The notes beneath the pieces are model-generated. The model was given only the letters and a program-made list of their open reading frames with translations, was not told where the DNA came from and made no database searches. This document shows, piece after piece, positions 1-46,739 of a stretch of DNA of 46,739 nucleotides. The position numbers and the translations under genes are program-made. The stretch covers positions 1 through 46,739 of the IMG/VR virus record IMGVR_UViG_3300044971_000413. One strand, given 5' to 3'. This DNA comes from a virus. The number at the start of each line of letters is the position of its first letter. The stretch's first letter is position 1.

Positions 1-17
1 CTTTAATTTTTTAATTA

Positions 18-48
18 CCTGCAATGTGCAGGCTGGCAGTAAAGCCAG
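18..48. repeat. Two adjacent inverted repeats at the left end
   Basis: CCTGCA-atg-TGCAGG (18-32) is followed without a gap by CTGGC-agtaaa-GCCAG (33-48). Both arms are perfect. No T-run follows, so they do not look like a standard terminator. A similar pair of abutting hairpins occurs near the right end (46524-46560). The role is unknown; terminus or RNA structure are possibilities. Confidence 0.5.
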
Positions 49-146
49 AAGGTCGGTCAGGGTCCACGGTTCCCACGCCGTATTGAATCCGAGAAAGCGG
101 CGATGCCCCTCGTTCAAAAGTTGACCGGCCTTCAAGATTTACTGCC

Positions 147-197
147 TGTGGAAAAGCTGTTGAAAACCTGTGGATGGTTTGTGGAAAACCTGTTGAA
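147..197. repeat. 18-bp direct repeat pair with DnaA-box-like core
   Basis: TGTGGAAAAGCTGTTGAA (147-164) and TGTGGAAAACCTGTTGAA (180-197) differ at one base and lie 33 bp apart. Between them is TGTGGATGG (169-177), which matches 7 of 9 bases of a DnaA box (TGTGGATAA). It could be an origin or protein-binding region. The match is loose and no AT-rich unwinding element was established. Confidence 0.4.
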
Positions 198-205
198 GAT
201 TCTCT

Positions 206-643
206 CTAGGGATTTCCTGTTAACAACTCATTCAGGCAATACAAGTTCCTTGGGAAGTACCATACGGCGTCCAGGGTCTCTTTCTCTCTAAGAATAGTAG
301 TAGTAGGAGGAGAGGGAGGAGTGTATGCTACTTCTCTAGTCTGTCCTTCTTCGTCGGTTTCCAAGCTGGAATCATGGCGGTCCCAATTTCCATGACCCGT
401 CATCTCTTTAACCTGAGGTGGAAGCATTGTTCCCCAGGTGGATGCCGATAGTGGGTGGCTACCGGAACTCGGTATCGCTCTTTTAACTGCGACCCTTAGA
501 AGAAATCTTGTTTCACCAATGCTTGCCTTATCCATGGCTGGCCCCAGCGGTGATGCAGCCACCATAACGTCTGCCTGGGGATCTAGGGATTCAGAGAACC
601 CTTTCGACAAGAACAGCATAATGGATTCCAGAGGTAGACGCAA
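206..643 (-). CDS. Doubtful ORF, 145 aa, unknown function
   Basis: This is the only long ORF in the first 690 bases and it reads leftward. It would start at TTG (643) or more naturally at ATG 619; neither has a clear Shine-Dalgarno sequence. The product has no recognisable domain, signal peptide or membrane segment. The middle is polar, with a short PP/TTT-rich stretch. It would be transcribed divergently from the small gene at 694. The remaining left-end sequence holds only the repeats listed separately. It may be non-coding. Confidence 0.28.
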   Translation of the reverse strand: MRLPLESIMLFLSKGFSESLDPQADVMVAASPLGPAMDKASIGETRFLLRVAVKRAIPSSGSHPLSASTWGTMLPPQVKEMTGHGNWDRHDSSLETDEEGQTREVAYTPPSPPTTTILREKETLDAVWYFPRNLYCLNELLTGNP

Positions 644-693
644 GGGTGAGATTGGAGTACACTGTTCGATGCTGTTGCACAGGAGTGATCAAT

Positions 694-969
694 ATGGAAA
701 AAACGAATCGTACATTATTTGCCAGAGAGAAGCTGGTGGAGCAAGAGGTCAAGTCTCAGACGGCGAAGCGTCTGGCGGCGGGAGAAGGGCCTTTAGCGGC
801 CATCCTTGAAGAGGAGCGCCGCAAGGAAGAGGAGAAGGTGAAAGAGGGGGAAGAGTGGGCGCTATCACTATCGGAGTTCATTAGGACGGCAACGGGGGAG
901 GAGGTCGTTGGGGTGGAGTACGTTGGGTTTAAGTCAGGGAGAAGGTCCTTTGAATTGATATGCTTGTAG
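694..969 (+). CDS. Small hypothetical protein, 91 aa, charged helical
   Basis: The start at ATG 694 is chosen because AGGAG lies at 681-685; an upstream in-frame start at 646 has no ribosome site. The product (MEKTNRTLFAREKL...) has a highly charged, Glu/Lys/Arg-rich middle predicted to be helical or coiled coil (about residues 25-55), and then a short mixed C-terminus. No known family is recognised. It sits one base upstream of the HTH gene at 971, so the two are probably co-transcribed. The pair ends at the terminator at 1329-1357. If the genome ends join, it lies downstream of TerS and upstream of TerL. Confidence 0.65.
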   Translation: MEKTNRTLFAREKLVEQEVKSQTAKRLAAGEGPLAAILEEERRKEEEKVKEGEEWALSLSEFIRTATGEEVVGVEYVGFKSGRRSFELICL

Positions 970-970
970 C

Positions 971-1225
971 GTGAAGATGCTTAGCGAGAGGGATCTGTCA
1001 TTATATTTGAGGATTTCTGTCCCGTGCTTCAAGTACTGGCGAAGCGTTGGGTATGGGCCAGCGTATACCAAATCCAAGAAGAGAGTGTATTACGAGGCTT
1101 CCCTCGTAGAGAGATGGTTGAAGTCTTGCATGGTAGAGCCAGGAGAGGATCCAGCTCCAGAAGAAGATTTCCTTATAGTGGATGGGGTCTACGATATCTT
1201 CGTGTCGGAGCGGAAGAAGAAATAG
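971..1225 (+). CDS. Excisionase/AlpA-like helix-turn-helix protein
   Basis: An 84-residue protein whose first 55 residues fit the HTH_17 / excisionase pattern: 'MLSERDLSLYLRIS' (helix 1-2), then 'KYWRSVGYGP', then 'KRVYYEASLVERWLKS' (wing plus helix). Such proteins bind DNA as small regulators or architectural factors. The GTG at 971 or the in-frame ATG at 977 could be the start; neither has a strong ribosome site and coupling to the gene ending at 969 is likely. The C-terminus is acidic then basic (ERKKK). There is no integrase in the window, so a regulatory or DNA-packaging role is more likely than excision. Some small terminase subunits carry similar HTH domains, but a better TerS is present at 45802. 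Confidence 0.7.
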   Translation: MKMLSERDLSLYLRISVPCFKYWRSVGYGPAYTKSKKRVYYEASLVERWLKSCMVEPGEDPAPEEDFLIVDGVYDIFVSERKKK

Positions 1226-1328
1226 TTGTGCGGCGCGGGGCCTTGTTCTGCTAGAATTTAATTGAGGCCGGGAAGCATTCCTCCCATGCGTTCCGGTCTT
1301 GTTGTTCGTATTTCTCCTGTTGGTATTG

Positions 1329-1357
1329 AAAGGCCCTACACCTCCGGTAGGGCCTTT
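1329..1357. terminator. Bidirectional intrinsic terminator
   Basis: A perfect 11-bp stem AAAGGCCCTAC / GTAGGGCCTTT with a 7-nt loop is followed by TTCTTTATTTC on the plus strand. On the minus strand the AAA start of the stem gives a T-run. It lies between the convergent genes ending at 1225 (plus) and 1360 (minus) and should terminate both. Confidence 0.9.
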
Positions 1358-1359
1358 CT

Positions 1360-1614
1360 TTATTTCTTGGAGAACTCGTGATATACCCACGTTGCGGCGC
1401 TACTGAGCAGGGATGAGATGAAACTTATCGTGGCCCAAACGGTTTTGACTTTGCCGACTTCTGCCTCGAGCGCCACGACCTTCTCTTCGTTCTTTCCTGT
1501 TCTTCCGTTGATCTTGGCTAGATGTTCCAAGATGTGCTCAAGATTGACTCTGCTTTCGGCTACTTCTACTCTGAGATCGGAAAGCAGTTGCTCGATCTTG
1601 TCCATCTTTTCCAT
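1360..1614 (-). CDS. Coiled-coil protein with C-terminal membrane segment (holin/XhlA-like?)
   Basis: An 84-residue leftward gene. ATG 1614 is preferred over upstream in-frame starts because the product then begins directly with the helical region. Residues about 4-60 are a heptad-like coiled coil (KIEQLLSDLRVEVAES..., EEKVVALEAEVGKVK). Residues about 62-80 (VWATISFISSLLSSAATWV) form one predicted membrane span. This layout resembles XhlA-type haemolysin/holin accessory proteins and other small phage membrane anchors. It stands alone between the terminator and the TerL gene, transcribed away from TerL. A role in lysis is inference; the endolysin is 31 kb away. Confidence 0.65.
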   Translation of the reverse strand: MEKMDKIEQLLSDLRVEVAESRVNLEHILEHLAKINGRTGKNEEKVVALEAEVGKVKTVWATISFISSLLSSAATWVYHEFSKK

Positions 1615-1642
1615 GCCTACAGTTTCGTCCACATAGGCGCGA

Positions 1643-3202
1643 TTGCGCGATGATAGGGATGTGAATATAAGGAATGTCCTTTCGGGGGAATACACTCCTC
1701 AGCAGATTGACACTATCATCGCGAATGCTAAGAAGCTGCCTCATCAGGAGCAGGTAGAGCTTGCGAACCTGCTAGGCCAGTACGAGAAGTACATAAAGGT
1801 TCAGAAGTGCCAGAACAACTTCCTGGACTTCGTTAAAGAGATGTGGCCTGCATTTATTGCAGGTAGGCACCACAAGATAATGGCCGATGCCTTCGAGAGA
1901 GTCGTCAGGGGAGAATGCAAACGACTTATCATTAACATCGCGCCTAGGCATACAAAGTCGGAGTTTAGTTCTTATCTGCTCCCTGCTTGGTTCTTGGGGA
2001 AGTACCCTCACAAGAAAGTAATTCAGACGGCTCATACGGCTGAACTGGCGGTTGGATTCGGTAGAAAGGTTAGAAACCTAGTAGATAGCGATCTCTATCA
2101 ATCTGTTTTCAGTGGGATATCGTTATCCTCTGACAGCAAAGCAGCCGGAAGATGGAACACCAATAAACAAGGTGATTACTTTGCTATCGGCGTGGGCGGT
2201 GCGGTAACAGGTAAAGGCGCCGACCTTCTAATCATCGACGATCCACACAGTGAACAAGAAGCTGCTATAGCGGCAACGAGTCCCGGCGTGTACGACAGTG
2301 TGCATGAGTGGTACACATCAGGCCCCAGGCAACGTCTTCAGCCTGGAGGTGCCATCGTGATTGTAATGACGCGATGGAGCAAGAAAGATTTGTGTGGTCA
2401 GATCTTAAAGTCTGCGGCGCATAGGGATGGAGACGAATGGGAGGTAATTGAGTTCCCGGCAATTATGCCTTCCGGCCACCCCCTTTGGCCTGAGTTCTGG
2501 CCTCTAGAAGAGCTGGAGAAGATCAGGGAAGAACTTCCTATTGCGAAATGGAATGCTCAGTACCAGCAGAACCCTACCTCAGAAGAGGGCGCTCTTGTAA
2601 AGAGGGAGTGGTGGAAGATCTGGGAGAAGGACGATCCTCCCAAGTGCGAGTACATCATTCAATCTTGGGATACGGCGTTGACCAAGGGAACGAGGTCTGA
2701 CTACTCAGCCTGCACTACCTGGGGTGTCTTCTATGATAAAGATAACGATGGTAAGAAACGAGCAAACATCATTATCCTTAACGCTTTTCAGGATAAACTT
2801 GAGTTCCCTGAACTCAAGCAGAAGGCATTGGAAGAGTATCGGTATTGGAAGCCAGATAGCTGCATCATCGAAGCAAAGGCAGCAGGTGCGCCACTTGTAT
2901 TTGAATTGCGCAAGATGGGCATACCGATCCAAGATTACACTCCATCGAGAGGGAATGATAAGATAGTTCGCGTGAACGCCGTTAGCGATATATTTGCTTC
3001 AGGGTTTGTTTACGCGCCTCCTTTGCGTTGGGCGGATGAGGTGATAGAGCAGTTCGCGTCATTCCCCAACTCTGACCACGATGACCTTGTCGATAGCTCT
3101 ACTCAGGCGCTGCTACGCTTCCGGCAAGGTGGTTTTATTTCTACGCAAAGCGACGGCGACGAGGACGACTTTGCGTATACCAGAAAGGCAGATTACTATT
3201 AA
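1643..3202 (+). CDS. terL: Terminase large subunit (packaging ATPase/nuclease)
   Basis: TerL drives DNA into the prohead and cuts concatemers. The N-terminal ATPase shows a Walker A-like APRHTKSE (residues about 100-107), Walker B LLIIDD (195-200) and a coupling motif MTRW (242-245). The C-terminal RNase H-like nuclease shows SWDTA (341-345), an acidic residue in IIEAK (about 410) and HDD (about 479-481). The full length of 519 aa is normal for the family. The start is uncertain: TTG 1643 gives the longest form, and GTG 1661 (AGGG just upstream) gives a form six residues shorter. It heads the rightward structural operon. TerS is not adjacent but lies at the other end of the window (45802), as expected if the ends are joined. 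Confidence 0.95.
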   Translation: MRDDRDVNIRNVLSGEYTPQQIDTIIANAKKLPHQEQVELANLLGQYEKYIKVQKCQNNFLDFVKEMWPAFIAGRHHKIMADAFERVVRGECKRLIINIAPRHTKSEFSSYLLPAWFLGKYPHKKVIQTAHTAELAVGFGRKVRNLVDSDLYQSVFSGISLSSDSKAAGRWNTNKQGDYFAIGVGGAVTGKGADLLIIDDPHSEQEAAIAATSPGVYDSVHEWYTSGPRQRLQPGGAIVIVMTRWSKKDLCGQILKSAAHRDGDEWEVIEFPAIMPSGHPLWPEFWPLEELEKIREELPIAKWNAQYQQNPTSEEGALVKREWWKIWEKDDPPKCEYIIQSWDTALTKGTRSDYSACTTWGVFYDKDNDGKKRANIIILNAFQDKLEFPELKQKALEEYRYWKPDSCIIEAKAAGAPLVFELRKMGIPIQDYTPSRGNDKIVRVNAVSDIFASGFVYAPPLRWADEVIEQFASFPNSDHDDLVDSSTQALLRFRQGGFISTQSDGDEDDFAYTRKADYY

Positions 3203-3214
3203 CTAAGGAGTTCT

Positions 3215-3496
3215 ATGTCATTCAACCCTAATCAATTGTCTACAATGGCCCAGGTGGACGAAACCGTAGCTCAGTTGGACGCTGCTGGTATCGGAGGTGG
3301 CGTTGTGTCGATCTATATCCCAGAGTGGTTTGGGCCTTTCCCTGAGCCTTCTGATGGTGAGGCTCGGCAGTATTGCCTCACCTACGCTAACGGATCGACC
3401 GGACACAATGTCGGCCTGATTCGTTCTACTATCGAGAAGAACCCTAGCACTTGGCCGCAGATGCTGCAAGCCGATGCTATCCCTCCTAGCGAGTAG
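3215..3496 (+). CDS. Small hypothetical protein between TerL and portal
   Basis: A 93-residue protein with a strong AAGGAG at 3205-3210. The C-terminal half (DGEARQYCLTYANGSTGHNVGLIRSTIEKNPSTW) looks like a compact folded domain; no family is recognised. It lies 12 bp after TerL and 3 bp before the portal, so it belongs to the head-assembly operon. There is no membrane segment or signal peptide. Confidence 0.8.
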   Translation: MSFNPNQLSTMAQVDETVAQLDAAGIGGGVVSIYIPEWFGPFPEPSDGEARQYCLTYANGSTGHNVGLIRSTIEKNPSTWPQMLQADAIPPSE

Positions 3497-3499
3497 AAT

Positions 3500-6070
3500 A
3501 TGATTGACAAGCCTCTAGATGAAACGCCTTTCCTTGAAGAAGAGGATAGCGCCGAAGTTGAAGTTGAAGTATTGAATCCAGAGGCTGTCTCTATCGAAAC
3601 AGAGGATGGCGGGATGTTGATTGAGTTTGGGCCTTCTGAAGAAGAGGAAGGCTCACTCGGCAGCGTCCCGCATTCTGCCAACCTTGCAGAGCATATTGAC
3701 GATTCCGATCTGTCTTCGATTGGAATGAAGATCTTGGATGTCTACCAAGAGGATCTGAATTCGCGCCAGGATTGGGAAAGGGCCTATAAAGAGGGCCTAG
3801 ACTACCTTGGCGTGAAGACTGAGGACAGGAACAAGCCTTGGGCTGGCGCGTGTGGGCTTTACCACAACATGATTATGGAAGCAGCAGTTCGCTTCCAGTC
3901 CAATGCGATTATGGAGATCTTCCCGGCGACTGGTCCGGTAAAGACTCAGATCATTGGTGAGGTAACGGAAGAGAAAGAGGATCAGGCTCTCCGCATTCAA
4001 ACCGATATGAACTACCTGCTCACGCAGGATCTTAAAGACTATCGGCCTGAGACTGAGCGGTTGCTGTTTGGGTTGTCCCTTTGCGGATCGGCTTTCAAGA
4101 AGATCTGCTTCGACCCTCTTACGGATATGCCTGACGCCAAGTACGTCCCGGCGCAAGACTTCATCATGCCCTACGGGGCTACCTCTCTTAAGACGGCCAG
4201 TCGCTATATCCACGTTCTCACCAAGAGTTCTAATGAAATCAAGAAGCTACAGTACAGCGGCTTCTATCGCGATGTAGACCTCCGTCCTGATTACGACTCT
4301 AATTCTCAGCTTCAGGACAAGATCGACAAGATTAGCTACGAGTACAAGCAGGGTGACGAGGATTCGATTACGCTTCTTGAAGCGCATATCGACCTGGATA
4401 TTCCTGGCTTGGAGCATACCGATGAAGACGGAGAGGCCACTGGGATTGCTCTGCCGTATGTCGTTACCGTAGACAAGTCCTCGGGTAAGGTTCTTTCGAT
4501 CTACCGGAACTGGGATGAGGATGATCCCAAGAAGAACAAGCTGATTTGGTTTAGCGCCTACAACTACGTCCCCGGAATGGGCGCGTATGGGTATGGTCTT
4601 ATCCATTTGATTGGCGCGAACGCTAAGGCTTCTACGGCAATCCTGCGCCAGTTGATTGACTCTGGCACTCTAGCCAACCTCCCTGGCGGTCTGAAGGCCA
4701 AAGGGATGCGGGTGTCAGGAGATGACTCGCCAATCCAGCCTGGGGAGTGGAGAGACGTAGACGTTGCGAATGGAGACATCGCTCGTTCGCTTTATCCACT
4801 ACCTTATAAGGAGCCATCGCAAACTCTCTTCCAATTGCTTGGGAATGTAGTTGAGGATGGCCGTAGGCTGGCTTCTATTGCGGATGCTGAGATTGGAGAT
4901 GTCAATTCGCAAGCGCCAGTAGGGACTACGTTGGCAATTATGGAACGTGCGCTCAAAGTGATGAGCGCCATCCAGGCGAGGCTTCATGCTTCGTTGCAGG
5001 ACGAGTTCTCTATCCTCGTCCGTGTGATCCGCGACAGTGGATCTGAAAGATACAAGATTGATTTCGGGAAGATGAATGGGAGCAAGCGGTCTGATTTTGA
5101 CAACCGCATTGATGTGATCCCTGTCTCTGACCCGAATGCGGCTACGATGTCGCAGCGAGTGATGCAGTATCAGGCTGCGATTCAACTTGCTGCTCAAGCG
5201 CCGCAGTTCTACGACCTGCCTGAGTTGCATCGAAAGATGCTGGAAGTCCTTGGTATAAAAGATGTTAAGAAGATCATTCCTGAGAAGATGGACGCCCCAC
5301 TCCTCGATCCGATCTCGGAGAACGCTAACATCACAAACATGAAACCTGCTAAGGCATACATGACGCAGGATCATCAATCACACATTATTGCCCACATGGC
5401 GTATGTGCAAAGTCCTACCGTCCAGCAGCAGTTGGGACAGAATCCTCAGGCAAACGCGATCTTCGCTGCTTTCATGGCGCATATTGCAGAACACGTTGGG
5501 TTCGCATATCGCAACCAGATCGAGCAGAAGCTCGGTATACCGCTTCCGCCTCCGGGACAGCCTATGCCAGCGGACATTGAATCCAACCTCTCTAAGGCCA
5601 TTGCAGACGCATCTCAGGCCCTTCTACAGGAAGCGCAAGGACAACAGGCACAGCAGCAGGCTCAACAGCAGGCTCAGGATCCAATTGTCCAGTTGCAGCA
5701 GGCAGAGTTGCAGATCAAGCAGGCGGAACTCCAGCAGAAGGCTCAGGAATCTCAGCAGAAAGCGCAGTTGGAGATGGTGAAGAACCAGACGAAGGCTCAA
5801 TTGGAGACCGCCAGGATCCAATCTCAAAATCAAATGACTCAACAGGCTGCTGCACAACGCGCACAGCAGTCTCAGAGTGAACTGGCGCTAGATAATCAAC
5901 GTCTTCAGTTGGAAGTCCAGCGCTTGCAAACGGACCGGCAGGAGTCTGAAGCCCGTATTCAGGTAGAAATGCAGAGAATGCAGACCGAAAACGACATGGC
6001 GAAAGCCAAGATCGCAGAAATCTTAGCCCGAATGGACACGTTGGGAGCAAATGCTGGACCTACGCAGTAA
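3500..6070 (+). CDS. Portal protein
   Basis: An 856-residue portal, the dodecameric ring at the head vertex through which DNA is packaged and ejected. The N-terminus (1-60) is acidic. The body (about 90-560) has features seen in P22/SU10-like portals (YKEGLDYLGV, PWAGACGLYHNMI, FGLSLCGSAFKK, PAQDFIMPYGA). The last about 220 residues are Gln/Ala-rich long helices (HAQQQAQQQ-type runs, LQQAELQIKQAELQQKAQ), matching the extended C-terminal barrel of long portals. It overlaps the next gene by 20 bp. Its position directly after TerL supports the call. Confidence 0.92.
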   Translation: MIDKPLDETPFLEEEDSAEVEVEVLNPEAVSIETEDGGMLIEFGPSEEEEGSLGSVPHSANLAEHIDDSDLSSIGMKILDVYQEDLNSRQDWERAYKEGLDYLGVKTEDRNKPWAGACGLYHNMIMEAAVRFQSNAIMEIFPATGPVKTQIIGEVTEEKEDQALRIQTDMNYLLTQDLKDYRPETERLLFGLSLCGSAFKKICFDPLTDMPDAKYVPAQDFIMPYGATSLKTASRYIHVLTKSSNEIKKLQYSGFYRDVDLRPDYDSNSQLQDKIDKISYEYKQGDEDSITLLEAHIDLDIPGLEHTDEDGEATGIALPYVVTVDKSSGKVLSIYRNWDEDDPKKNKLIWFSAYNYVPGMGAYGYGLIHLIGANAKASTAILRQLIDSGTLANLPGGLKAKGMRVSGDDSPIQPGEWRDVDVANGDIARSLYPLPYKEPSQTLFQLLGNVVEDGRRLASIADAEIGDVNSQAPVGTTLAIMERALKVMSAIQARLHASLQDEFSILVRVIRDSGSERYKIDFGKMNGSKRSDFDNRIDVIPVSDPNAATMSQRVMQYQAAIQLAAQAPQFYDLPELHRKMLEVLGIKDVKKIIPEKMDAPLLDPISENANITNMKPAKAYMTQDHQSHIIAHMAYVQSPTVQQQLGQNPQANAIFAAFMAHIAEHVGFAYRNQIEQKLGIPLPPPGQPMPADIESNLSKAIADASQALLQEAQGQQAQQQAQQQAQDPIVQLQQAELQIKQAELQQKAQESQQKAQLEMVKNQTKAQLETARIQSQNQMTQQAAAQRAQQSQSELALDNQRLQLEVQRLQTDRQESEARIQVEMQRMQTENDMAKAKIAEILARMDTLGANAGPTQ

Positions 6071-6248
6071 GTTTTTTAATCGGCTAAACGAATTATCGGA
6101 GACGAACGCCACTCATCTCGTCTCTGGTGCCTGCATGGACCATGCAGAATACAAACTGATGGTGGGAAAACTCTCAGGACTACAGCAGGCTCGTCAAGAG
6201 TTCCAGGAAATCTGGGACAAATTGGTGCAGCAGCCTGATGAAGACTGA
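6051..6248 (+). CDS. Small helical protein after portal, 65 aa
   Basis: ATG 6051 lies inside the 3' end of the portal gene (20-bp overlap), so it is translationally coupled. The product is almost all helical, with a motif HAEYKLMVGKLSGLQQARQEFQEIWDKL. Short proteins of this kind often follow the portal in podovirus-like phages. The function is unknown; an adaptor or assembly role is possible but not shown. Confidence 0.75.
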   Translation: MLDLRSKFFNRLNELSETNATHLVSGACMDHAEYKLMVGKLSGLQQARQEFQEIWDKLVQQPDED

Positions 6249-6279
6249 CGCAATCGCTATATAGCGCAAAAGGAAGACA

Positions 6280-6615
6280 ATGCAAACACTGCCAACTCCA
6301 GTTGGGTATAAGATCCTCGTTAAAATGAGGAAAGCGGTAGAGGAAAAGACGAAGAGCGGGATCTATTTGCCGGATCAGGCAAAGGAAAACGAGAATACTG
6401 CCTCTCTCCTCGCGGAAGTAGTGACCTTAGGGCCTGATGCCTACAAGGATCCCATCAAATATCCCGGTGGACCGTGGTGTGCGCCAGGAGATTGCGTTAT
6501 TCTTCGTAGCTATTCTGGCACTCGCATGAAAATCGAGGGAGAAGAGTACCGTTTGATCAACGATGACAGCCCTGAGGCTGTTGTCCCTAATCCTGATGCC
6601 GTTGAGAGGGTCTGA
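6280..6615 (+). CDS. GroES-like co-chaperonin (Cpn10 family)
   Basis: A 111-residue protein matching the GroES fold: an opening strand 'PVGYKILVKMRKAVEEKT', a mobile-loop region with GIYLP (about residues 29-33) and a following 'AEVVTLGPDAY', then 'CAPGDCVILRSYSGTRMKIEGEEYRLINDDS'. GroES caps GroEL and dictates folding of bound substrates; phage T4 gp31 and similar proteins adapt the host GroEL to fold the capsid protein. The position between portal and scaffold genes strongly suggests the substrate is a head protein. It ends in an ATGA-type overlap with the scaffold gene. It has an AAGGAAG ribosome site at 6269-6275. Confidence 0.88.
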   Translation: MQTLPTPVGYKILVKMRKAVEEKTKSGIYLPDQAKENENTASLLAEVVTLGPDAYKDPIKYPGGPWCAPGDCVILRSYSGTRMKIEGEEYRLINDDSPEAVVPNPDAVERV

Positions 6616-7601
6616 TGCCTGAAGAATACATGGAATCTGACCTAATTATCCCCGGCAAAGAGGATTCTGACGTTGCTGTTGCTACTCCTGAAGAGGATGA
6701 GCTTGAAATTGACATAGTTAACGACACTCCTGAGGATGATCGTCGTCCTCCTCGGAATGAAACGCAGCAAGCGGAGCCTGTTAACGAAGACGACGAGTTG
6801 AAGAGCTACTCGGAGGGCGTACAGAAGCGCATTAAGCGCCTGAAGTACGAGTTCCATGAGGAGCGCCGTCAGAAAGAACGAGCCGATAGAGAGCGTTCTG
6901 AGGCATTGACCTACGCTTCGGCGTTGCAGCAGCAGATCGAGCAGTACCGTCAGCATAAAGAAGCAAGCGATCGGGCGTTAATCTATACTTCTGCCAAGCA
7001 GAAGGGATCTGACCTCGAAGCTGCCAAGAAGATGCTGAAGGAGGCGTATGAAACTGGCGACACGGACAAGATGGCAGAGGCGCAAGAATCTATTGCTATT
7101 CTTGCTAATGAAAAGCGTGTCCTTGACTCATACACCCCGCCAAGCCCTTCTAGCGTAAGCTATCTACAACCAGCTACACCTCAAGAAGTACAGCAACCTG
7201 TAGCATCACAACCTGCACAACCACAGGCGTCTGCTAAGGCTGTTTTATGGAAAGAGAGTAATCCCTGGTTTGGCGACGACATGACCCTTACTGGGTACGC
7301 CATTGACATCCACAACAAGCTGATTAACGCAGGGGTGGATGCAGAGAGCGACCAGTACTACGAGGCGATTGATAGCGCCGTTAACAAATTTCGTAAAAGC
7401 ATTCCTGGCCCAGCGGAAGCGAAGCCAGCACAAACCAAACCAAGAAACGGAGTTGTCGTGAGTTCATCCAGAACACCTAGCGGCAAAACCCGCACCACTG
7501 TCCAGTTGACCGAATCGGCCCTTGCAGTTGCTAAGCGGCTCGGCATTACCCCGCAGCAATATGCGAAAGAACTGGTCAAGCAGCAAAAGGAGAATCAGTA
7601 A
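6615..7601 (+). CDS. Scaffolding-like head assembly protein
   Basis: A 328-residue protein with an acidic N-terminus (1-65, Asp/Glu-rich), a long charged coiled coil (about 75-180, RIKRLKYEFHEERRQKERADRERSEAL...), a Pro/Gln-rich linker (about 175-215) and a basic, helical C-terminus (TESALAVAKRLGITPQQYAKELVKQQ). This layout and its place between portal and major capsid genes fit an internal scaffold, whose C-terminus typically binds the coat protein. It starts by overlapping the co-chaperonin stop codon (TGATG). No protease domain is visible, so scaffold may exit intact as in P22. Confidence 0.78.
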   Translation: MPEEYMESDLIIPGKEDSDVAVATPEEDELEIDIVNDTPEDDRRPPRNETQQAEPVNEDDELKSYSEGVQKRIKRLKYEFHEERRQKERADRERSEALTYASALQQQIEQYRQHKEASDRALIYTSAKQKGSDLEAAKKMLKEAYETGDTDKMAEAQESIAILANEKRVLDSYTPPSPSSVSYLQPATPQEVQQPVASQPAQPQASAKAVLWKESNPWFGDDMTLTGYAIDIHNKLINAGVDAESDQYYEAIDSAVNKFRKSIPGPAEAKPAQTKPRNGVVVSSSRTPSGKTRTTVQLTESALAVAKRLGITPQQYAKELVKQQKENQ

Positions 7602-8041
7602 TGAAGCCGAATCGTGAAGCTGAAACCAGAGAAGCACAAACTCGAACTGAATCTTGGAAGCCTGCCTCGTTGTTGCCGGATCCTCCTCCCAGTGCAGACT
7701 GGGTATACCGTTGGGTTCGGAAATCAATCCGGGGAGAGTCTGACCCCTCTAATGTGTCCATGCGACTTCGCGAAGGATGGGCCATTGTTCGTGCGGAAGA
7801 CCACCCAGAGATCCTTTCAGAGATCGCATTTAACGAATCTAAGAATGGGACAATCGAGATTGGCGGCTTGATTCTGTGTAAAGCGGCTCGTAGCTTGTCA
7901 GATCAACGTACTAAGTACTACGAGGATATGACGAGACGACAAGCTCAAGCTGTAGACAATAATCTAATGAAGGAACAAGACCCTCGGATGCCTCTCATTA
8001 ATGAGAGCAGGTCGAAGGTTACCTTCGGAACAGGAAGTTAA
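7601..8041 (+). CDS. Head-operon hypothetical protein, 146 aa
   Basis: It starts at ATG 7601, sharing one base with the scaffold stop (TAATG) and preceded by AAAGGAG. The middle (ADWVYRWVRKSIRGESDPSNVSMRLREGWAIVRAEDHPEI) looks like a compact fold seen in several phage head operons. The C-terminus is polar. There is no membrane segment. A structural or assembly role is inferred only from position. Confidence 0.8.
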   Translation: MKPNREAETREAQTRTESWKPASLLPDPPPSADWVYRWVRKSIRGESDPSNVSMRLREGWAIVRAEDHPEILSEIAFNESKNGTIEIGGLILCKAARSLSDQRTKYYEDMTRRQAQAVDNNLMKEQDPRMPLINESRSKVTFGTGS

Positions 8042-8052
8042 GAGGAATAAAT

Positions 8053-8649
8053 ATGGCTGCAACAGCTACCCCTTACGGTCTGATCCCTTATGAGCTGGCT
8101 GGTTCCGCGCTTCGCGGTGCCGCCCGTAAGTATGTCATTGGTGCGAACAACACCAACGCCATCTATTTTGGATCTGCCGTCTCTGTAAATTCAGGCGTCA
8201 TCACTGTGATTGGCGCTACCCCTACCACCACCCGGAACGGGAATACCCCGGTCGGCATCTTTGTCGGCTGTGAGTTTACGGATCCGAATGGCCGTCCTAC
8301 CTGGTCGCAGTACGTTCCTGCTGGCGCTACCGATGCTGGCTACACGAACATCTATGTTTATGTAGTAGATGACCCTCGTGTGGTATTCAGAGTCCAGGCT
8401 GACGAAACGGTTGCTACGACTGCCATTGGCAAGAATGCACCGCTGGTCAATGTCACTGCTGGTTCTACGATTAACGGCAACTCCACCTGTGCTTTGGATG
8501 GATCTGCTATCAACACGACCAACACTCTGGCTGTTAAGATCATTGGCTTTGTCGAGTCGGTTTATTCGACCCCCGGCGATGCCTTCACCGATTGCCTTTG
8601 CATCTGGAACCAGGGCGTCCACGCCTACCAGAACGCTACGGGCGCGTAA
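8053..8649 (+). CDS. Putative head decoration/structural protein, 198 aa
   Basis: The product is Gly/Thr/Asn/Val-rich and likely all-beta (for example YTNIYVYVVDDPRVVFRVQADE), directly upstream of the major capsid gene. Beta-rich proteins here are often capsid decoration proteins. The ribosome site GAGGAATAA precedes ATG 8053. No signal peptide or enzyme motif is seen. Identity as decoration protein is inference. Confidence 0.75.
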   Translation: MAATATPYGLIPYELAGSALRGAARKYVIGANNTNAIYFGSAVSVNSGVITVIGATPTTTRNGNTPVGIFVGCEFTDPNGRPTWSQYVPAGATDAGYTNIYVYVVDDPRVVFRVQADETVATTAIGKNAPLVNVTAGSTINGNSTCALDGSAINTTNTLAVKIIGFVESVYSTPGDAFTDCLCIWNQGVHAYQNATGA

Positions 8650-8678
8650 TCTAAGGGACAAGGAAAGGAGAATCAACA

Positions 8679-9590
8679 ATGGCTATTACTCGTTCACAGA
8701 TGTTGAAAGAGTTGGTTCCCGGCCTGAACGCCTTGTTCGGTCTGGAATACGCTCGGTACGGCGAAGAGCATAAAGAGATCTTCGAGATCACTTCTTCGGA
8801 ACGTGCGTTTGAAGAGGAAGTGAAGCTGTCTGGCTTTGGCACTGCTCCGGTTAAGTCGGAAGGTGGCGCTATCGCTTACGACAACGCGCAGGAAGCCTAC
8901 ACCTCGCGTTACACCCACGAGACGATTGCTCTCGGCTTCGCGGTTACCGAAGAGGCGATGGAAGACAATCTGTATGTCTCTGTTGCCCAGCGGTACACGA
9001 AGGCCCTGGCTCGTGCGTTTGCTAACACCAAGCAGGTGAAGGGCGCGAATGTCCTGAACAACGGGTTCAACGCTTCCTACACGGGTGGTGACGGCAAGCG
9101 TCTGTTCGCCACGGATCACCCGCTTATCACGGGTGGCGTGAACTCGAACCGTCCTACGACTGGCGCTGACCTCAACGAGACTTCGCTTGAGGCTGCGATC
9201 ATCCAGATCGCTGGGTACACGGATGAGCGCGGTATCCTGATCGCTGCGAAACCTCGCAAGCTGATTGTGCCGCCTTCTCTGATGTTCGTTGCGGAGCGGT
9301 TGCTGAAGTCGGTACTCCGCACTAATACTGCGGACAACGACATCAACGCCATCTACAACCTGTCGTCTGTGCCGGAAGGGTATGGTGTTAACCACTACCT
9401 GACCGATACGAACGCTTGGTTCCTGAAGACGGACGTTCCTAACGGCCTCAAGATGTTTGAGCGCGTTAACCTCAAGACCTCGGCTGAAGGCGACTTCGAG
9501 ACGGGCAATATGCGGTACAAGGGACGTGAGCGTTACAGCTTCGGCTGGTCGGATCCCCTGGGCTTCTACGGCTCTCCGGGTACTACCTAA
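8679..9590 (+). CDS. Major capsid protein
   Basis: A 303-residue protein with the layout of an HK97-fold coat protein: helical N-arm (ITRSQMLKELVPGLNALFG), 'EEAMEDNLYVSVAQRYTKALARAF' (spine helix), 'LFATDHPL', 'PRKLIVPPSLMFVAERLLKS' (P-domain) and a C-terminal 'RYKGRERYSFGWSDPLGFYGSPG'. There is no obvious N-terminal pro-domain, in keeping with a separate scaffold gene. Codon use is strongly biased and uniform, typical of a highly expressed gene, with an AAGGAG ribosome site at 8664-8669. A terminator-like hairpin follows at 9605. Confidence 0.92.
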   Translation: MAITRSQMLKELVPGLNALFGLEYARYGEEHKEIFEITSSERAFEEEVKLSGFGTAPVKSEGGAIAYDNAQEAYTSRYTHETIALGFAVTEEAMEDNLYVSVAQRYTKALARAFANTKQVKGANVLNNGFNASYTGGDGKRLFATDHPLITGGVNSNRPTTGADLNETSLEAAIIQIAGYTDERGILIAAKPRKLIVPPSLMFVAERLLKSVLRTNTADNDINAIYNLSSVPEGYGVNHYLTDTNAWFLKTDVPNGLKMFERVNLKTSAEGDFETGNMRYKGRERYSFGWSDPLGFYGSPGTT

Positions 9591-9604
9591 AAACAATCAA
9601 CATA

Positions 9605-9627
9605 GGGGGGAGGCTGACTCCCCCCTT
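9605..9627 (+). terminator. Terminator/attenuator after capsid gene
   Basis: GGGGGGAG-gctga-CTCCCCCC forms a perfect 8-bp G:C-rich stem with a 5-nt loop followed by only TT, so termination is probably partial. A hairpin just after the coat gene would raise the ratio of coat message to downstream genes. A second, looser inverted repeat TTATCCG (9646-9652) / CGGATAA (9678-9684) follows before the next gene. Confidence 0.7.
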
Positions 9628-9711
9628 CACACATAGCGAACTACTTTATCCGACTGGCTATGCAGACGTTCAAGAGACGGATAAGGCAAACTTCCTTGAA
9701 GGAGAATTACA

Positions 9712-10209
9712 ATGGCTAACACTTCATTTTCCGGGCCTGTACGAAGCCAGAATGGTTTCCAGGGTTACAGCCCCGATGCTGCGGCGAACAACTCGCTTAC
9801 GCTTTCTGCTCAGGGTACTGGCGTTGTTATCAACACGTCCAGTGTGCCGTTCTTCCAATTGACGGCGACTACGGTCTCCACCGCTGGCGCTGTCACCTAC
9901 ACGGCTGCTCAGTTGAAGACTGGCATGATCCTTCGCGATCCGAATGGCGCTGCTCGTGCTGACCTGTTCCCGACTGCGGCCAACCTTCTCGCTGCTGTTC
10001 CTGGCGCTATCGTAGGTACCTCTTTTATCGTCACGATCCGTAACACGGCTGATGCTGCTGAGACGATCACGATGACGACGAACACGGGCCTTACTCTGAG
10101 CGGCACGATGACGATTGCCCAGAACGAGCAGAAGAGCTTCCTGGTCACGTTCACCAATGTGGGTACCGCTGCTGTGACGATCTACAGCATGGGCAGCGTG
10201 ACGTTCTAA
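9712..10209 (+). CDS. Putative virion structural protein, 165 aa
   Basis: The start MANTSFSGPVRSQNGFQ and the Thr/Ala/Gly-rich, beta-predicted body resemble abundant virion proteins placed after the coat gene in marine and freshwater phages. It has a good ribosome site (GAAGGAG at 9698-9704). It is separated from the capsid gene by 121 bp holding the hairpin. Candidates are capsid decoration or head-completion protein. Codon bias matches the capsid gene, suggesting high expression. Confidence 0.75.
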   Translation: MANTSFSGPVRSQNGFQGYSPDAAANNSLTLSAQGTGVVINTSSVPFFQLTATTVSTAGAVTYTAAQLKTGMILRDPNGAARADLFPTAANLLAAVPGAIVGTSFIVTIRNTADAAETITMTTNTGLTLSGTMTIAQNEQKSFLVTFTNVGTAAVTIYSMGSVTF

Positions 10210-10218
10210 GGATGTCTC

Positions 10219-10557
10219 ATGCCCAGCTTCAAGAGAACTTCTAGCGGGGGCATTGAATACCGGGGGCATACGTTCCCCGGTTTCAACAAGCCGATTAAGT
10301 CCTCTAAGCCTGAGAAGAAGAAGATGGTCCTGGCAAAAGAAGGGGATCAGGTAAAGCTGATTCACTTCGGAGACGCCAACATGGGACACAACTATTCTGC
10401 TGCGGCGCGTAAGAGCTATATGGCTCGTAGCGCCGGGATCAAAGGCAAGGACTCCAAACTGTCTGCTAATTATTGGTCCAGAAAGGTATTGTGGGCTGGC
10501 CCTAGCGGTAGCAAGAAAGCTCCTCCGGTAAGCCAGAAGGTGAAGCGATATGATTAG
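10219..10557 (+). CDS. Small basic conserved phage protein, 112 aa
   Basis: A very basic product. The middle reads 'KLIHFGDANMGHNYSAAARKSYMARSAG' followed by 'LSANYWSRKVLWAGP'. I recognise this FGD-N-M ... AR-S ... YWSRK-LW pattern from small proteins of many aquatic phages, but I cannot name a function. It overlaps the next ORF by 8 bp. Basic charge and position suggest a virion or DNA-associated protein. Confidence 0.75.
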   Translation: MPSFKRTSSGGIEYRGHTFPGFNKPIKSSKPEKKKMVLAKEGDQVKLIHFGDANMGHNYSAAARKSYMARSAGIKGKDSKLSANYWSRKVLWAGPSGSKKAPPVSQKVKRYD

Positions 10558-10819
10558 TGATTTGCAATCGAAGAAGCTGACAGCGACTGGCACCGTGTTT
10601 GCTGGTCCTGGCAGAGTTGTCGGGATCTTCATCTTCTCCAAGCAGGAAGGCTCCCTTGTTTTTAAGGATGGTGGGTCTGGTGGTACTACGAAGATCGAAC
10701 TCACCTACAAGAGTGATCCTGGTGCTCATATCAACCTTGCTGGGAATGGAGTTCGGTTTACGAAAGACATTCACCTAACGCTGACCAACACTGACGCCGT
10801 AACCGTTTTCTGGGGTTAA
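10550..10819 (+). CDS. Small beta-rich hypothetical protein, 89 aa
   Basis: ATG 10550 overlaps the previous gene. The sequence is Gly/Thr-rich with alternating hydrophobic strands (GRVVGIFIFSKQEGSLVFKD..., DIHLTLTNTDAVTVFWG), typical of a small beta-sandwich virion protein. No family is recognised. It precedes the DUF6496-like gene by 1 bp. Confidence 0.72.
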   Translation: MISDLQSKKLTATGTVFAGPGRVVGIFIFSKQEGSLVFKDGGSGGTTKIELTYKSDPGAHINLAGNGVRFTKDIHLTLTNTDAVTVFWG

Positions 10820-10820
10820 C

Positions 10821-10988
10821 ATGAAAGGTCAAATGAAGATCGCTGCTCAAGAGCAGGGCAAAGTCGGCAAGGTCATGCACGAGTTCAAGGCAGGGAAGCT
10901 GAAGTCTTCTTCCGGCCAGAAGGTAACCAATCCCAAACAGGGCATTGCAATTGCCTTGTCTGAAGCTAGGAGCATGAAAAAGAAATGA
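10821..10988 (+). CDS. DUF6496-like small basic protein, 55 aa
   Basis: A short gene starting at ATG 10821 directly after the preceding stop. The residues 'KVGKVMHEFKAGKLKSSSGQ' followed by 'KVTNPKQGIAIALSEARSM' match the DUF6496 pattern found in bacteria and phages. The function of that family is unknown; the strong positive charge suggests nucleic acid contact. It overlaps the next ORF by 4 bp (ATGA). Confidence 0.75.
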   Translation: MKGQMKIAAQEQGKVGKVMHEFKAGKLKSSSGQKVTNPKQGIAIALSEARSMKKK

Positions 10989-11191
10989 TGGGTCGGTTCT
11001 CTATGTCTAAGCAGGTCAGCACTCCTTCGATGTCGAAGAAGACTGGCAAGGCTGTTAAGGCGCAGACTCCTGGGATGTATCCTAAGGCTGTTGTCTCTCG
11101 CAAGGTATCCAGCATGAACACTCCTAAGACTGGAATGCGAAAGATGGGGATGTCCAAGATGAGCACGCCTAAAATGAAGAAAGGTTTCTAA
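10985..11191 (+). CDS. Lys/Met/Ser-rich basic protein, 68 aa
   Basis: It starts at ATG 10985 in a 4-bp overlap with the preceding stop; the adjacent ATG 10988 or ATG 11003 are alternatives. About a fifth of residues are Lys and about a sixth are Met, with repeated K-M/S-T-P-K units near the C-terminus (RKMGMSKMSTPKMKK). It is low complexity, likely disordered and DNA- or RNA-binding. It ends in TAATG overlap with the next gene. Confidence 0.6.
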   Translation: MMGRFSMSKQVSTPSMSKKTGKAVKAQTPGMYPKAVVSRKVSSMNTPKTGMRKMGMSKMSTPKMKKGF

Positions 11192-11586
11192 TGTCCTACA
11201 CCAAGCCTCAACTTCGGGAGCGGATCAAGTCTCAGGTTATGTCATCCAGCAAGGGTGGGAAGCCTGGGCAGTGGTCGGCGCGTAAAGCGCAGCTAGTCGC
11301 TCAGAAGTATGAGGCTGCGGGTGGAGGGTACTCTGGCTCGAAGTCTAGCGGCCAGAAGAGCCTTTCTAAATGGACAAAGGAAGATTGGAAAACTAAGAGC
11401 GGGAAGCCTTCTACGCAAGGCCCTGAGGCTACTGGAGAGCGCTACCTTCCCAAGAAGGCGATTGAGGCTATGCCTGCTAAGGTTTACGCTGCCTCTACGA
11501 AGGCGAAGAAGGAAGCAACTTCTAAAGGGAAGCAGTTCTCCGGCCAGCCTGAGAGCGCCAAGACTATCTCGAGGAGATTCCGGTAA
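11191..11586 (+). CDS. DUF5872-like basic protein, 131 aa
   Basis: The N-terminal 80 residues carry the pattern I associate with DUF5872: 'LRERIKSQVMSSSKGGKPGQ', 'WSARKAQLVAQKYEAAGGGY', 'SLSKWTKEDWKTKSGKPS', then 'ERYLPKKAIEAM'. This domain occurs in cyanophage-like and giant viruses; its role is unknown. The protein is strongly basic with a Lys-rich tail. It lies in a cluster of four small basic genes between capsid and adaptor genes, so it may be packaged with DNA. It is coupled to both neighbours by one-base overlaps. Confidence 0.75.
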   Translation: MSYTKPQLRERIKSQVMSSSKGGKPGQWSARKAQLVAQKYEAAGGGYSGSKSSGQKSLSKWTKEDWKTKSGKPSTQGPEATGERYLPKKAIEAMPAKVYAASTKAKKEATSKGKQFSGQPESAKTISRRFR

Positions 11587-12278
11587 TGGCTACATCCGGC
11601 ACTGCGAATTGGAATATCAACATCCTCGACATTATCGAGGAAGCTTACGAGCGGGTTGGCATAGAGGTTAAGGGTGGCTACGAGATCAGGACTGCTCGTA
11701 GAAGCCTCAACCTTCTGTCGATGGAGTGGGCGAATCGGGGATTGAATCTGTGGTGTGTGGAGGCGGGGACGCTGTCGCTGACTCCTGGCACTGCGACATA
11801 CCCTCTTCCTGACGATACGATTGACATCCTCGAGGGAGTGATTCGGACGTATGCAGGTCAGCAGAACAATCAGACTGATATTGCGATTACCAGGATCTCC
11901 TTCGTCACCTACAACACGTTACCTAATAAGCTGGTGCAAGGTACTCCGATTCAGTACTACGTTGCCAGGGATACGACGACTCCTGAGATTACGTTCTGGC
12001 AGGTGCCAGACAATACGATCTCTCGTCAGTTTGTTTACTACAGGTTGCGGCGTCAGCAGGATGTTGGGGGCAATGCTAACAACAACATGGACGTACCGTT
12101 CCGGTTTGTCCCTGCGATGATCGCTGGTCTTGCTTATCACCTTGCAGCTAAAAGGCCTGAGGGGTTTCCTCGTATGCCTGAATTGAAGGCGCTGTACGAG
12201 GAGGAGTTTCAACGTGCGGCGGACGAAGACCGTCAACGGTCTGCTGTCATGCTTGTGCCTGGAGGCTACGGCTGGTAA
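11586..12278 (+). CDS. Head-to-tail adaptor-like protein (P22 gp4-type?)
   Basis: A 230-residue protein opening with helices 'LDIIEEAYERVGIEVKGGYE' and 'RTARRSLNLLSMEWANRGLN', then a beta section (LWCVEAGTLSLTPGTATYPLP), and a helical end (MIAGLAYHLAAKRPEGFP..., LKALYEEEF). This helix-beta-helix layout with 'LLSMEWANRG' is typical of phage head-completion/tail-accessory proteins that bind under the portal. A second adaptor candidate is at 13602. The exact family is inferred, not proven. Confidence 0.68.
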   Translation: MATSGTANWNINILDIIEEAYERVGIEVKGGYEIRTARRSLNLLSMEWANRGLNLWCVEAGTLSLTPGTATYPLPDDTIDILEGVIRTYAGQQNNQTDIAITRISFVTYNTLPNKLVQGTPIQYYVARDTTTPEITFWQVPDNTISRQFVYYRLRRQQDVGGNANNNMDVPFRFVPAMIAGLAYHLAAKRPEGFPRMPELKALYEEEFQRAADEDRQRSAVMLVPGGYGW

Positions 12279-12586
12279 TGTTTTCCTCCGGCAAACATGC
12301 TATTGCGATGTGCGACATCTGCGCTAGGCAGATCAAGTACACTGCTCTCAAGAAGTACATCTACAACCAGAGATGGAATGGTTTACTTGTATGCGAAGAG
12401 TGTTTTGACATCGACAATCCACAGCTTCAAATCGGCAAGTACGTCAGAGGCGAAGCGATTGCTCTAGATAATCCAAGGACCGCTTCGCAGCAGAACCCTC
12501 CTACGAGAGAGTACTTCGGCTGGAATCCTGTTTTGCCAAATAAGATATACATAAACCTTGGAAGGGTTAATATCTCAATCAGTTAA
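12278..12586 (+). CDS. Zinc-ribbon-like small protein, 102 aa
   Basis: Two Cys pairs, CDIC (12-15) and CEEC (39-42), are spaced as a zinc ribbon, followed by 'FDIDNPQLQIGKYVRGEAIALDNPR'. Proteins with this 'W-GLLVC-E-FD--NPQ' arrangement are common next to head-tail genes in podovirus-like phages. The gene starts by overlapping the previous stop (TAATG). It is likely a small virion or assembly factor; its specific function is unknown. Confidence 0.78.
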   Translation: MFSSGKHAIAMCDICARQIKYTALKKYIYNQRWNGLLVCEECFDIDNPQLQIGKYVRGEAIALDNPRTASQQNPPTREYFGWNPVLPNKIYINLGRVNISIS

Positions 12587-12596
12587 AGGAAATAAC

Positions 12597-13583
12597 ATGT
12601 TGAAGTTCAAGAAGAAGGTAGTCAAGAAAGCTGATGGTGGTGTATTAGAGGACGTTAAGCGTCGATCTGCTCGTGCTGCTGCTGCAAAGCTAGAGGGGTT
12701 AAACGATCTCTCTGCTAACACTTATTCTGCAAACGACGAGTTTATGAAAAACGCTTTGAAGAATAGGGTTCTTGGGACTACTCCTGGCCTTCCTTCTTCT
12801 CTTCAGAGCCCTGCCTCCATGAGAAAAGAATACGAAGAGAGATCGAAATACGGAACTCCTGGCCCTGTTAAAAAGTCTTCTGCCGCTCCTAAAATGGGTC
12901 GTTCGTTTACCGCGCCAATTTCAACTTTTGGTGAAGGCGATGAGATCGAAATGCAGGCTTCGCCGAATCCTTTGCTTGCTGGTGGCGAAGGGTTTGCTTC
13001 TTCTGATGTGATGAATTTGCCGACTGGTAGGAACGCTGGCGCTATTGAAGATGCCATGTATTCTTCTGCAAAGAATGCTCAGATCCCTACTGCTGCTATT
13101 CCTAAAACCAAATCTGGCATGAAGAAGTTTATGGACGAGTACGGCAAGTTCATTGCTCTTGGCGCTCTTGCTGGGACTGGTGGTAAAGCTGGCCGCATTG
13201 CTGCCCCTATCCTGGCTGCTCTTCCTGGGATTATCGGGATGATGAAGAAAAAGAAGTCTTCCGGGGGTGAACCTCCGAAGAAAAGCGAAGGCGGCGCTAT
13301 CCGCAAATTCAAAGGAGGTTCCATGAAAGGGAACACGATGGACAGTATGCTCACCCCGAAGTACAAGAAGGGTGGTGATATGCCCAAGGGTATGTCGAAA
13401 GGCAAGATGGGTAAGGCTGAAGGTGAAATGCCTCAGCACAAGAAGATGGCGATGGGTAAGCCTACCCCGCAAAGCACCGGGGCGAAGTTTGCCAAGGGCG
13501 GCGCTGCGAAGTATGCTAGCGGTGGGATGTGCAAAGGCTACGGCATCGCCAAGAAGGTTCGTCCTACTGGCCCGATGAACTAA
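12597..13583 (+). CDS. Basic structural protein with GG-repeat tail, 328 aa
   Basis: ATG 12597 is chosen because AAAGGA lies just upstream; an ORF start at 12558 lacks one. The N-terminus (MLKFKKKVVKKADGGV) and the last about 80 residues are Lys/Gly/Met-rich with repeated [FY]-x-[KE]-GG units: KSEGGAIRKFKGG, KYKKGG, KFAKGGAAKYASGG. Residues about 185-222 contain a hydrophobic stretch (KFIALGALAGTGG...APILAALPGIIGMM) able to span a membrane. The same GG motif recurs in the ejection-type proteins at 20465, 21562 and 24890. I infer an internal virion protein that contacts DNA or membrane; no catalytic motif is seen. Confidence 0.72.
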   Translation: MLKFKKKVVKKADGGVLEDVKRRSARAAAAKLEGLNDLSANTYSANDEFMKNALKNRVLGTTPGLPSSLQSPASMRKEYEERSKYGTPGPVKKSSAAPKMGRSFTAPISTFGEGDEIEMQASPNPLLAGGEGFASSDVMNLPTGRNAGAIEDAMYSSAKNAQIPTAAIPKTKSGMKKFMDEYGKFIALGALAGTGGKAGRIAAPILAALPGIIGMMKKKKSSGGEPPKKSEGGAIRKFKGGSMKGNTMDSMLTPKYKKGGDMPKGMSKGKMGKAEGEMPQHKKMAMGKPTPQSTGAKFAKGGAAKYASGGMCKGYGIAKKVRPTGPMN

Positions 13584-13601
13584 GCTGGGTAGTGAACTAA
13601 A

Positions 13602-14258
13602 ATGACCTACGCTGAACTCAAGCAACAAATCAAAGATTACGTCCAGTCTGACGAAACGACCTTCCTTGCTAATTTGGATGGGATTATTAAGCTTGCAGAG
13701 CAGCGTATTAACAGAGATGTAAAGTCTCCTGATTCCAGGGCCTCCGCTACGGGCAATGTGACAACTCAGACCATAACGACTCCAAGCGATTTCGTTATGG
13801 CTTTGAGCCTCTTTGTCAGTATCGGAGGCATCCAGACAGGTCTTCTTCTTAAAGAGCCTTCGTATTTAACGGAGGCGTATGGGGTGACGGCTGGATCCGC
13901 TGGGTCTTCAGGAGAGCCAGCTTATTACGCTATCCAATCGTCAGGCGAGAACTCTACAACGATTCTCGTAGCGCCATCTGCTGGTCAGTCTTACGGCTAT
14001 ACTCTTTACTACTACAAGACACCGGATACCATTGTTGGCGCAAGCAACAATATTACCTGGATAAGCAACTACTTCCCTCAGGTGTTGCTCTACGGGTGTC
14101 TCGTTGAGGCGTATTCCTTCTTAAAGGGAGAGCCTCAGATGCAGCAGCAGTACGAGAAGCTGTATCAGCTTGGCTTGCTTGAACTCAAGAACGTGGCTGA
14201 AGACGAGCAGAGAATGGACAACTACAGGAACCCTGACAGCAAAAGGAACATTGGCTAA
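13602..14258 (+). CDS. Head-tail adaptor protein (SU10-adaptor-like)
   Basis: A 218-residue protein with the pattern I know from phage SU10-type adaptors: opening 'MTYAELKQQIKDYVQSDETT', 'IIKLAEQRINRDVK', 'TPSDFVMALSLFV', 'GEPAYYAIQ', 'YTLYYYKTPDTI' and closing 'VLLYGCLVEAYSFLKGEPQM' plus 'YEKLYQLGLLELKNVAEDEQR'. Adaptor rings dock on the portal and connect it to the nozzle. It lies 18 bp after the basic protein gene and ends overlapping the next start (TAATG). The combination with portal and nozzle genes supports a short-tailed virion. Confidence 0.85.
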   Translation: MTYAELKQQIKDYVQSDETTFLANLDGIIKLAEQRINRDVKSPDSRASATGNVTTQTITTPSDFVMALSLFVSIGGIQTGLLLKEPSYLTEAYGVTAGSAGSSGEPAYYAIQSSGENSTTILVAPSAGQSYGYTLYYYKTPDTIVGASNNITWISNYFPQVLLYGCLVEAYSFLKGEPQMQQQYEKLYQLGLLELKNVAEDEQRMDNYRNPDSKRNIG

Positions 14259-14689
14259 TGGCATTCACGGGCAGCTATGTAACGAACTCTTTCAAGGAGC
14301 AGTTGCTTCTTGGGGTGCATGACTTCTCTACGGATGTCATCAAGATTGCGCTGTATACGAATTCGGCTACCATTGACAATACAACTACGGCATACAGCGC
14401 CACGAATGAAGTATCTGGCGCTGGGTATACTGCTGGCGGCAAGACGTTGACGGCCACCGTTACCCCTGACGGGATCTATGCGATCCTTGATTTTGCCGAT
14501 ATAAGCTGGACATCTGCTTCGTTTACTTGTCGTGGCGCTTTGGTCTACAACTCTTCCAAGTCCAACAAGTCTATCTTTATCTTGGACTTCGGGACGGACA
14601 AGACCGTTTCTTCCGGTACGTTGACGATTCAATTCCCGACTGCCAACTCTAATACGGCGATTGCCGTTATCAGTTCGGTGACAAACTAA
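14258..14689 (+). CDS. Putative tail/virion protein, 143 aa
   Basis: The product (TNSFKEQLLLGVHDFSTDVIKIALYTNSATIDNTTTAY...) matches a common phage virion protein type with a helix followed by beta strands. The family is widespread near tail fibre genes, but its role is not established to my knowledge. It is coupled at both ends by one-base overlaps with the adaptor and tail fibre genes. There is no membrane segment. Confidence 0.8.
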   Translation: MAFTGSYVTNSFKEQLLLGVHDFSTDVIKIALYTNSATIDNTTTAYSATNEVSGAGYTAGGKTLTATVTPDGIYAILDFADISWTSASFTCRGALVYNSSKSNKSIFILDFGTDKTVSSGTLTIQFPTANSNTAIAVISSVTN

Positions 14690-16980
14690 TGCCTTCTACC
14701 TATACTCCCAACAATAAGATCCAGAAGATTGCTACAGGCGAACAGTCTGGCACTTGGGGAAACACTACCAATACGAACTTCGATCTATTCGATGCGGCGA
14801 TAGACGGGTTTGCCAGTATTGCATTGACGGGTACGACAGGGACATTGAACATCCCTGACGGCAGCAGCGGAGATGGACGCAACAAGGTCATCAGCTTTAC
14901 AGGTACTCTCGCTGCCACGAATACGGTTAGCGTTACCCCTAACAGTGTAAAGAAGCATTACTTCGTTCAGAACAATACAACTGGAGGACAGGACGTTGTC
15001 CTCTCTCAGGGTTCTGGGTCTACGGTAACGATCAAGCCTGGGTACTCTTCGATTGTGTACTTGGACGGCGCTGGCTCAGGCGCTGCCGTTAAAGAGGTAC
15101 TCACCAGCCTTAAGCTGACTGCTTTGTTGGAAGCGACGGGAGTTGTGTTTGTTGGCTCTAGCAGCGGCGGCACGACGCTTCAGGCTACCGCTGCGGCCTC
15201 AGGTACCCTTACTCTTCCCGCTGCGACAGACACGATTGTAGGCAAGGCAACGACCGACACCTTCACGAACAAGACGCTTGACACCGCTGGCACGGGTAAC
15301 GTATTGCGGATCAACGGTACTCAGGTGAGCGCCGTTACGGGTACGGGTTCGGTGGTATTGGCCACCTCGCCTACTCTCGTTACTCCCTTGCTGGGCACGC
15401 CGACCTCTGGCACGTTGACGAATTGCACTGGGTTGCCGATTTCTACTGGCGTGAGCGGCCTTGGTTCTAATGTAGCGACGTTCCTTACCACCCCATCTTC
15501 TGCTAATTTAGCTTCTGCCGTTACCGATGAAACGGGGACTGGGGCGCTGGTATTCGCAAGTAGCCCGTCGCTTACGAGCGCCAATCTCACTACTCCGGTT
15601 CTTGGCACCCCGGCTTCCGGCACTCTGACCAACTGCACGGGCCTCCCTATCTCTACTGGGGTGAGCGGATTGGGCTCCGGAGTGGCTACGTTTCTTGCTA
15701 CGCCTTCCTCGGCTAATCTTGCCAGTGCGGTTACTGACGAAACGGGCAGTGGAGCTTTGGTGTTCGGGACTTCGCCTACGATTGCCACGCCCACGATCAC
15801 TACCAGTGCCGTGATCCCCATCGTGAATGGTGGCACTGCTGTATCGTCTACGCTGACTTTGCAATCGACCAGCGGGGCTGGTTCGAGTGATGCGATTATC
15901 TTTCGGACGGCATCGCAGTCTGAGAGAATGCGGATTTTAAGCGATGGAAGAGTAGGTATCAATACGTCTGCCCCTCCTAACATATTCACAGTGTTGGACA
16001 GTGGCTCGCTCAACACTGTAGGCGACACCATTGACGTGGGAGCCATTGTGGTGGGTTCAAATTATGCTTTTGGAATTAGCGGTAATGCTGCGAATTTCAA
16101 CGTGCATTCCAACTCTACTCTGGGCGCAGACGTGGGAGCCACGATTGGACTGGGCGGTAGATACACCGGAACGCAGTTTGCTCAATTTGCCATCATCAAG
16201 GGCGCAAAAGAAAATGCTACTGATGGAAACGGAGCAAGTTATTTAGCATTCGGCACTCGCATTAATGGTGGAAATATCACTGAAAGAATGCGTATCGACT
16301 CCTCCGGTAACGTCGGCATTGGAGCGGCGAGTCCAGGGGGTAGGCTCCATGTGGCGTCTAGCACATTGGCTACGGCTACGGTCAACTCTTTAGTGGTAGC
16401 AAGAGTAGAGAGGCCGTTTACTTCAGGCATAAAGTTTTCCAACACGATGGATATATTGGTTGGAAGCTACGGCACCTCAATAAACTCACAGACAAGAGTA
16501 GATTTTGCGCTCGCGAATGGTGGCACTAATATTCCAGAAATCACGGTGATGACTTTACTGGGCGACGGCAACGTCGGCATTGGAACGACGAGTCCGGCAT
16601 ACCAACTCCAGTTATTCACCGACTCAGCCGCCAAGCCATCCACCAATACCTGGACCATTGCATCTGATTCTCGGCTTAAGACCGTGAACGGCAACTACGA
16701 CAAGGGCCTTGCGGAAATTTGCCAGATTCGCCCAGTGCGCTACGAATATAACGGCAAGGGTGGGTTTGTTGCCGATGGCAAAGAGCAGATCTCCATCATT
16801 GCCCAGGAATTGATGTCTGTGTTCCCTGAGTGTGTTGGCACCTTCAAGGGCAAGCTCAGTGAGGCCGACACGGAAGAGATTGAACTCTATAACTACAACG
16901 GCCACGCAATTACTTTCGCTCTGATCAATGCAATCAAAGAACTGAAGGCGAAAGTAGACCTTCTGGAATCGAGGAACTAG
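14689..16980 (+). CDS. Tail fibre protein with S74 chaperone domain
   Basis: A 763-residue host-recognition fibre. The N-terminus (MPSTYTPNNKIQKIATGEQSG...) anchors to the tail. Residues about 220-375 contain two 70-residue repeats beginning 'GLPISTGVSGLG'. Later beta-helix-like units carry 'ERMRI-SDGRVGINTSAP', 'SGNVGIGAASP' and 'GNVGIGTTSP'. The C-terminus (about 660-763) opens with SDSRLK and continues 'RPVRYEYNGKGG', 'IIAQELMSVFPECV', 'NGHAITFALINAIKEL'. This is the intramolecular chaperone of endosialidase type (Peptidase S74), which trimerises the fibre and then cuts itself off at the Ser of SDSRLK. The gene that follows may be a fibre-associated protein. Confidence 0.9.
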   Translation: MPSTYTPNNKIQKIATGEQSGTWGNTTNTNFDLFDAAIDGFASIALTGTTGTLNIPDGSSGDGRNKVISFTGTLAATNTVSVTPNSVKKHYFVQNNTTGGQDVVLSQGSGSTVTIKPGYSSIVYLDGAGSGAAVKEVLTSLKLTALLEATGVVFVGSSSGGTTLQATAAASGTLTLPAATDTIVGKATTDTFTNKTLDTAGTGNVLRINGTQVSAVTGTGSVVLATSPTLVTPLLGTPTSGTLTNCTGLPISTGVSGLGSNVATFLTTPSSANLASAVTDETGTGALVFASSPSLTSANLTTPVLGTPASGTLTNCTGLPISTGVSGLGSGVATFLATPSSANLASAVTDETGSGALVFGTSPTIATPTITTSAVIPIVNGGTAVSSTLTLQSTSGAGSSDAIIFRTASQSERMRILSDGRVGINTSAPPNIFTVLDSGSLNTVGDTIDVGAIVVGSNYAFGISGNAANFNVHSNSTLGADVGATIGLGGRYTGTQFAQFAIIKGAKENATDGNGASYLAFGTRINGGNITERMRIDSSGNVGIGAASPGGRLHVASSTLATATVNSLVVARVERPFTSGIKFSNTMDILVGSYGTSINSQTRVDFALANGGTNIPEITVMTLLGDGNVGIGTTSPAYQLQLFTDSAAKPSTNTWTIASDSRLKTVNGNYDKGLAEICQIRPVRYEYNGKGGFVADGKEQISIIAQELMSVFPECVGTFKGKLSEADTEEIELYNYNGHAITFALINAIKELKAKVDLLESRN
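15421..15792 (+). repeat. Two 70-codon repeats in tail fibre gene
   Basis: The unit beginning at 15421 recurs at 15631, exactly 210 bp later, and the second copy is cut short near 15790. The encoded residues are nearly identical (GLPISTGVSGLGS-VATFL-TPSSANL), while many third codon positions differ, so the duplication is not recent or has been held by protein selection. Confidence 0.8.
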
Positions 16981-17303
16981 TGATCACTTACAATTGGATT
17001 TTCAACCCGCTGACGGTAAAACCCGTCGAGGGTTCATTTACGGATGTTGTCATCACTGTGGACTGGCGGCGCACGGCTACAGACGGCGAGTACTACGCTG
17101 ATTGCTATGGTCAGGTTTCTCTTGGTCCGCCTAGCCCTACGGGCTATACAGCGTTCGCTGACTTAACCAAACAGCAGGTACAGGGTTGGGTTGTAGCTGC
17201 ACTGACCCAGGATGTAGTCGATCAGTACGATCTTTCCCTGGCGCAGCAGATCGCCGACCAGAAGAACCCTCCGACGATCCCCCTGCCTCCTCCCTGGAAT
17301 TAA
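16980..17303 (+). CDS. Tail-fibre-associated small protein, 107 aa
   Basis: The GTG start at 16980 shares one base with the fibre stop. The sequence 'VVITVDWRRTATDGEYYADCYGQVSL' and 'FADLTKQQVQGWVVAAL' followed by 'LAQQIADQKNPP' is a recurrent phage family found right after fibre genes. The C-terminus is Pro-rich (NPPTIPLPPPWN). A virion or fibre-assembly role is inferred from position. Confidence 0.8.
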   Translation: MITYNWIFNPLTVKPVEGSFTDVVITVDWRRTATDGEYYADCYGQVSLGPPSPTGYTAFADLTKQQVQGWVVAALTQDVVDQYDLSLAQQIADQKNPPTIPLPPPWN

Positions 17304-17307
17304 CAAC

Positions 17308-17679
17308 ATGGCGAACTATCAATCTGACTTTATCTCTAAACTTCTCCACGGTGTAACCGCAGCGCATATGCTGCACCTGATGGCGAAGGGTAAGGGCAGC
17401 TACGCTGCACACAAGGCTCTAGGATCCCTGTACGAGGGCTTGGAGGAACTCGCCGACTCTCTTGCTGAGGAGTGCATGGGAGTGCATGGCATTATCGACT
17501 CCTTCCCCTCTGAGAAGTTTAGCGCCCCTAAGGATGCTGTTGGATTCGTAGAAGAGTTGTATCGGTACGTTTCCAACAACAGAAGTCAGGTTGGGTCTGA
17601 GAGCCATTTGCAGAACACCGTTGATGAGATCCTGTCTCTCATCGCATCCACCCTTTACAAGCTAAAGAACCTTTCGTAG
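17308..17679 (+). CDS. Helical Dps/ferritin-like phage protein (DUF5856-like?)
   Basis: A 123-residue all-helical protein. The spacing 'LHGVTAAHMLHLMAKGKGSY', 'AAHKALGSLYEGLEELADSL', 'AEECMGVHGII' recalls Dps-type four-helix bundles, in which the first helix carries H and W/H residues and the second carries an acidic pair. I associate it with DUF5856, a phage family of that kind. The ferroxidase residues cannot be confirmed by eye. Its place among virion genes is unusual for an iron protein. It follows the preceding gene by 4 bp. Confidence 0.65.
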   Translation: MANYQSDFISKLLHGVTAAHMLHLMAKGKGSYAAHKALGSLYEGLEELADSLAEECMGVHGIIDSFPSEKFSAPKDAVGFVEELYRYVSNNRSQVGSESHLQNTVDEILSLIASTLYKLKNLS

Positions 17680-17686
17680 GAGCCTT

Positions 17687-18007
17687 ATGAACGTCAAATC
17701 TTTTTTCAAGAAGATCTTCTCTCCTAGTTCCACTACCACCTTCCTGAAGTACGTCTCTGTTGTCTATCCGATTGTAGAGATTGTAGCCATTGCTACGCCT
17801 AGCAAAGTTGACGACGAGATCCTTTCTCTGGCGCGGCAGTGGGGCGTTAGGGCTATCCTGGATGGGTCTAAGCCCAAGGGCGAAGTGCTGAAGGATGTTG
17901 CCGTCAAGATCGCACGACAGAAGCTTCCTGATGTCCCCAAGGAGATCCTAGCTCGTGCCGTTGAAGCCGCTTACCAGCAGATGAAAGCATCTCAGGCATT
18001 GCATTAA
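17687..18007 (+). CDS. Hypothetical protein with hydrophobic N-terminal segment, 106 aa
   Basis: The ribosome site GTAGGAG (17677-17683) precedes ATG 17687. The N-terminus is basic (MNVKSFFKKIF), followed by a hydrophobic stretch about residues 20-36 (LKYVSVVYPIVEIVAIA) and a soluble helical remainder. It could be a membrane-associated virion or lysis protein; holin-like topology with a single span is possible. No family is recognised. Confidence 0.7.
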   Translation: MNVKSFFKKIFSPSSTTTFLKYVSVVYPIVEIVAIATPSKVDDEILSLARQWGVRAILDGSKPKGEVLKDVAVKIARQKLPDVPKEILARAVEAAYQQMKASQALH

Positions 18008-18026
18008 TGCACATCATTGCACTAGA

Positions 18027-18254
18027 ATGGGTTGCATGAACTCTGAACAATTCATTTTTATTGACAATGAGAAAGTATTTGTTAGTGACCTGACCGACCG
18101 ACAGAAGTACTTGGTTTCTCAGATCAGCGATATCCAGAACAAGTTGTCGCAGTTGCAGTTTGGTGCCGATCAATTGAATGTTGCCCTTACGGTCTTTAGC
18201 GATGAGCTTAAGGCCAGCAGGAAGAAGGAAGATCTCAAGCCAGATCTAGTCTGA
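18027..18254 (+). CDS. Small coiled-coil protein (DUF6447-like?)
   Basis: The core 'FVSDLTDRQKYLVSQISDIQNKLSQLQFGADQLNVALTVF' is a short helical hairpin pattern common in small phage proteins. ATG 18036 (MNSEQFIF) is an equally good start and would give 72 residues; neither start has a strong ribosome site. The C-terminus is charged. The gene ends one base before the nozzle gene. The function is unknown. Confidence 0.7.
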   Translation: MGCMNSEQFIFIDNEKVFVSDLTDRQKYLVSQISDIQNKLSQLQFGADQLNVALTVFSDELKASRKKEDLKPDLV

Positions 18255-18255
18255 T

Positions 18256-20175
18256 ATGCCTCTTGTAAAAATTCAACCTAAGCCTGGGATTGTTAAAGAC
18301 GTAACCCAATACTCTGCTGAGGGTCTCTGGTACGATTCAGACAAGATCCGGTTTAGGCTTGGATTCCCTGAGGTAATCGGTGGATGGCAACCGTATGCAA
18401 ATGCTGAAACCATCTACGGGACTTGCAGGTCGTTGATTCAATGGACATCCCTATCTCTAGAGCGATTCATAGGGATAGGGACGAACCAGAAGTACTACAT
18501 TGAAGCTGGCCAGTACATTAACGACATCACTCCGATCAGGACAACGATAGCGTTAGGGACCGACCCTTTCCAGACTCAGGTTGTTGGGACTGGGAAGATG
18601 AAGGTGACGACTCCTACGGGCCACGATGCGATCCAGTATGACTGGGTGACATTCTCTGGCGCTACTGGGTTTGACGGGTTCACCGCAGATCAATTGAATG
18701 TAGAAGTTCAAGTCACAGAAGTCATAGACGCCACTAGCTTCTACGTTGTGTTCCCTAATGGCGCTACGATCACCCCCTCTATTTCAGGTGGGGGCGCTAG
18801 CATCAGCGCCGCTTTCCAGCTTAACGTAGGCTTAAACAGTCAGGTGTATTCTACCGGATGGGGATCAGGCCCTTGGGGTCGTGGCCCCTGGGGTAGCGCC
18901 TTTTCTCCTATCGGGCCTACGGATAATCTCAGGTTCTGGTCGAACTCTAACTACGGCCAGGATTTGGTTATCAACCCCAGGTATGGGGACATCTACTACT
19001 GGACCGCCAGTGGGCTTGACCCTCTCAATACAAGGGCAGTGTCTTTGTCTTCTATCGCTGGAGCTAACGACGCTCCTACGGTAGCCTCTCAGATTCTTGT
19101 CTCTGACATTGACAGGCATTTGATTGCCTTTGGCTGCAACGATATCGGCTCCTCGGGCCAGAATCTTTTGCTGGTTCGGTGGTCTTCTCAGGAAGATTAC
19201 CTGGACTGGGAGCCTAGAACGGACAACACAGCTGGAGGATTCACCGTCTCCAACGGCTCTGAGATCGTTGCGGCTATTCCTACCCAGCAACAGATCCTTG
19301 TCTTTACCGACAAGGCGCTTTTCGCAATGGCGTACACGGGACCGCCTTATACCTTCAGCTTCACTCGTATCGGTGAGTCTGTTTCGATTATCGGGCCGAA
19401 GGCTGGCGTAGACGCCAGAGGCACAGTGTACTGGATGGACAACAACAACTTCTACATGTACAGCGGAAGTGTTGTGAAGATGGAGTGTACTGTCCTTAGC
19501 TATGTGTTTTCTGATCTAGATTGGACTCAGAAGCAAAAGGTAACTGCTGGGGTAAACGCCCAGTTCAATGAAGTCTACTGGTGGTATCCCAGCGTCTCTG
19601 ATGCTTTCGCCGAGAACAGCAAATACGTTTGCTACAACTACGTTGAGAACCTTTGGACCATTGGAACGATGGAGAGGACGGCGTGGTTGGATCTCGCTAC
19701 GGATGGATACCCGATTGGCGCTTACCCAAGTGGCGTTTTCTTGGGCAGTGTTAATACTACTACTATCCTTTACCAGCATGAAATTGGATACACCGCTGAT
19801 GGCGACAACATAAACGCCTTCATCACTTCTGGGCCAATTGACATTGACGATGGAGAGCAGTTCTCTTTCATCAGCAGGGTCATACCTGATATTCAGTTCG
19901 TTAACGATCCAAGGGTAAGCCCTGTTGGCGTAACGAAGAAGGTAAATTTCCAGATCTCTGGCGTGAACTATCCTATGAGCCAGTCAGGATACCAGACGAA
20001 CACTGTCCTTGTGCAGGGTGCTAAGCCGGAGTCTACTCAAAAGAATCTTAGGATCAGGGCTAGGCAGATTGTTATGAAGGTCGAATCCTACCCAAGTCTT
20101 TTGGGGTCGGAGCCTGTATTCAAGTGGAGGCTTGGGTCTAGCCGTCTTCAGATTCAAGCGGACGGTATGAAATGA
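18256..20175 (+). CDS. Tail nozzle/hub-like protein (P22 gp10-type)
   Basis: A 639-residue beta-rich protein. The opening 'VKDVTQYSAEGLWYDSDKIRFRLGFPEVIGGWQ' is a signature I know from the large tail proteins of P22/SU10-like phages, which form the nozzle below the adaptor and hold DNA in. Repeated beta blades follow (for example 'DNLRFWSNSNYGQDLVINPRYGDIYYW', 'VYWWYPS'). There is no tape-measure or sheath gene in the window, which supports a short tail. It overlaps the next gene by 4 bp. Confidence 0.8.
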   Translation: MPLVKIQPKPGIVKDVTQYSAEGLWYDSDKIRFRLGFPEVIGGWQPYANAETIYGTCRSLIQWTSLSLERFIGIGTNQKYYIEAGQYINDITPIRTTIALGTDPFQTQVVGTGKMKVTTPTGHDAIQYDWVTFSGATGFDGFTADQLNVEVQVTEVIDATSFYVVFPNGATITPSISGGGASISAAFQLNVGLNSQVYSTGWGSGPWGRGPWGSAFSPIGPTDNLRFWSNSNYGQDLVINPRYGDIYYWTASGLDPLNTRAVSLSSIAGANDAPTVASQILVSDIDRHLIAFGCNDIGSSGQNLLLVRWSSQEDYLDWEPRTDNTAGGFTVSNGSEIVAAIPTQQQILVFTDKALFAMAYTGPPYTFSFTRIGESVSIIGPKAGVDARGTVYWMDNNNFYMYSGSVVKMECTVLSYVFSDLDWTQKQKVTAGVNAQFNEVYWWYPSVSDAFAENSKYVCYNYVENLWTIGTMERTAWLDLATDGYPIGAYPSGVFLGSVNTTTILYQHEIGYTADGDNINAFITSGPIDIDDGEQFSFISRVIPDIQFVNDPRVSPVGVTKKVNFQISGVNYPMSQSGYQTNTVLVQGAKPESTQKNLRIRARQIVMKVESYPSLLGSEPVFKWRLGSSRLQIQADGMK

Positions 20176-20468
20176 ACCGCAACACTCCAATACAGACTCT
20201 TCCTAAGCCTCCATCGCAATACGATCAAACCTATTTCGACTCTCTTATCAAGAATCTAGGGATCCATATATATAACCAAAGGATTCCTGGAGAGATGGTG
20301 GGTGCATCTATCATGCTCCTGCAATGCCCAAGAAGTGGATACGGGCTTAGAGAAGGCATGGTGTGGGCAGATGGAGATGGAGTGCTAAAGATTGTATTGC
20401 AAGGACAAGTCTTTGCTCCAAGCAACACGTTAAAGATTAAACTGGGTACGGTGACGGTAACAACATGA
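20172..20468 (+). CDS. Small hypothetical virion-operon protein, 98 aa
   Basis: Coupled by 4-bp ATGA overlaps on both sides (20172 and 20465). The N-terminus is Pro-rich and the second half is beta-predicted (GMVWADGDGVLKIVLQGQVF...LKIKLGTVTV). No membrane span or known motif is visible. It sits between the nozzle and the first internal virion protein, so an assembly or virion role is likely. Confidence 0.72.
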   Translation: MNRNTPIQTLPKPPSQYDQTYFDSLIKNLGIHIYNQRIPGEMVGASIMLLQCPRSGYGLREGMVWADGDGVLKIVLQGQVFAPSNTLKIKLGTVTVTT

Positions 20469-21553
20469 GCAAAGGTATTGAGTCTCTTGCAAGGCAGGTA
20501 GCTGCTAAAGGCCGGGGCGGGGATTCCGCCCTTTTGCATATTCATCCCAGCGAATTGAAGGGGATGGAGGCTATACTGCGCCAGTTGGATCCCGAGATTC
20601 GGATTACGCTGAACCCGGAAACCGGGATGTACGAAGCTTTCTCCTGGAAGAAATTGCTAGGGGCGATAGGATTAGGTGCGGCGGCTGCTGGTCTCACCAT
20701 ATTTACTGGTGGCGCTGCTGGTGGTCCAGCCGCAAAGATGTTTGGTGCTGGTATGTCTTCGCTACTTAAGACAGTAGCCTTACCTGCTGCAATCGCTGGC
20801 GCTACTGGCCTAGCCGCTGGAGCGGTTGCGCCAAACCAAAAGAAAAGCAATCAGCAGCAACTTTCGGATGCTCGTAAATACGTCGAGGACATCCTCAAAA
20901 GAGAGTACGCTCGTCAAAGATTCGCGATTCCTGGCGTTGCTCAACTCAATCAGGCTTCCCCCCAGCAACAACCTCAGCAGCAGGATCAAGGGATTGGTGC
21001 TGTACTCCCGATGGGGACCCCGCTTTTCAATTTTCGGCAAGCACTAGCTACCCCTGCCCCTCCTGCCCCTTCCGAAGACGATGAGACTAGGAGCTTCGCA
21101 GAGGGAGGTTCTCTCGAGCCTGAGGAAGAAAAGGCACAACAGATTATACGCCGCGCCATGGAAGCGATACGAGGAGAAGGCGAGGATCCAGAAGGAGCCT
21201 TGAATACCTATATCGCGTACTACGGCAAGGATGCGCTTCAGGATCTGCACAAGCGGATGTCTGGAGAGGAAGCGCCGGAAGAAGAGATCGAATCTCCTGA
21301 AGGTTTGATAAAGGGTCCTGGCAACGGCATGGATGACATGGCTACTGCTCGTATGGCGCGAGGAGGACAGAAGGTTCTCCTGTCGAACGATGAGTTTATT
21401 ATTCCTGCGGATGTTGTCTCTGGCTTAGGAGATGGCAGTAGCGAGGCTGGTGCGAGAAAGCTGTACGCAATGATGGATCGAGTGCGGAAGGACCGTACTG
21501 GGACAACGAAACAACCTGGAAAGGTAAAGGACAGCAGGGTACTCCCTGTTTAG
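20465..21553 (+). CDS. Internal virion/ejection-type protein, 362 aa
   Basis: The opening 'MSKGIESLARQVAAKGRGGDSALLHIHPSEL' and 'LNPETGMYEAF' are typical of a phage family encoded before the large internal proteins. Residues about 60-120 are Ala/Gly-rich and hydrophobic (LLGAIGLGAAAAGLTIFTGGAAGG, LPAAIAGATGLAAGAVA), suited to membrane insertion on ejection. A Gln-rich linker follows. The C-terminus has FAEGG, MARGG and the recurrent block 'VLLSNDEFIIPADVVSGLGD', then 'AGARKLYAMMDRVRKDRTG'. I infer ejection into the host envelope; no enzyme motif is seen. Confidence 0.75.
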   Translation: MSKGIESLARQVAAKGRGGDSALLHIHPSELKGMEAILRQLDPEIRITLNPETGMYEAFSWKKLLGAIGLGAAAAGLTIFTGGAAGGPAAKMFGAGMSSLLKTVALPAAIAGATGLAAGAVAPNQKKSNQQQLSDARKYVEDILKREYARQRFAIPGVAQLNQASPQQQPQQQDQGIGAVLPMGTPLFNFRQALATPAPPAPSEDDETRSFAEGGSLEPEEEKAQQIIRRAMEAIRGEGEDPEGALNTYIAYYGKDALQDLHKRMSGEEAPEEEIESPEGLIKGPGNGMDDMATARMARGGQKVLLSNDEFIIPADVVSGLGDGSSEAGARKLYAMMDRVRKDRTGTTKQPGKVKDSRVLPV

Positions 21554-21561
21554 GAGCAGAT

Positions 21562-24500
21562 ATGGCAGATCCAATTCAGACTAATGTGCAATCTCAGGAC
21601 ATTCCTGAGTACTTAAGAGACTACCGTTCTGCTCTTCTTAACGCTGCGTTCTCCTCTGCCTTTACAGAGCCTTACCTGCGCCAGCAGTTTACTCAAGGAA
21701 GATTTGAGCAGTTGTTTGGAGGAGCAACTCCTTCCGCAACGAATCAACCGCCAAGCGGTGGAGGCGGAACTACTCCAGATAATACTCGTGCAGAGGCGGA
21801 ATCTCAAGAGAAACAGGGGATTGCTGCTGCCCTTCGGGCTTCTGGCTCCCGATTGCCTAATCTTCTAGGGATGGTCTACGATCCCAAGACCCGTACCTAT
21901 ATCCCTGAGGCGTACAGGGAAGTCGTGACGAGAGGCATGTCAGAAGGCGGGATGGTTGATGACGGTGTTATCGAAAAGATCTTGAAGGAGTATCAAGAGC
22001 TTAGAAAGAATATGCCTGTTGGACTGACGGCTGATAATAAAAGCGCCAGTACGGGCTTTGTCACCGCGCCTGCCAGTACTAACCCATTCAATGTTACCAG
22101 GGGGCCGTCTGCGACTTCCGCCTACACGACCGACACTTTCTTCGATCCTGATTTAGAAAGATTTAATCGTCCTCCTGATATCACCCGTGGTCCAACGGTT
22201 AATATTGGAACTGATGTCACCGCACCTCCAGCTTCATATACTCCACCTTCATATACCCAACCTTCATACACTCCACCTCCTCGTGGCGGCAGGACTAGCG
22301 GTGGCGGCGGGACCGCCATCCCAGGTACTGGCGGGATTGTAGGTGGAGGTGCCGGGGTTGGCGCTGATGGTAGCCAAGACTATCGCATTCCTGTTGGCTC
22401 TACTGCTCCTCTTGCGTCGATTTATTCTCCTGGCGCTGCTGGTACAACTCAAACCCCAGCAGGGTATAACCCGAATCAATACGCCACGGATACTCAAGCA
22501 AGGGGCCTTGCTTCGCTCTTGGGAGGCTCTGTATCAAGCACGAACGTAGGTGGTCCTGTTTCCCCTCCACCTCAGAATCTAATCGAACTGGGAGGATCTG
22601 ACGCCTTTAACGCAGGGCTAGTTCAGCAGCAGCTTCGTCCTGGTCAGACTCCTAGTGAGATGACTGCTTCTCTTAATATGTTGAGAGCGGATGTCGCTCG
22701 TTCAGGAGGAAATGTCTCTGCTATCGACCGGATGATCGAAGAGAACAATCGCGCCTACGCTTCTGGCGCGAAGACTTCTAATGTGGGCATGGCGGGTGGT
22801 GGCTCTCTTGCTCAGTTTGATATTGGAGATGACGGCAAGGTAAAGAACTACCGCAAGGGTGGTGCTATTCGTAAGCAGCTTGGTGGTGGGTTCGCTCCTG
22901 GTGCCAAGCCTAGTACTGAAAAAAGTCCTGATGTCTTCAAGGCTATGGGCGGCTTTAATAAATCCGCTAATGTCCCTGCTATTGGGGCTGGTTTTTCTGG
23001 CCCTAATATCGGTGGGGTTGGTGCCGCTTCTACTCCTTCTATGGGAGGATTCCAGAATCTATTTGCCGCCGCGAATCCAAATCTTGCTAGCAATTCTGGC
23101 ATCGCGAATATCTTCAATCCTCCTCCTGTATACGGACAGCAGCGGATTATGCAGTTCGGTACTACTGGCAATCCTCTCGAGTTTGGGCAATACGCTCCTG
23201 GTGTCGGGTTCAAAGCAAGCGACATGACGCTGAATGCTTTGCGTGGCGCTGGGAATCTTCCTAGTGTCTTTACCCCTGAAGGTCAGATCAGTGCTGGGAC
23301 TGACTTCGGTAAGGGTGTAGGGAGCATCAACTACGCTACCGACATTGCGGGAGACGCTGCTACCGCTGGCCGGGAATTCCTCGAGCGGACCATGCGCTCT
23401 CAGGATCAAGATAGCTACCTGATGAGCTTGATGCCTGGGATTAAAGAGATGGGCTTCAAGGGTCCGATCAAAATAGATCCCTTAACCGCGCCCAAAATTG
23501 GGGATCCCACTGGGGTGACCGCTGCTAAGCTAGAAGATTTTCAACTAGATAAGCCTGTAGGTGTATCTGGAGAAAGCATCGACATCTTGGGTCGGTTGGG
23601 TGGGGTTAACGCTGCGCAGGTTCAGGGTGTGCCTCAGGTTCAGCAATTCCAGATGGGCCCAGCGGAGCGAGTCGCTGCTGATCGTACACGGGTAGAAGCC
23701 TTCGGTCAGCCTCAGGCTCAGCAGTATATGTCTCCGTACATGGATGCCGTTGTGGAAGCGCAGAAGCGAGAAGCTGCTCGTCAAGCGGCAATGCAGAAAG
23801 CAGGCCGTAGTGCGTCGGCTGTACGCGCTGGTGCCTTCGGCGGCAGTCGTCAGGCTATCCAGGAAGGGATGGCAGAGGAAGCTCTTCAGCGCCAGATTGG
23901 AGACATCGAGGCAGTAGGAAGACAGAAAGCATTTGAGAGTGCTCAAAGCCAGTTTGAGAGAGATCGTGCTGCTTCTCTTGCGTCTCAGCAGGCGAACGTG
24001 CAGTCTGCTTTGCAGGCGGCTCTCGCCAATCAACAAGCTGGTGTGACGACAGGTAGAGAGAACCTGGGCGCTTCTCTTGCCACCCAACAGCTTGGCACTC
24101 AGACTGGATTGCAGGCTGCTCTTGCCAATCAACAGGCGCGGCAGCAGGCAGGTCTTACGGAGTACGGCACAACGGCAGACATTCTCCGTGGTCAGTCTGC
24201 TCAGAATCTTCAGGCTGCTCTTGCCAACCAACAGGCTGGCCTCACGGCTGGGCGCGAGAACCTCGCTGCTCGTCTAGGGACGCAGCAGCTTGCTGCACAG
24301 CAGGCTCTACAGGCCCAGTTAGCGAATCAACAGGCTGGCTTGACAGCACAGCAGGGCAATGTACAGTCTGCTTTAGCTACCCAGCAGTTGGCTACACAAG
24401 CTGGACTTGAAGCGGCAAAGGCTTCTCAGTCTGGGGATTTGTCTACTTGGCAGATGCAGTTGGATGCGATTAAGCAGGCTTCTGCGGAGCAGGAAGCGGC

Positions 24501-24882
24501 TCGTCAGCGTGGCTTCCAGAACAGACTGGCGGCAATGCAGCAGACTCAGGCTGGCGCTGCTGGCTTGGCGGGTCTAGGCTCTACGATGATGAACATCCCC
24601 GGTGTGGCGCAGCAGCTTGAACTGCAACGTCTGGCTGCGATGCAGCAGGCTGGTGGAGCGGTTGACGCTCGTACCCAGCAGGCAATGGATCTTGCATATC
24701 AAGACTTTATCAACCAGCAGAACTTCCCATATCAGCAGATGAACTTCTTGCAGGGTATTCTAGGTGGTGTCCCAACTGGTATGCAGGTAGAGGGAGTTCA
24801 GTTCCAGCGTCCTGCGGGTGGAGGCTTGAGTGGCCTTATCAGCGCTGGCGGCGGTCTCCTCATGAATCAGTTGAACAAATAG
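21562..24882 (+). CDS. Large internal virion protein with hendecad repeats, 1106 aa
   Basis: Three zones are visible. Residues 1-450 are low-complexity, Gly/Pro/Ser-rich, with GMSEGG, MAGGGS and YRKGGAIRKQLGGG motifs. Residues about 450-700 are mixed. Residues about 715-1000 form a very long helical region: 'DAVVEAQKREAARQAAMQKAG', 'GAFGGSRQAIQEGMAEEALQ', then Gln/Ala repeats with LANQQAG recurring every 33 residues. The C-terminus (AGGGLSGLISAGGGLLMNQ) is hydrophobic and glycine-rich. Long helical proteins here are expected to be stored in the head and form a trans-envelope conduit, as in T7 gp14-16; that role is inference. Confidence 0.75.
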   Translation: MADPIQTNVQSQDIPEYLRDYRSALLNAAFSSAFTEPYLRQQFTQGRFEQLFGGATPSATNQPPSGGGGTTPDNTRAEAESQEKQGIAAALRASGSRLPNLLGMVYDPKTRTYIPEAYREVVTRGMSEGGMVDDGVIEKILKEYQELRKNMPVGLTADNKSASTGFVTAPASTNPFNVTRGPSATSAYTTDTFFDPDLERFNRPPDITRGPTVNIGTDVTAPPASYTPPSYTQPSYTPPPRGGRTSGGGGTAIPGTGGIVGGGAGVGADGSQDYRIPVGSTAPLASIYSPGAAGTTQTPAGYNPNQYATDTQARGLASLLGGSVSSTNVGGPVSPPPQNLIELGGSDAFNAGLVQQQLRPGQTPSEMTASLNMLRADVARSGGNVSAIDRMIEENNRAYASGAKTSNVGMAGGGSLAQFDIGDDGKVKNYRKGGAIRKQLGGGFAPGAKPSTEKSPDVFKAMGGFNKSANVPAIGAGFSGPNIGGVGAASTPSMGGFQNLFAAANPNLASNSGIANIFNPPPVYGQQRIMQFGTTGNPLEFGQYAPGVGFKASDMTLNALRGAGNLPSVFTPEGQISAGTDFGKGVGSINYATDIAGDAATAGREFLERTMRSQDQDSYLMSLMPGIKEMGFKGPIKIDPLTAPKIGDPTGVTAAKLEDFQLDKPVGVSGESIDILGRLGGVNAAQVQGVPQVQQFQMGPAERVAADRTRVEAFGQPQAQQYMSPYMDAVVEAQKREAARQAAMQKAGRSASAVRAGAFGGSRQAIQEGMAEEALQRQIGDIEAVGRQKAFESAQSQFERDRAASLASQQANVQSALQAALANQQAGVTTGRENLGASLATQQLGTQTGLQAALANQQARQQAGLTEYGTTADILRGQSAQNLQAALANQQAGLTAGRENLAARLGTQQLAAQQALQAQLANQQAGLTAQQGNVQSALATQQLATQAGLEAAKASQSGDLSTWQMQLDAIKQASAEQEAARQRGFQNRLAAMQQTQAGAAGLAGLGSTMMNIPGVAQQLELQRLAAMQQAGGAVDARTQQAMDLAYQDFINQQNFPYQQMNFLQGILGGVPTGMQVEGVQFQRPAGGGLSGLISAGGGLLMNQLNK
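24022..24418 (+). repeat. Four 99-bp coding repeats (33-residue period)
   Basis: LANQQA codons begin at 24022, 24121, 24220 and 24319, exactly 99 bp apart. The 33-residue unit divides into three 11-residue blocks (for example LANQQAGLTAG / RENLAARLGTQ / QLAAQQALQAQ), which is the hendecad pattern of a nearly untwisted coiled coil. Confidence 0.85.
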
Positions 24883-24889
24883 GTAGAGC

Positions 24890-26188
24890 ATGAATCTCAT
24901 ACAAGCAGCAGATCTTCTAAAGAACCTTTCTGACCAGCAGCTAGTGCAGGCGAATCAGAACCCTACGGCTGTCCCTCCGTATCTGGTGCTTGCCGAGATG
25001 AAGCGCCGGGAACAGGTTCGTGCTGAATACGCAAAGTCTCAGGCTTCTCAGGCGCAGAACAAGTCTGTTGCTCAACAGACGGCAGAGAACCTGATGCAGC
25101 CTCAGCAGATGCAGATGCAGCAAGGGCAACCGCAGCAGGGACAGCCTCAGGGTATTATGCAGGCTGCTCCTCCTCAGGTTGCTGCAATGGCAGGAGGAGG
25201 TCATGTTGCTAGGTATGCAGAAGGACCTCCGATCCAGCAGTTCCGGGAAGGGGTAGATAGGCTCAATCAGGGGTTGCAGCAGTTAAGATCAACCCCGGCG
25301 AGAATGGCAGACACCTCTGGTCTAGGGATAGACCCTAGCCAGATCCGTGGTCAGTTTGCAGCTAAACCTTTTGAGGATTATCTCGCTCAGATCAGGCAGT
25401 TGCAGGGAGAGACCGACTACGGTTCTGCTGAGAATGTTGTGCGCCAGCAGATGGAGCAGGCTAAGGCTCGTCGCCCTAGGTTGGGGGATGCTTTGATTGC
25501 AGCAGGCGCTGCTATGGCATCCAACAGAGACAACCGCGTTGGCCTTGCCAGTCTCCTGGCACAAGGTATTGGTGTTGGATCTCAGGCTTACGATACTGCA
25601 AAGCGAGAACAACAGAAGGAATTAAATACTGCGATGCTGGCGCAGGTTGCTCTGGACAAGATGAAGCAGGACGAGCGCCAGAAGACAGGCGCTGCTGCCT
25701 TGCAACTCTCTCAGTTTGATCAGAGCAAATTGATCGAGGCGTATAAGGTTGCTCAGCAGAACCAGAGAACTCTCATCGAGGAACGCAATAAGGCTTTTCG
25801 CGAATCCGAGAAACGATTCTACGACTCGAAATTGAAAGAATCTGAGTTCCAAATGGAAGCCCTTAAAGGCGCTCTTGGGTTCCAGATGAATATGCAACGG
25901 CTTGGATCTGAAGAGAGACAGGCAGCAATGCGTGGTGATCGCGGGGATCAAACAAAGAATGCGCTTGCTGGTGTATCTAACCAGCAAAACGCAATCATTA
26001 AACAGATGGAAGCCACGCAGAAGCAACTAGAGATGATTCCTCCTGGCGCTAAAGAAAGAGATGCTCTCAACAAAAGGTACATGAACCTAGAGAAGAGCCT
26101 TGATACATACAACGATGTCGTGCTCCCCACCATTCTTCAGCAACTCAAGATCCCTGTGATCCCAAGAATCAGTTCTAACCAGAAGTAG
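24890..26188 (+). CDS. Internal virion-type protein, 432 aa
   Basis: The N-terminus (MNLIQAADLLKNLSDQQLVQANQNP...PPYLVLAEMKRREQVR) is a pattern common in phage ejection-operon proteins. A Gln/Met/Pro-rich linker (about 70-100) is followed by MAGGGHVARYAEG, the shared GG motif, and then by long helices from about 185 to 400 (ALIAAGAAMASNRDNRVGLASLLAQGIGVG, RTLIEERNKAFRESEKRFYDSKLKE-type). It lies 8 bp after the 1106-residue gene and just before the 1986-residue gene. No catalytic motif is seen. Confidence 0.75.
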   Translation: MNLIQAADLLKNLSDQQLVQANQNPTAVPPYLVLAEMKRREQVRAEYAKSQASQAQNKSVAQQTAENLMQPQQMQMQQGQPQQGQPQGIMQAAPPQVAAMAGGGHVARYAEGPPIQQFREGVDRLNQGLQQLRSTPARMADTSGLGIDPSQIRGQFAAKPFEDYLAQIRQLQGETDYGSAENVVRQQMEQAKARRPRLGDALIAAGAAMASNRDNRVGLASLLAQGIGVGSQAYDTAKREQQKELNTAMLAQVALDKMKQDERQKTGAAALQLSQFDQSKLIEAYKVAQQNQRTLIEERNKAFRESEKRFYDSKLKESEFQMEALKGALGFQMNMQRLGSEERQAAMRGDRGDQTKNALAGVSNQQNAIIKQMEATQKQLEMIPPGAKERDALNKRYMNLEKSLDTYNDVVLPTILQQLKIPVIPRISSNQK

Positions 26189-26213
26189 ACTATCATATCT
26201 ATCAGGTGACAGT

Positions 26214-29200
26214 ATGGCCGTAAAGCAAGTGTATGTAACGGGCTTCGGCCTTGTTGAAGTTCCCTCTGAATTGCAGGGGGATGAGTTGGTCAGGTATGCA
26301 AACGCAGAAGCCGATAGGCTTTCTACTGCTGCTCCGACTGCCCCTGCTCCCAGCCAGGAGAAGCCTTCTCCCGGCCTTCTCTCTCAAGCTGGTGCTTTCT
26401 TGGGAAGCATTCCTGAGGGTATCGCTCAAGGCGTTGGCACTACTGTGTCTGGTATCGGCGCTCTCACTACGATTGACGCTCTCAAGCAGGCAGGCGAGGG
26501 GATCTCTCAGTTTGGAACTGACATATCCAAGGAATTGCTTGACGAAGAACAGCGCCAAAGCATGGGTGGCGCTGGAGGTCGTCTTGTCGGCAACATCGCA
26601 ACCTACCTAGGTCCAGGTATCGTTGCGAAGGGGCTAGGCCTTGGCGGTCGTGGTGCACTCGCTCTTAGCTCTGCTCTTTCTGGTGTAGGGGGAGCCGGAG
26701 AGCAGTCTCAGAAGATAGCGGAAGCAAGAAGGGAAGGTAAAGATATCTCTGAGGCCCAAGAGTTTGGGCTATCTACTGCTGCTGGTGTAGGAACTGCTGC
26801 CCTAGAAGCGTTTCCTGTAGGCAAGTTCTTGAATCTTCCTGGTCTAAGAAATATTCCTCTTATTGGGAAGCTATTGGCTGAAGGGTTGGACCCTAAGGTA
26901 GTGAAAGAGATCGAGCAGAGGTTTGCAGGAACCGCTGGGAAGGATGCTCTTATTGCGGATGCCTTACTGGAAGCAGATGCTGCGCGTAGGGCAAGGATGG
27001 GATTGACTGGATACGCTGGCGCTGCCATTAAAGGTGGAGTAGTAGAAGCGCCAGTTGAGGGGGCGCAGAATACTCTTCAGAACTTCCTTGCTAATTACGG
27101 ATACAACCCTGAGCAACAGATAACAGAAGGCTTGAAAGAGTCTTTGATTGCGGGTGGCTTAGGAGGTAGCGCCATCCAAGGTGGCATCGAGATCTTCCAG
27201 GCTAAGCAGGCTAAGGCTGGATTGGAATCTGCTAGAGAAAGGGCTGTGCGTGAGAAGTCTGCCCCTCCGGCAACTCCCGAGACTGCGGCGCAGCCGACTT
27301 TATTTATAGATCCCTTGACAGGAAAGTCTCGCGTTGTAGATCGAAAGACTCCGAAAGAAAAAGAAACTCAAAAGATTGCAGAGTCTATCGTTCAGGGTGG
27401 AGAAGTTCCTTCTGGGGTTGCTGGCCTGTTACCTGAGGGTGGCCCCGTTATGCGGTTCGATACGGAGGTGGGGACTATCGAGGTCCCTTCTAGCTTTACC
27501 GCAGAAGATATCAATAAACGAATTGAAGAGATAAAGCAGGGAAGAAGAGAGCGTCAAGAGGCTGGCGAGGCGGCTGGCAAGTTATTCATCCAGAGTGATT
27601 TAGAGAAGCAGCAAGCTGGATTCCAGAAGCAGCTACCTCCTGGCGGGGACTTCACCCAGGTTGAGACCAAGACGGGTAGGGTCCTAATGCTTCCTGCTGG
27701 ATCCACTCAAGAACAGATCGACCAAGCCGATCAACAACTTCAAGAACTTGACGAACAGAACGAAAGATCTGCTGAGGCATCTCGTCGTCTTTACGAGAAG
27801 GCGCAAGAGGTAAAAGCGAAGAAAGACTTGAAGGACGCCAAGGCTTTCGCCAAGGCGAATCCTGATGTGGCGCAGAGCGTATTCTCCCAGATGGGTATTG
27901 AATCCCCTGAGAGCTTAGCGCCTACGGATATTCCTGCGCTTGTTGATCTCATGATGGAAGAGACGTACAAGCGCCAGGAAACACTCGCCTCTGCCAGCCA
28001 AAGGATTGAGTCCAACTTCAGTATCGCTTCTGATCTGGCGCGGACGGAGTTCAAGCTTCCTCTAGGGAAACTGACAGACACGCAGAAGATTGAGCTTGGA
28101 TCTCTTGTCGATACCCAGCTTGAGATCAACAAGAAAGAGTATGAAGACGCCGTAGAAGAGGCGGGTATTCGCACTGCGATGGGCTTAGAAGGCTCTAGCG
28201 TTGAGCCTCCAGACGTAAGGCAGAGACGTGCAGCGCAAAGAATTTATGCCAAGCCTTACGAGAAACTGAGCAAACCTGGGTTCTTCCCTTCTGCTGTTCC
28301 TTCTCTCTCTGAGCAGGAGATTGTCAACAAGGCAGTCAATGAAGGCGACATCAGTAGTCTCGATGTCACTCCAGAAGAGGTCCTAGAGCGGAAGCAGTTT
28401 GAAGGGATGCCCTTCACTACGACTCAGTACCGGGAAGTTCAAGATGTCTTGAAGGCAAACCCTGATACGCCGATCACTACTCCCCTTCTCAAGAAACAGT
28501 TTGAGCTTCCTACCTCTGATGCTCTCAAGATGATAGCTCTCATGCGGAAGCGTGGAGATCTTGTAGAGGTAGACGGGAAGAACTTCATCGAGCCTAAGGC
28601 TCCCGGCCCTCTCTATCAGTTGATAAAGACGGCTCCTCCTTCTGGAGACACGACATTTAATCTGGCGCAAGAGACGAAGACACAGAACGAGTTCGATGAG
28701 AAGATAGCTTCTCAGTACGCGCCGGATTTAGTAGAGGCGCTTAAGAAGCGCAAGATGGAAGACTTGTTCCTGTTAGGCATTACTAATGCTATTAGGAATG
28801 CTAAGGGTGATATTGTTCCAGCTAATGGACAATACCTTGACAGGGTTATCTATCTTGCTACTTCGCCTGACGGTAGCGTCCGCTCGAAAGAGGCCATGCT
28901 TGGCACCCTGGATCACGAGATTATCCACGGGATGAAGAAGTTGAATATGTTCTCCGATGCAGAATGGAGAATGCTGACGGATCGCTTCAAGGTTTCTTAT
29001 CTGGGGGACATGGAGGATGAATACCGGAAGCACTACAGCGGGAGGAAGGATCTCGAGAACCTCCTGAAGGAAGAAGCGATTGCGAAAGCAGCGGCTGATC
29101 TGGCTGTTAAAGATCCTCAGCGCTTGGACCCTGCTGCCAAGAGTCTAGTTAAGAAGGTTGAATCGTTCCTTGGGTTTGGTCGCACTGCTGCCCAGATGGG

Positions 29201-32174
29201 GTATGCTTCTGCCGAAGATGTCCTGTCTGCGATTAAGACTGGAGATATTGGCAAGAGAAGGTTTACTCCGTCTTACGAGACGAGCATGGGTAAAGAGGTC
29301 TCTGCGCCAAGAGAGATCCGGGTCGCGCCAGCGGGGAAAGTAGGAGAGTTTGTCCCGCCTAAGGCTCCAGAGCCTGAAGCGCCAAAAGGAAAGAAGCGGG
29401 GAGGCGCTAAGAAGACTAAGGCGGATTTGATGGTCCCTCAGGATGAGTCTGCGGAGTCGTTATATCAAACGGCTCAGCCTTCATCTACTCAGCCTCAAGC
29501 GCCACAGGTCACCCCTGGTGGAATTGTCAGAGCGTTTGCACCTCCCTCTAAAGAGGGGCTGGTTAACAAGATCTACGACTTCTTCTCTGTTGATCGCAAG
29601 GGTTCTTTCCGGCATAAGTTCTTAGATCGCTACGATCCTATTAAGGAATACGCGATCAAGGCTTATCAGCAGACGGGGGATTCCAAGTATCTTGCTGCTG
29701 CTTCTGGCGCATACCAAGGTCTTTTGTTCTCCGATAAAGCCCAAGATGTTGCGATGGCTGGCCTGCAATATGGAGGCTTCTCTTACGACGGCAGGATCTT
29801 CACGGCAGAAGAGAACCCTGAGAACTCTCCTATCCAGATCTTCAATAAGCTGGCATCCATGCCTGCTTCTCAGCCCGGATTTGAGAACAAACTGGAAGAG
29901 TTCTTCGAGGCTTCTTATGCTAAGAGGTACCTGGATCTCGCCGAAACTCAAGGTAAAGATCCTGGTGGCGTAATCGACATTGATGACGTTCGTCGTACCT
30001 GGGACACCTTCAAGGGTGACGCAGACATTGAAAGCGCCATGAATAGATTCAAGGCGTTCAATGACAACCTGATTGATGTCCTCGTTAAGAGCGACTTCAT
30101 TAGCCGCAAGATGGGAGAGTCCTGGAAGCAGGCTTACTACATCCCCTTCTATCGTCTGCCTACCGTCAAGACTCCCGATGGAGATGTTGAGACTGGTGAA
30201 GTAGACGCGCCTAAGGTTGGCACTAAAGCAACGAACCTAGCCGCCGCCAAGGCATTGTCCGGTCGGAACCTTCGCGTCAACGATGCGATGGAGAACATCA
30301 TCTACAACACCTACTTCATGATTGGCACTGCCATGAAGAACGTGGCAGCGAATAGGGTGGTAAGGGATGGCTTAACCGTTGGATACATGAAGGAGCTTCC
30401 CGTCAAGACGGATCCTCAGAATCCAAAGGTCAAGCGCCGGATGAAAGAAGATCCTGGCTCCAACGTGATCACTGTTCGGCAGAATGGCGAGAAGAAGTTC
30501 TATCAGGTCGATGACCCAATGGTCTACGATGCCGTCGCCAAAAGCACGATCCCTGTTCAAGATGCTCTGAAGATGATGGGATCGTTAACCAGCTTGCTTC
30601 GCAAGGGCGTTACCCTTGGCCCTGCTTTTATCCTTCGTAACCCTGTTCGGGATACCTTGCAGGTATGGATGCAGGGCGGGTTGGGGTCAAACCTTATCCC
30701 TCCTATCGGTGATTATAAGGATGGCATCATCTCTGTTATCCGTAATTCACCTGAGTTCCAACGCTTAAAGCAGGCAGGCGTTTCTGGCAGTGGTATACGC
30801 CAGGAGAACATCAAGAAGACCGCTGCTGCTATTCGAGAGAAGATCGGGATAGGGCAGCAGGACACGATGCAGAAGTTCTTAGGTCTTCTCGCCAAGCCCT
30901 TAGGCCTTCTAGAGAAGGCGTCTGAAGCGTCCGAAGGAATCAGCAGGGTCCAGGTATACAAGAACGCTTTGGAGAAGACTGGAGACGAGGCAGAGGCATT
31001 GTTCGCCGCGATGGAGACGATCAACTTTTCTCGGCGCGGTACATCTCGTGGCGCTCAGATCGCTGTTGCTTTGCTTCCGTTCTTCAATGCACGTCTTCAG
31101 GGCTTAGATGTCTTCTACCGGACGGTGAAGGGCGATCCCATGGTTCCTAAAGAACTGGCTCCTGATGGGGCTAGGACTGCGCGGATCCGCATGGCATACG
31201 TTGCTGGCTTGTCTATGGCGTATGCCGCTGCGATGGCCGGGACGAAGGCTTGGCAGAATGCAACTGACGAGGAGAGAGATAACAACATCTTTATTCCTGT
31301 CGATTGGATTGATGGGGTGAAGGAAGGAACTGTACTGAAGTTCCCCATCCCGCAAGAGTTCGGGTTGCTCACGAAGATGCTGCCTGAACGGTTGATGGCT
31401 TGGTATCTACAACAGGATGATGGCGCTGACGTAGTGAACGCTATTTCCAGATCGGTTATTGGTACTTTGAAATTCGATCTGATCCCCCAGGCCATTCGTC
31501 CTCTCTACGAGAACGCTGCCAACTTCGACATCTATACTCAGAAGCCTATCGAGAATGCATACCTGCAACGCCTGCTACCAGAGCAGCGCTATACCGAATA
31601 CACCTCGGAATTGTATAAGAAGATCGCGGAAGAGACTGGCCTGCCCCCGGTGAAGCTGGACCATCTCGTTCGTGGCTACACGGGGACGATAGGGGCCTTT
31701 ACTGCGGATGCTATCGGCATGACGATTGGGTATGGCAAGGGGACTGCTTCCCCTGAAAGGTTCAGTCTCTCTGAGCCTTACCTTCTGCCTGCCGTGGGAC
31801 AACTCTTTAAGAGCGCTAATGGCAGGAAGGCTGTTGAGAATCTTTATGAACTGGATGAGGCTGCGACCATGGCAGTCTCTACCCTTAGGGCAGTCTCTAA
31901 GGGGCAGAGAGAGATGTCCCCTGAGCAGCAAGAAGAACTTCGTTCTATGCTGTACACGGGCAAACAGATCGCTCCCGCATTGAAGCGCATAGAGAGATTG
32001 AACAAGATGAAGCGAACTGTCATGGCTTCTCCTGATCTGTCTGCACAAGAAAAAAGAGACCAACTCAACTCCATTCAGGAGGAGATGGTCTCTGTTTCCA
32101 GTCAGGTGAAAGACATTAAGAAGGAACTTCCTCTTCGCTTTCGAGTTGGTCTGTCTCGCTTGCTTGGTTTTTAA
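26214..32174 (+). CDS. Giant polyvalent internal protein, HExxH and LPD38-like regions
   Basis: At 1986 residues this is the largest gene. Three copies of a short 'G-x-(I/V)-x-(V/L)-P-x-x-(T/S)-x-x-(D/E)-I' unit occur near residues 8, 415 and 484 (GFGLVEVPSEL, VGTIEVPSSFTAEDI, TGRVLMLPAGSTQEQI). At residues 901-905 HEIIH, in 'LGTLDHEIIHGMKKLNMF', is a zincin-type HExxH site. From about 1461 the pattern 'GVTLGPAFILRNPVRDT', 'SRVQVYKNALEKTGDEAEAL' and 'INFSRRGTSRGAQIAVALLP' matches large polyvalent protein-associated domain LPD38. Such proteins are packaged and injected with DNA. The C-terminus is helical. The 3' end overlaps the leftward gene ending at 32116 by 59 bp. Confidence 0.82.
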   Translation: MAVKQVYVTGFGLVEVPSELQGDELVRYANAEADRLSTAAPTAPAPSQEKPSPGLLSQAGAFLGSIPEGIAQGVGTTVSGIGALTTIDALKQAGEGISQFGTDISKELLDEEQRQSMGGAGGRLVGNIATYLGPGIVAKGLGLGGRGALALSSALSGVGGAGEQSQKIAEARREGKDISEAQEFGLSTAAGVGTAALEAFPVGKFLNLPGLRNIPLIGKLLAEGLDPKVVKEIEQRFAGTAGKDALIADALLEADAARRARMGLTGYAGAAIKGGVVEAPVEGAQNTLQNFLANYGYNPEQQITEGLKESLIAGGLGGSAIQGGIEIFQAKQAKAGLESARERAVREKSAPPATPETAAQPTLFIDPLTGKSRVVDRKTPKEKETQKIAESIVQGGEVPSGVAGLLPEGGPVMRFDTEVGTIEVPSSFTAEDINKRIEEIKQGRRERQEAGEAAGKLFIQSDLEKQQAGFQKQLPPGGDFTQVETKTGRVLMLPAGSTQEQIDQADQQLQELDEQNERSAEASRRLYEKAQEVKAKKDLKDAKAFAKANPDVAQSVFSQMGIESPESLAPTDIPALVDLMMEETYKRQETLASASQRIESNFSIASDLARTEFKLPLGKLTDTQKIELGSLVDTQLEINKKEYEDAVEEAGIRTAMGLEGSSVEPPDVRQRRAAQRIYAKPYEKLSKPGFFPSAVPSLSEQEIVNKAVNEGDISSLDVTPEEVLERKQFEGMPFTTTQYREVQDVLKANPDTPITTPLLKKQFELPTSDALKMIALMRKRGDLVEVDGKNFIEPKAPGPLYQLIKTAPPSGDTTFNLAQETKTQNEFDEKIASQYAPDLVEALKKRKMEDLFLLGITNAIRNAKGDIVPANGQYLDRVIYLATSPDGSVRSKEAMLGTLDHEIIHGMKKLNMFSDAEWRMLTDRFKVSYLGDMEDEYRKHYSGRKDLENLLKEEAIAKAAADLAVKDPQRLDPAAKSLVKKVESFLGFGRTAAQMGYASAEDVLSAIKTGDIGKRRFTPSYETSMGKEVSAPREIRVAPAGKVGEFVPPKAPEPEAPKGKKRGGAKKTKADLMVPQDESAESLYQTAQPSSTQPQAPQVTPGGIVRAFAPPSKEGLVNKIYDFFSVDRKGSFRHKFLDRYDPIKEYAIKAYQQTGDSKYLAAASGAYQGLLFSDKAQDVAMAGLQYGGFSYDGRIFTAEENPENSPIQIFNKLASMPASQPGFENKLEEFFEASYAKRYLDLAETQGKDPGGVIDIDDVRRTWDTFKGDADIESAMNRFKAFNDNLIDVLVKSDFISRKMGESWKQAYYIPFYRLPTVKTPDGDVETGEVDAPKVGTKATNLAAAKALSGRNLRVNDAMENIIYNTYFMIGTAMKNVAANRVVRDGLTVGYMKELPVKTDPQNPKVKRRMKEDPGSNVITVRQNGEKKFYQVDDPMVYDAVAKSTIPVQDALKMMGSLTSLLRKGVTLGPAFILRNPVRDTLQVWMQGGLGSNLIPPIGDYKDGIISVIRNSPEFQRLKQAGVSGSGIRQENIKKTAAAIREKIGIGQQDTMQKFLGLLAKPLGLLEKASEASEGISRVQVYKNALEKTGDEAEALFAAMETINFSRRGTSRGAQIAVALLPFFNARLQGLDVFYRTVKGDPMVPKELAPDGARTARIRMAYVAGLSMAYAAAMAGTKAWQNATDEERDNNIFIPVDWIDGVKEGTVLKFPIPQEFGLLTKMLPERLMAWYLQQDDGADVVNAISRSVIGTLKFDLIPQAIRPLYENAANFDIYTQKPIENAYLQRLLPEQRYTEYTSELYKKIAEETGLPPVKLDHLVRGYTGTIGAFTADAIGMTIGYGKGTASPERFSLSEPYLLPAVGQLFKSANGRKAVENLYELDEAATMAVSTLRAVSKGQREMSPEQQEELRSMLYTGKQIAPALKRIERLNKMKRTVMASPDLSAQEKRDQLNSIQEEMVSVSSQVKDIKKELPLRFRVGLSRLLGF

Positions 32175-32673
32175 TTGGCTCCACGAGGATGACGACTTTC
32201 TTCCTGTCTGTCTTTACATAATCAATCGTTACGCTGCGAACGTATGGACCTGTCGTGTGTTCGATTACCCCTGCCCTGTGCAGGATCCTCAAACAGACTT
32301 CTAGGAACGCGCCCATATCAGGGATTCCATTTAGAGAGTAACTACAGATCCTGATATTTACGCTATGGAGAGGCAGGAACTTCAGCTTCTCTGCAAGGAT
32401 ATCGGCGATCTCGTAGATTGCTCTATTGGCATCCTTTTTTATGACGAGATCCCCCGCTTCGTTCTTCCTCCTAAGGCTATCAGGCATTCCTTGGTGCGTT
32501 ATCGTCACCCTGATAATGTCTTTCCTTCTGGGTAGTTCCTTCTCCTCATCCTCTTTACTTTTTAGGTTGAGGTCTTTCCCGCTGACTGAGATTTCTTCGG
32601 TGTCGTTAAGAGGATTAGGCTTTCCCATTTGCCATCCCACGGGATATCTTCCCCTTTGCTGTCGTACTGCCAT
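32116..32673 (-). CDS. Hypothetical protein, 185 aa (possible degenerate RusA-like)
   Basis: ATG 32673 has a strong AGGAG 7 nt upstream; an alternative start lies at 32628. The C-terminal half 'SVNIRICSYSLNGIPDMGAF', 'LEVCLRILHRAGVIEHTTGP', 'YVRSVTIDYVKTDRKKVVIL' recalls RusA resolvases (hydrophobic helix, then GVI, then a K-x-x-K strand), but the catalytic Asp set is not evident. Its first 112 bp overlap the endolysin gene in another frame, and its end overlaps the giant rightward gene antisense. The function is uncertain. Confidence 0.65.
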   Translation of the reverse strand: MAVRQQRGRYPVGWQMGKPNPLNDTEEISVSGKDLNLKSKEDEEKELPRRKDIIRVTITHQGMPDSLRRKNEAGDLVIKKDANRAIYEIADILAEKLKFLPLHSVNIRICSYSLNGIPDMGAFLEVCLRILHRAGVIEHTTGPYVRSVTIDYVKTDRKKVVILVEPIKNQASETDQLESEEEVPS

Positions 32674-33020
32674 CGTGTTCTCCTATCTCGAATATCGCAG
32701 TGTATGAAGTTCCCTCTAGGGGGAACCCCTACACCGTTGAATAGTCCTGACTTCTCTACTTCCTCGTAGAGTTCTTTCATGGATAGCTTGGGGCTGTACC
32801 AATCTACGGCCAGCCCCAGGACGTGTTGCCCTACCTTACCTTTCTTCGCTCGTTCCACGGGATGATTCGGGCAACGGTACGCAGAAGTGACAATCAGAGG
32901 GGTGTCGATCTGGCGTCTGAACTCATTCATCGTATCAAGCATTCTTTTATTCATGCCTAATCTGCCGCAGTGCCGACAGGCGATTTCCGCCATTGAAAAG
33001 TAGGTAGTTTGACTAGACAT
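32562..33020 (-). CDS. Peptidase M15-family endolysin
   Basis: A 152-residue protein with the zinc-binding layout of M15_3 peptidases: 'PLIVTSAYRCPNHP', 'GKVGQHVLGLAVDWYSP' (H66, D73) and 'GNFIHCDIRD' (H107). These enzymes cut peptide cross-links in peptidoglycan and act as phage endolysins at the end of infection. There is no signal peptide, so release would need a holin; candidates are the membrane proteins at 33621 and 41586. A CRHC pair near the N-terminus might bind metal. It ends within the neighbouring 185-aa gene. Confidence 0.88.
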   Translation of the reverse strand: MSSQTTYFSMAEIACRHCGRLGMNKRMLDTMNEFRRQIDTPLIVTSAYRCPNHPVERAKKGKVGQHVLGLAVDWYSPKLSMKELYEEVEKSGLFNGVGVPPRGNFIHCDIRDRRTRWQYDSKGEDIPWDGKWESLILLTTPKKSQSAGKTST

Positions 33021-33478
33021 TAGACTCCGGTAGAACCGAAACCACCTTCGCCTCTCGAGGAGTCGCTCAAGGCGTCAGCCTGCTCGAAGGAGATTTGTTC
33101 GTACTTTGAGACTACCATCTGCGCGATACGCATTCCCTTCTCGACAACGAAGGGCTGGGACGCGACCTGATTGTACCCATTCCAGTTGAGGATGACGCCG
33201 ATCTCTCCCCGGTAAGAGGGATCAATCGTGCCAGGAGAATTGAGTACAGAGATCCCATTCTTCAAGGCAAGACCGGAGCGTGTACGGATCTGCGCCTCGT
33301 ACCCAGGAGGGAGTTCGATGAACAACCCAGTCTTCACGAGGATAGGTCTATTGGGATACAGCCAGACGTTCTCGTCGGCGTGGAGGTCCATCCCCGCATC
33401 CTCCTCAGGCCCGTGCGCGTAGGCAGGGATCTTGACGGATGCACCTGCGGTCTTTAGTTTAATCTTTAGTTCGTTCAT
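33020..33478 (-). CDS. dut: dUTP diphosphatase
   Basis: A 152-residue trimeric-type dUTPase that hydrolyses dUTP to dUMP and keeps uracil out of phage DNA while feeding thymidylate synthesis. All five motifs are visible: EDAGMDLHA (1), RTRSGLALKNGI (2), SPGTIDPSYRGEIGVIL (3), KGMRIAQMVV (4) and RGEGGFGSTG (5, the flexible P-loop-like tail). The length is standard. It directly follows the stop of the 56-aa gene with no gap and overlaps the endolysin start by 1 bp, so the block is translationally coupled. Confidence 0.96.
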   Translation of the reverse strand: MNELKIKLKTAGASVKIPAYAHGPEEDAGMDLHADENVWLYPNRPILVKTGLFIELPPGYEAQIRTRSGLALKNGISVLNSPGTIDPSYRGEIGVILNWNGYNQVASQPFVVEKGMRIAQMVVSKYEQISFEQADALSDSSRGEGGFGSTGV

Positions 33479-33649
33479 CTATTCCTTCTTCTTTCTGTTT
33501 TCCAATACATGTCGCGCCGCGCTTGTGTAGACGCTCTCCAGTGCGGCCTTCACGTCCTCGGGCATAAGCCCTTCGGTAGTGGCCTTATCTGCCAGTTTGT
33601 CCATAATCCGCTGTATTAATCTAGCCTTGTGCTTTGTTCTTACTTTCAT
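33479..33649 (-). CDS. Small basic helical protein, 56 aa
   Basis: Leftward ATG at 33649, stop TAG at 33479-33481 abutting the dUTPase start. The product opens MKVRTKHKARLIQRIMDKLA and ends in a basic tail (NRKKKE); it is predicted helical. It overlaps the upstream gene (33621-33875) by 29 bp. The tight packing supports it as a real gene. No family is recognised. Confidence 0.6.
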   Translation of the reverse strand: MKVRTKHKARLIQRIMDKLADKATTEGLMPEDVKAALESVYTSAARHVLENRKKKE

Positions 33650-33875
33650 ATTTCTCATTTATACACCACTGCTCCATTAGTTGTTTGTTTATACACCACT
33701 GCTCCATTAGTTGTTTGTCTCTCATTTCCCTGAGGATTGATGCTTCATGATTCGCCTTGGTCCTGGCGGCGAGTCTCCCCCAGAAGTAAGCCCTTCCGTT
33801 CTCTCGTATGTACAGCCACAGAATTACTGATGCGCCTGTTAACGCGAGGACGATTGTCCCTGCTATGATTTCCAT
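33621..33875 (-). CDS. Small membrane protein with duplicated 10-residue tail
   Basis: An 84-residue protein with one N-terminal membrane span (about residues 3-22, IIAGTIVLALTGASVILWLY), then a charged cytoplasmic-type region. KQLMEQWCIN is repeated twice in tandem near the C-terminus because of a perfect 30-bp duplication. It lies three genes upstream of the endolysin in the same operon, so a holin or spanin-like role is possible. Its ATG shares one base with the stop codon of the RuvC-like gene upstream. Confidence 0.7.
   Translation of the reverse strand: MEIIAGTIVLALTGASVILWLYIRENGRAYFWGRLAARTKANHEASILREMRDKQLMEQWCINKQLMEQWCINEKYESKNKAQG
33658..33717. repeat. Perfect 30-bp tandem duplication, in frame
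   Basis: Positions 33658-33687 and 33688-33717 are identical. The unit length is a multiple of three, so the membrane protein gene stays open with ten extra residues. Absence of any mismatch suggests a recent event. Confidence 0.95.
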
Positions 33876-34366
33876 TACTTCTCCTGATTATTGATATGGG
33901 TTAGGCCGACACCGATTGCGGCCCAGATGTCTTTACTTGCTTTGTACAGCATTCCCCCTTTCTTTGTTACGCCTTCGCCATGCTTGGCTTGGTACAGGTC
34001 CAGGATGGCTTGCCGGATGTTGGCATCTTTGGCTTTCATGCTGCCGCAGAGGTGCATCTTAACGTCTTTGCGGAAGATGAAGGTTGTCTTCTCCTGCTTT
34101 GGGTCTAACGCTTGAGCGAAGCGCCCGATCCATACGCAGGTATCGAATACGGTGGCTCCTACTGCCATGCCGTAGGAGGCGATCATTTCGATTGCGATCT
34201 GGTCAGGTTTGTATTCGGTAACGTCTTCGATTAGATCTTTGTTTTTGACGATATCGTAAAACAAAACATCAGGAAGATTCTTCCCCCTTGCTTCTTGGAG
34301 GAATATACAGTACGCAGTCTGGACTGGACCAGGGTCTATCGCAGCGATGATCTTAATTTGCGGCAT
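33875..34366 (-). CDS. RuvC-like Holliday junction resolvase
   Basis: A 163-residue RNase H-fold nuclease. The family's acidic residues can be placed at D11 (IAAIDPGPVQTAY), E60 (IAIEMIASYGMAVG), and D114/D146 (KAKDANIRQAIL, KDIWAAIGVGL). Phage RuvC-like enzymes resolve branched DNA before packaging. No obvious Shine-Dalgarno precedes the ATG; instead an intercistronic hairpin lies just upstream (34374-34397). It belongs with the ERF and exonuclease genes as a recombination set. Confidence 0.88.
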   Translation of the reverse strand: MPQIKIIAAIDPGPVQTAYCIFLQEARGKNLPDVLFYDIVKNKDLIEDVTEYKPDQIAIEMIASYGMAVGATVFDTCVWIGRFAQALDPKQEKTTFIFRKDVKMHLCGSMKAKDANIRQAILDLYQAKHGEGVTKKGGMLYKASKDIWAAIGVGLTHINNQEK

Positions 34367-34373
34367 GGGTTAA

Positions 34374-34397
34374 GGGCTGAGGTCGAAACCCCAGCCC
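34374..34397 (-). other. Intercistronic hairpin before the RuvC-like gene
   Basis: On the minus strand GGGCTGGGG-tttcga-CCTCAGCCC pairs with one mismatch, ending 7 nt upstream of the start codon at 34366. It has no T-run. It may act as a partial terminator, an RNA processing site or a translation control element. Confidence 0.45.
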
Positions 34398-34404
34398 ATG
34401 CTCC

Positions 34405-34686
34405 TTATTCCCAGGGGTCTTTATGCTTGGCCGGGGCAGATTCAGCAGGCTGCTGCGCCACATAAGGGGTAGAGAACTTCAGACTGATGAAGGTCTTGCC
34501 GTTCTTAGCAGCACGATTCCATCCTGCAATGGAAAGCTTGGCAGGTTTTCCCTCCTTGGCTTCTACTGCCAGCTTCTTAAGGACATCGACAGACAGCTCG
34601 ACATCTCCCTTCCAGTCGGGGGCCTTCTCGTTCAGCTTGCGGTCGTTGGCGAACAATGCGCCGGAGTCTAGGTATTTGTTTTCCAT
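34405..34686 (-). CDS. Small DUF736-like protein with acidic tail, 93 aa
   Basis: The pattern 'YLDSGALFANDRKLNEKAPDWKGDVEL' followed by 'PAKLSIAGWNRAAKNGKTFISLKFSTPY' resembles DUF736-type small proteins. The C-terminus (APAKHKDPWE) is short and ends acidic and aromatic, a little like the tip by which SSB proteins recruit partners. It sits directly downstream of the ERF gene, where many phages place an SSB. Single-stranded DNA binding is therefore a possibility, not a demonstrated function. Confidence 0.7.
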   Translation of the reverse strand: MENKYLDSGALFANDRKLNEKAPDWKGDVELSVDVLKKLAVEAKEGKPAKLSIAGWNRAAKNGKTFISLKFSTPYVAQQPAESAPAKHKDPWE

Positions 34687-34707
34687 TATCTTTGTTTTCC
34701 TTTTAGG

Positions 34708-35409
34708 TTACTTTAACTTCTTAGCGTGGGTGGTGAAGATGTTGGTCAGTTCCTGCTCCCGGTTAGGAGCTTGGAGTTTGACTTGGGCGATGTGAGATTT
34801 GTAACGGCCCCAAACCTGTCGGGCTTCATCCTTGGACGAGCAGTGTGCAAGCTCATCAGAGATCTGCTTGATTAAGCTGTCAACGTCCAGGTCTTCCTGT
34901 TGTGCTGCAACGGGTTCAGGGTTTGTCTTTGGAGTAGGAGCGGGGGCAGGAGCAGGCTTAGTCGCTACCTTGGCAGGTGCTTGGAACTCTGCGGCTTGGT
35001 TCTCGTCCCGCTCAGGATCGTCGCCTGTTTCAATCAGGAACGTCTTGAGCAGGAAGTACTTGTTGGCTCCGGTCATGGCCTTGTATAGGCCCTTGTCGCC
35101 GATGCCGTTCTTGTTTCTGTCGTTCCCGCAACCGTAGAAGGTGGAGGTGATCTCCTCTCCTGAGGTGTGCAGGATGGAGTACCTGACGGCAACGGTAGTG
35201 TTCCCGTACTCGTCAGGACCAGAGCAGGAGATGACATCAGGAATGATGACGATCCCATTCTCGATCAAGTGAGGACGCAAACCGTTCAAAGCATCTCCCT
35301 CTGTGGCGTACTTGTAGCCGTGGAACTCGTTCTTCCCGGCCTTGAATACATACGCCACTGCTTTCATCACTGAAGATATTGCTGCAATAACTTGTTTCTT
35401 TTCAGACAT
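34708..35409 (-). CDS. ERF-family single-strand annealing protein
   Basis: A 233-residue protein. The N-terminal about 140 residues match the ERF fold: 'KNEFHGYKYATEGDALNGLR', 'PHLIENGIVIIPDVI', 'YSILHTSGEEITSTFYGCGNDRNK' style strands and 'AMTGANKYFLLKTFLIETGDDPE'. ERF proteins (P22 Erf) anneal complementary strands during phage recombination and circularisation. A Pro/Ala linker (about 150-170) leads to a helical C-terminal domain. It overlaps the exonuclease gene by 8 bp, and the two should work as an exonuclease/annealing pair like lambda Exo/Bet. Confidence 0.92.
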   Translation of the reverse strand: MSEKKQVIAAISSVMKAVAYVFKAGKNEFHGYKYATEGDALNGLRPHLIENGIVIIPDVISCSGPDEYGNTTVAVRYSILHTSGEEITSTFYGCGNDRNKNGIGDKGLYKAMTGANKYFLLKTFLIETGDDPERDENQAAEFQAPAKVATKPAPAPAPTPKTNPEPVAAQQEDLDVDSLIKQISDELAHCSSKDEARQVWGRYKSHIAQVKLQAPNREQELTNIFTTHAKKLK

Positions 35410-36316
35410 ATGGGGTTAGTTCTCCTCTTGGTGCAATCTTTTCTTTGAGTTCATTCCTACGCTGGTCGCACTTGCTGGCGACTCCGCAGTAGTTCCCCTC
35501 GCACTTGCGAGGTACGCCGGGGCGTATTTCGACCCAGCCTTCTTTGATTTCCTTCGTTCGTTCGTCTGCTTCCTCCTGCGTATCGTAGATCTTTACGGCC
35601 CTGGACTTCTTGGGATCCATTGCGGCGAATTTGTCGGGCATTCTCCACTGCTCCTGGTCAGAACAGTTTGGCAGTGGGTCACCGAATGTCATAGCTTCCT
35701 CAGCCTCCTGATGGGCCTTGACGCGACCGACCAAGTACTCCTGCTGCATTCCCTCAGGCCAAAGGCGAATGTCTAGAAGGGTGATAGGACCTTCTGTGTT
35801 TGACTTGAAGACGTTGCGTTTGTGGTCTCGCAGGATAGCGATGACTGAAGCGCCAGAGATTATCCTACCTGTCGATTGTTTGATTAGGTAGGCATAGGAG
35901 TTAAGCTGTTGCTCCCATTCAGCAGCGACTCCCCGTTCGATCTTGGATTCTGTTGTGACCTTCCAGTCGTAGAGGTGATAGGTCCCATCCCCGTTGGGGA
36001 TCTGGATGTCTACCTGACCGGACACCACCCACCCTAGGATGGTATGGTAGTAACGCTCTTCAACGATGTACTCGTCGGAGAACTGCTTGAGAGCATTGTC
36101 TGCGTACTGATGCCAAGCGGTCCCAAAAGATGACCATAGGCGGTCGATCACATCTTCTTCTAAACCGCTCTTGCGTAGCTGCCTAACTCGTGGCGCTTGG
36201 ATCAGTTCCGTCACTGACGCATGGCTGTTCCCCTTGGTATAGCTCTCGAAGGTCAGCACTGCCGCTATGCAGTCCGGCAGGCCATGTCTGTTCATGAAGG
36301 TACGTCTTGAGGACAT
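35402..36316 (-). CDS. Cas4/RecB-like PD-(D/E)XK exonuclease
   Basis: A 304-residue nuclease. The active site is visible as H69, D103 (SGQVDIQIP), D117-W-K119 (HLYDWKVTT) and Q137 with Y141 (QQLNSYAYL). Four cysteines, C218 and C272/C277/C283 (KCEGNYCGVASKC), could hold an iron-sulfur cluster as in Cas4. It should resect ends to give the single strands bound by the ERF protein. The start could be ATG 36316 or ATG 36295. Either way the 5' end overlaps the RHH gene by more than 100 bp in another frame. Confidence 0.88.
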   Translation of the reverse strand: MSSRRTFMNRHGLPDCIAAVLTFESYTKGNSHASVTELIQAPRVRQLRKSGLEEDVIDRLWSSFGTAWHQYADNALKQFSDEYIVEERYYHTILGWVVSGQVDIQIPNGDGTYHLYDWKVTTESKIERGVAAEWEQQLNSYAYLIKQSTGRIISGASVIAILRDHKRNVFKSNTEGPITLLDIRLWPEGMQQEYLVGRVKAHQEAEEAMTFGDPLPNCSDQEQWRMPDKFAAMDPKKSRAVKIYDTQEEADERTKEIKEGWVEIRPGVPRKCEGNYCGVASKCDQRRNELKEKIAPRGELTPYV

Positions 36317-36413
36317 CAGTTACGAGTCTCCTAATGGTTATATCCTGCTCAACCGCTTGGTGTTTGACCAAGCGATGCAGGTCTTGGCTGATAGTGATTG
36401 TCAGGCGTGGCAT
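36183..36413 (-). CDS. Ribbon-helix-helix (Arc/CopG-type) regulator
   Basis: Read from ATG 36413, the product is 76 residues. 'MPRLTITISQDLHRLVKHQA' followed by 'VEQDITIRRLVTDVLKTYL' fits an RHH fold: one strand (RLTITIS) and two helices. RHH proteins bind DNA palindromes as dimers, often in their own promoter. An inverted repeat GTGTA-N4-TACAC lies at 36416-36429, over the -10 box of this gene. The C-terminal about 35 residues are encoded in the region shared with the exonuclease gene. The likely TSS is next to the ATG, so the message may be leaderless. Confidence 0.68.
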   Translation of the reverse strand: MPRLTITISQDLHRLVKHQAVEQDITIRRLVTDVLKTYLHEQTWPAGLHSGSADLRELYQGEQPCVSDGTDPSATS

Positions 36414-36415
36414 CA

Positions 36416-36429
36416 GTGTAATTCTACAC
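36416..36429. promoter_or_regulatory. Candidate RHH operator
   Basis: The perfect inverted repeat GTGTA-attc-TACAC overlaps the minus-strand -10 box (36421-36426) and ends 3 bp from the RHH start codon. Its place suits autorepression by the RHH product. Confidence 0.55.
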
Positions 36430-36449
36430 ACATTCACATTTGCGCACAA
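36421..36449 (-). promoter_or_regulatory. Sigma70-like promoter for the RHH/exonuclease/ERF operon
   Basis: On the minus strand TTGTGC (36449-36444), a 17-bp spacer and TAGAAT (36426-36421). The predicted start, about 36414, is 0-2 bases from the RHH ATG at 36413. Confidence 0.6.
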
Positions 36450-36468
36450 CTTTTTTTAGGGGTACAAT
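36440..36468 (+). promoter_or_regulatory. Sigma70-like promoter for primase-helicase
   Basis: TTGCGC (36440-36445), a 17-bp spacer and TACAAT (36463-36468). The predicted start, about 36475, coincides with the GTG start of the primase-helicase. Its -35 box overlaps that of the divergent promoter. Confidence 0.6.
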
Positions 36469-36474
36469 TCAGAA

Positions 36475-38262
36475 GTGCCAACATTTGAATCCCTAGCGAG
36501 GGGATTCCTGTCTTCAGGCCGGGGCAGTTGGAGGTCGATCTGCCCGGAGTGTAGCGCCAGCAGGAGGGGGTTCAATGCGAAGATACCCATCCTGTCCTGG
36601 TCGCACGGAGAAAGGGGTCCGGTTTATTTTTGCCATCATTGCAGTGCTTCAGGATGTGTTGTGGAGGAACGGCCTTCTTGGTATGCGCCAAGTCAGGCCG
36701 TCGAGCGCGTCGTTGAACACGGAGAAGATATGAACATAGAAGAACTAGACGCTTTATTCGAGGATGACCCTGCGCCTGTGCCTGAGGCTCTCCCCCCTGC
36801 CGCCGCGCCGGGAGACGTTCGCCTACTCCCTGACCACGTTGCCTTCCTTCAGAAGCGAGGCATCTCTTTAGAGACTGCGAATCTGGGCAAGCTCTTCTCT
36901 GTCCGCAAGTTCATGAGGACGGGAGGAGATCAGGACTGCATTGCATTCCCCTACTACGATATGGAAGGCACGCTGGCCTCATCGAAGTACAGATCTGTTG
37001 CGACGAAGGCGTTCTCGCAGGACGCCGGAGCGGGAGGTCTGCTCTACGGTCTCCATCAGACCTTTGATACCTCCCGGCCTCTCGTCATTTGTGAAGGAGA
37101 GATTGACGCTTTATCTGTGGCACAAGTAGGGATACCTAATTGGGTATCGGTTCCTGCGGGAGCGCCAGCAAAGGGCGAGAAGGGCAACTCCCAGCGGTTC
37201 TCCTGGATCGCAGACTTGGAAGATTTCCTGGCACGGTTTAAGCAGTTCGTCCTCTGCGTAGACTCAGATGCGCCGGGAAAGAATCTCTGCGAAGAACTGG
37301 CGCGGAGATTGGGCAGGAGCAAATGCCAGACTGTTGTCTACCCGAAGGGGTGCAAGGATGCCAACGATACTCTCCTGCAAGGTGAGGATCTGTTGCGCAC
37401 TGCCCTCGCAGAGGCAAAGCCCATCCCCCTTACCAGTCTCTACACTGCCGATCACTACTTCGATCAAGTGATGGAGCTATTCACCAAGGGTGACGGTAGA
37501 GGGGAGAGTACTGGGTTCGCCGGGGTAGATAACCTGTACACCGTGGCGCGTGGGCAGATGACAGTCGTTACAGGCGTGCCTTCCTCAGGTAAGAGCAACT
37601 TCCTCGACCAGATCATGGTCAACTTGGCGCACCAGGATAACTGGAAGTTCGCTATTGCATCCATGGAGAACGAACCATCGAAGCATATCGCCAAGCTATC
37701 TGAGATGCACTTAAAGAAACCGTTCTTCTCGCAATGGCCCGGATCCATGACAAAGCAGGAAGCCCAGGAGGCAATCAACTGGTGCAAGACTCACTTCACG
37801 TTCATCGACTTCTCTACCAGCAGAGACCTGCCCACCGTAGATAGCTTGCTGGATCGCGCCCATGCGGCTGTCATGCGTTACGGAATAGACGGCCTAGTCA
37901 TAGATCCGTACAACTGCCTGGACCTCGGCAGGGGCGACAAGCAAAGCGAAACAGATGCAGTCTCTGGGATGCTCTCCAAGATCTCAGCCTTTGCTAAGGC
38001 ATCTAATATCCATGTATGGTTCGTGGCGCATCCCCAGAAGATGCAGGCGTTTGGGGGAGCGCCTATCCCTGGTGGCTACGACATCTCAGGTAGCGCCCAC
38101 TGGTTTAACAAGACGGACTGCGGCTTAACAGTACACCGTAAAGATGCAGATGGATACGTTGAAATCCACTGCTGGAAGTGTAGGTTCAAATGGGTCGGGA
38201 AGCAGGGGATGACGCGATTGAAGTACGACATCCCTACCAGCACATACTACGAACTGCCTTAG
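36475..38262 (+). CDS. Primase-helicase (T7 gp4-like)
   Basis: A 595-residue bifunctional replication protein. The N-terminal zinc ribbon has CPEC (23-26) and CHHC (53-56). The TOPRIM primase core shows 'VICEGEIDALSVAQ' (about 205-218) and 'VLCVDSDAPGKN' (about 260). The DnaB/RecA-type helicase shows Walker A 'TGVPSSGKSN' (about 367-376) and a Walker B-type 'GLVIDPYN' (about 472). It unwinds the fork and makes primers. The GTG start keeps the zinc ribbon intact and lies at the predicted transcription start. It is the only rightward gene between 32 and 45 kb. Its stop overlaps the convergent VWA gene by 4 bp. Confidence 0.93.
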   Translation: MPTFESLARGFLSSGRGSWRSICPECSASRRGFNAKIPILSWSHGERGPVYFCHHCSASGCVVEERPSWYAPSQAVERVVEHGEDMNIEELDALFEDDPAPVPEALPPAAAPGDVRLLPDHVAFLQKRGISLETANLGKLFSVRKFMRTGGDQDCIAFPYYDMEGTLASSKYRSVATKAFSQDAGAGGLLYGLHQTFDTSRPLVICEGEIDALSVAQVGIPNWVSVPAGAPAKGEKGNSQRFSWIADLEDFLARFKQFVLCVDSDAPGKNLCEELARRLGRSKCQTVVYPKGCKDANDTLLQGEDLLRTALAEAKPIPLTSLYTADHYFDQVMELFTKGDGRGESTGFAGVDNLYTVARGQMTVVTGVPSSGKSNFLDQIMVNLAHQDNWKFAIASMENEPSKHIAKLSEMHLKKPFFSQWPGSMTKQEAQEAINWCKTHFTFIDFSTSRDLPTVDSLLDRAHAAVMRYGIDGLVIDPYNCLDLGRGDKQSETDAVSGMLSKISAFAKASNIHVWFVAHPQKMQAFGGAPIPGGYDISGSAHWFNKTDCGLTVHRKDADGYVEIHCWKCRFKWVGKQGMTRLKYDIPTSTYYELP

Positions 38263-39401
38263 CTCTTGATCCTGATGACTTGGCCGAAGGGAGGACGGGC
38301 AGCGTATGCGCTACTCCCTACCTGCATCCAAAGGACGGGGACGCCAGGGTCAGGACCAAAGTCGTCGCACTCCATATCTGTCAGATAGACGTAAGCCTTA
38401 GGCTTGAGGTCATGCTCGATTGCGTGCCGAAAGACAGGAGCGAAGCGAGTCCCGCCACGCTGCGCTTGGAACCCTTCGAGTTCCATCGGCCGTCCCGGCT
38501 TGAGTTTCTCGTGTTTGTAGACTGAGGTGTCGCAGTATAGAACGTGCGTCATCTCAGGCTTGACCCGCTCCAGGAATTGGTTAATGAGACCCAGGAACCC
38601 AGATAGCTCGTGATTCGATACGCTGGCGCTGGTATCTAGACCGACAACGAGAGTACCCACGCCATCCTTCATCATGCTGGGCAGGTACATACCCTGTCCG
38701 ATAAACCGCCGGGAAGGGCGCTGCCAAGTGTAATCCTTAGGGAACATAGGTGCCATGAACTTCTCAAAGAGATAGGTGTAGTCTTCCTCAGGCTCTCTAG
38801 CCAGCGCCAGAAGATCCTGCAACCAACCAGGGAGTTTACCTACTGCTCTAGCAGCCTGCTCTGCTTGCGCGACAGAGACTTTGATATGCTCCTGCGCCGC
38901 AGAGAGTTCCTCTGCCGTGCCAGGACAAGGCAGGACATCGCCATTGCTGAAGTCAGGCTGGCCTTGGCCTTGACCTTGACCGTCTTTGCTCTTGTCCTTC
39001 TTCTGCTCGGGCAGTAGTTTATAGATTTGCTCCCACGACATATCTTTGTATCGGTCATCCAGTAAAGCCATCGAAGGCAACCCATACCCAGCGTCTCTTA
39101 TCAAGAGGTTGATAGCATAATCCATGGCTATATTCGCCCTGCGATGGTCATGCCCCTTGACCCGTAAAGGGTGCATCAGGGCAACGTGCATGATCTCGTG
39201 GATGATGACGGCCTTGACTTCGTTCTCCGTTATGCTCTCAACGAATTGGGAATTTAAGTAGAACTTCTGCCCGTCTGTTGCCATCGTAGGGCAGGTATTG
39301 TCTTCGACCCAAGGGAAGCGGAGGGCGAGGCTTCCGAAGAAGCACTCCCCCCCTAGCGCCATACGAATCTGTTGCCTTACGATCTTCTGCGCTGCTTTCA
39401 T
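38259..39401 (-). CDS. VWA protein with N-terminal zincin-like domain (DUF2201-type)
   Basis: A 380-residue protein. The N-terminal half has HEIMH (68-72) in 'AVIIHEIMHVALMHPLR' and then 'RRANIAMDYAIN', the pattern of the putative metallopeptidase in DUF2201. A Gly/Gln linker (about 138-150) follows. The C-terminal VWA domain has an intact metal site: D256-T-S258-A-S260, T318 (RGGTRF) and D342 (TDMECDDFG). VWA proteins of this type usually work with MoxR AAA+ ATPases; one is encoded two genes upstream. I infer a client-remodelling or proteolytic complex. Confidence 0.85.
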   Translation of the reverse strand: MKAAQKIVRQQIRMALGGECFFGSLALRFPWVEDNTCPTMATDGQKFYLNSQFVESITENEVKAVIIHEIMHVALMHPLRVKGHDHRRANIAMDYAINLLIRDAGYGLPSMALLDDRYKDMSWEQIYKLLPEQKKDKSKDGQGQGQGQPDFSNGDVLPCPGTAEELSAAQEHIKVSVAQAEQAARAVGKLPGWLQDLLALAREPEEDYTYLFEKFMAPMFPKDYTWQRPSRRFIGQGMYLPSMMKDGVGTLVVGLDTSASVSNHELSGFLGLINQFLERVKPEMTHVLYCDTSVYKHEKLKPGRPMELEGFQAQRGGTRFAPVFRHAIEHDLKPKAYVYLTDMECDDFGPDPGVPVLWMQVGSSAYAARPPFGQVIRIKS

Positions 39402-39409
39402 ATATCCCC

Positions 39410-40297
39410 CTATGCGAACATCCCGCGCATCTCTGCGATGATGTCGTCGGCTTCCTGTGCGATGGACTTGGCAGACTTGGCGACATCAGCACGAGCGCCA
39501 TCCACCTCACGCAGGACTTGGGCATCGTACTCGCAGAGTTCTTTGTCGATCCTGATGGCGAGGTCAGAGAGTCGCCTGTCGCCCGACACGTTCAGCTTGG
39601 GCAGTAGTTGCGCTAATTCCCGGACGTTGCTTACGAGAGAGTCACGGAAGGAACCCTCACGAGTACCCTGATAATTCTCCAACCGCTCTGCCATGTTCGC
39701 AGTCTGCGACTGGATGCGCTGGAAGAGATCCATACAGGCCTCGTTGTAGTTGTGAGACAACCGCTTGGAGAGATCTGCCTCCATCTGCTTCAGGACTTCC
39801 TGCCCAAGGGATACCCGGAAGTCGCCAGACTCAGGGACGGGGGAGAAGGAGATCTCCCAGGAGAACTTAGATCGGATCTCGCTGACGGGCGGGAAGTCTT
39901 CGATGTTGAACAACCCGTTGAGCCGATACTTGGCCTCGTCTACTACGTCAGGGTATTGCTTCACGAACGTGTCAAGCAGGCCCTCATGCTTGGTCCTGTA
40001 CTCAGACATTGCCTGCTGATAGGTTGAGAAGTTATTGACGGGGAGGATGCGGACCCCCTCAGCGGCCTGCCAGGGGAGCGTCTGCTTGTAGTGGAACTCT
40101 CGTGCGGCTGAGATGTTGGCAGACATATCTGCCATGTACTTCTTCGAGGCGAGTTGCTTGTTGAAGCGGCCCACCTCTCCGGCGTGTTTGTTCGCGCCGT
40201 GATTGGCCTCGACTTCCTGCGTGGCCTTCTTATCAAACTTCCGGGCCGTCCACTGCGAGACGGAGAAACGAACGAGGATAGCTTTCTGGGATAACAT
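39410..40297 (-). CDS. Coiled-coil partner of MoxR/VWA cassette, 295 aa
   Basis: It lies between the VWA gene (8 bp downstream) and the MoxR-like gene (35 bp upstream). The N-terminus (MLSQKAILVRFSVSQWTARKFDKKA) is followed by mixed sequence and a helical C-terminal half (MEADLSKRLSHNYNEACMDLF..., RSVANVR-like and LRIDKEL-type helices). There is no catalytic motif or membrane span. The placement recalls DUF3150-type proteins next to phage ATPase/VWA genes, which should be checked. Its own start is preceded by AGGAG and by the 16-bp palindrome (40316-40331). Confidence 0.78.
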   Translation of the reverse strand: MLSQKAILVRFSVSQWTARKFDKKATQEVEANHGANKHAGEVGRFNKQLASKKYMADMSANISAAREFHYKQTLPWQAAEGVRILPVNNFSTYQQAMSEYRTKHEGLLDTFVKQYPDVVDEAKYRLNGLFNIEDFPPVSEIRSKFSWEISFSPVPESGDFRVSLGQEVLKQMEADLSKRLSHNYNEACMDLFQRIQSQTANMAERLENYQGTREGSFRDSLVSNVRELAQLLPKLNVSGDRRLSDLAIRIDKELCEYDAQVLREVDGARADVAKSAKSIAQEADDIIAEMRGMFA

Positions 40298-40315
40298 ATT
40301 TGCTCCTATTGGATT

Positions 40316-40331
40316 TGTCTAAATTTATACA
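40316..40331. promoter_or_regulatory. 16-bp palindromic element, copy 1
   Basis: TGTCTAAATTTATACA (one arm with a single change from the perfect form) ends 18 nt upstream of the leftward ATG at 40297. On the minus strand it contains TATAAA. Confidence 0.75.
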
Positions 40332-40332
40332 A

Positions 40333-41361
40333 CTAGAACATCAGATCGTTGAACTGGGGAAGGTTCAGCATGGCAATCACCCCACGGGATGCCATCGCTT
40401 CTTTATTCCTGGCATCCAGGTCCCGAAGGAACAGGCACCCGTATTCTGGGGCCAATCGCCGGACGTACTGACAGAGAGCATCTCCGTTGGCAGGCTTCCA
40501 GTTCGCCGCCAGATAAACCGCCGTAGCGTAACAGGCGCTGAGATCGGTGGGGATATCCACTGCCATGGGGTTCGCTAGAATCGCGGAGATGAGGGGCAGA
40601 GAGCGCCATGTCCTGAGGAACCCCAGGAACTCTATGCCCACACCCATACCGATCAATCCGTTGATCAGGTCGGATGCGATGTCGTCGCTAGGTTCCTGGT
40701 CGAGGATGCGAGAGAGCATCTCAACAGAGCGAGGAGTGCAGAAAGCAAACTCCGACTTGATCGGCTTCTGTACTAAGAGATTCTTACGGAAGGCAAAGAA
40801 GGCCCGGAGTTCAGGACGGATATGCGGGGTGATAGGCTTGGCCGGGATAAGTTCCACGGTCATGTTGGCGTCACCCTTAGCCGCCCATCCGGCCCAGCTA
40901 TCGTAGCCGGATTCCAGCGTGATGTGCAGGAACCGATTGAGGAGTGGGGCCGGAGGTTGGGTGTAGTTGCCTCCGTCCTGAGCACGGTTGCCAGTCGCAC
41001 AGATGTACGCGCCATCAGGCAGAGAGTAGTCGCCTAGCCTACGTTCCAGGACTAGCTGGTACAAGGCGCATTGCACTGATAACGGCGCGTCAGGCAGTTC
41101 CTCGACGGCCAGGAGGGTATCGCCATGGGTAGGCAACCACGATGGGATAGCTCTCAGGCAGACGCCGTTGTCGATGTATGGAATACCCATATCCACTGGG
41201 TCCATCATCGTAGGCCGGATGTCGATATGCTCACGGCTTAAACCCCTGGCGACCATGCGGACGATGCTGGACTTCCCGACACCAGCCTGCCCCCAGATCC
41301 ACATAGGGACACGGGCATTGATGGCGACCTGAATCGCCTTTACGAGTTCTGTTGAATACAT
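40333..41361 (-). CDS. MoxR-like AAA+ ATPase
   Basis: A 342-residue AAA+ protein with Walker A GQAGVGKSS (24-32), Walker B LLAVEELPDA (83-92), sensor 1 in CATGNRAQD (N125) and an arginine-finger candidate in PLLNRF (139-144). The insert after Walker A (RPTMMDPVDMGIPYIDNG) suits the MoxR/CbbQ group. These ATPases remodel targets chosen by VWA partners. Two genes downstream is the VWA/zincin gene. The start at 41361 has an AGGAG 8 nt upstream and a hairpin before it (41378-41401). Confidence 0.87.
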   Translation of the reverse strand: MYSTELVKAIQVAINARVPMWIWGQAGVGKSSIVRMVARGLSREHIDIRPTMMDPVDMGIPYIDNGVCLRAIPSWLPTHGDTLLAVEELPDAPLSVQCALYQLVLERRLGDYSLPDGAYICATGNRAQDGGNYTQPPAPLLNRFLHITLESGYDSWAGWAAKGDANMTVELIPAKPITPHIRPELRAFFAFRKNLLVQKPIKSEFAFCTPRSVEMLSRILDQEPSDDIASDLINGLIGMGVGIEFLGFLRTWRSLPLISAILANPMAVDIPTDLSACYATAVYLAANWKPANGDALCQYVRRLAPEYGCLFLRDLDARNKEAMASRGVIAMLNLPQFNDLMF

Positions 41362-41377
41362 ATATCTCCTGTTAGAT

Positions 41378-41401
41378 AAGGGCAGATCAGTGCCTGCCCT
41401 T
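41378..41401 (-). other. Hairpin in leader of MoxR-like gene
   Basis: AAGGGCAG / CTGCCCTT form a perfect 8-bp stem with an 8-nt loop, 12-15 nt upstream of the gene's ribosome site on the minus strand. On the plus strand TTGTTGTT follows, so it could also end stray rightward transcription. Adjacent is a double TTAAGGG. Confidence 0.5.
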
Positions 41402-41406
41402 TGTTG

Positions 41407-41589
41407 TTAAGGGTTAAGGGTTAGCTTCCAAGGTTGAAGCAACTTGCGCCGTCGAGTATCTGATTCGGAGGCGATGGCTCGAGCTTGGTCAACGGTACTA
41501 CGCGCCCAGCTATGCGCTTCCTCGTCTGTCTTGAACCGTTTGGTAGCGTGCTGCTTTCCGTTAGGTTCGTAGAGTATAGCGATGGTCAT
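41407..41589 (-). CDS. Small hypothetical protein, 60 aa
   Basis: A basic helical product (MTIAILYEPNGKQHATKRFKTDEEAHSWARS...). The sequence 'FKTDEEAHSWA' resembles small phage proteins with a strand-helix fold. ATG 41589 overlaps the stop of the upstream membrane microprotein (ATGA). No family is recognised. Confidence 0.62.
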   Translation of the reverse strand: MTIAILYEPNGKQHATKRFKTDEEAHSWARSTVDQARAIASESDTRRRKLLQPWKLTLNP

Positions 41590-41711
41590 AACAGTTTAAG
41601 CAACCACCACAACACGGTGCAGACGAATAATGCTGACAGGGCGCAGAAGAGGAGTCCGATGATACCTGCAAGGGCTTCAATCCACTCTTCGATACTCTTA
41701 AAAACTCTCAT
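41586..41711 (-). CDS. Membrane microprotein, 41 aa
   Basis: Minus-strand ATG at 41711, stop TGA at 41586-41588. The product has a short charged N-terminus (MRVFKSIEEWIEAL) and a hydrophobic stretch of about 25 residues (AGIIGLLFCALSALFVCTVL and on). It overlaps both neighbours by 4 bp (ATGA at each end), a sign of coupled translation. It could be a holin- or pinholin-like membrane peptide; that is inference. Confidence 0.6.
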   Translation of the reverse strand: MRVFKSIEEWIEALAGIIGLLFCALSALFVCTVLWWLLKLL

Positions 41712-41956
41712 CTGGTATACCCCTCACCAGCCAAGTCCCTCTCCCGCATCTTGAGCAGAATGCGGTTGATCTCGTACTCGTTGCTTTCGAGTACGGCTAT
41801 GTCGAGTTCGTACTGGAGTTCATCTCCATGCCAGATCGCTGCTTTCAGGTGCCGGATCTTGTCCACCAAGTAGGTGGACATAGGTGTCCCGGTCTCCCGC
41901 AACTGCGTCTCGATGGCTTTCAGTTCATCACTGCACCACTTCTGAAATGTGTTCAT
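41708..41956 (-). CDS. Small helical hypothetical protein, 82 aa
   Basis: An acidic/charged helical protein (MNTFQKWCSDELKAIETQLRETG...). It has a ribosome site AAGGAG and palindrome copy 2 just upstream (41967-41982), so it may head a short sub-operon of this gene, the 41-aa microprotein, the 60-aa protein and the MoxR-like ATPase. No family is recognised. Confidence 0.65.
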   Translation of the reverse strand: MNTFQKWCSDELKAIETQLRETGTPMSTYLVDKIRHLKAAIWHGDELQYELDIAVLESNEYEINRILLKMRERDLAGEGYTR

Positions 41957-41966
41957 ACCTCTCCTT

Positions 41967-41982
41967 TGTCTAAATTTATACA
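41967..41982. promoter_or_regulatory. 16-bp palindromic element, copy 2
   Basis: TGTCTAAATTTATACA, identical to copy 1, ends 10 nt upstream of ATG 41956 and only 2 nt from the stop of the upstream microprotein gene. Confidence 0.75.
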
Positions 41983-41984
41983 GG

Positions 41985-42086
41985 TTATTTGGTTAGGGAG
42001 TAGATAGCGGCAAGTGCTATCACAATGTACGGCAGGTACTTGAGCAAGGCTACCGTTATCTGGTCGAGCAGGTCAGGGCCTTTCAC
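41985..42086 (-). CDS. Membrane microprotein, 33 aa (GTG start)
   Basis: GTG 42086 overlaps the stop of the 55-aa gene (GTGA). The product is amphipathic then hydrophobic (LLKYLPYIVIALAAIYSL near the C-terminus), predicting one membrane span. It is short and starts with GTG, so the call is tentative, but the coupling and the two similar neighbours support it. Confidence 0.45.
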   Translation of the reverse strand: MKGPDLLDQITVALLKYLPYIVIALAAIYSLTK

Positions 42087-42250
42087 TTGCCTTCTGCCTC
42101 ACGCTGTAGGGAAGCAAGCAGATCTTTACCTGCCTGCCCTTCCATCTGTTGAGGCAACACCCAGCGGCTTACGGTACGGCCGTTAGGGAAGACGAGGGAC
42201 ACCTGGATGGTGTCCCCGCCAGCGTCTTGGATGCGTAGCTCAGGAGTCAT
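42083..42250 (-). CDS. Small hypothetical protein, 55 aa
   Basis: ATG 42250 has GAGGAAG just upstream and lies inside the end of the preceding gene (11-bp overlap). The product opens MTPELRIQDAGGDTIQVSLV and continues with FPNGRTVSRWVLP, a likely small beta fold, and a helical tail. No family is recognised. Confidence 0.6.
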   Translation of the reverse strand: MTPELRIQDAGGDTIQVSLVFPNGRTVSRWVLPQQMEGQAGKDLLASLQREAEGK

Positions 42251-42536
42251 ACTTCCTCGCTCGCCGCCTCATTTCCTCGCCGAAAAGATAATCTTGAATC
42301 TGCCCCAGCTCTCGTTTGACCTGCAATAGCTTTGCCATTCGCTCGCTGTGCTGATCTTGCGCCACATACAGCGCAGGCGTCCCTTCAATGTTCCCCTGAG
42401 GGTAGTAGTCTCTACCGTTAGGAGCGGCTTCAGCCAGTGCGTCTATTGCGGTTACTACCGCATGGTAGGCACGTTCGTTGTTCTCGATCAGGGACTGTAA
42501 GGAAGTCCCGTTCATGTGTATCGTTGGCATTATCAT
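42240..42536 (-). CDS. Small helical hypothetical protein, 98 aa
   Basis: ATG 42536 is chosen because AGGAG lies upstream and the palindrome copy 3 precedes it; a longer ORF from 42638 would run into the clamp gene. The product is mostly helical (SLIENNERAYHAVVTAIDALAE..., MAKLLQVKRELGQIQDYLFGEE) with a basic tail. No family is recognised. Confidence 0.7.
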   Translation of the reverse strand: MIMPTIHMNGTSLQSLIENNERAYHAVVTAIDALAEAAPNGRDYYPQGNIEGTPALYVAQDQHSERMAKLLQVKRELGQIQDYLFGEEMRRRARKYDS

Positions 42537-42552
42537 CCGTTTATCTCCTGGT

Positions 42553-42568
42553 TGTCTAAATTTAGACA
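42553..42568. promoter_or_regulatory. 16-bp palindromic element, copy 3
   Basis: The perfect palindrome TGTCTAAATTTAGACA ends 16 nt upstream of ATG 42536 and contains the clamp gene stop codon (TAA, 42562-42564). Confidence 0.8.
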
Positions 42569-43122
42569 GAGTAGCGGCGCGACTGATACCCTTTCGCCTC
42601 TCGAATCGGCATGAGGAGCGATTGAACGTCTTGCCCATCTTCCCGTGCCGATTCTAGGATGATTGCGTTGTTATTCGGCCTATCGGGGTTAAAGTACATA
42701 CGAACGAGCCCATCCGCAGCGGCGTGGATCTCCATAAGATCCTTCATGTACTTCGGATCGAACTGGATGCACGTCCAATCCTCAGACTTGGGGACAACCC
42801 GTTCATAGTCCGGGAAGTATCCCTGTAGTGCTTCAAAGGTCACGTTCACGCCCTCCGACTTGAACGAGATATCGGCTTGGCTTGCGCCAGTAATCTCGAC
42901 AGAGTTCTTCCCTGCCATCTTGGCGAGTTGCACCGCATCCGCAGACTTCAGGACGACGTGCTTGTCCATTTTGTCGGCGGTGGCCAGATGCTTAACTCTC
43001 GTCAAGCGGTGGCCATCCGTCACGACCGTCTCTTTGTTGGTAAGGAAGATCCCGTTCAGCGTAAAGCGGGATTCCGTCTTGGCGACGATCTTATGGATCA
43101 TCAGGCTAAGTTTGGTAATCAT
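42562..43122 (-). CDS. DnaN-like sliding clamp, shortened (two-domain?)
   Basis: A 186-residue protein with signatures of bacterial beta clamp domains 2 and 3: 'SRFTLNGIFLTNKETVVTDGHRL', 'GYFPDYERVVP', and near the end 'SLLMPIREAK', which mirrors the MPMR/L C-terminus of DnaN. The usual clamp has three domains and about 366 residues; domain 1 has no counterpart here. A two-domain clamp would need to trimerise to close a ring, like T4 gp45. No DNA polymerase is encoded in the window. The palindrome copy 4 lies upstream with a TAGGAG ribosome site. Confidence 0.8.
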   Translation of the reverse strand: MITKLSLMIHKIVAKTESRFTLNGIFLTNKETVVTDGHRLTRVKHLATADKMDKHVVLKSADAVQLAKMAGKNSVEITGASQADISFKSEGVNVTFEALQGYFPDYERVVPKSEDWTCIQFDPKYMKDLMEIHAAADGLVRMYFNPDRPNNNAIILESAREDGQDVQSLLMPIREAKGYQSRRYSV

Positions 43123-43137
43123 AATTCTCCTATTGGT

Positions 43138-43153
43138 TGTCTAAATTTAGACA
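43138..43153. promoter_or_regulatory. 16-bp palindromic element, copy 4
   Basis: The perfect TGTCTAAATTTAGACA ends 15 nt upstream of the clamp ATG (43122). The following bases ACCAATAGGAGAATTAT are the same as in copy 5. Confidence 0.8.
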
Positions 43154-43156
43154 ACG

Positions 43157-43258
43157 CTAGAACACTATTAGATAAACTGCGAACATCGCCGCATAGATAG
43201 CGACAATGAATAGCAGAGTGAGCGTGCTTTCAGTCTCGACGGATTTACGGGGGTCCAT
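43157..43258 (-). CDS. Membrane microprotein, 33 aa
   Basis: ATG 43258 shares one base with the stop of the gene upstream (TAATG). The product has a polar N-terminus (MDPRKSVETEST) and a hydrophobic span LTLLFIVAIYAAMFAVYLIV. It stops 3 nt before palindrome copy 4. The size and layout match the microprotein at 41985. Confidence 0.55.
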   Translation of the reverse strand: MDPRKSVETESTLTLLFIVAIYAAMFAVYLIVF

Positions 43259-43518
43259 TAGGCGTTCCCCCCGGCGACGAACACCCATACATAGCTACCG
43301 TCCGCTAGCACTCCACCCGCTAGGGTGCGGTTCTCTCCGGCCGAGATCCACCCCCGTTCGGCCGCCAGCGCCATAGCGGCGGCACGATGGTTGCTGTCAG
43401 GGTTTAAGCTGTATTCCCAATCGAAATAGCGCCGCTTGCATCCCGCTGCGGTTGCGCTGATGCGCGACCGACGGTTAAACTTGATTTCTTTGGCCCGTGT
43501 CACGATAGCATAGTGCAT
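43258..43518 (-). CDS. Small hypothetical protein, 86 aa
   Basis: The start at 43518 is preceded by TAGGAG and palindrome copy 5. The product has a basic N-terminal half and a section 'NHRAAAMALAAERGW' followed by a Gly/Val beta-type end (GGVLADGSYVWVFVAGG). No family is recognised. It is followed by the coupled microprotein. Confidence 0.68.
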   Translation of the reverse strand: MHYAIVTRAKEIKFNRRSRISATAAGCKRRYFDWEYSLNPDSNHRAAAMALAAERGWISAGENRTLAGGVLADGSYVWVFVAGGNA

Positions 43519-43536
43519 AATAATTCTCCTATTGGT

Positions 43537-43552
43537 TGTCTAAATTTAGACA
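43537..43552. promoter_or_regulatory. 16-bp palindromic element, copy 5
   Basis: The perfect TGTCTAAATTTAGACA ends 18 nt upstream of ATG 43518. It directly abuts a second palindrome at 43553-43567. Confidence 0.8.
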
Positions 43553-43594
43553 GAGTACAGTGTACTCATCCAAGCGCTCTCATAACGCGCTTGG
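43553..43594. repeat. Two further inverted repeats next to copy 5
   Basis: GAGTACA-g-TGTACTC (43553-43567) is a perfect 7-bp inverted repeat around one base. CCAAGCGC-N9-GCGCTTGG (43570-43594) is a perfect 8-bp hairpin. With copy 5, three palindromes fill 43537-43594, the gap before the next gene. Confidence 0.7.
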
Positions 43595-43602
43595 TCAGTA
43601 CG

Positions 43603-43860
43603 CTAGCACCCGCAGCAGGGGTAATCCTCGTGTCCGCACGCCATGCGCCCGATCTCTCGCCCATCGTAAGCGTACAGCCCGTTAGGGTCACGCTTGGATG
43701 CGTAGTATCCCGCCGGACGTGGTCGGCTTGGTCTATCTGGTCCTGCCTTGCAGCCTAGGCAGTACAGTTTCGAGTTGCTGTAGTTTGCCTTGGACCCTGA
43801 ATGTATCTGTGCCCCGCAAGCGCGGCATGGTGCGGCGTATTTTACTGTGATGGTAGCCAT
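43603..43860 (-). CDS. Zinc-ribbon-like Cys-rich protein, 85 aa
   Basis: ATG 43860 is chosen (AGGGGGTG upstream; TAATG overlap with the 19-codon ORF). CRAC (12-15) and CLGC (34-37) form a zinc ribbon pair. The last residues CGHEDYPCCGC add five more Cys/His. It may bind nucleic acid or act as a small metal-held scaffold; no specific family is recognised. Confidence 0.7.
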   Translation of the reverse strand: MATITVKYAAPCRACGAQIHSGSKANYSNSKLYCLGCKAGPDRPSRPRPAGYYASKRDPNGLYAYDGREIGRMACGHEDYPCCGC

Positions 43861-43919
43861 TACAGCACCCCCTGAGCTGTGGAATAACCCACGTTCTTCA
43901 TGTATCCAGTCCAGTTCAT
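43860..43919 (-). CDS. Possible 19-residue leader peptide ORF
   Basis: ATG 43919 follows a strong AGGAG (GGAGACAAC spacing) and reads MNWTGYMKNVGYSTAQGVL before a stop that overlaps the next ATG (TAATG). It may only serve to couple translation of the Cys-rich gene, or encode a functional peptide. Confidence 0.4.
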   Translation of the reverse strand: MNWTGYMKNVGYSTAQGVL

Positions 43920-43941
43920 GTTGTCTCCTGATTTGATTGTG

Positions 43942-43970
43942 ATAGTGGGGGAGTATCCCCCCCCCCACGG
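43942..43970. other. G:C hairpin with 10-base C homopolymer
   Basis: GTGGGGG and CCCCCAC arms flank AGTATCC and a run of ten C (43957-43966). It lies between the stop of the 247-aa gene and the leader ORF. Homopolymer length may vary or be a read error. There is no T-run after it on the minus strand. Confidence 0.4.
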
Positions 43971-43977
43971 TGTAATA

Positions 43978-44721
43978 CTATCCCAGCGTGATATTGATCA
44001 GCGGTGACTTATTAGCGATCACGCTATGATCTTGTATCACGATATTCTTGCGTTTGTCGCCATTAGTCGTGCCGTCGCATAACTTGCAATCGGCGCAGAC
44101 CGTGCGCTTACCAGCTTCGGCGCTTGCAGGGCATGAGATTTCGCCCTGCAGTTTCGTATTTTCCCCTTTGGGAGATACTCGAAACGATCTCCATCCCATA
44201 CTGGCTGCAAGAGCGTACTCCTGTGGTGAGTCACAGGATGCCATAAAGTAGCTACGTCCCCATGCTGCAACCACTGACTGCCACTGGTGAGTGTATCCCG
44301 TGCGCCCTTTCGCATGGGAGCTTACAGCCTCTACCACTTCTCGACTAATGAAGGCCGGGTCACCATATGCGCCCCAGCGGATCATGCGCCCACCGAATGT
44401 TGCTTTGTATTCTTCGGGGTCGATTTTACGATAGCCGCCGCGCTGGTAACACTTCCAGATACCGCTAGCAGCTTTACCGACCTGAACGTAACATCGACGA
44501 TTGATGCGCTTGCCATTTACTAACTCGCCCATATGCTTACAAGTACCGCATATAGTCCAATCCATGCCATTCTTGATGGTCCAAAGTGGCGATTCATGAC
44601 GGTACAGGATGTAAACCTGTATCATGCCGCCAGTCTTAGCGTTGGTAGACTTGCTGCGAAGTCCTACTGCTATCACTACGATGTCGTTAGTCTCCTCGAG
44701 AATAACTCCGTTTTTGTTCAT
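43978..44721 (-). CDS. Cys-rich phage protein of unknown function, 247 aa
   Basis: ATG 44721 is chosen because GGAGGAG lies upstream. Motifs: 'WTICGTCKHMG' (CxxC), 'RRCYVQVGKAASGIWKCYQRGGY', 'GGRMIRWGAYGDPAFI', 'YTHQWQ' and a second cluster 'ISCPASAEAGKRTVCADCKLCDG' followed by 'KNIVIQDH'. I have seen this arrangement in many unrelated phages but cannot name the function; the paired Cys clusters suggest metal or Fe-S binding. It is the first gene of the leftward block next to the gene-free kilobase. Confidence 0.72.
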   Translation of the reverse strand: MNKNGVILEETNDIVVIAVGLRSKSTNAKTGGMIQVYILYRHESPLWTIKNGMDWTICGTCKHMGELVNGKRINRRCYVQVGKAASGIWKCYQRGGYRKIDPEEYKATFGGRMIRWGAYGDPAFISREVVEAVSSHAKGRTGYTHQWQSVVAAWGRSYFMASCDSPQEYALAASMGWRSFRVSPKGENTKLQGEISCPASAEAGKRTVCADCKLCDGTTNGDKRKNIVIQDHSVIANKSPLINITLG

Positions 44722-44803
44722 GTTCTGTGTCTCCTCCTGATTGTGGTTATGCCCACATATAAGCCCACTTCTCAAGTGAGCTTATTCTAGGCACAAACTG
44801 AAA

Positions 44804-44829
44804 TAGGCGCATGTTTTATCATGCGCCTA
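44804..44829. other. Perfect 10-bp hairpin
   Basis: TAGGCGCATG-ttttat-CATGCGCCTA. On the minus strand it is followed by TTTCAG, so it could weakly stop leftward readthrough or lie in the 5' leader of the leftward block. Confidence 0.55.
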
Positions 44830-44884
44830 CATTTGTTATTAATTACAATCATCCGATATCAGTACATCATTCAATTCTGGCTTA

Positions 44885-45177
44885 CTGTGTATTCACCGCT
44901 GTGGGTTACTGTTAGTTCAGCACTGATTTACTCGCGATATAATTGATATCGGCTGGCCCGTCTTACTCTACTTGCTATCGTGTCTGCAATAGTTAGGCCA
45001 GTTAGTTTTACAACCGGATGTTCGGACGTATTACCGTATGTAACCTAATACATACTCGCTCACCTATAACTTCTTCTGGAACTCGACTTATGACGTAAAC
45101 CATGTTTTACTATGGCCTAACTGGTGTATTTGTGCCTACTGTATATTCACCGCTAGTGGGGTACTGTTATTTCAGCG
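44885..45177. repeat. Imperfect repeat of about 37 bp, two copies
   Basis: 44885-44921 and 45139-45177 share CTGT-T-ATTCACCGCT and then GT--GTTACTGTTA-TTCAGC with a few changes and a 2-base length difference. Both are in the same orientation, about 252 bp apart. Confidence 0.65.
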
Positions 45178-45381
45178 TATACTTAGTTAGTTGTCAGCGG
45201 CTTTCCTGATACAGGCTTTGCGCGTGGAACCTTACTTTCCCGTTGGTTCTTTCCTATCGGATACATGATGCCGTTACTTAGTGACAGACTCCGTTAGCTG
45301 TAACTGACATTCTCGCGATTTCTCGCCTGACATGTTATAGGGGAGTTTCCACAGGTTTATGGTGTCGTCAAAATCGAACTA

Positions 45382-45541
45382 TAGCGGCTTACGTTTATCA
45401 GCCCGGAGGCGGCGGCGCTATCGTTCCAGACTCAACATCAGTTAGACTGTTGTCCGTTTGGCATGCTGTCGTCTCGTTTTCTCTCGAGACTATTTAGTGG
45501 TAGCGGCTTACGTTTATCAGCCCGGAGGCGGCGGCGCTATC
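45382..45541. repeat. Perfect 41-bp direct repeat, two copies
   Basis: 45382-45422 and 45501-45541 are identical (opening TAGCGGCTTACG, closing GGCGGCGCTATC), 119 bp apart. Each copy can pair its ends (TAGCG / CGCTA) and holds a small GCC-cgga-GGC hairpin. It is GC-rich in otherwise AT-balanced sequence. It could be an iteron, RNA structure or recombination site. Confidence 0.85.
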
Positions 45542-45691
45542 CAACTTCGACTATCCTAGCAATCGATTGCAGGTTTATGCAATTCCAGGAATCACTTTAT
45601 TTTCAATAACTTGCAGACTTTACGTCCACATGGATTATTAAAGTTCTTTAACTATTAGGCGAAACTGTGGCGAAAGTAGTGGCGCCCCGCT

Positions 45692-45715
45692 CGCGCGCGC
45701 ACGCGCGTATATATG
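45692..45715. other. 24-nt alternating pyrimidine-purine tract (Z-DNA-prone)
   Basis: From CGCGCGCGC at 45692 to TATATG at 45715 pyrimidine and purine alternate without a break. Such tracts can flip to Z-DNA under negative supercoiling. It ends 18 bp upstream of the extended -10 of the TerS promoter. Confidence 0.6.
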
Positions 45716-45732
45716 ATGCATGATACGCTCGC

Positions 45733-45760
45733 TGGTATAATGTATACTTATAGAAGTATA
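45733..45760 (+). promoter_or_regulatory. Extended -10 promoter and operator-like repeat before TerS
   Basis: TGGTATAAT (45733-45741) is a perfect extended -10 box; no good -35 is present. Two bases later TATACTT-atag-AAGTATA (45743-45760) is a perfect inverted repeat over the likely start of transcription, suited to a repressor or to a 5' hairpin. Confidence 0.65.
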
Positions 45761-45801
45761 GGACTATAAACGCCATTTATAGCAGCATAAGGAGTATTGA
45801 T

Positions 45802-46398
45802 ATGGGGAAAGAGAAGCTAGCGGAGATAGTAGCCAAACTGACCGCCAAACAACGGAAGTTCGCGGAAGGGCTAGTTTATGGTGGACTGAGTAAGGCGGAA
45901 GCATATAGGCAAGCTTACCGCTGGAATGGTAACGGAAACGCCGTTAGGGTGAGCGCAGTTAGGAATGCGCAGAAGCCTAATGTTGCTCTAGCTATAAAGG
46001 CCATGGAAGAAGAGAAAGTAGCACAATGGTGGGAGAACAAGCATAAGCTTCAATCCTATGTAATGAATGGACTAATCAGCACCACAGATAACACAAAGTC
46101 TGATATGGTCAAACTAAAGTCACTAGAGTTGCTGGGGCGCACTAGATACGCTTCAGTTTTCGAGGAACCACAGGCTAATGAATCGACCACACAGTTACAT
46201 GATAACATCTCTGAACTTATACAATCTAAGCTAGCTATGCTACTAACACTAGGCGATGTTACTCCTACTAAGTTGATTGATGTTACTCCTAGTAACTTAG
46301 AGTTTCGCGACGTTACTGTGCCGGATGGGGGCGGCTTGACGCCGGAGGAGGTATCCACGGCCCCCACGGGGGGCGGGGAGGGGGATGAGGCCGGGTGA
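45802..46398 (+). CDS. terS: Terminase small subunit
   Basis: A 198-residue protein. The N-terminal about 75 residues match the Terminase_2 pattern: 'LTAKQRKFAEGLVYGGLSKA', 'EAYRQAYRW', 'SAVRNAQKPNVALAIKAMEEE', an HTH-type DNA-binding segment. The middle is helical (oligomerisation) and the C-terminus is Gly/Thr/Glu-rich and probably binds TerL. A strong AAGGAG (45789-45794) precedes ATG 45802. TerS recognises the packaging site and recruits TerL. It is about 2.6 kb upstream of TerL if the window ends are joined. Confidence 0.88.
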   Translation: MGKEKLAEIVAKLTAKQRKFAEGLVYGGLSKAEAYRQAYRWNGNGNAVRVSAVRNAQKPNVALAIKAMEEEKVAQWWENKHKLQSYVMNGLISTTDNTKSDMVKLKSLELLGRTRYASVFEEPQANESTTQLHDNISELIQSKLAMLLTLGDVTPTKLIDVTPSNLEFRDVTVPDGGGLTPEEVSTAPTGGGEGDEAG

Positions 46399-46420
46399 GG
46401 GGTGGTTGTGTATACATACT

Positions 46421-46475
46421 ATTCCACACATCCCATTCCACACATCCCATTCCACACACCCAATTCCACCCCCCT
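46421..46475. repeat. 14-bp tandem repeat, about 3.5 copies
   Basis: ATTCCACACATCCC occurs at 46421-46434 and 46435-46448, then ATTCCACACACCCA (46449-46462) and a partial ATTCCACCCCCC. CCCCCCTAAT follows here and again near 46569 and 46622. No gene is convincing from 46399 to the end; an ORF across it is low-complexity Pro/Thr. Confidence 0.8.
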
Positions 46476-46523
46476 AATGCCTACCCTACCTAACCCTTAC
46501 CACCTAGCCACACCCACTCTACC

Positions 46524-46560
46524 TGTGTTGCTTTGCAACACACAATCTTTACAAGATTGT
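46524..46560. other. Two abutting perfect hairpins with 3-nt loops
   Basis: TGTGTTGC-ttt-GCAACACA (46524-46542) is followed at once by ACAATCTT-tac-AAGATTGT (46542-46560). Each stem is 8 bp with no mismatch. There is no T-run, so termination is unlikely to be the whole story. A further 6-bp hairpin CCTGTA/TACAGG lies at 46599-46618. Confidence 0.6.
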
Positions 46561-46696
46561 AGGCTCCACCCCCCTAATTTTCTAACACCTGGAGTATTCC
46601 TGTAGTTCTTTATACAGGACCCCCCCCTAATGTTTTAGGTACCATCTGACAGTGCCGTATATATTTTTGTTTACCCCCGTGGGGGTCGTTGTAGGG

Positions 46697-46739
46697 TTGA
46701 CCGCTACGCGTTGACCGCTACGCGTTGACCGCTACGCGT
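46697..46739. repeat. 14-bp tandem repeat at window end
   Basis: TTGACCGCTACGCG is repeated three times (46697-46710, 46711-46724, 46725-46738) and the sequence stops one base into a fourth copy. The true copy number is therefore unknown. Confidence 0.95.

Follow-up and report, generated by a model that had tools for sequence, protein, structure and literature searches.

The five 16-bp palindromes lying within positions 40316-43552 of the window (the whole 46,739-base stretch of viral DNA analysed here) are probably copies of one DNA operator, a dyad-symmetric predicted site at which a dimeric protein, likely encoded by the phage, would act on the early operon. This reading rests on the dyad symmetry kept through paired changes, the uniformity of the copies within a genome and their association with gene starts, as well as on the absence of any copy from the structural-region loci (structural half) checked in four relatives, the lack of a promoter signature and the existence of copies unable to form a hairpin. 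Protein binding, the phage origin of the binder and the repression or gating of early transcription are what we infer from these features.

Palindromes of the window

Allowing up to 3 mismatches, we found exactly five matches in the window and no sixth copy outside these sites, whereas 0.09 (sd 0.29) were expected; at least five matches were reached in 0 of 100 dinucleotide shuffles, and a reversed-pattern control gave 0 matches in the same record. A chance origin of the five copies is excluded. The description given in the earlier note, according to which three perfect and two one-change copies, unseen elsewhere in the window, each precede an ATG by 10-18 nt and stand ahead of its ribosome-binding site (RBS), was matched exactly: in coordinate order the gaps are 18, 10, 16, 15 and 18 nt, with an RBS-like site inside each, and the genes had been assigned correctly (Table 1).

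The palindrome has a constant 2-nt AT centre, and its arms are perfect in three of the five copies, the other two sharing the same one-base change. The latter, copies 1 and 2, read TGTCTAAATTTATACA on the plus strand and hence TGTATAAATTTAGACA on the coding strand, while in L037 (position 8090) the counterpart of copy 2 is a perfect TGTCTAAATTTAGACA; here and below, relatives are related IMG/VR phages, numbered L037, L038-L040, L085, L095-L103 etc. Two features had been missed previously. Copy 3 overlaps the stop codon of the clamp gene (TGTCTAA), and its counterpart in L038-L040 is TGTCTAAATTTGGACA, where the TAA stop is preserved through a retained T. Moreover, copies 4 and 5 each occupy one end of a 36-nt directly repeated unit, which also takes in the RBS.

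Table 1. Coordinates of the palindromes, genes and neighbouring features in the window
Feature	Position	Strand	Remarks
Ribbon-helix-helix (RHH) protein gene	36183..36413	-	76 aa, ATG at 36413, MPRLTITIS...; candidate binder
DUF2201 metallopeptidase/VWA gene	38259-39401		Next after coiled-coil gene
Coiled-coil protein gene	39410..40297	-	Downstream of copy 1
Palindrome copy 1	40316..40331	-	Coding strand TGTATAAATTTAGACA, one change in left arm; 18 nt ahead of coiled-coil gene ATG
AAA+ ATPase gene	40333..41361	-	phrog_1297; conserved across the phage group
82-aa gene	41708..41956	-	Downstream of copy 2
Palindrome copy 2	41967..41982	-	Coding strand TGTATAAATTTAGACA; 10 nt ahead of 82-aa gene ATG
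98-aa gene	42240..42536	-	Downstream of copy 3
Palindrome copy 3	42553..42568	-	Perfect TGTCTAAATTTAGACA; ahead of 98-aa gene (starts 42536), gap 16 nt
Sliding-clamp-like gene	42562..43122	-	Downstream of copy 4; Pfam DNA_pol3_beta_2, E=2e-6
36-nt direct repeat, copy a	43118..43153	-	Palindrome 4, leader, RBS and start region
Palindrome copy 4	43138..43153	-	Perfect TGTCTAAATTTAGACA; 15 nt ahead of clamp ATG
Gene cassette (86-aa gene + 43-aa ORF)	43154..43516	-	Flanked by the two 36-nt repeats
86-aa gene	43258..43518	-	Downstream of copy 5; phrog_3199
36-nt direct repeat, copy b	43517..43552	-	Palindrome 5, leader and RBS; 97% identical to copy a
Palindrome copy 5	43537..43552	-	Perfect TGTCTAAATTTAGACA; 18 nt ahead of 86-aa gene
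Short palindrome GAGTACACTGTACTC	43553-43567	-	Follows hairpin 43570..43594
Hairpin CCAAGCGC-(GTTATGAGA)-GCGCTTGG	43570..43594	-	Upstream of copy 5; pairing by eye

Conservation of the slot and variation of the sequence

The relatives share the slot, with a palindrome between the stop codon of an early gene and the RBS of the next, and the early-operon position at gene starts recognized in the window is common to them. In the close relative L037, the element is kept at the starts of the clamp, 98-aa, 82-aa and coiled-coil genes, so that the refuting case named in the earlier note, absence from the same positions in close relatives, does not apply, and even the more distant L038-L040 retain a changed palindrome at the start and the end of the clamp gene and at the start of the 82-aa gene. 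L038-L040 also carry two conserved copies inside genes, one of these genes being on the opposite strand, which speaks against the operator reading, and in L096/L097 a palindrome stands ahead of the AAA+ ATPase gene instead. Among the 69 non-redundant sites, 42 have an RBS and a start codon at most 40 nt downstream on the same strand; random placement gives 6.2 (maximum of 15 in 2,000 trials), and starts on the other strand accompany just 3.

The sequence of the palindrome is specific to the lineage: the window type is TGTCTAAATTTAGACA, and L038-L040 and other relatives have TGTCCAAATTTGGACA, with both arms changed jointly. Further types, present in several copies each and with fixed arms and a varying centre, are GTCCAAA-n-TTTGGAC together with GTCTAGA-n-TCTAGAC, TGTCTCAC-n-GTGAGACA, and AGTCTCA-nnn-TGAGACT (core GTCTCA-nnn-TGAGAC). 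Arms are near-identical inside one genome, and between genomes both change together, while the centre drifts in the types with a 3-nt spacer (L095 and L099-L103 have 3-nt variable centres). Across the group, the arms measure 6-8 nt and the centre 0-3 nt, and the number of copies per genome is 5 in the window, 7 in L038 and up to 9 in relatives. Four genomes (L099, L100, L101 and L103) hold two arm types side by side, which a single factor may not explain. Co-occurrence also carries less weight here because the phages are related to one another.

Megablast against annotated phages gave no DNA match to the window, and five named, more distant phages contain 0 copies of the palindrome. The terminase is 55-57% to those of 023Pt_psg01, HTVC027P and DSL-LC04, which have neither copies nor any other palindrome repeated at least four times. 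Outside the group, IMG/VR contains exact matches to both palindromes mostly as single copies with unrelated flanks, and major-capsid relatives in bacterial genome bins have no perfect copies. The more distant Planktothrix cyanophage Pag-Yong1 carries 25 copies of GGTTCAG-n-CTGAACC, many of them ordered stop-palindrome-RBS-ATG.

Proposed mode of action and alternative explanations

The five sites stand where cistrons of the early operon begin, past the stop codon of one gene and ahead of the RBS of the following one. Under the operator reading, the protein would most likely work inside the early transcription unit and not at a promoter, forming a roadblock or acting as a silencer where one cistron borders on another. 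A site sequence that is the lineage's own and near-uniform among copies is what would be expected if site and binder co-evolved, and the palindromes resemble a set of docking sites for a regulator, with a version of its own in every lineage. A role of the binder as a lysogenic repressor is unlikely, because the genes searched include none for lysogeny.

The same location between stop codon and RBS would suit an RNA element, in which the transcribed palindrome would fold just ahead of the RBS so as to regulate translation, coupling or the processing of mRNA. Perfect copies indeed fold at -4.5 to -7 kcal/mol, and in several lineages the stem has 7 bp and the variable loop 3 nt. However, TGTATAAATTTAGACA, representing two of the five window copies, folds to 0.0 kcal/mol, one-base deviants are mostly non-wobble mismatches, and one conserved L038-L040 copy lies within an oppositely transcribed gene; pairing kept in every copy with tolerance of G-U, as in a structured RNA, was not found. 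In addition, here the loop varies and the paired arms are fixed, while most stem-loop-binding proteins read the opposite. We therefore consider the RNA hairpin unlikely, and the earlier preference for a DNA-binding dimer over it stands, given that the arms co-change between lineages, are near-fixed within genomes and in two of the five window copies remain unfolded. The suggestion that the palindrome is a promoter core, in which the AT-rich sequence would be a -10-type element and every gene would have a short leader, found no support. Although the coding strand reads TATAAA in copies 1 and 2, and transcription starting 10-18 nt ahead of the ATG would produce such a leader, this hexamer is replaced by TCCAAA, TCTAGA and TCTCAC in other lineages, and the flanks of the 69 sites are devoid of a -35/-10 signal. 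Neither the flanks nor a scan yielded the sigma70 arrangement of -35 and -10 hexamers spaced 16-18 nt apart, promoter-like matches in the region being at chance level (8 versus 8.2 in shuffles), and the RHH gene has an ordinary, palindrome-free sigma70-like promoter (TTGTGC-N17-TAGAAT, by eye) upstream. A promoter function is, accordingly, very improbable.

The phage encodes an Erf-like annealing protein and a resolvase, and the repeats might chiefly serve as boundaries at which these recombination genes of its own exchange early cassettes, without any part in regulation. One gene cassette did move at these repeats: the 86-aa cassette lies between the 36-nt direct repeats in the window, while at the same place L037 has a single repeat joining both flanks and carries the cassette at 5366-5743. 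Likewise, gene-content changes between L038 and L039/L040 begin 6-14 nt beyond a palindrome, and unrelated junctions share the one-base variant TGTATAAATTTAGACA, as though it had been copied. Breakpoints fall at palindromes more often than at random positions (26 of 112 versus 11.5), but a general recombination hot spot was rejected, since against other gene-start junctions the excess shrinks to an odds ratio of 1.6 (27 of 84 palindrome-bearing versus 73 of 326 palindrome-free junctions, P 0.09, pairs not independent). As exchange would also leave unexplained the dyad symmetry conserved in each lineage, we regard it as quite unlikely to be the main role of the repeats. In a phage that has genes for a clamp, a helicase-primase and recombination, dyad sites could, finally, serve replication, partition or packaging or be bound by a host protein; confinement to gene starts of the early operon is unlike partition or packaging sites, and lineage-specific sequences would demand a different host factor each time, making this group of explanations highly unlikely.

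Candidate binding proteins

The window encodes the RHH protein, as do all group members with a record spanning the RHH locus, and the promoter region of its gene is without a palindrome. It stays a candidate, but the case for it as the cognate binder did not hold: its predicted DNA-contact residues (R-T-T, R-T-E, R-T-H and R-T-N) show no correspondence with palindrome type, and L098 has a normal RHH, yet one palindrome. The earlier note had also named the HTH protein at 971 as a putative binder and proposed that one factor could control five sub-operons. The second candidate is the product of the first early gene of most relatives, about 190-225 aa long, helical and possibly of the HTH kind. 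The start or leader of this gene often bears a palindrome, but searches of the window record (5 sites) and of the L038 genome (7 sites) revealed no member of the family, which weighs against this candidate as well. This protein belongs to no Pfam or PHROG family, its confident model (pLDDT 86) has no PDB match, and its viral matches, including a DUF3102 protein, are weak. Palindrome counts were compared with its subfamilies in four genomes, which offer few sites.

Relation to known dispersed repeats

In the actinophage phiC31, a temperate phage, conserved inverted-repeat operators at many intergenic early positions are bound by one phage repressor. The sites described here are similar in being inverted repeats at many intergenic early positions, the phiC31 binder being the repressor of a temperate phage.

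The closest known kind is the 17-bp dyad repeat of Cluster O mycobacteriophages, followed by the SAS/ESAS of Cluster K. The Cluster O (Corndog group) repeats, TGTTCGG-NNN-CCGAACA, have invariant 7-bp arms and a variable centre and occur in phages without integrase in >30 copies genome-wide, many in a leftward operon of small genes and part in coding sequence; their authors predict a dimeric binder and report an indel between copies, the function being unknown (PMC4351075). Common to both systems are short dyads and genes for a clamp and an AAA ATPase. In contrast to the loosely start-linked Cluster O repeats, the sites here are few (5, or at most 9 in relatives), restricted to the early operon, tightly start-linked and different in sequence from one lineage of the phage group to another, and the window palindrome has 16 bp and a constant 2-nt centre, although L095 and L099-L103 do have 3-nt variable centres.

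The Cluster K SAS is an asymmetric 13-mer with an RBS-like core, repeated just ahead of many small-gene starts, and the ESAS inverted repeat, with a subcluster-specific consensus and a putative function, has imperfect 17-nt arms and mostly a 4-13 nt spacer (PMC3203893, PMC12699233). Adjacency to start codons is shared (42/69 here, 6.2 expected), but the short arms and centres of our sites are unlike the GGGATAGGAGCCC 13-mer or 17-nt arms, and the flanks of the sites share no SAS-like sequence. Cluster A stoperators are dispersed asymmetric 13-mers of temperate phages, oriented with transcription and bound by a monomeric repressor; they vary by lineage with the phage-encoded DNA-binding protein, and an elongation stop has been reported (PMC6550527, PMC9283540). 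They may serve, by analogy, as the model for our working proposal, the sites here differing in being dyad-symmetric rather than asymmetric and oriented.

Dispersed phage repeats of this sort (Cluster O, SAS/ESAS) have been noted for more than 10 years without a known binder or function. A broader and doubtful proposal is that a regulatory code recurs in several phage groups without known lysogeny genes: short dyads of the lineage's own would mark early cistrons, and a phage protein evolving along with these marks would recognize them and silence or gate transcription within the operon. Incoming or recombining cassettes would be controlled by carrying the right mark. As part of it, the same design in other sequences would extend to the window group, a TATTAA-N4-TTAATA group, Pag-Yong1 and the Cluster O mycobacteriophages. 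One phage group with several sequence versions in the same slot allows site and binder to be matched across lineages, and Pag-Yong1 adds a named phage for testing the question.

Hairpins similar to that at 43570..43594, with matched changes in the arms, stand ahead of sites in L037, L038-L040 and L051.

Results

The earlier note placed five copies of the 16-bp palindrome at particular positions in the window and none elsewhere in it, which our search confirms: with up to three mismatches allowed it returned exactly five matches (see table) and no further copies in the rest of the record, against 0.09 expected by chance, and none of 100 shuffled sequences reached five. On the strand of the leftward genes, copies 3–5 read TGTCTAAATTTAGACA and copies 1–2 TGTATAAATTTAGACA. 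It also holds for all five that the palindrome precedes an ATG by 10–18 nt, with a ribosome-binding site (RBS) in the gap. Copy 3 shares bases with the stop codon of the sliding-clamp-like (clamp) gene, and copies 4 and 5 are each contained in a unit of a 36-nt direct repeat (97% identical) that takes in the RBS as well. The palindrome element is real.

The leftward early half of the window, from which the Toprim/DnaB primase-helicase gene diverges, codes for the sliding-clamp-like protein, an AAA+ ATPase, a coiled-coil protein, a DUF2201 metallopeptidase/VWA protein, an exonuclease, an Erf-like annealing protein, an SSB-like protein, a resolvase, a dUTPase and an endolysin. Neither an integrase nor a lysogeny repressor was found among the subset of window genes searched, in a record that may be incomplete. 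Of the named phages, the closest ones (55–57% terminase identity) carry no palindrome copies. Relatives have, in their early operons, genes homologous to mycobacteriophage L5 gp82 and to Gene product 88.

Locations of the palindrome copies, candidate binders and other features
Feature	Location	Remarks
Palindrome copies 1–5	window 40316, 41967, 42553, 43138, 43537	
Ribbon-helix-helix (RHH) gene	window 36183-36449	start probably ATG 36413 rather than TTG 36449; CopG-like strand RLTITIS
First early gene	L037:4722-5294, L099:852-1463, L095:2227-2796, L102:5337-5888, others	family without assignment, ~190-225 aa
L5 gp82 homologue	L039:4871-5287	Pfam E=9e-32
Gene product 88 homologue	L084:10250-10981	E=9e-27
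41-nt direct repeat	window 45382-45422 and 45501-45541	perfect
Related repeats	L038 near 6974-7246	
30-nt tandem duplication	window 33658-33717	perfect
14-bp tandem repeat	window 46696-46739	record end
Small-to-large terminase gene spacing	window 46696-46739 and 1-1643	

An exact IMG/VR scan yielded one close many-copy relative, L034 (L037 is the same contig reversed), and additional group members, with terminase, capsid and early genes in common, were recruited with the clamp, coiled-coil, AAA and helicase proteins as search queries. The element is TGTCCAAATTTGGACA in L038–L040, L051, L068/L097 and L104, with both arms altered jointly relative to the window; the clamp-end copy in L038–L040 is TGTCTAAATTTGGACA, whose retained T preserves the TAA stop of the clamp gene. 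In more distant members the same slot holds GTCCAAA-n-TTTGGAC and GTCTAGA-n-TCTAGAC (L099, L100, L101, L103), TGTCTCAC-n-GTGAGACA (L102) or AGTCTCA-nnn-TGAGACT (L095). Arms are almost constant inside each genome, while the centre is variable in the 3-nt-spacer types and nearly always AT in the 16-bp types. The closely related L098 has one copy only.

For site statistics we used 91 sites, or 69 once homologous flanks were removed, and called a site start-associated if the 40 downstream nt of the same strand held both an RBS and the start codon of an ORF 30 codons or longer. This was the case for 42 of the 69, compared with a mean of 6.2 and a maximum of 15 in 2,000 random placements in the same regions and 3 sites in the opposite-strand control. 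The structural-region loci of the L038, L068, L099 and L102 genomes held no exact or one-off copies; two copies in L038–L040 are intragenic, in the coiled-coil gene and, on the other strand, the primase-helicase gene.

The palindromic repeats can be used as cassette junctions. The window order is A-site-B-site-clamp, whereas in L037 a single site links flank A to the clamp and cassette B (the 86-aa gene) lies elsewhere, adjoining another palindrome copy; in L038 versus L039/L040, a gene is added or replaced beginning 6–14 nt beyond a palindrome. Breakpoints lay near palindromes in 26 of 112 cases, where random positions gave 11.5. These counts nevertheless do not demonstrate that the repeats have a special role in recombination, because the excess shrinks against other gene-start junctions (27/84 palindrome junctions versus 73/326; odds ratio 1.6, P 0.09, pairs non-independent).

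Discussion

Established operators read by a dimer on double-stranded DNA have fixed arms and a drifting centre, and the same anatomy here points to a predicted dimer reading double-stranded DNA. The perfect copies could fold as RNA (-4.5 to -7 kcal/mol), but TGTATAAATTTAGACA, found in two of the five window copies, has no fold (0.0 kcal/mol), and G-U wobbles are in the minority among one-base deviants; together with the fixed arms, this favours the probable DNA-binding dimer over an RNA hairpin, as the earlier note had proposed. Its other suggestion, a -10-type promoter core, fares poorly: the flanks are A-rich and otherwise carry little information, with no -35 or -10 at a fixed distance from the sites, and a promoter scan found no more candidates (8) than shuffles did (8.2). 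The element probably acts like a dispersed operator.

Two genes are candidate binders only, neither being established. The RHH gene, which extends over the exonuclease ORF's predicted start, occurs in the window and, among the relatives, wherever a record includes its locus; it was not found in the TATTAA group described below or in five named phages. Its DNA-facing residues, assigned by analogy with Arc/CopG, are presumably R-T-T in the window and L038, R-T-E in L085 and L099, R-T-H in L095 and R-T-N in L102, and do not sort with palindrome type across these lineages; nor was the palindrome found in the gene's own promoter region. The other candidate is a conserved gene that comes first among the early genes of most relatives and has a motif resembling ISRAQF..MANLG. 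It follows a palindrome at short distance in L037, L051, L095, L100, L102 and L103 and at longer distance in L068, L099 and L101; the gene was not found in the window, the L038 genome or the examined parts of the L098 and L104 genomes. The AlphaFold model of its product is all-helical (pLDDT 86) and had no match in the PDB; one weak match, to a viral protein, carries the annotation DUF3102. In L051 the gene is divided over two frames.

The nearest known kind of repeat is that of Cluster O phages, TGTTCGG-NNN-CCGAACA, with 34 copies in Corndog and no known function; these phages lack an integrase and have clamp and AAA ATPase genes; the authors predicted a dimeric binder and doubted a role in transcription initiation (PMC4351075). 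SAS/ESAS of Cluster K are linked to starts, the ESAS consensus varying by subcluster (PMC3203893), and in stoperators the dispersed sites co-vary with the phage protein (PMC6550527). Because copy number, length or symmetry differs, we keep the window element out of all three families. None of the papers found describes it; we regard it as a variant of an already known, so far unexplained type of repeat.

Dyad repeats also occur in other phage groups. The 60 kb of Planktothrix cyanophage Pag-Yong1 (OL906435.1, L172–L174) contain GGTTCAG-n-CTGAACC 25 times, and many of these copies follow a stop codon and precede an RBS and ATG. The helicase relatives L127, L131, L134 and L144 (IMG/VR, GC ~33%) have 9–11 copies of TATTAA-N4-TTAATA per record, some ahead of starts and some intragenic, and a reversed-pattern control found no copies in these records.

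The window record may be incomplete or deletion-bearing. A 14-bp tandem repeat forms its end, and the spacing from small to large terminase gene is ~2 kb if the record is circular, versus ~7 kb in the L038 genome. A perfect 41-nt direct repeat, with related repeats in L038, lies upstream of the early genes in a non-coding stretch of 1 kb, and a 30-nt tandem duplication is also present in the window.
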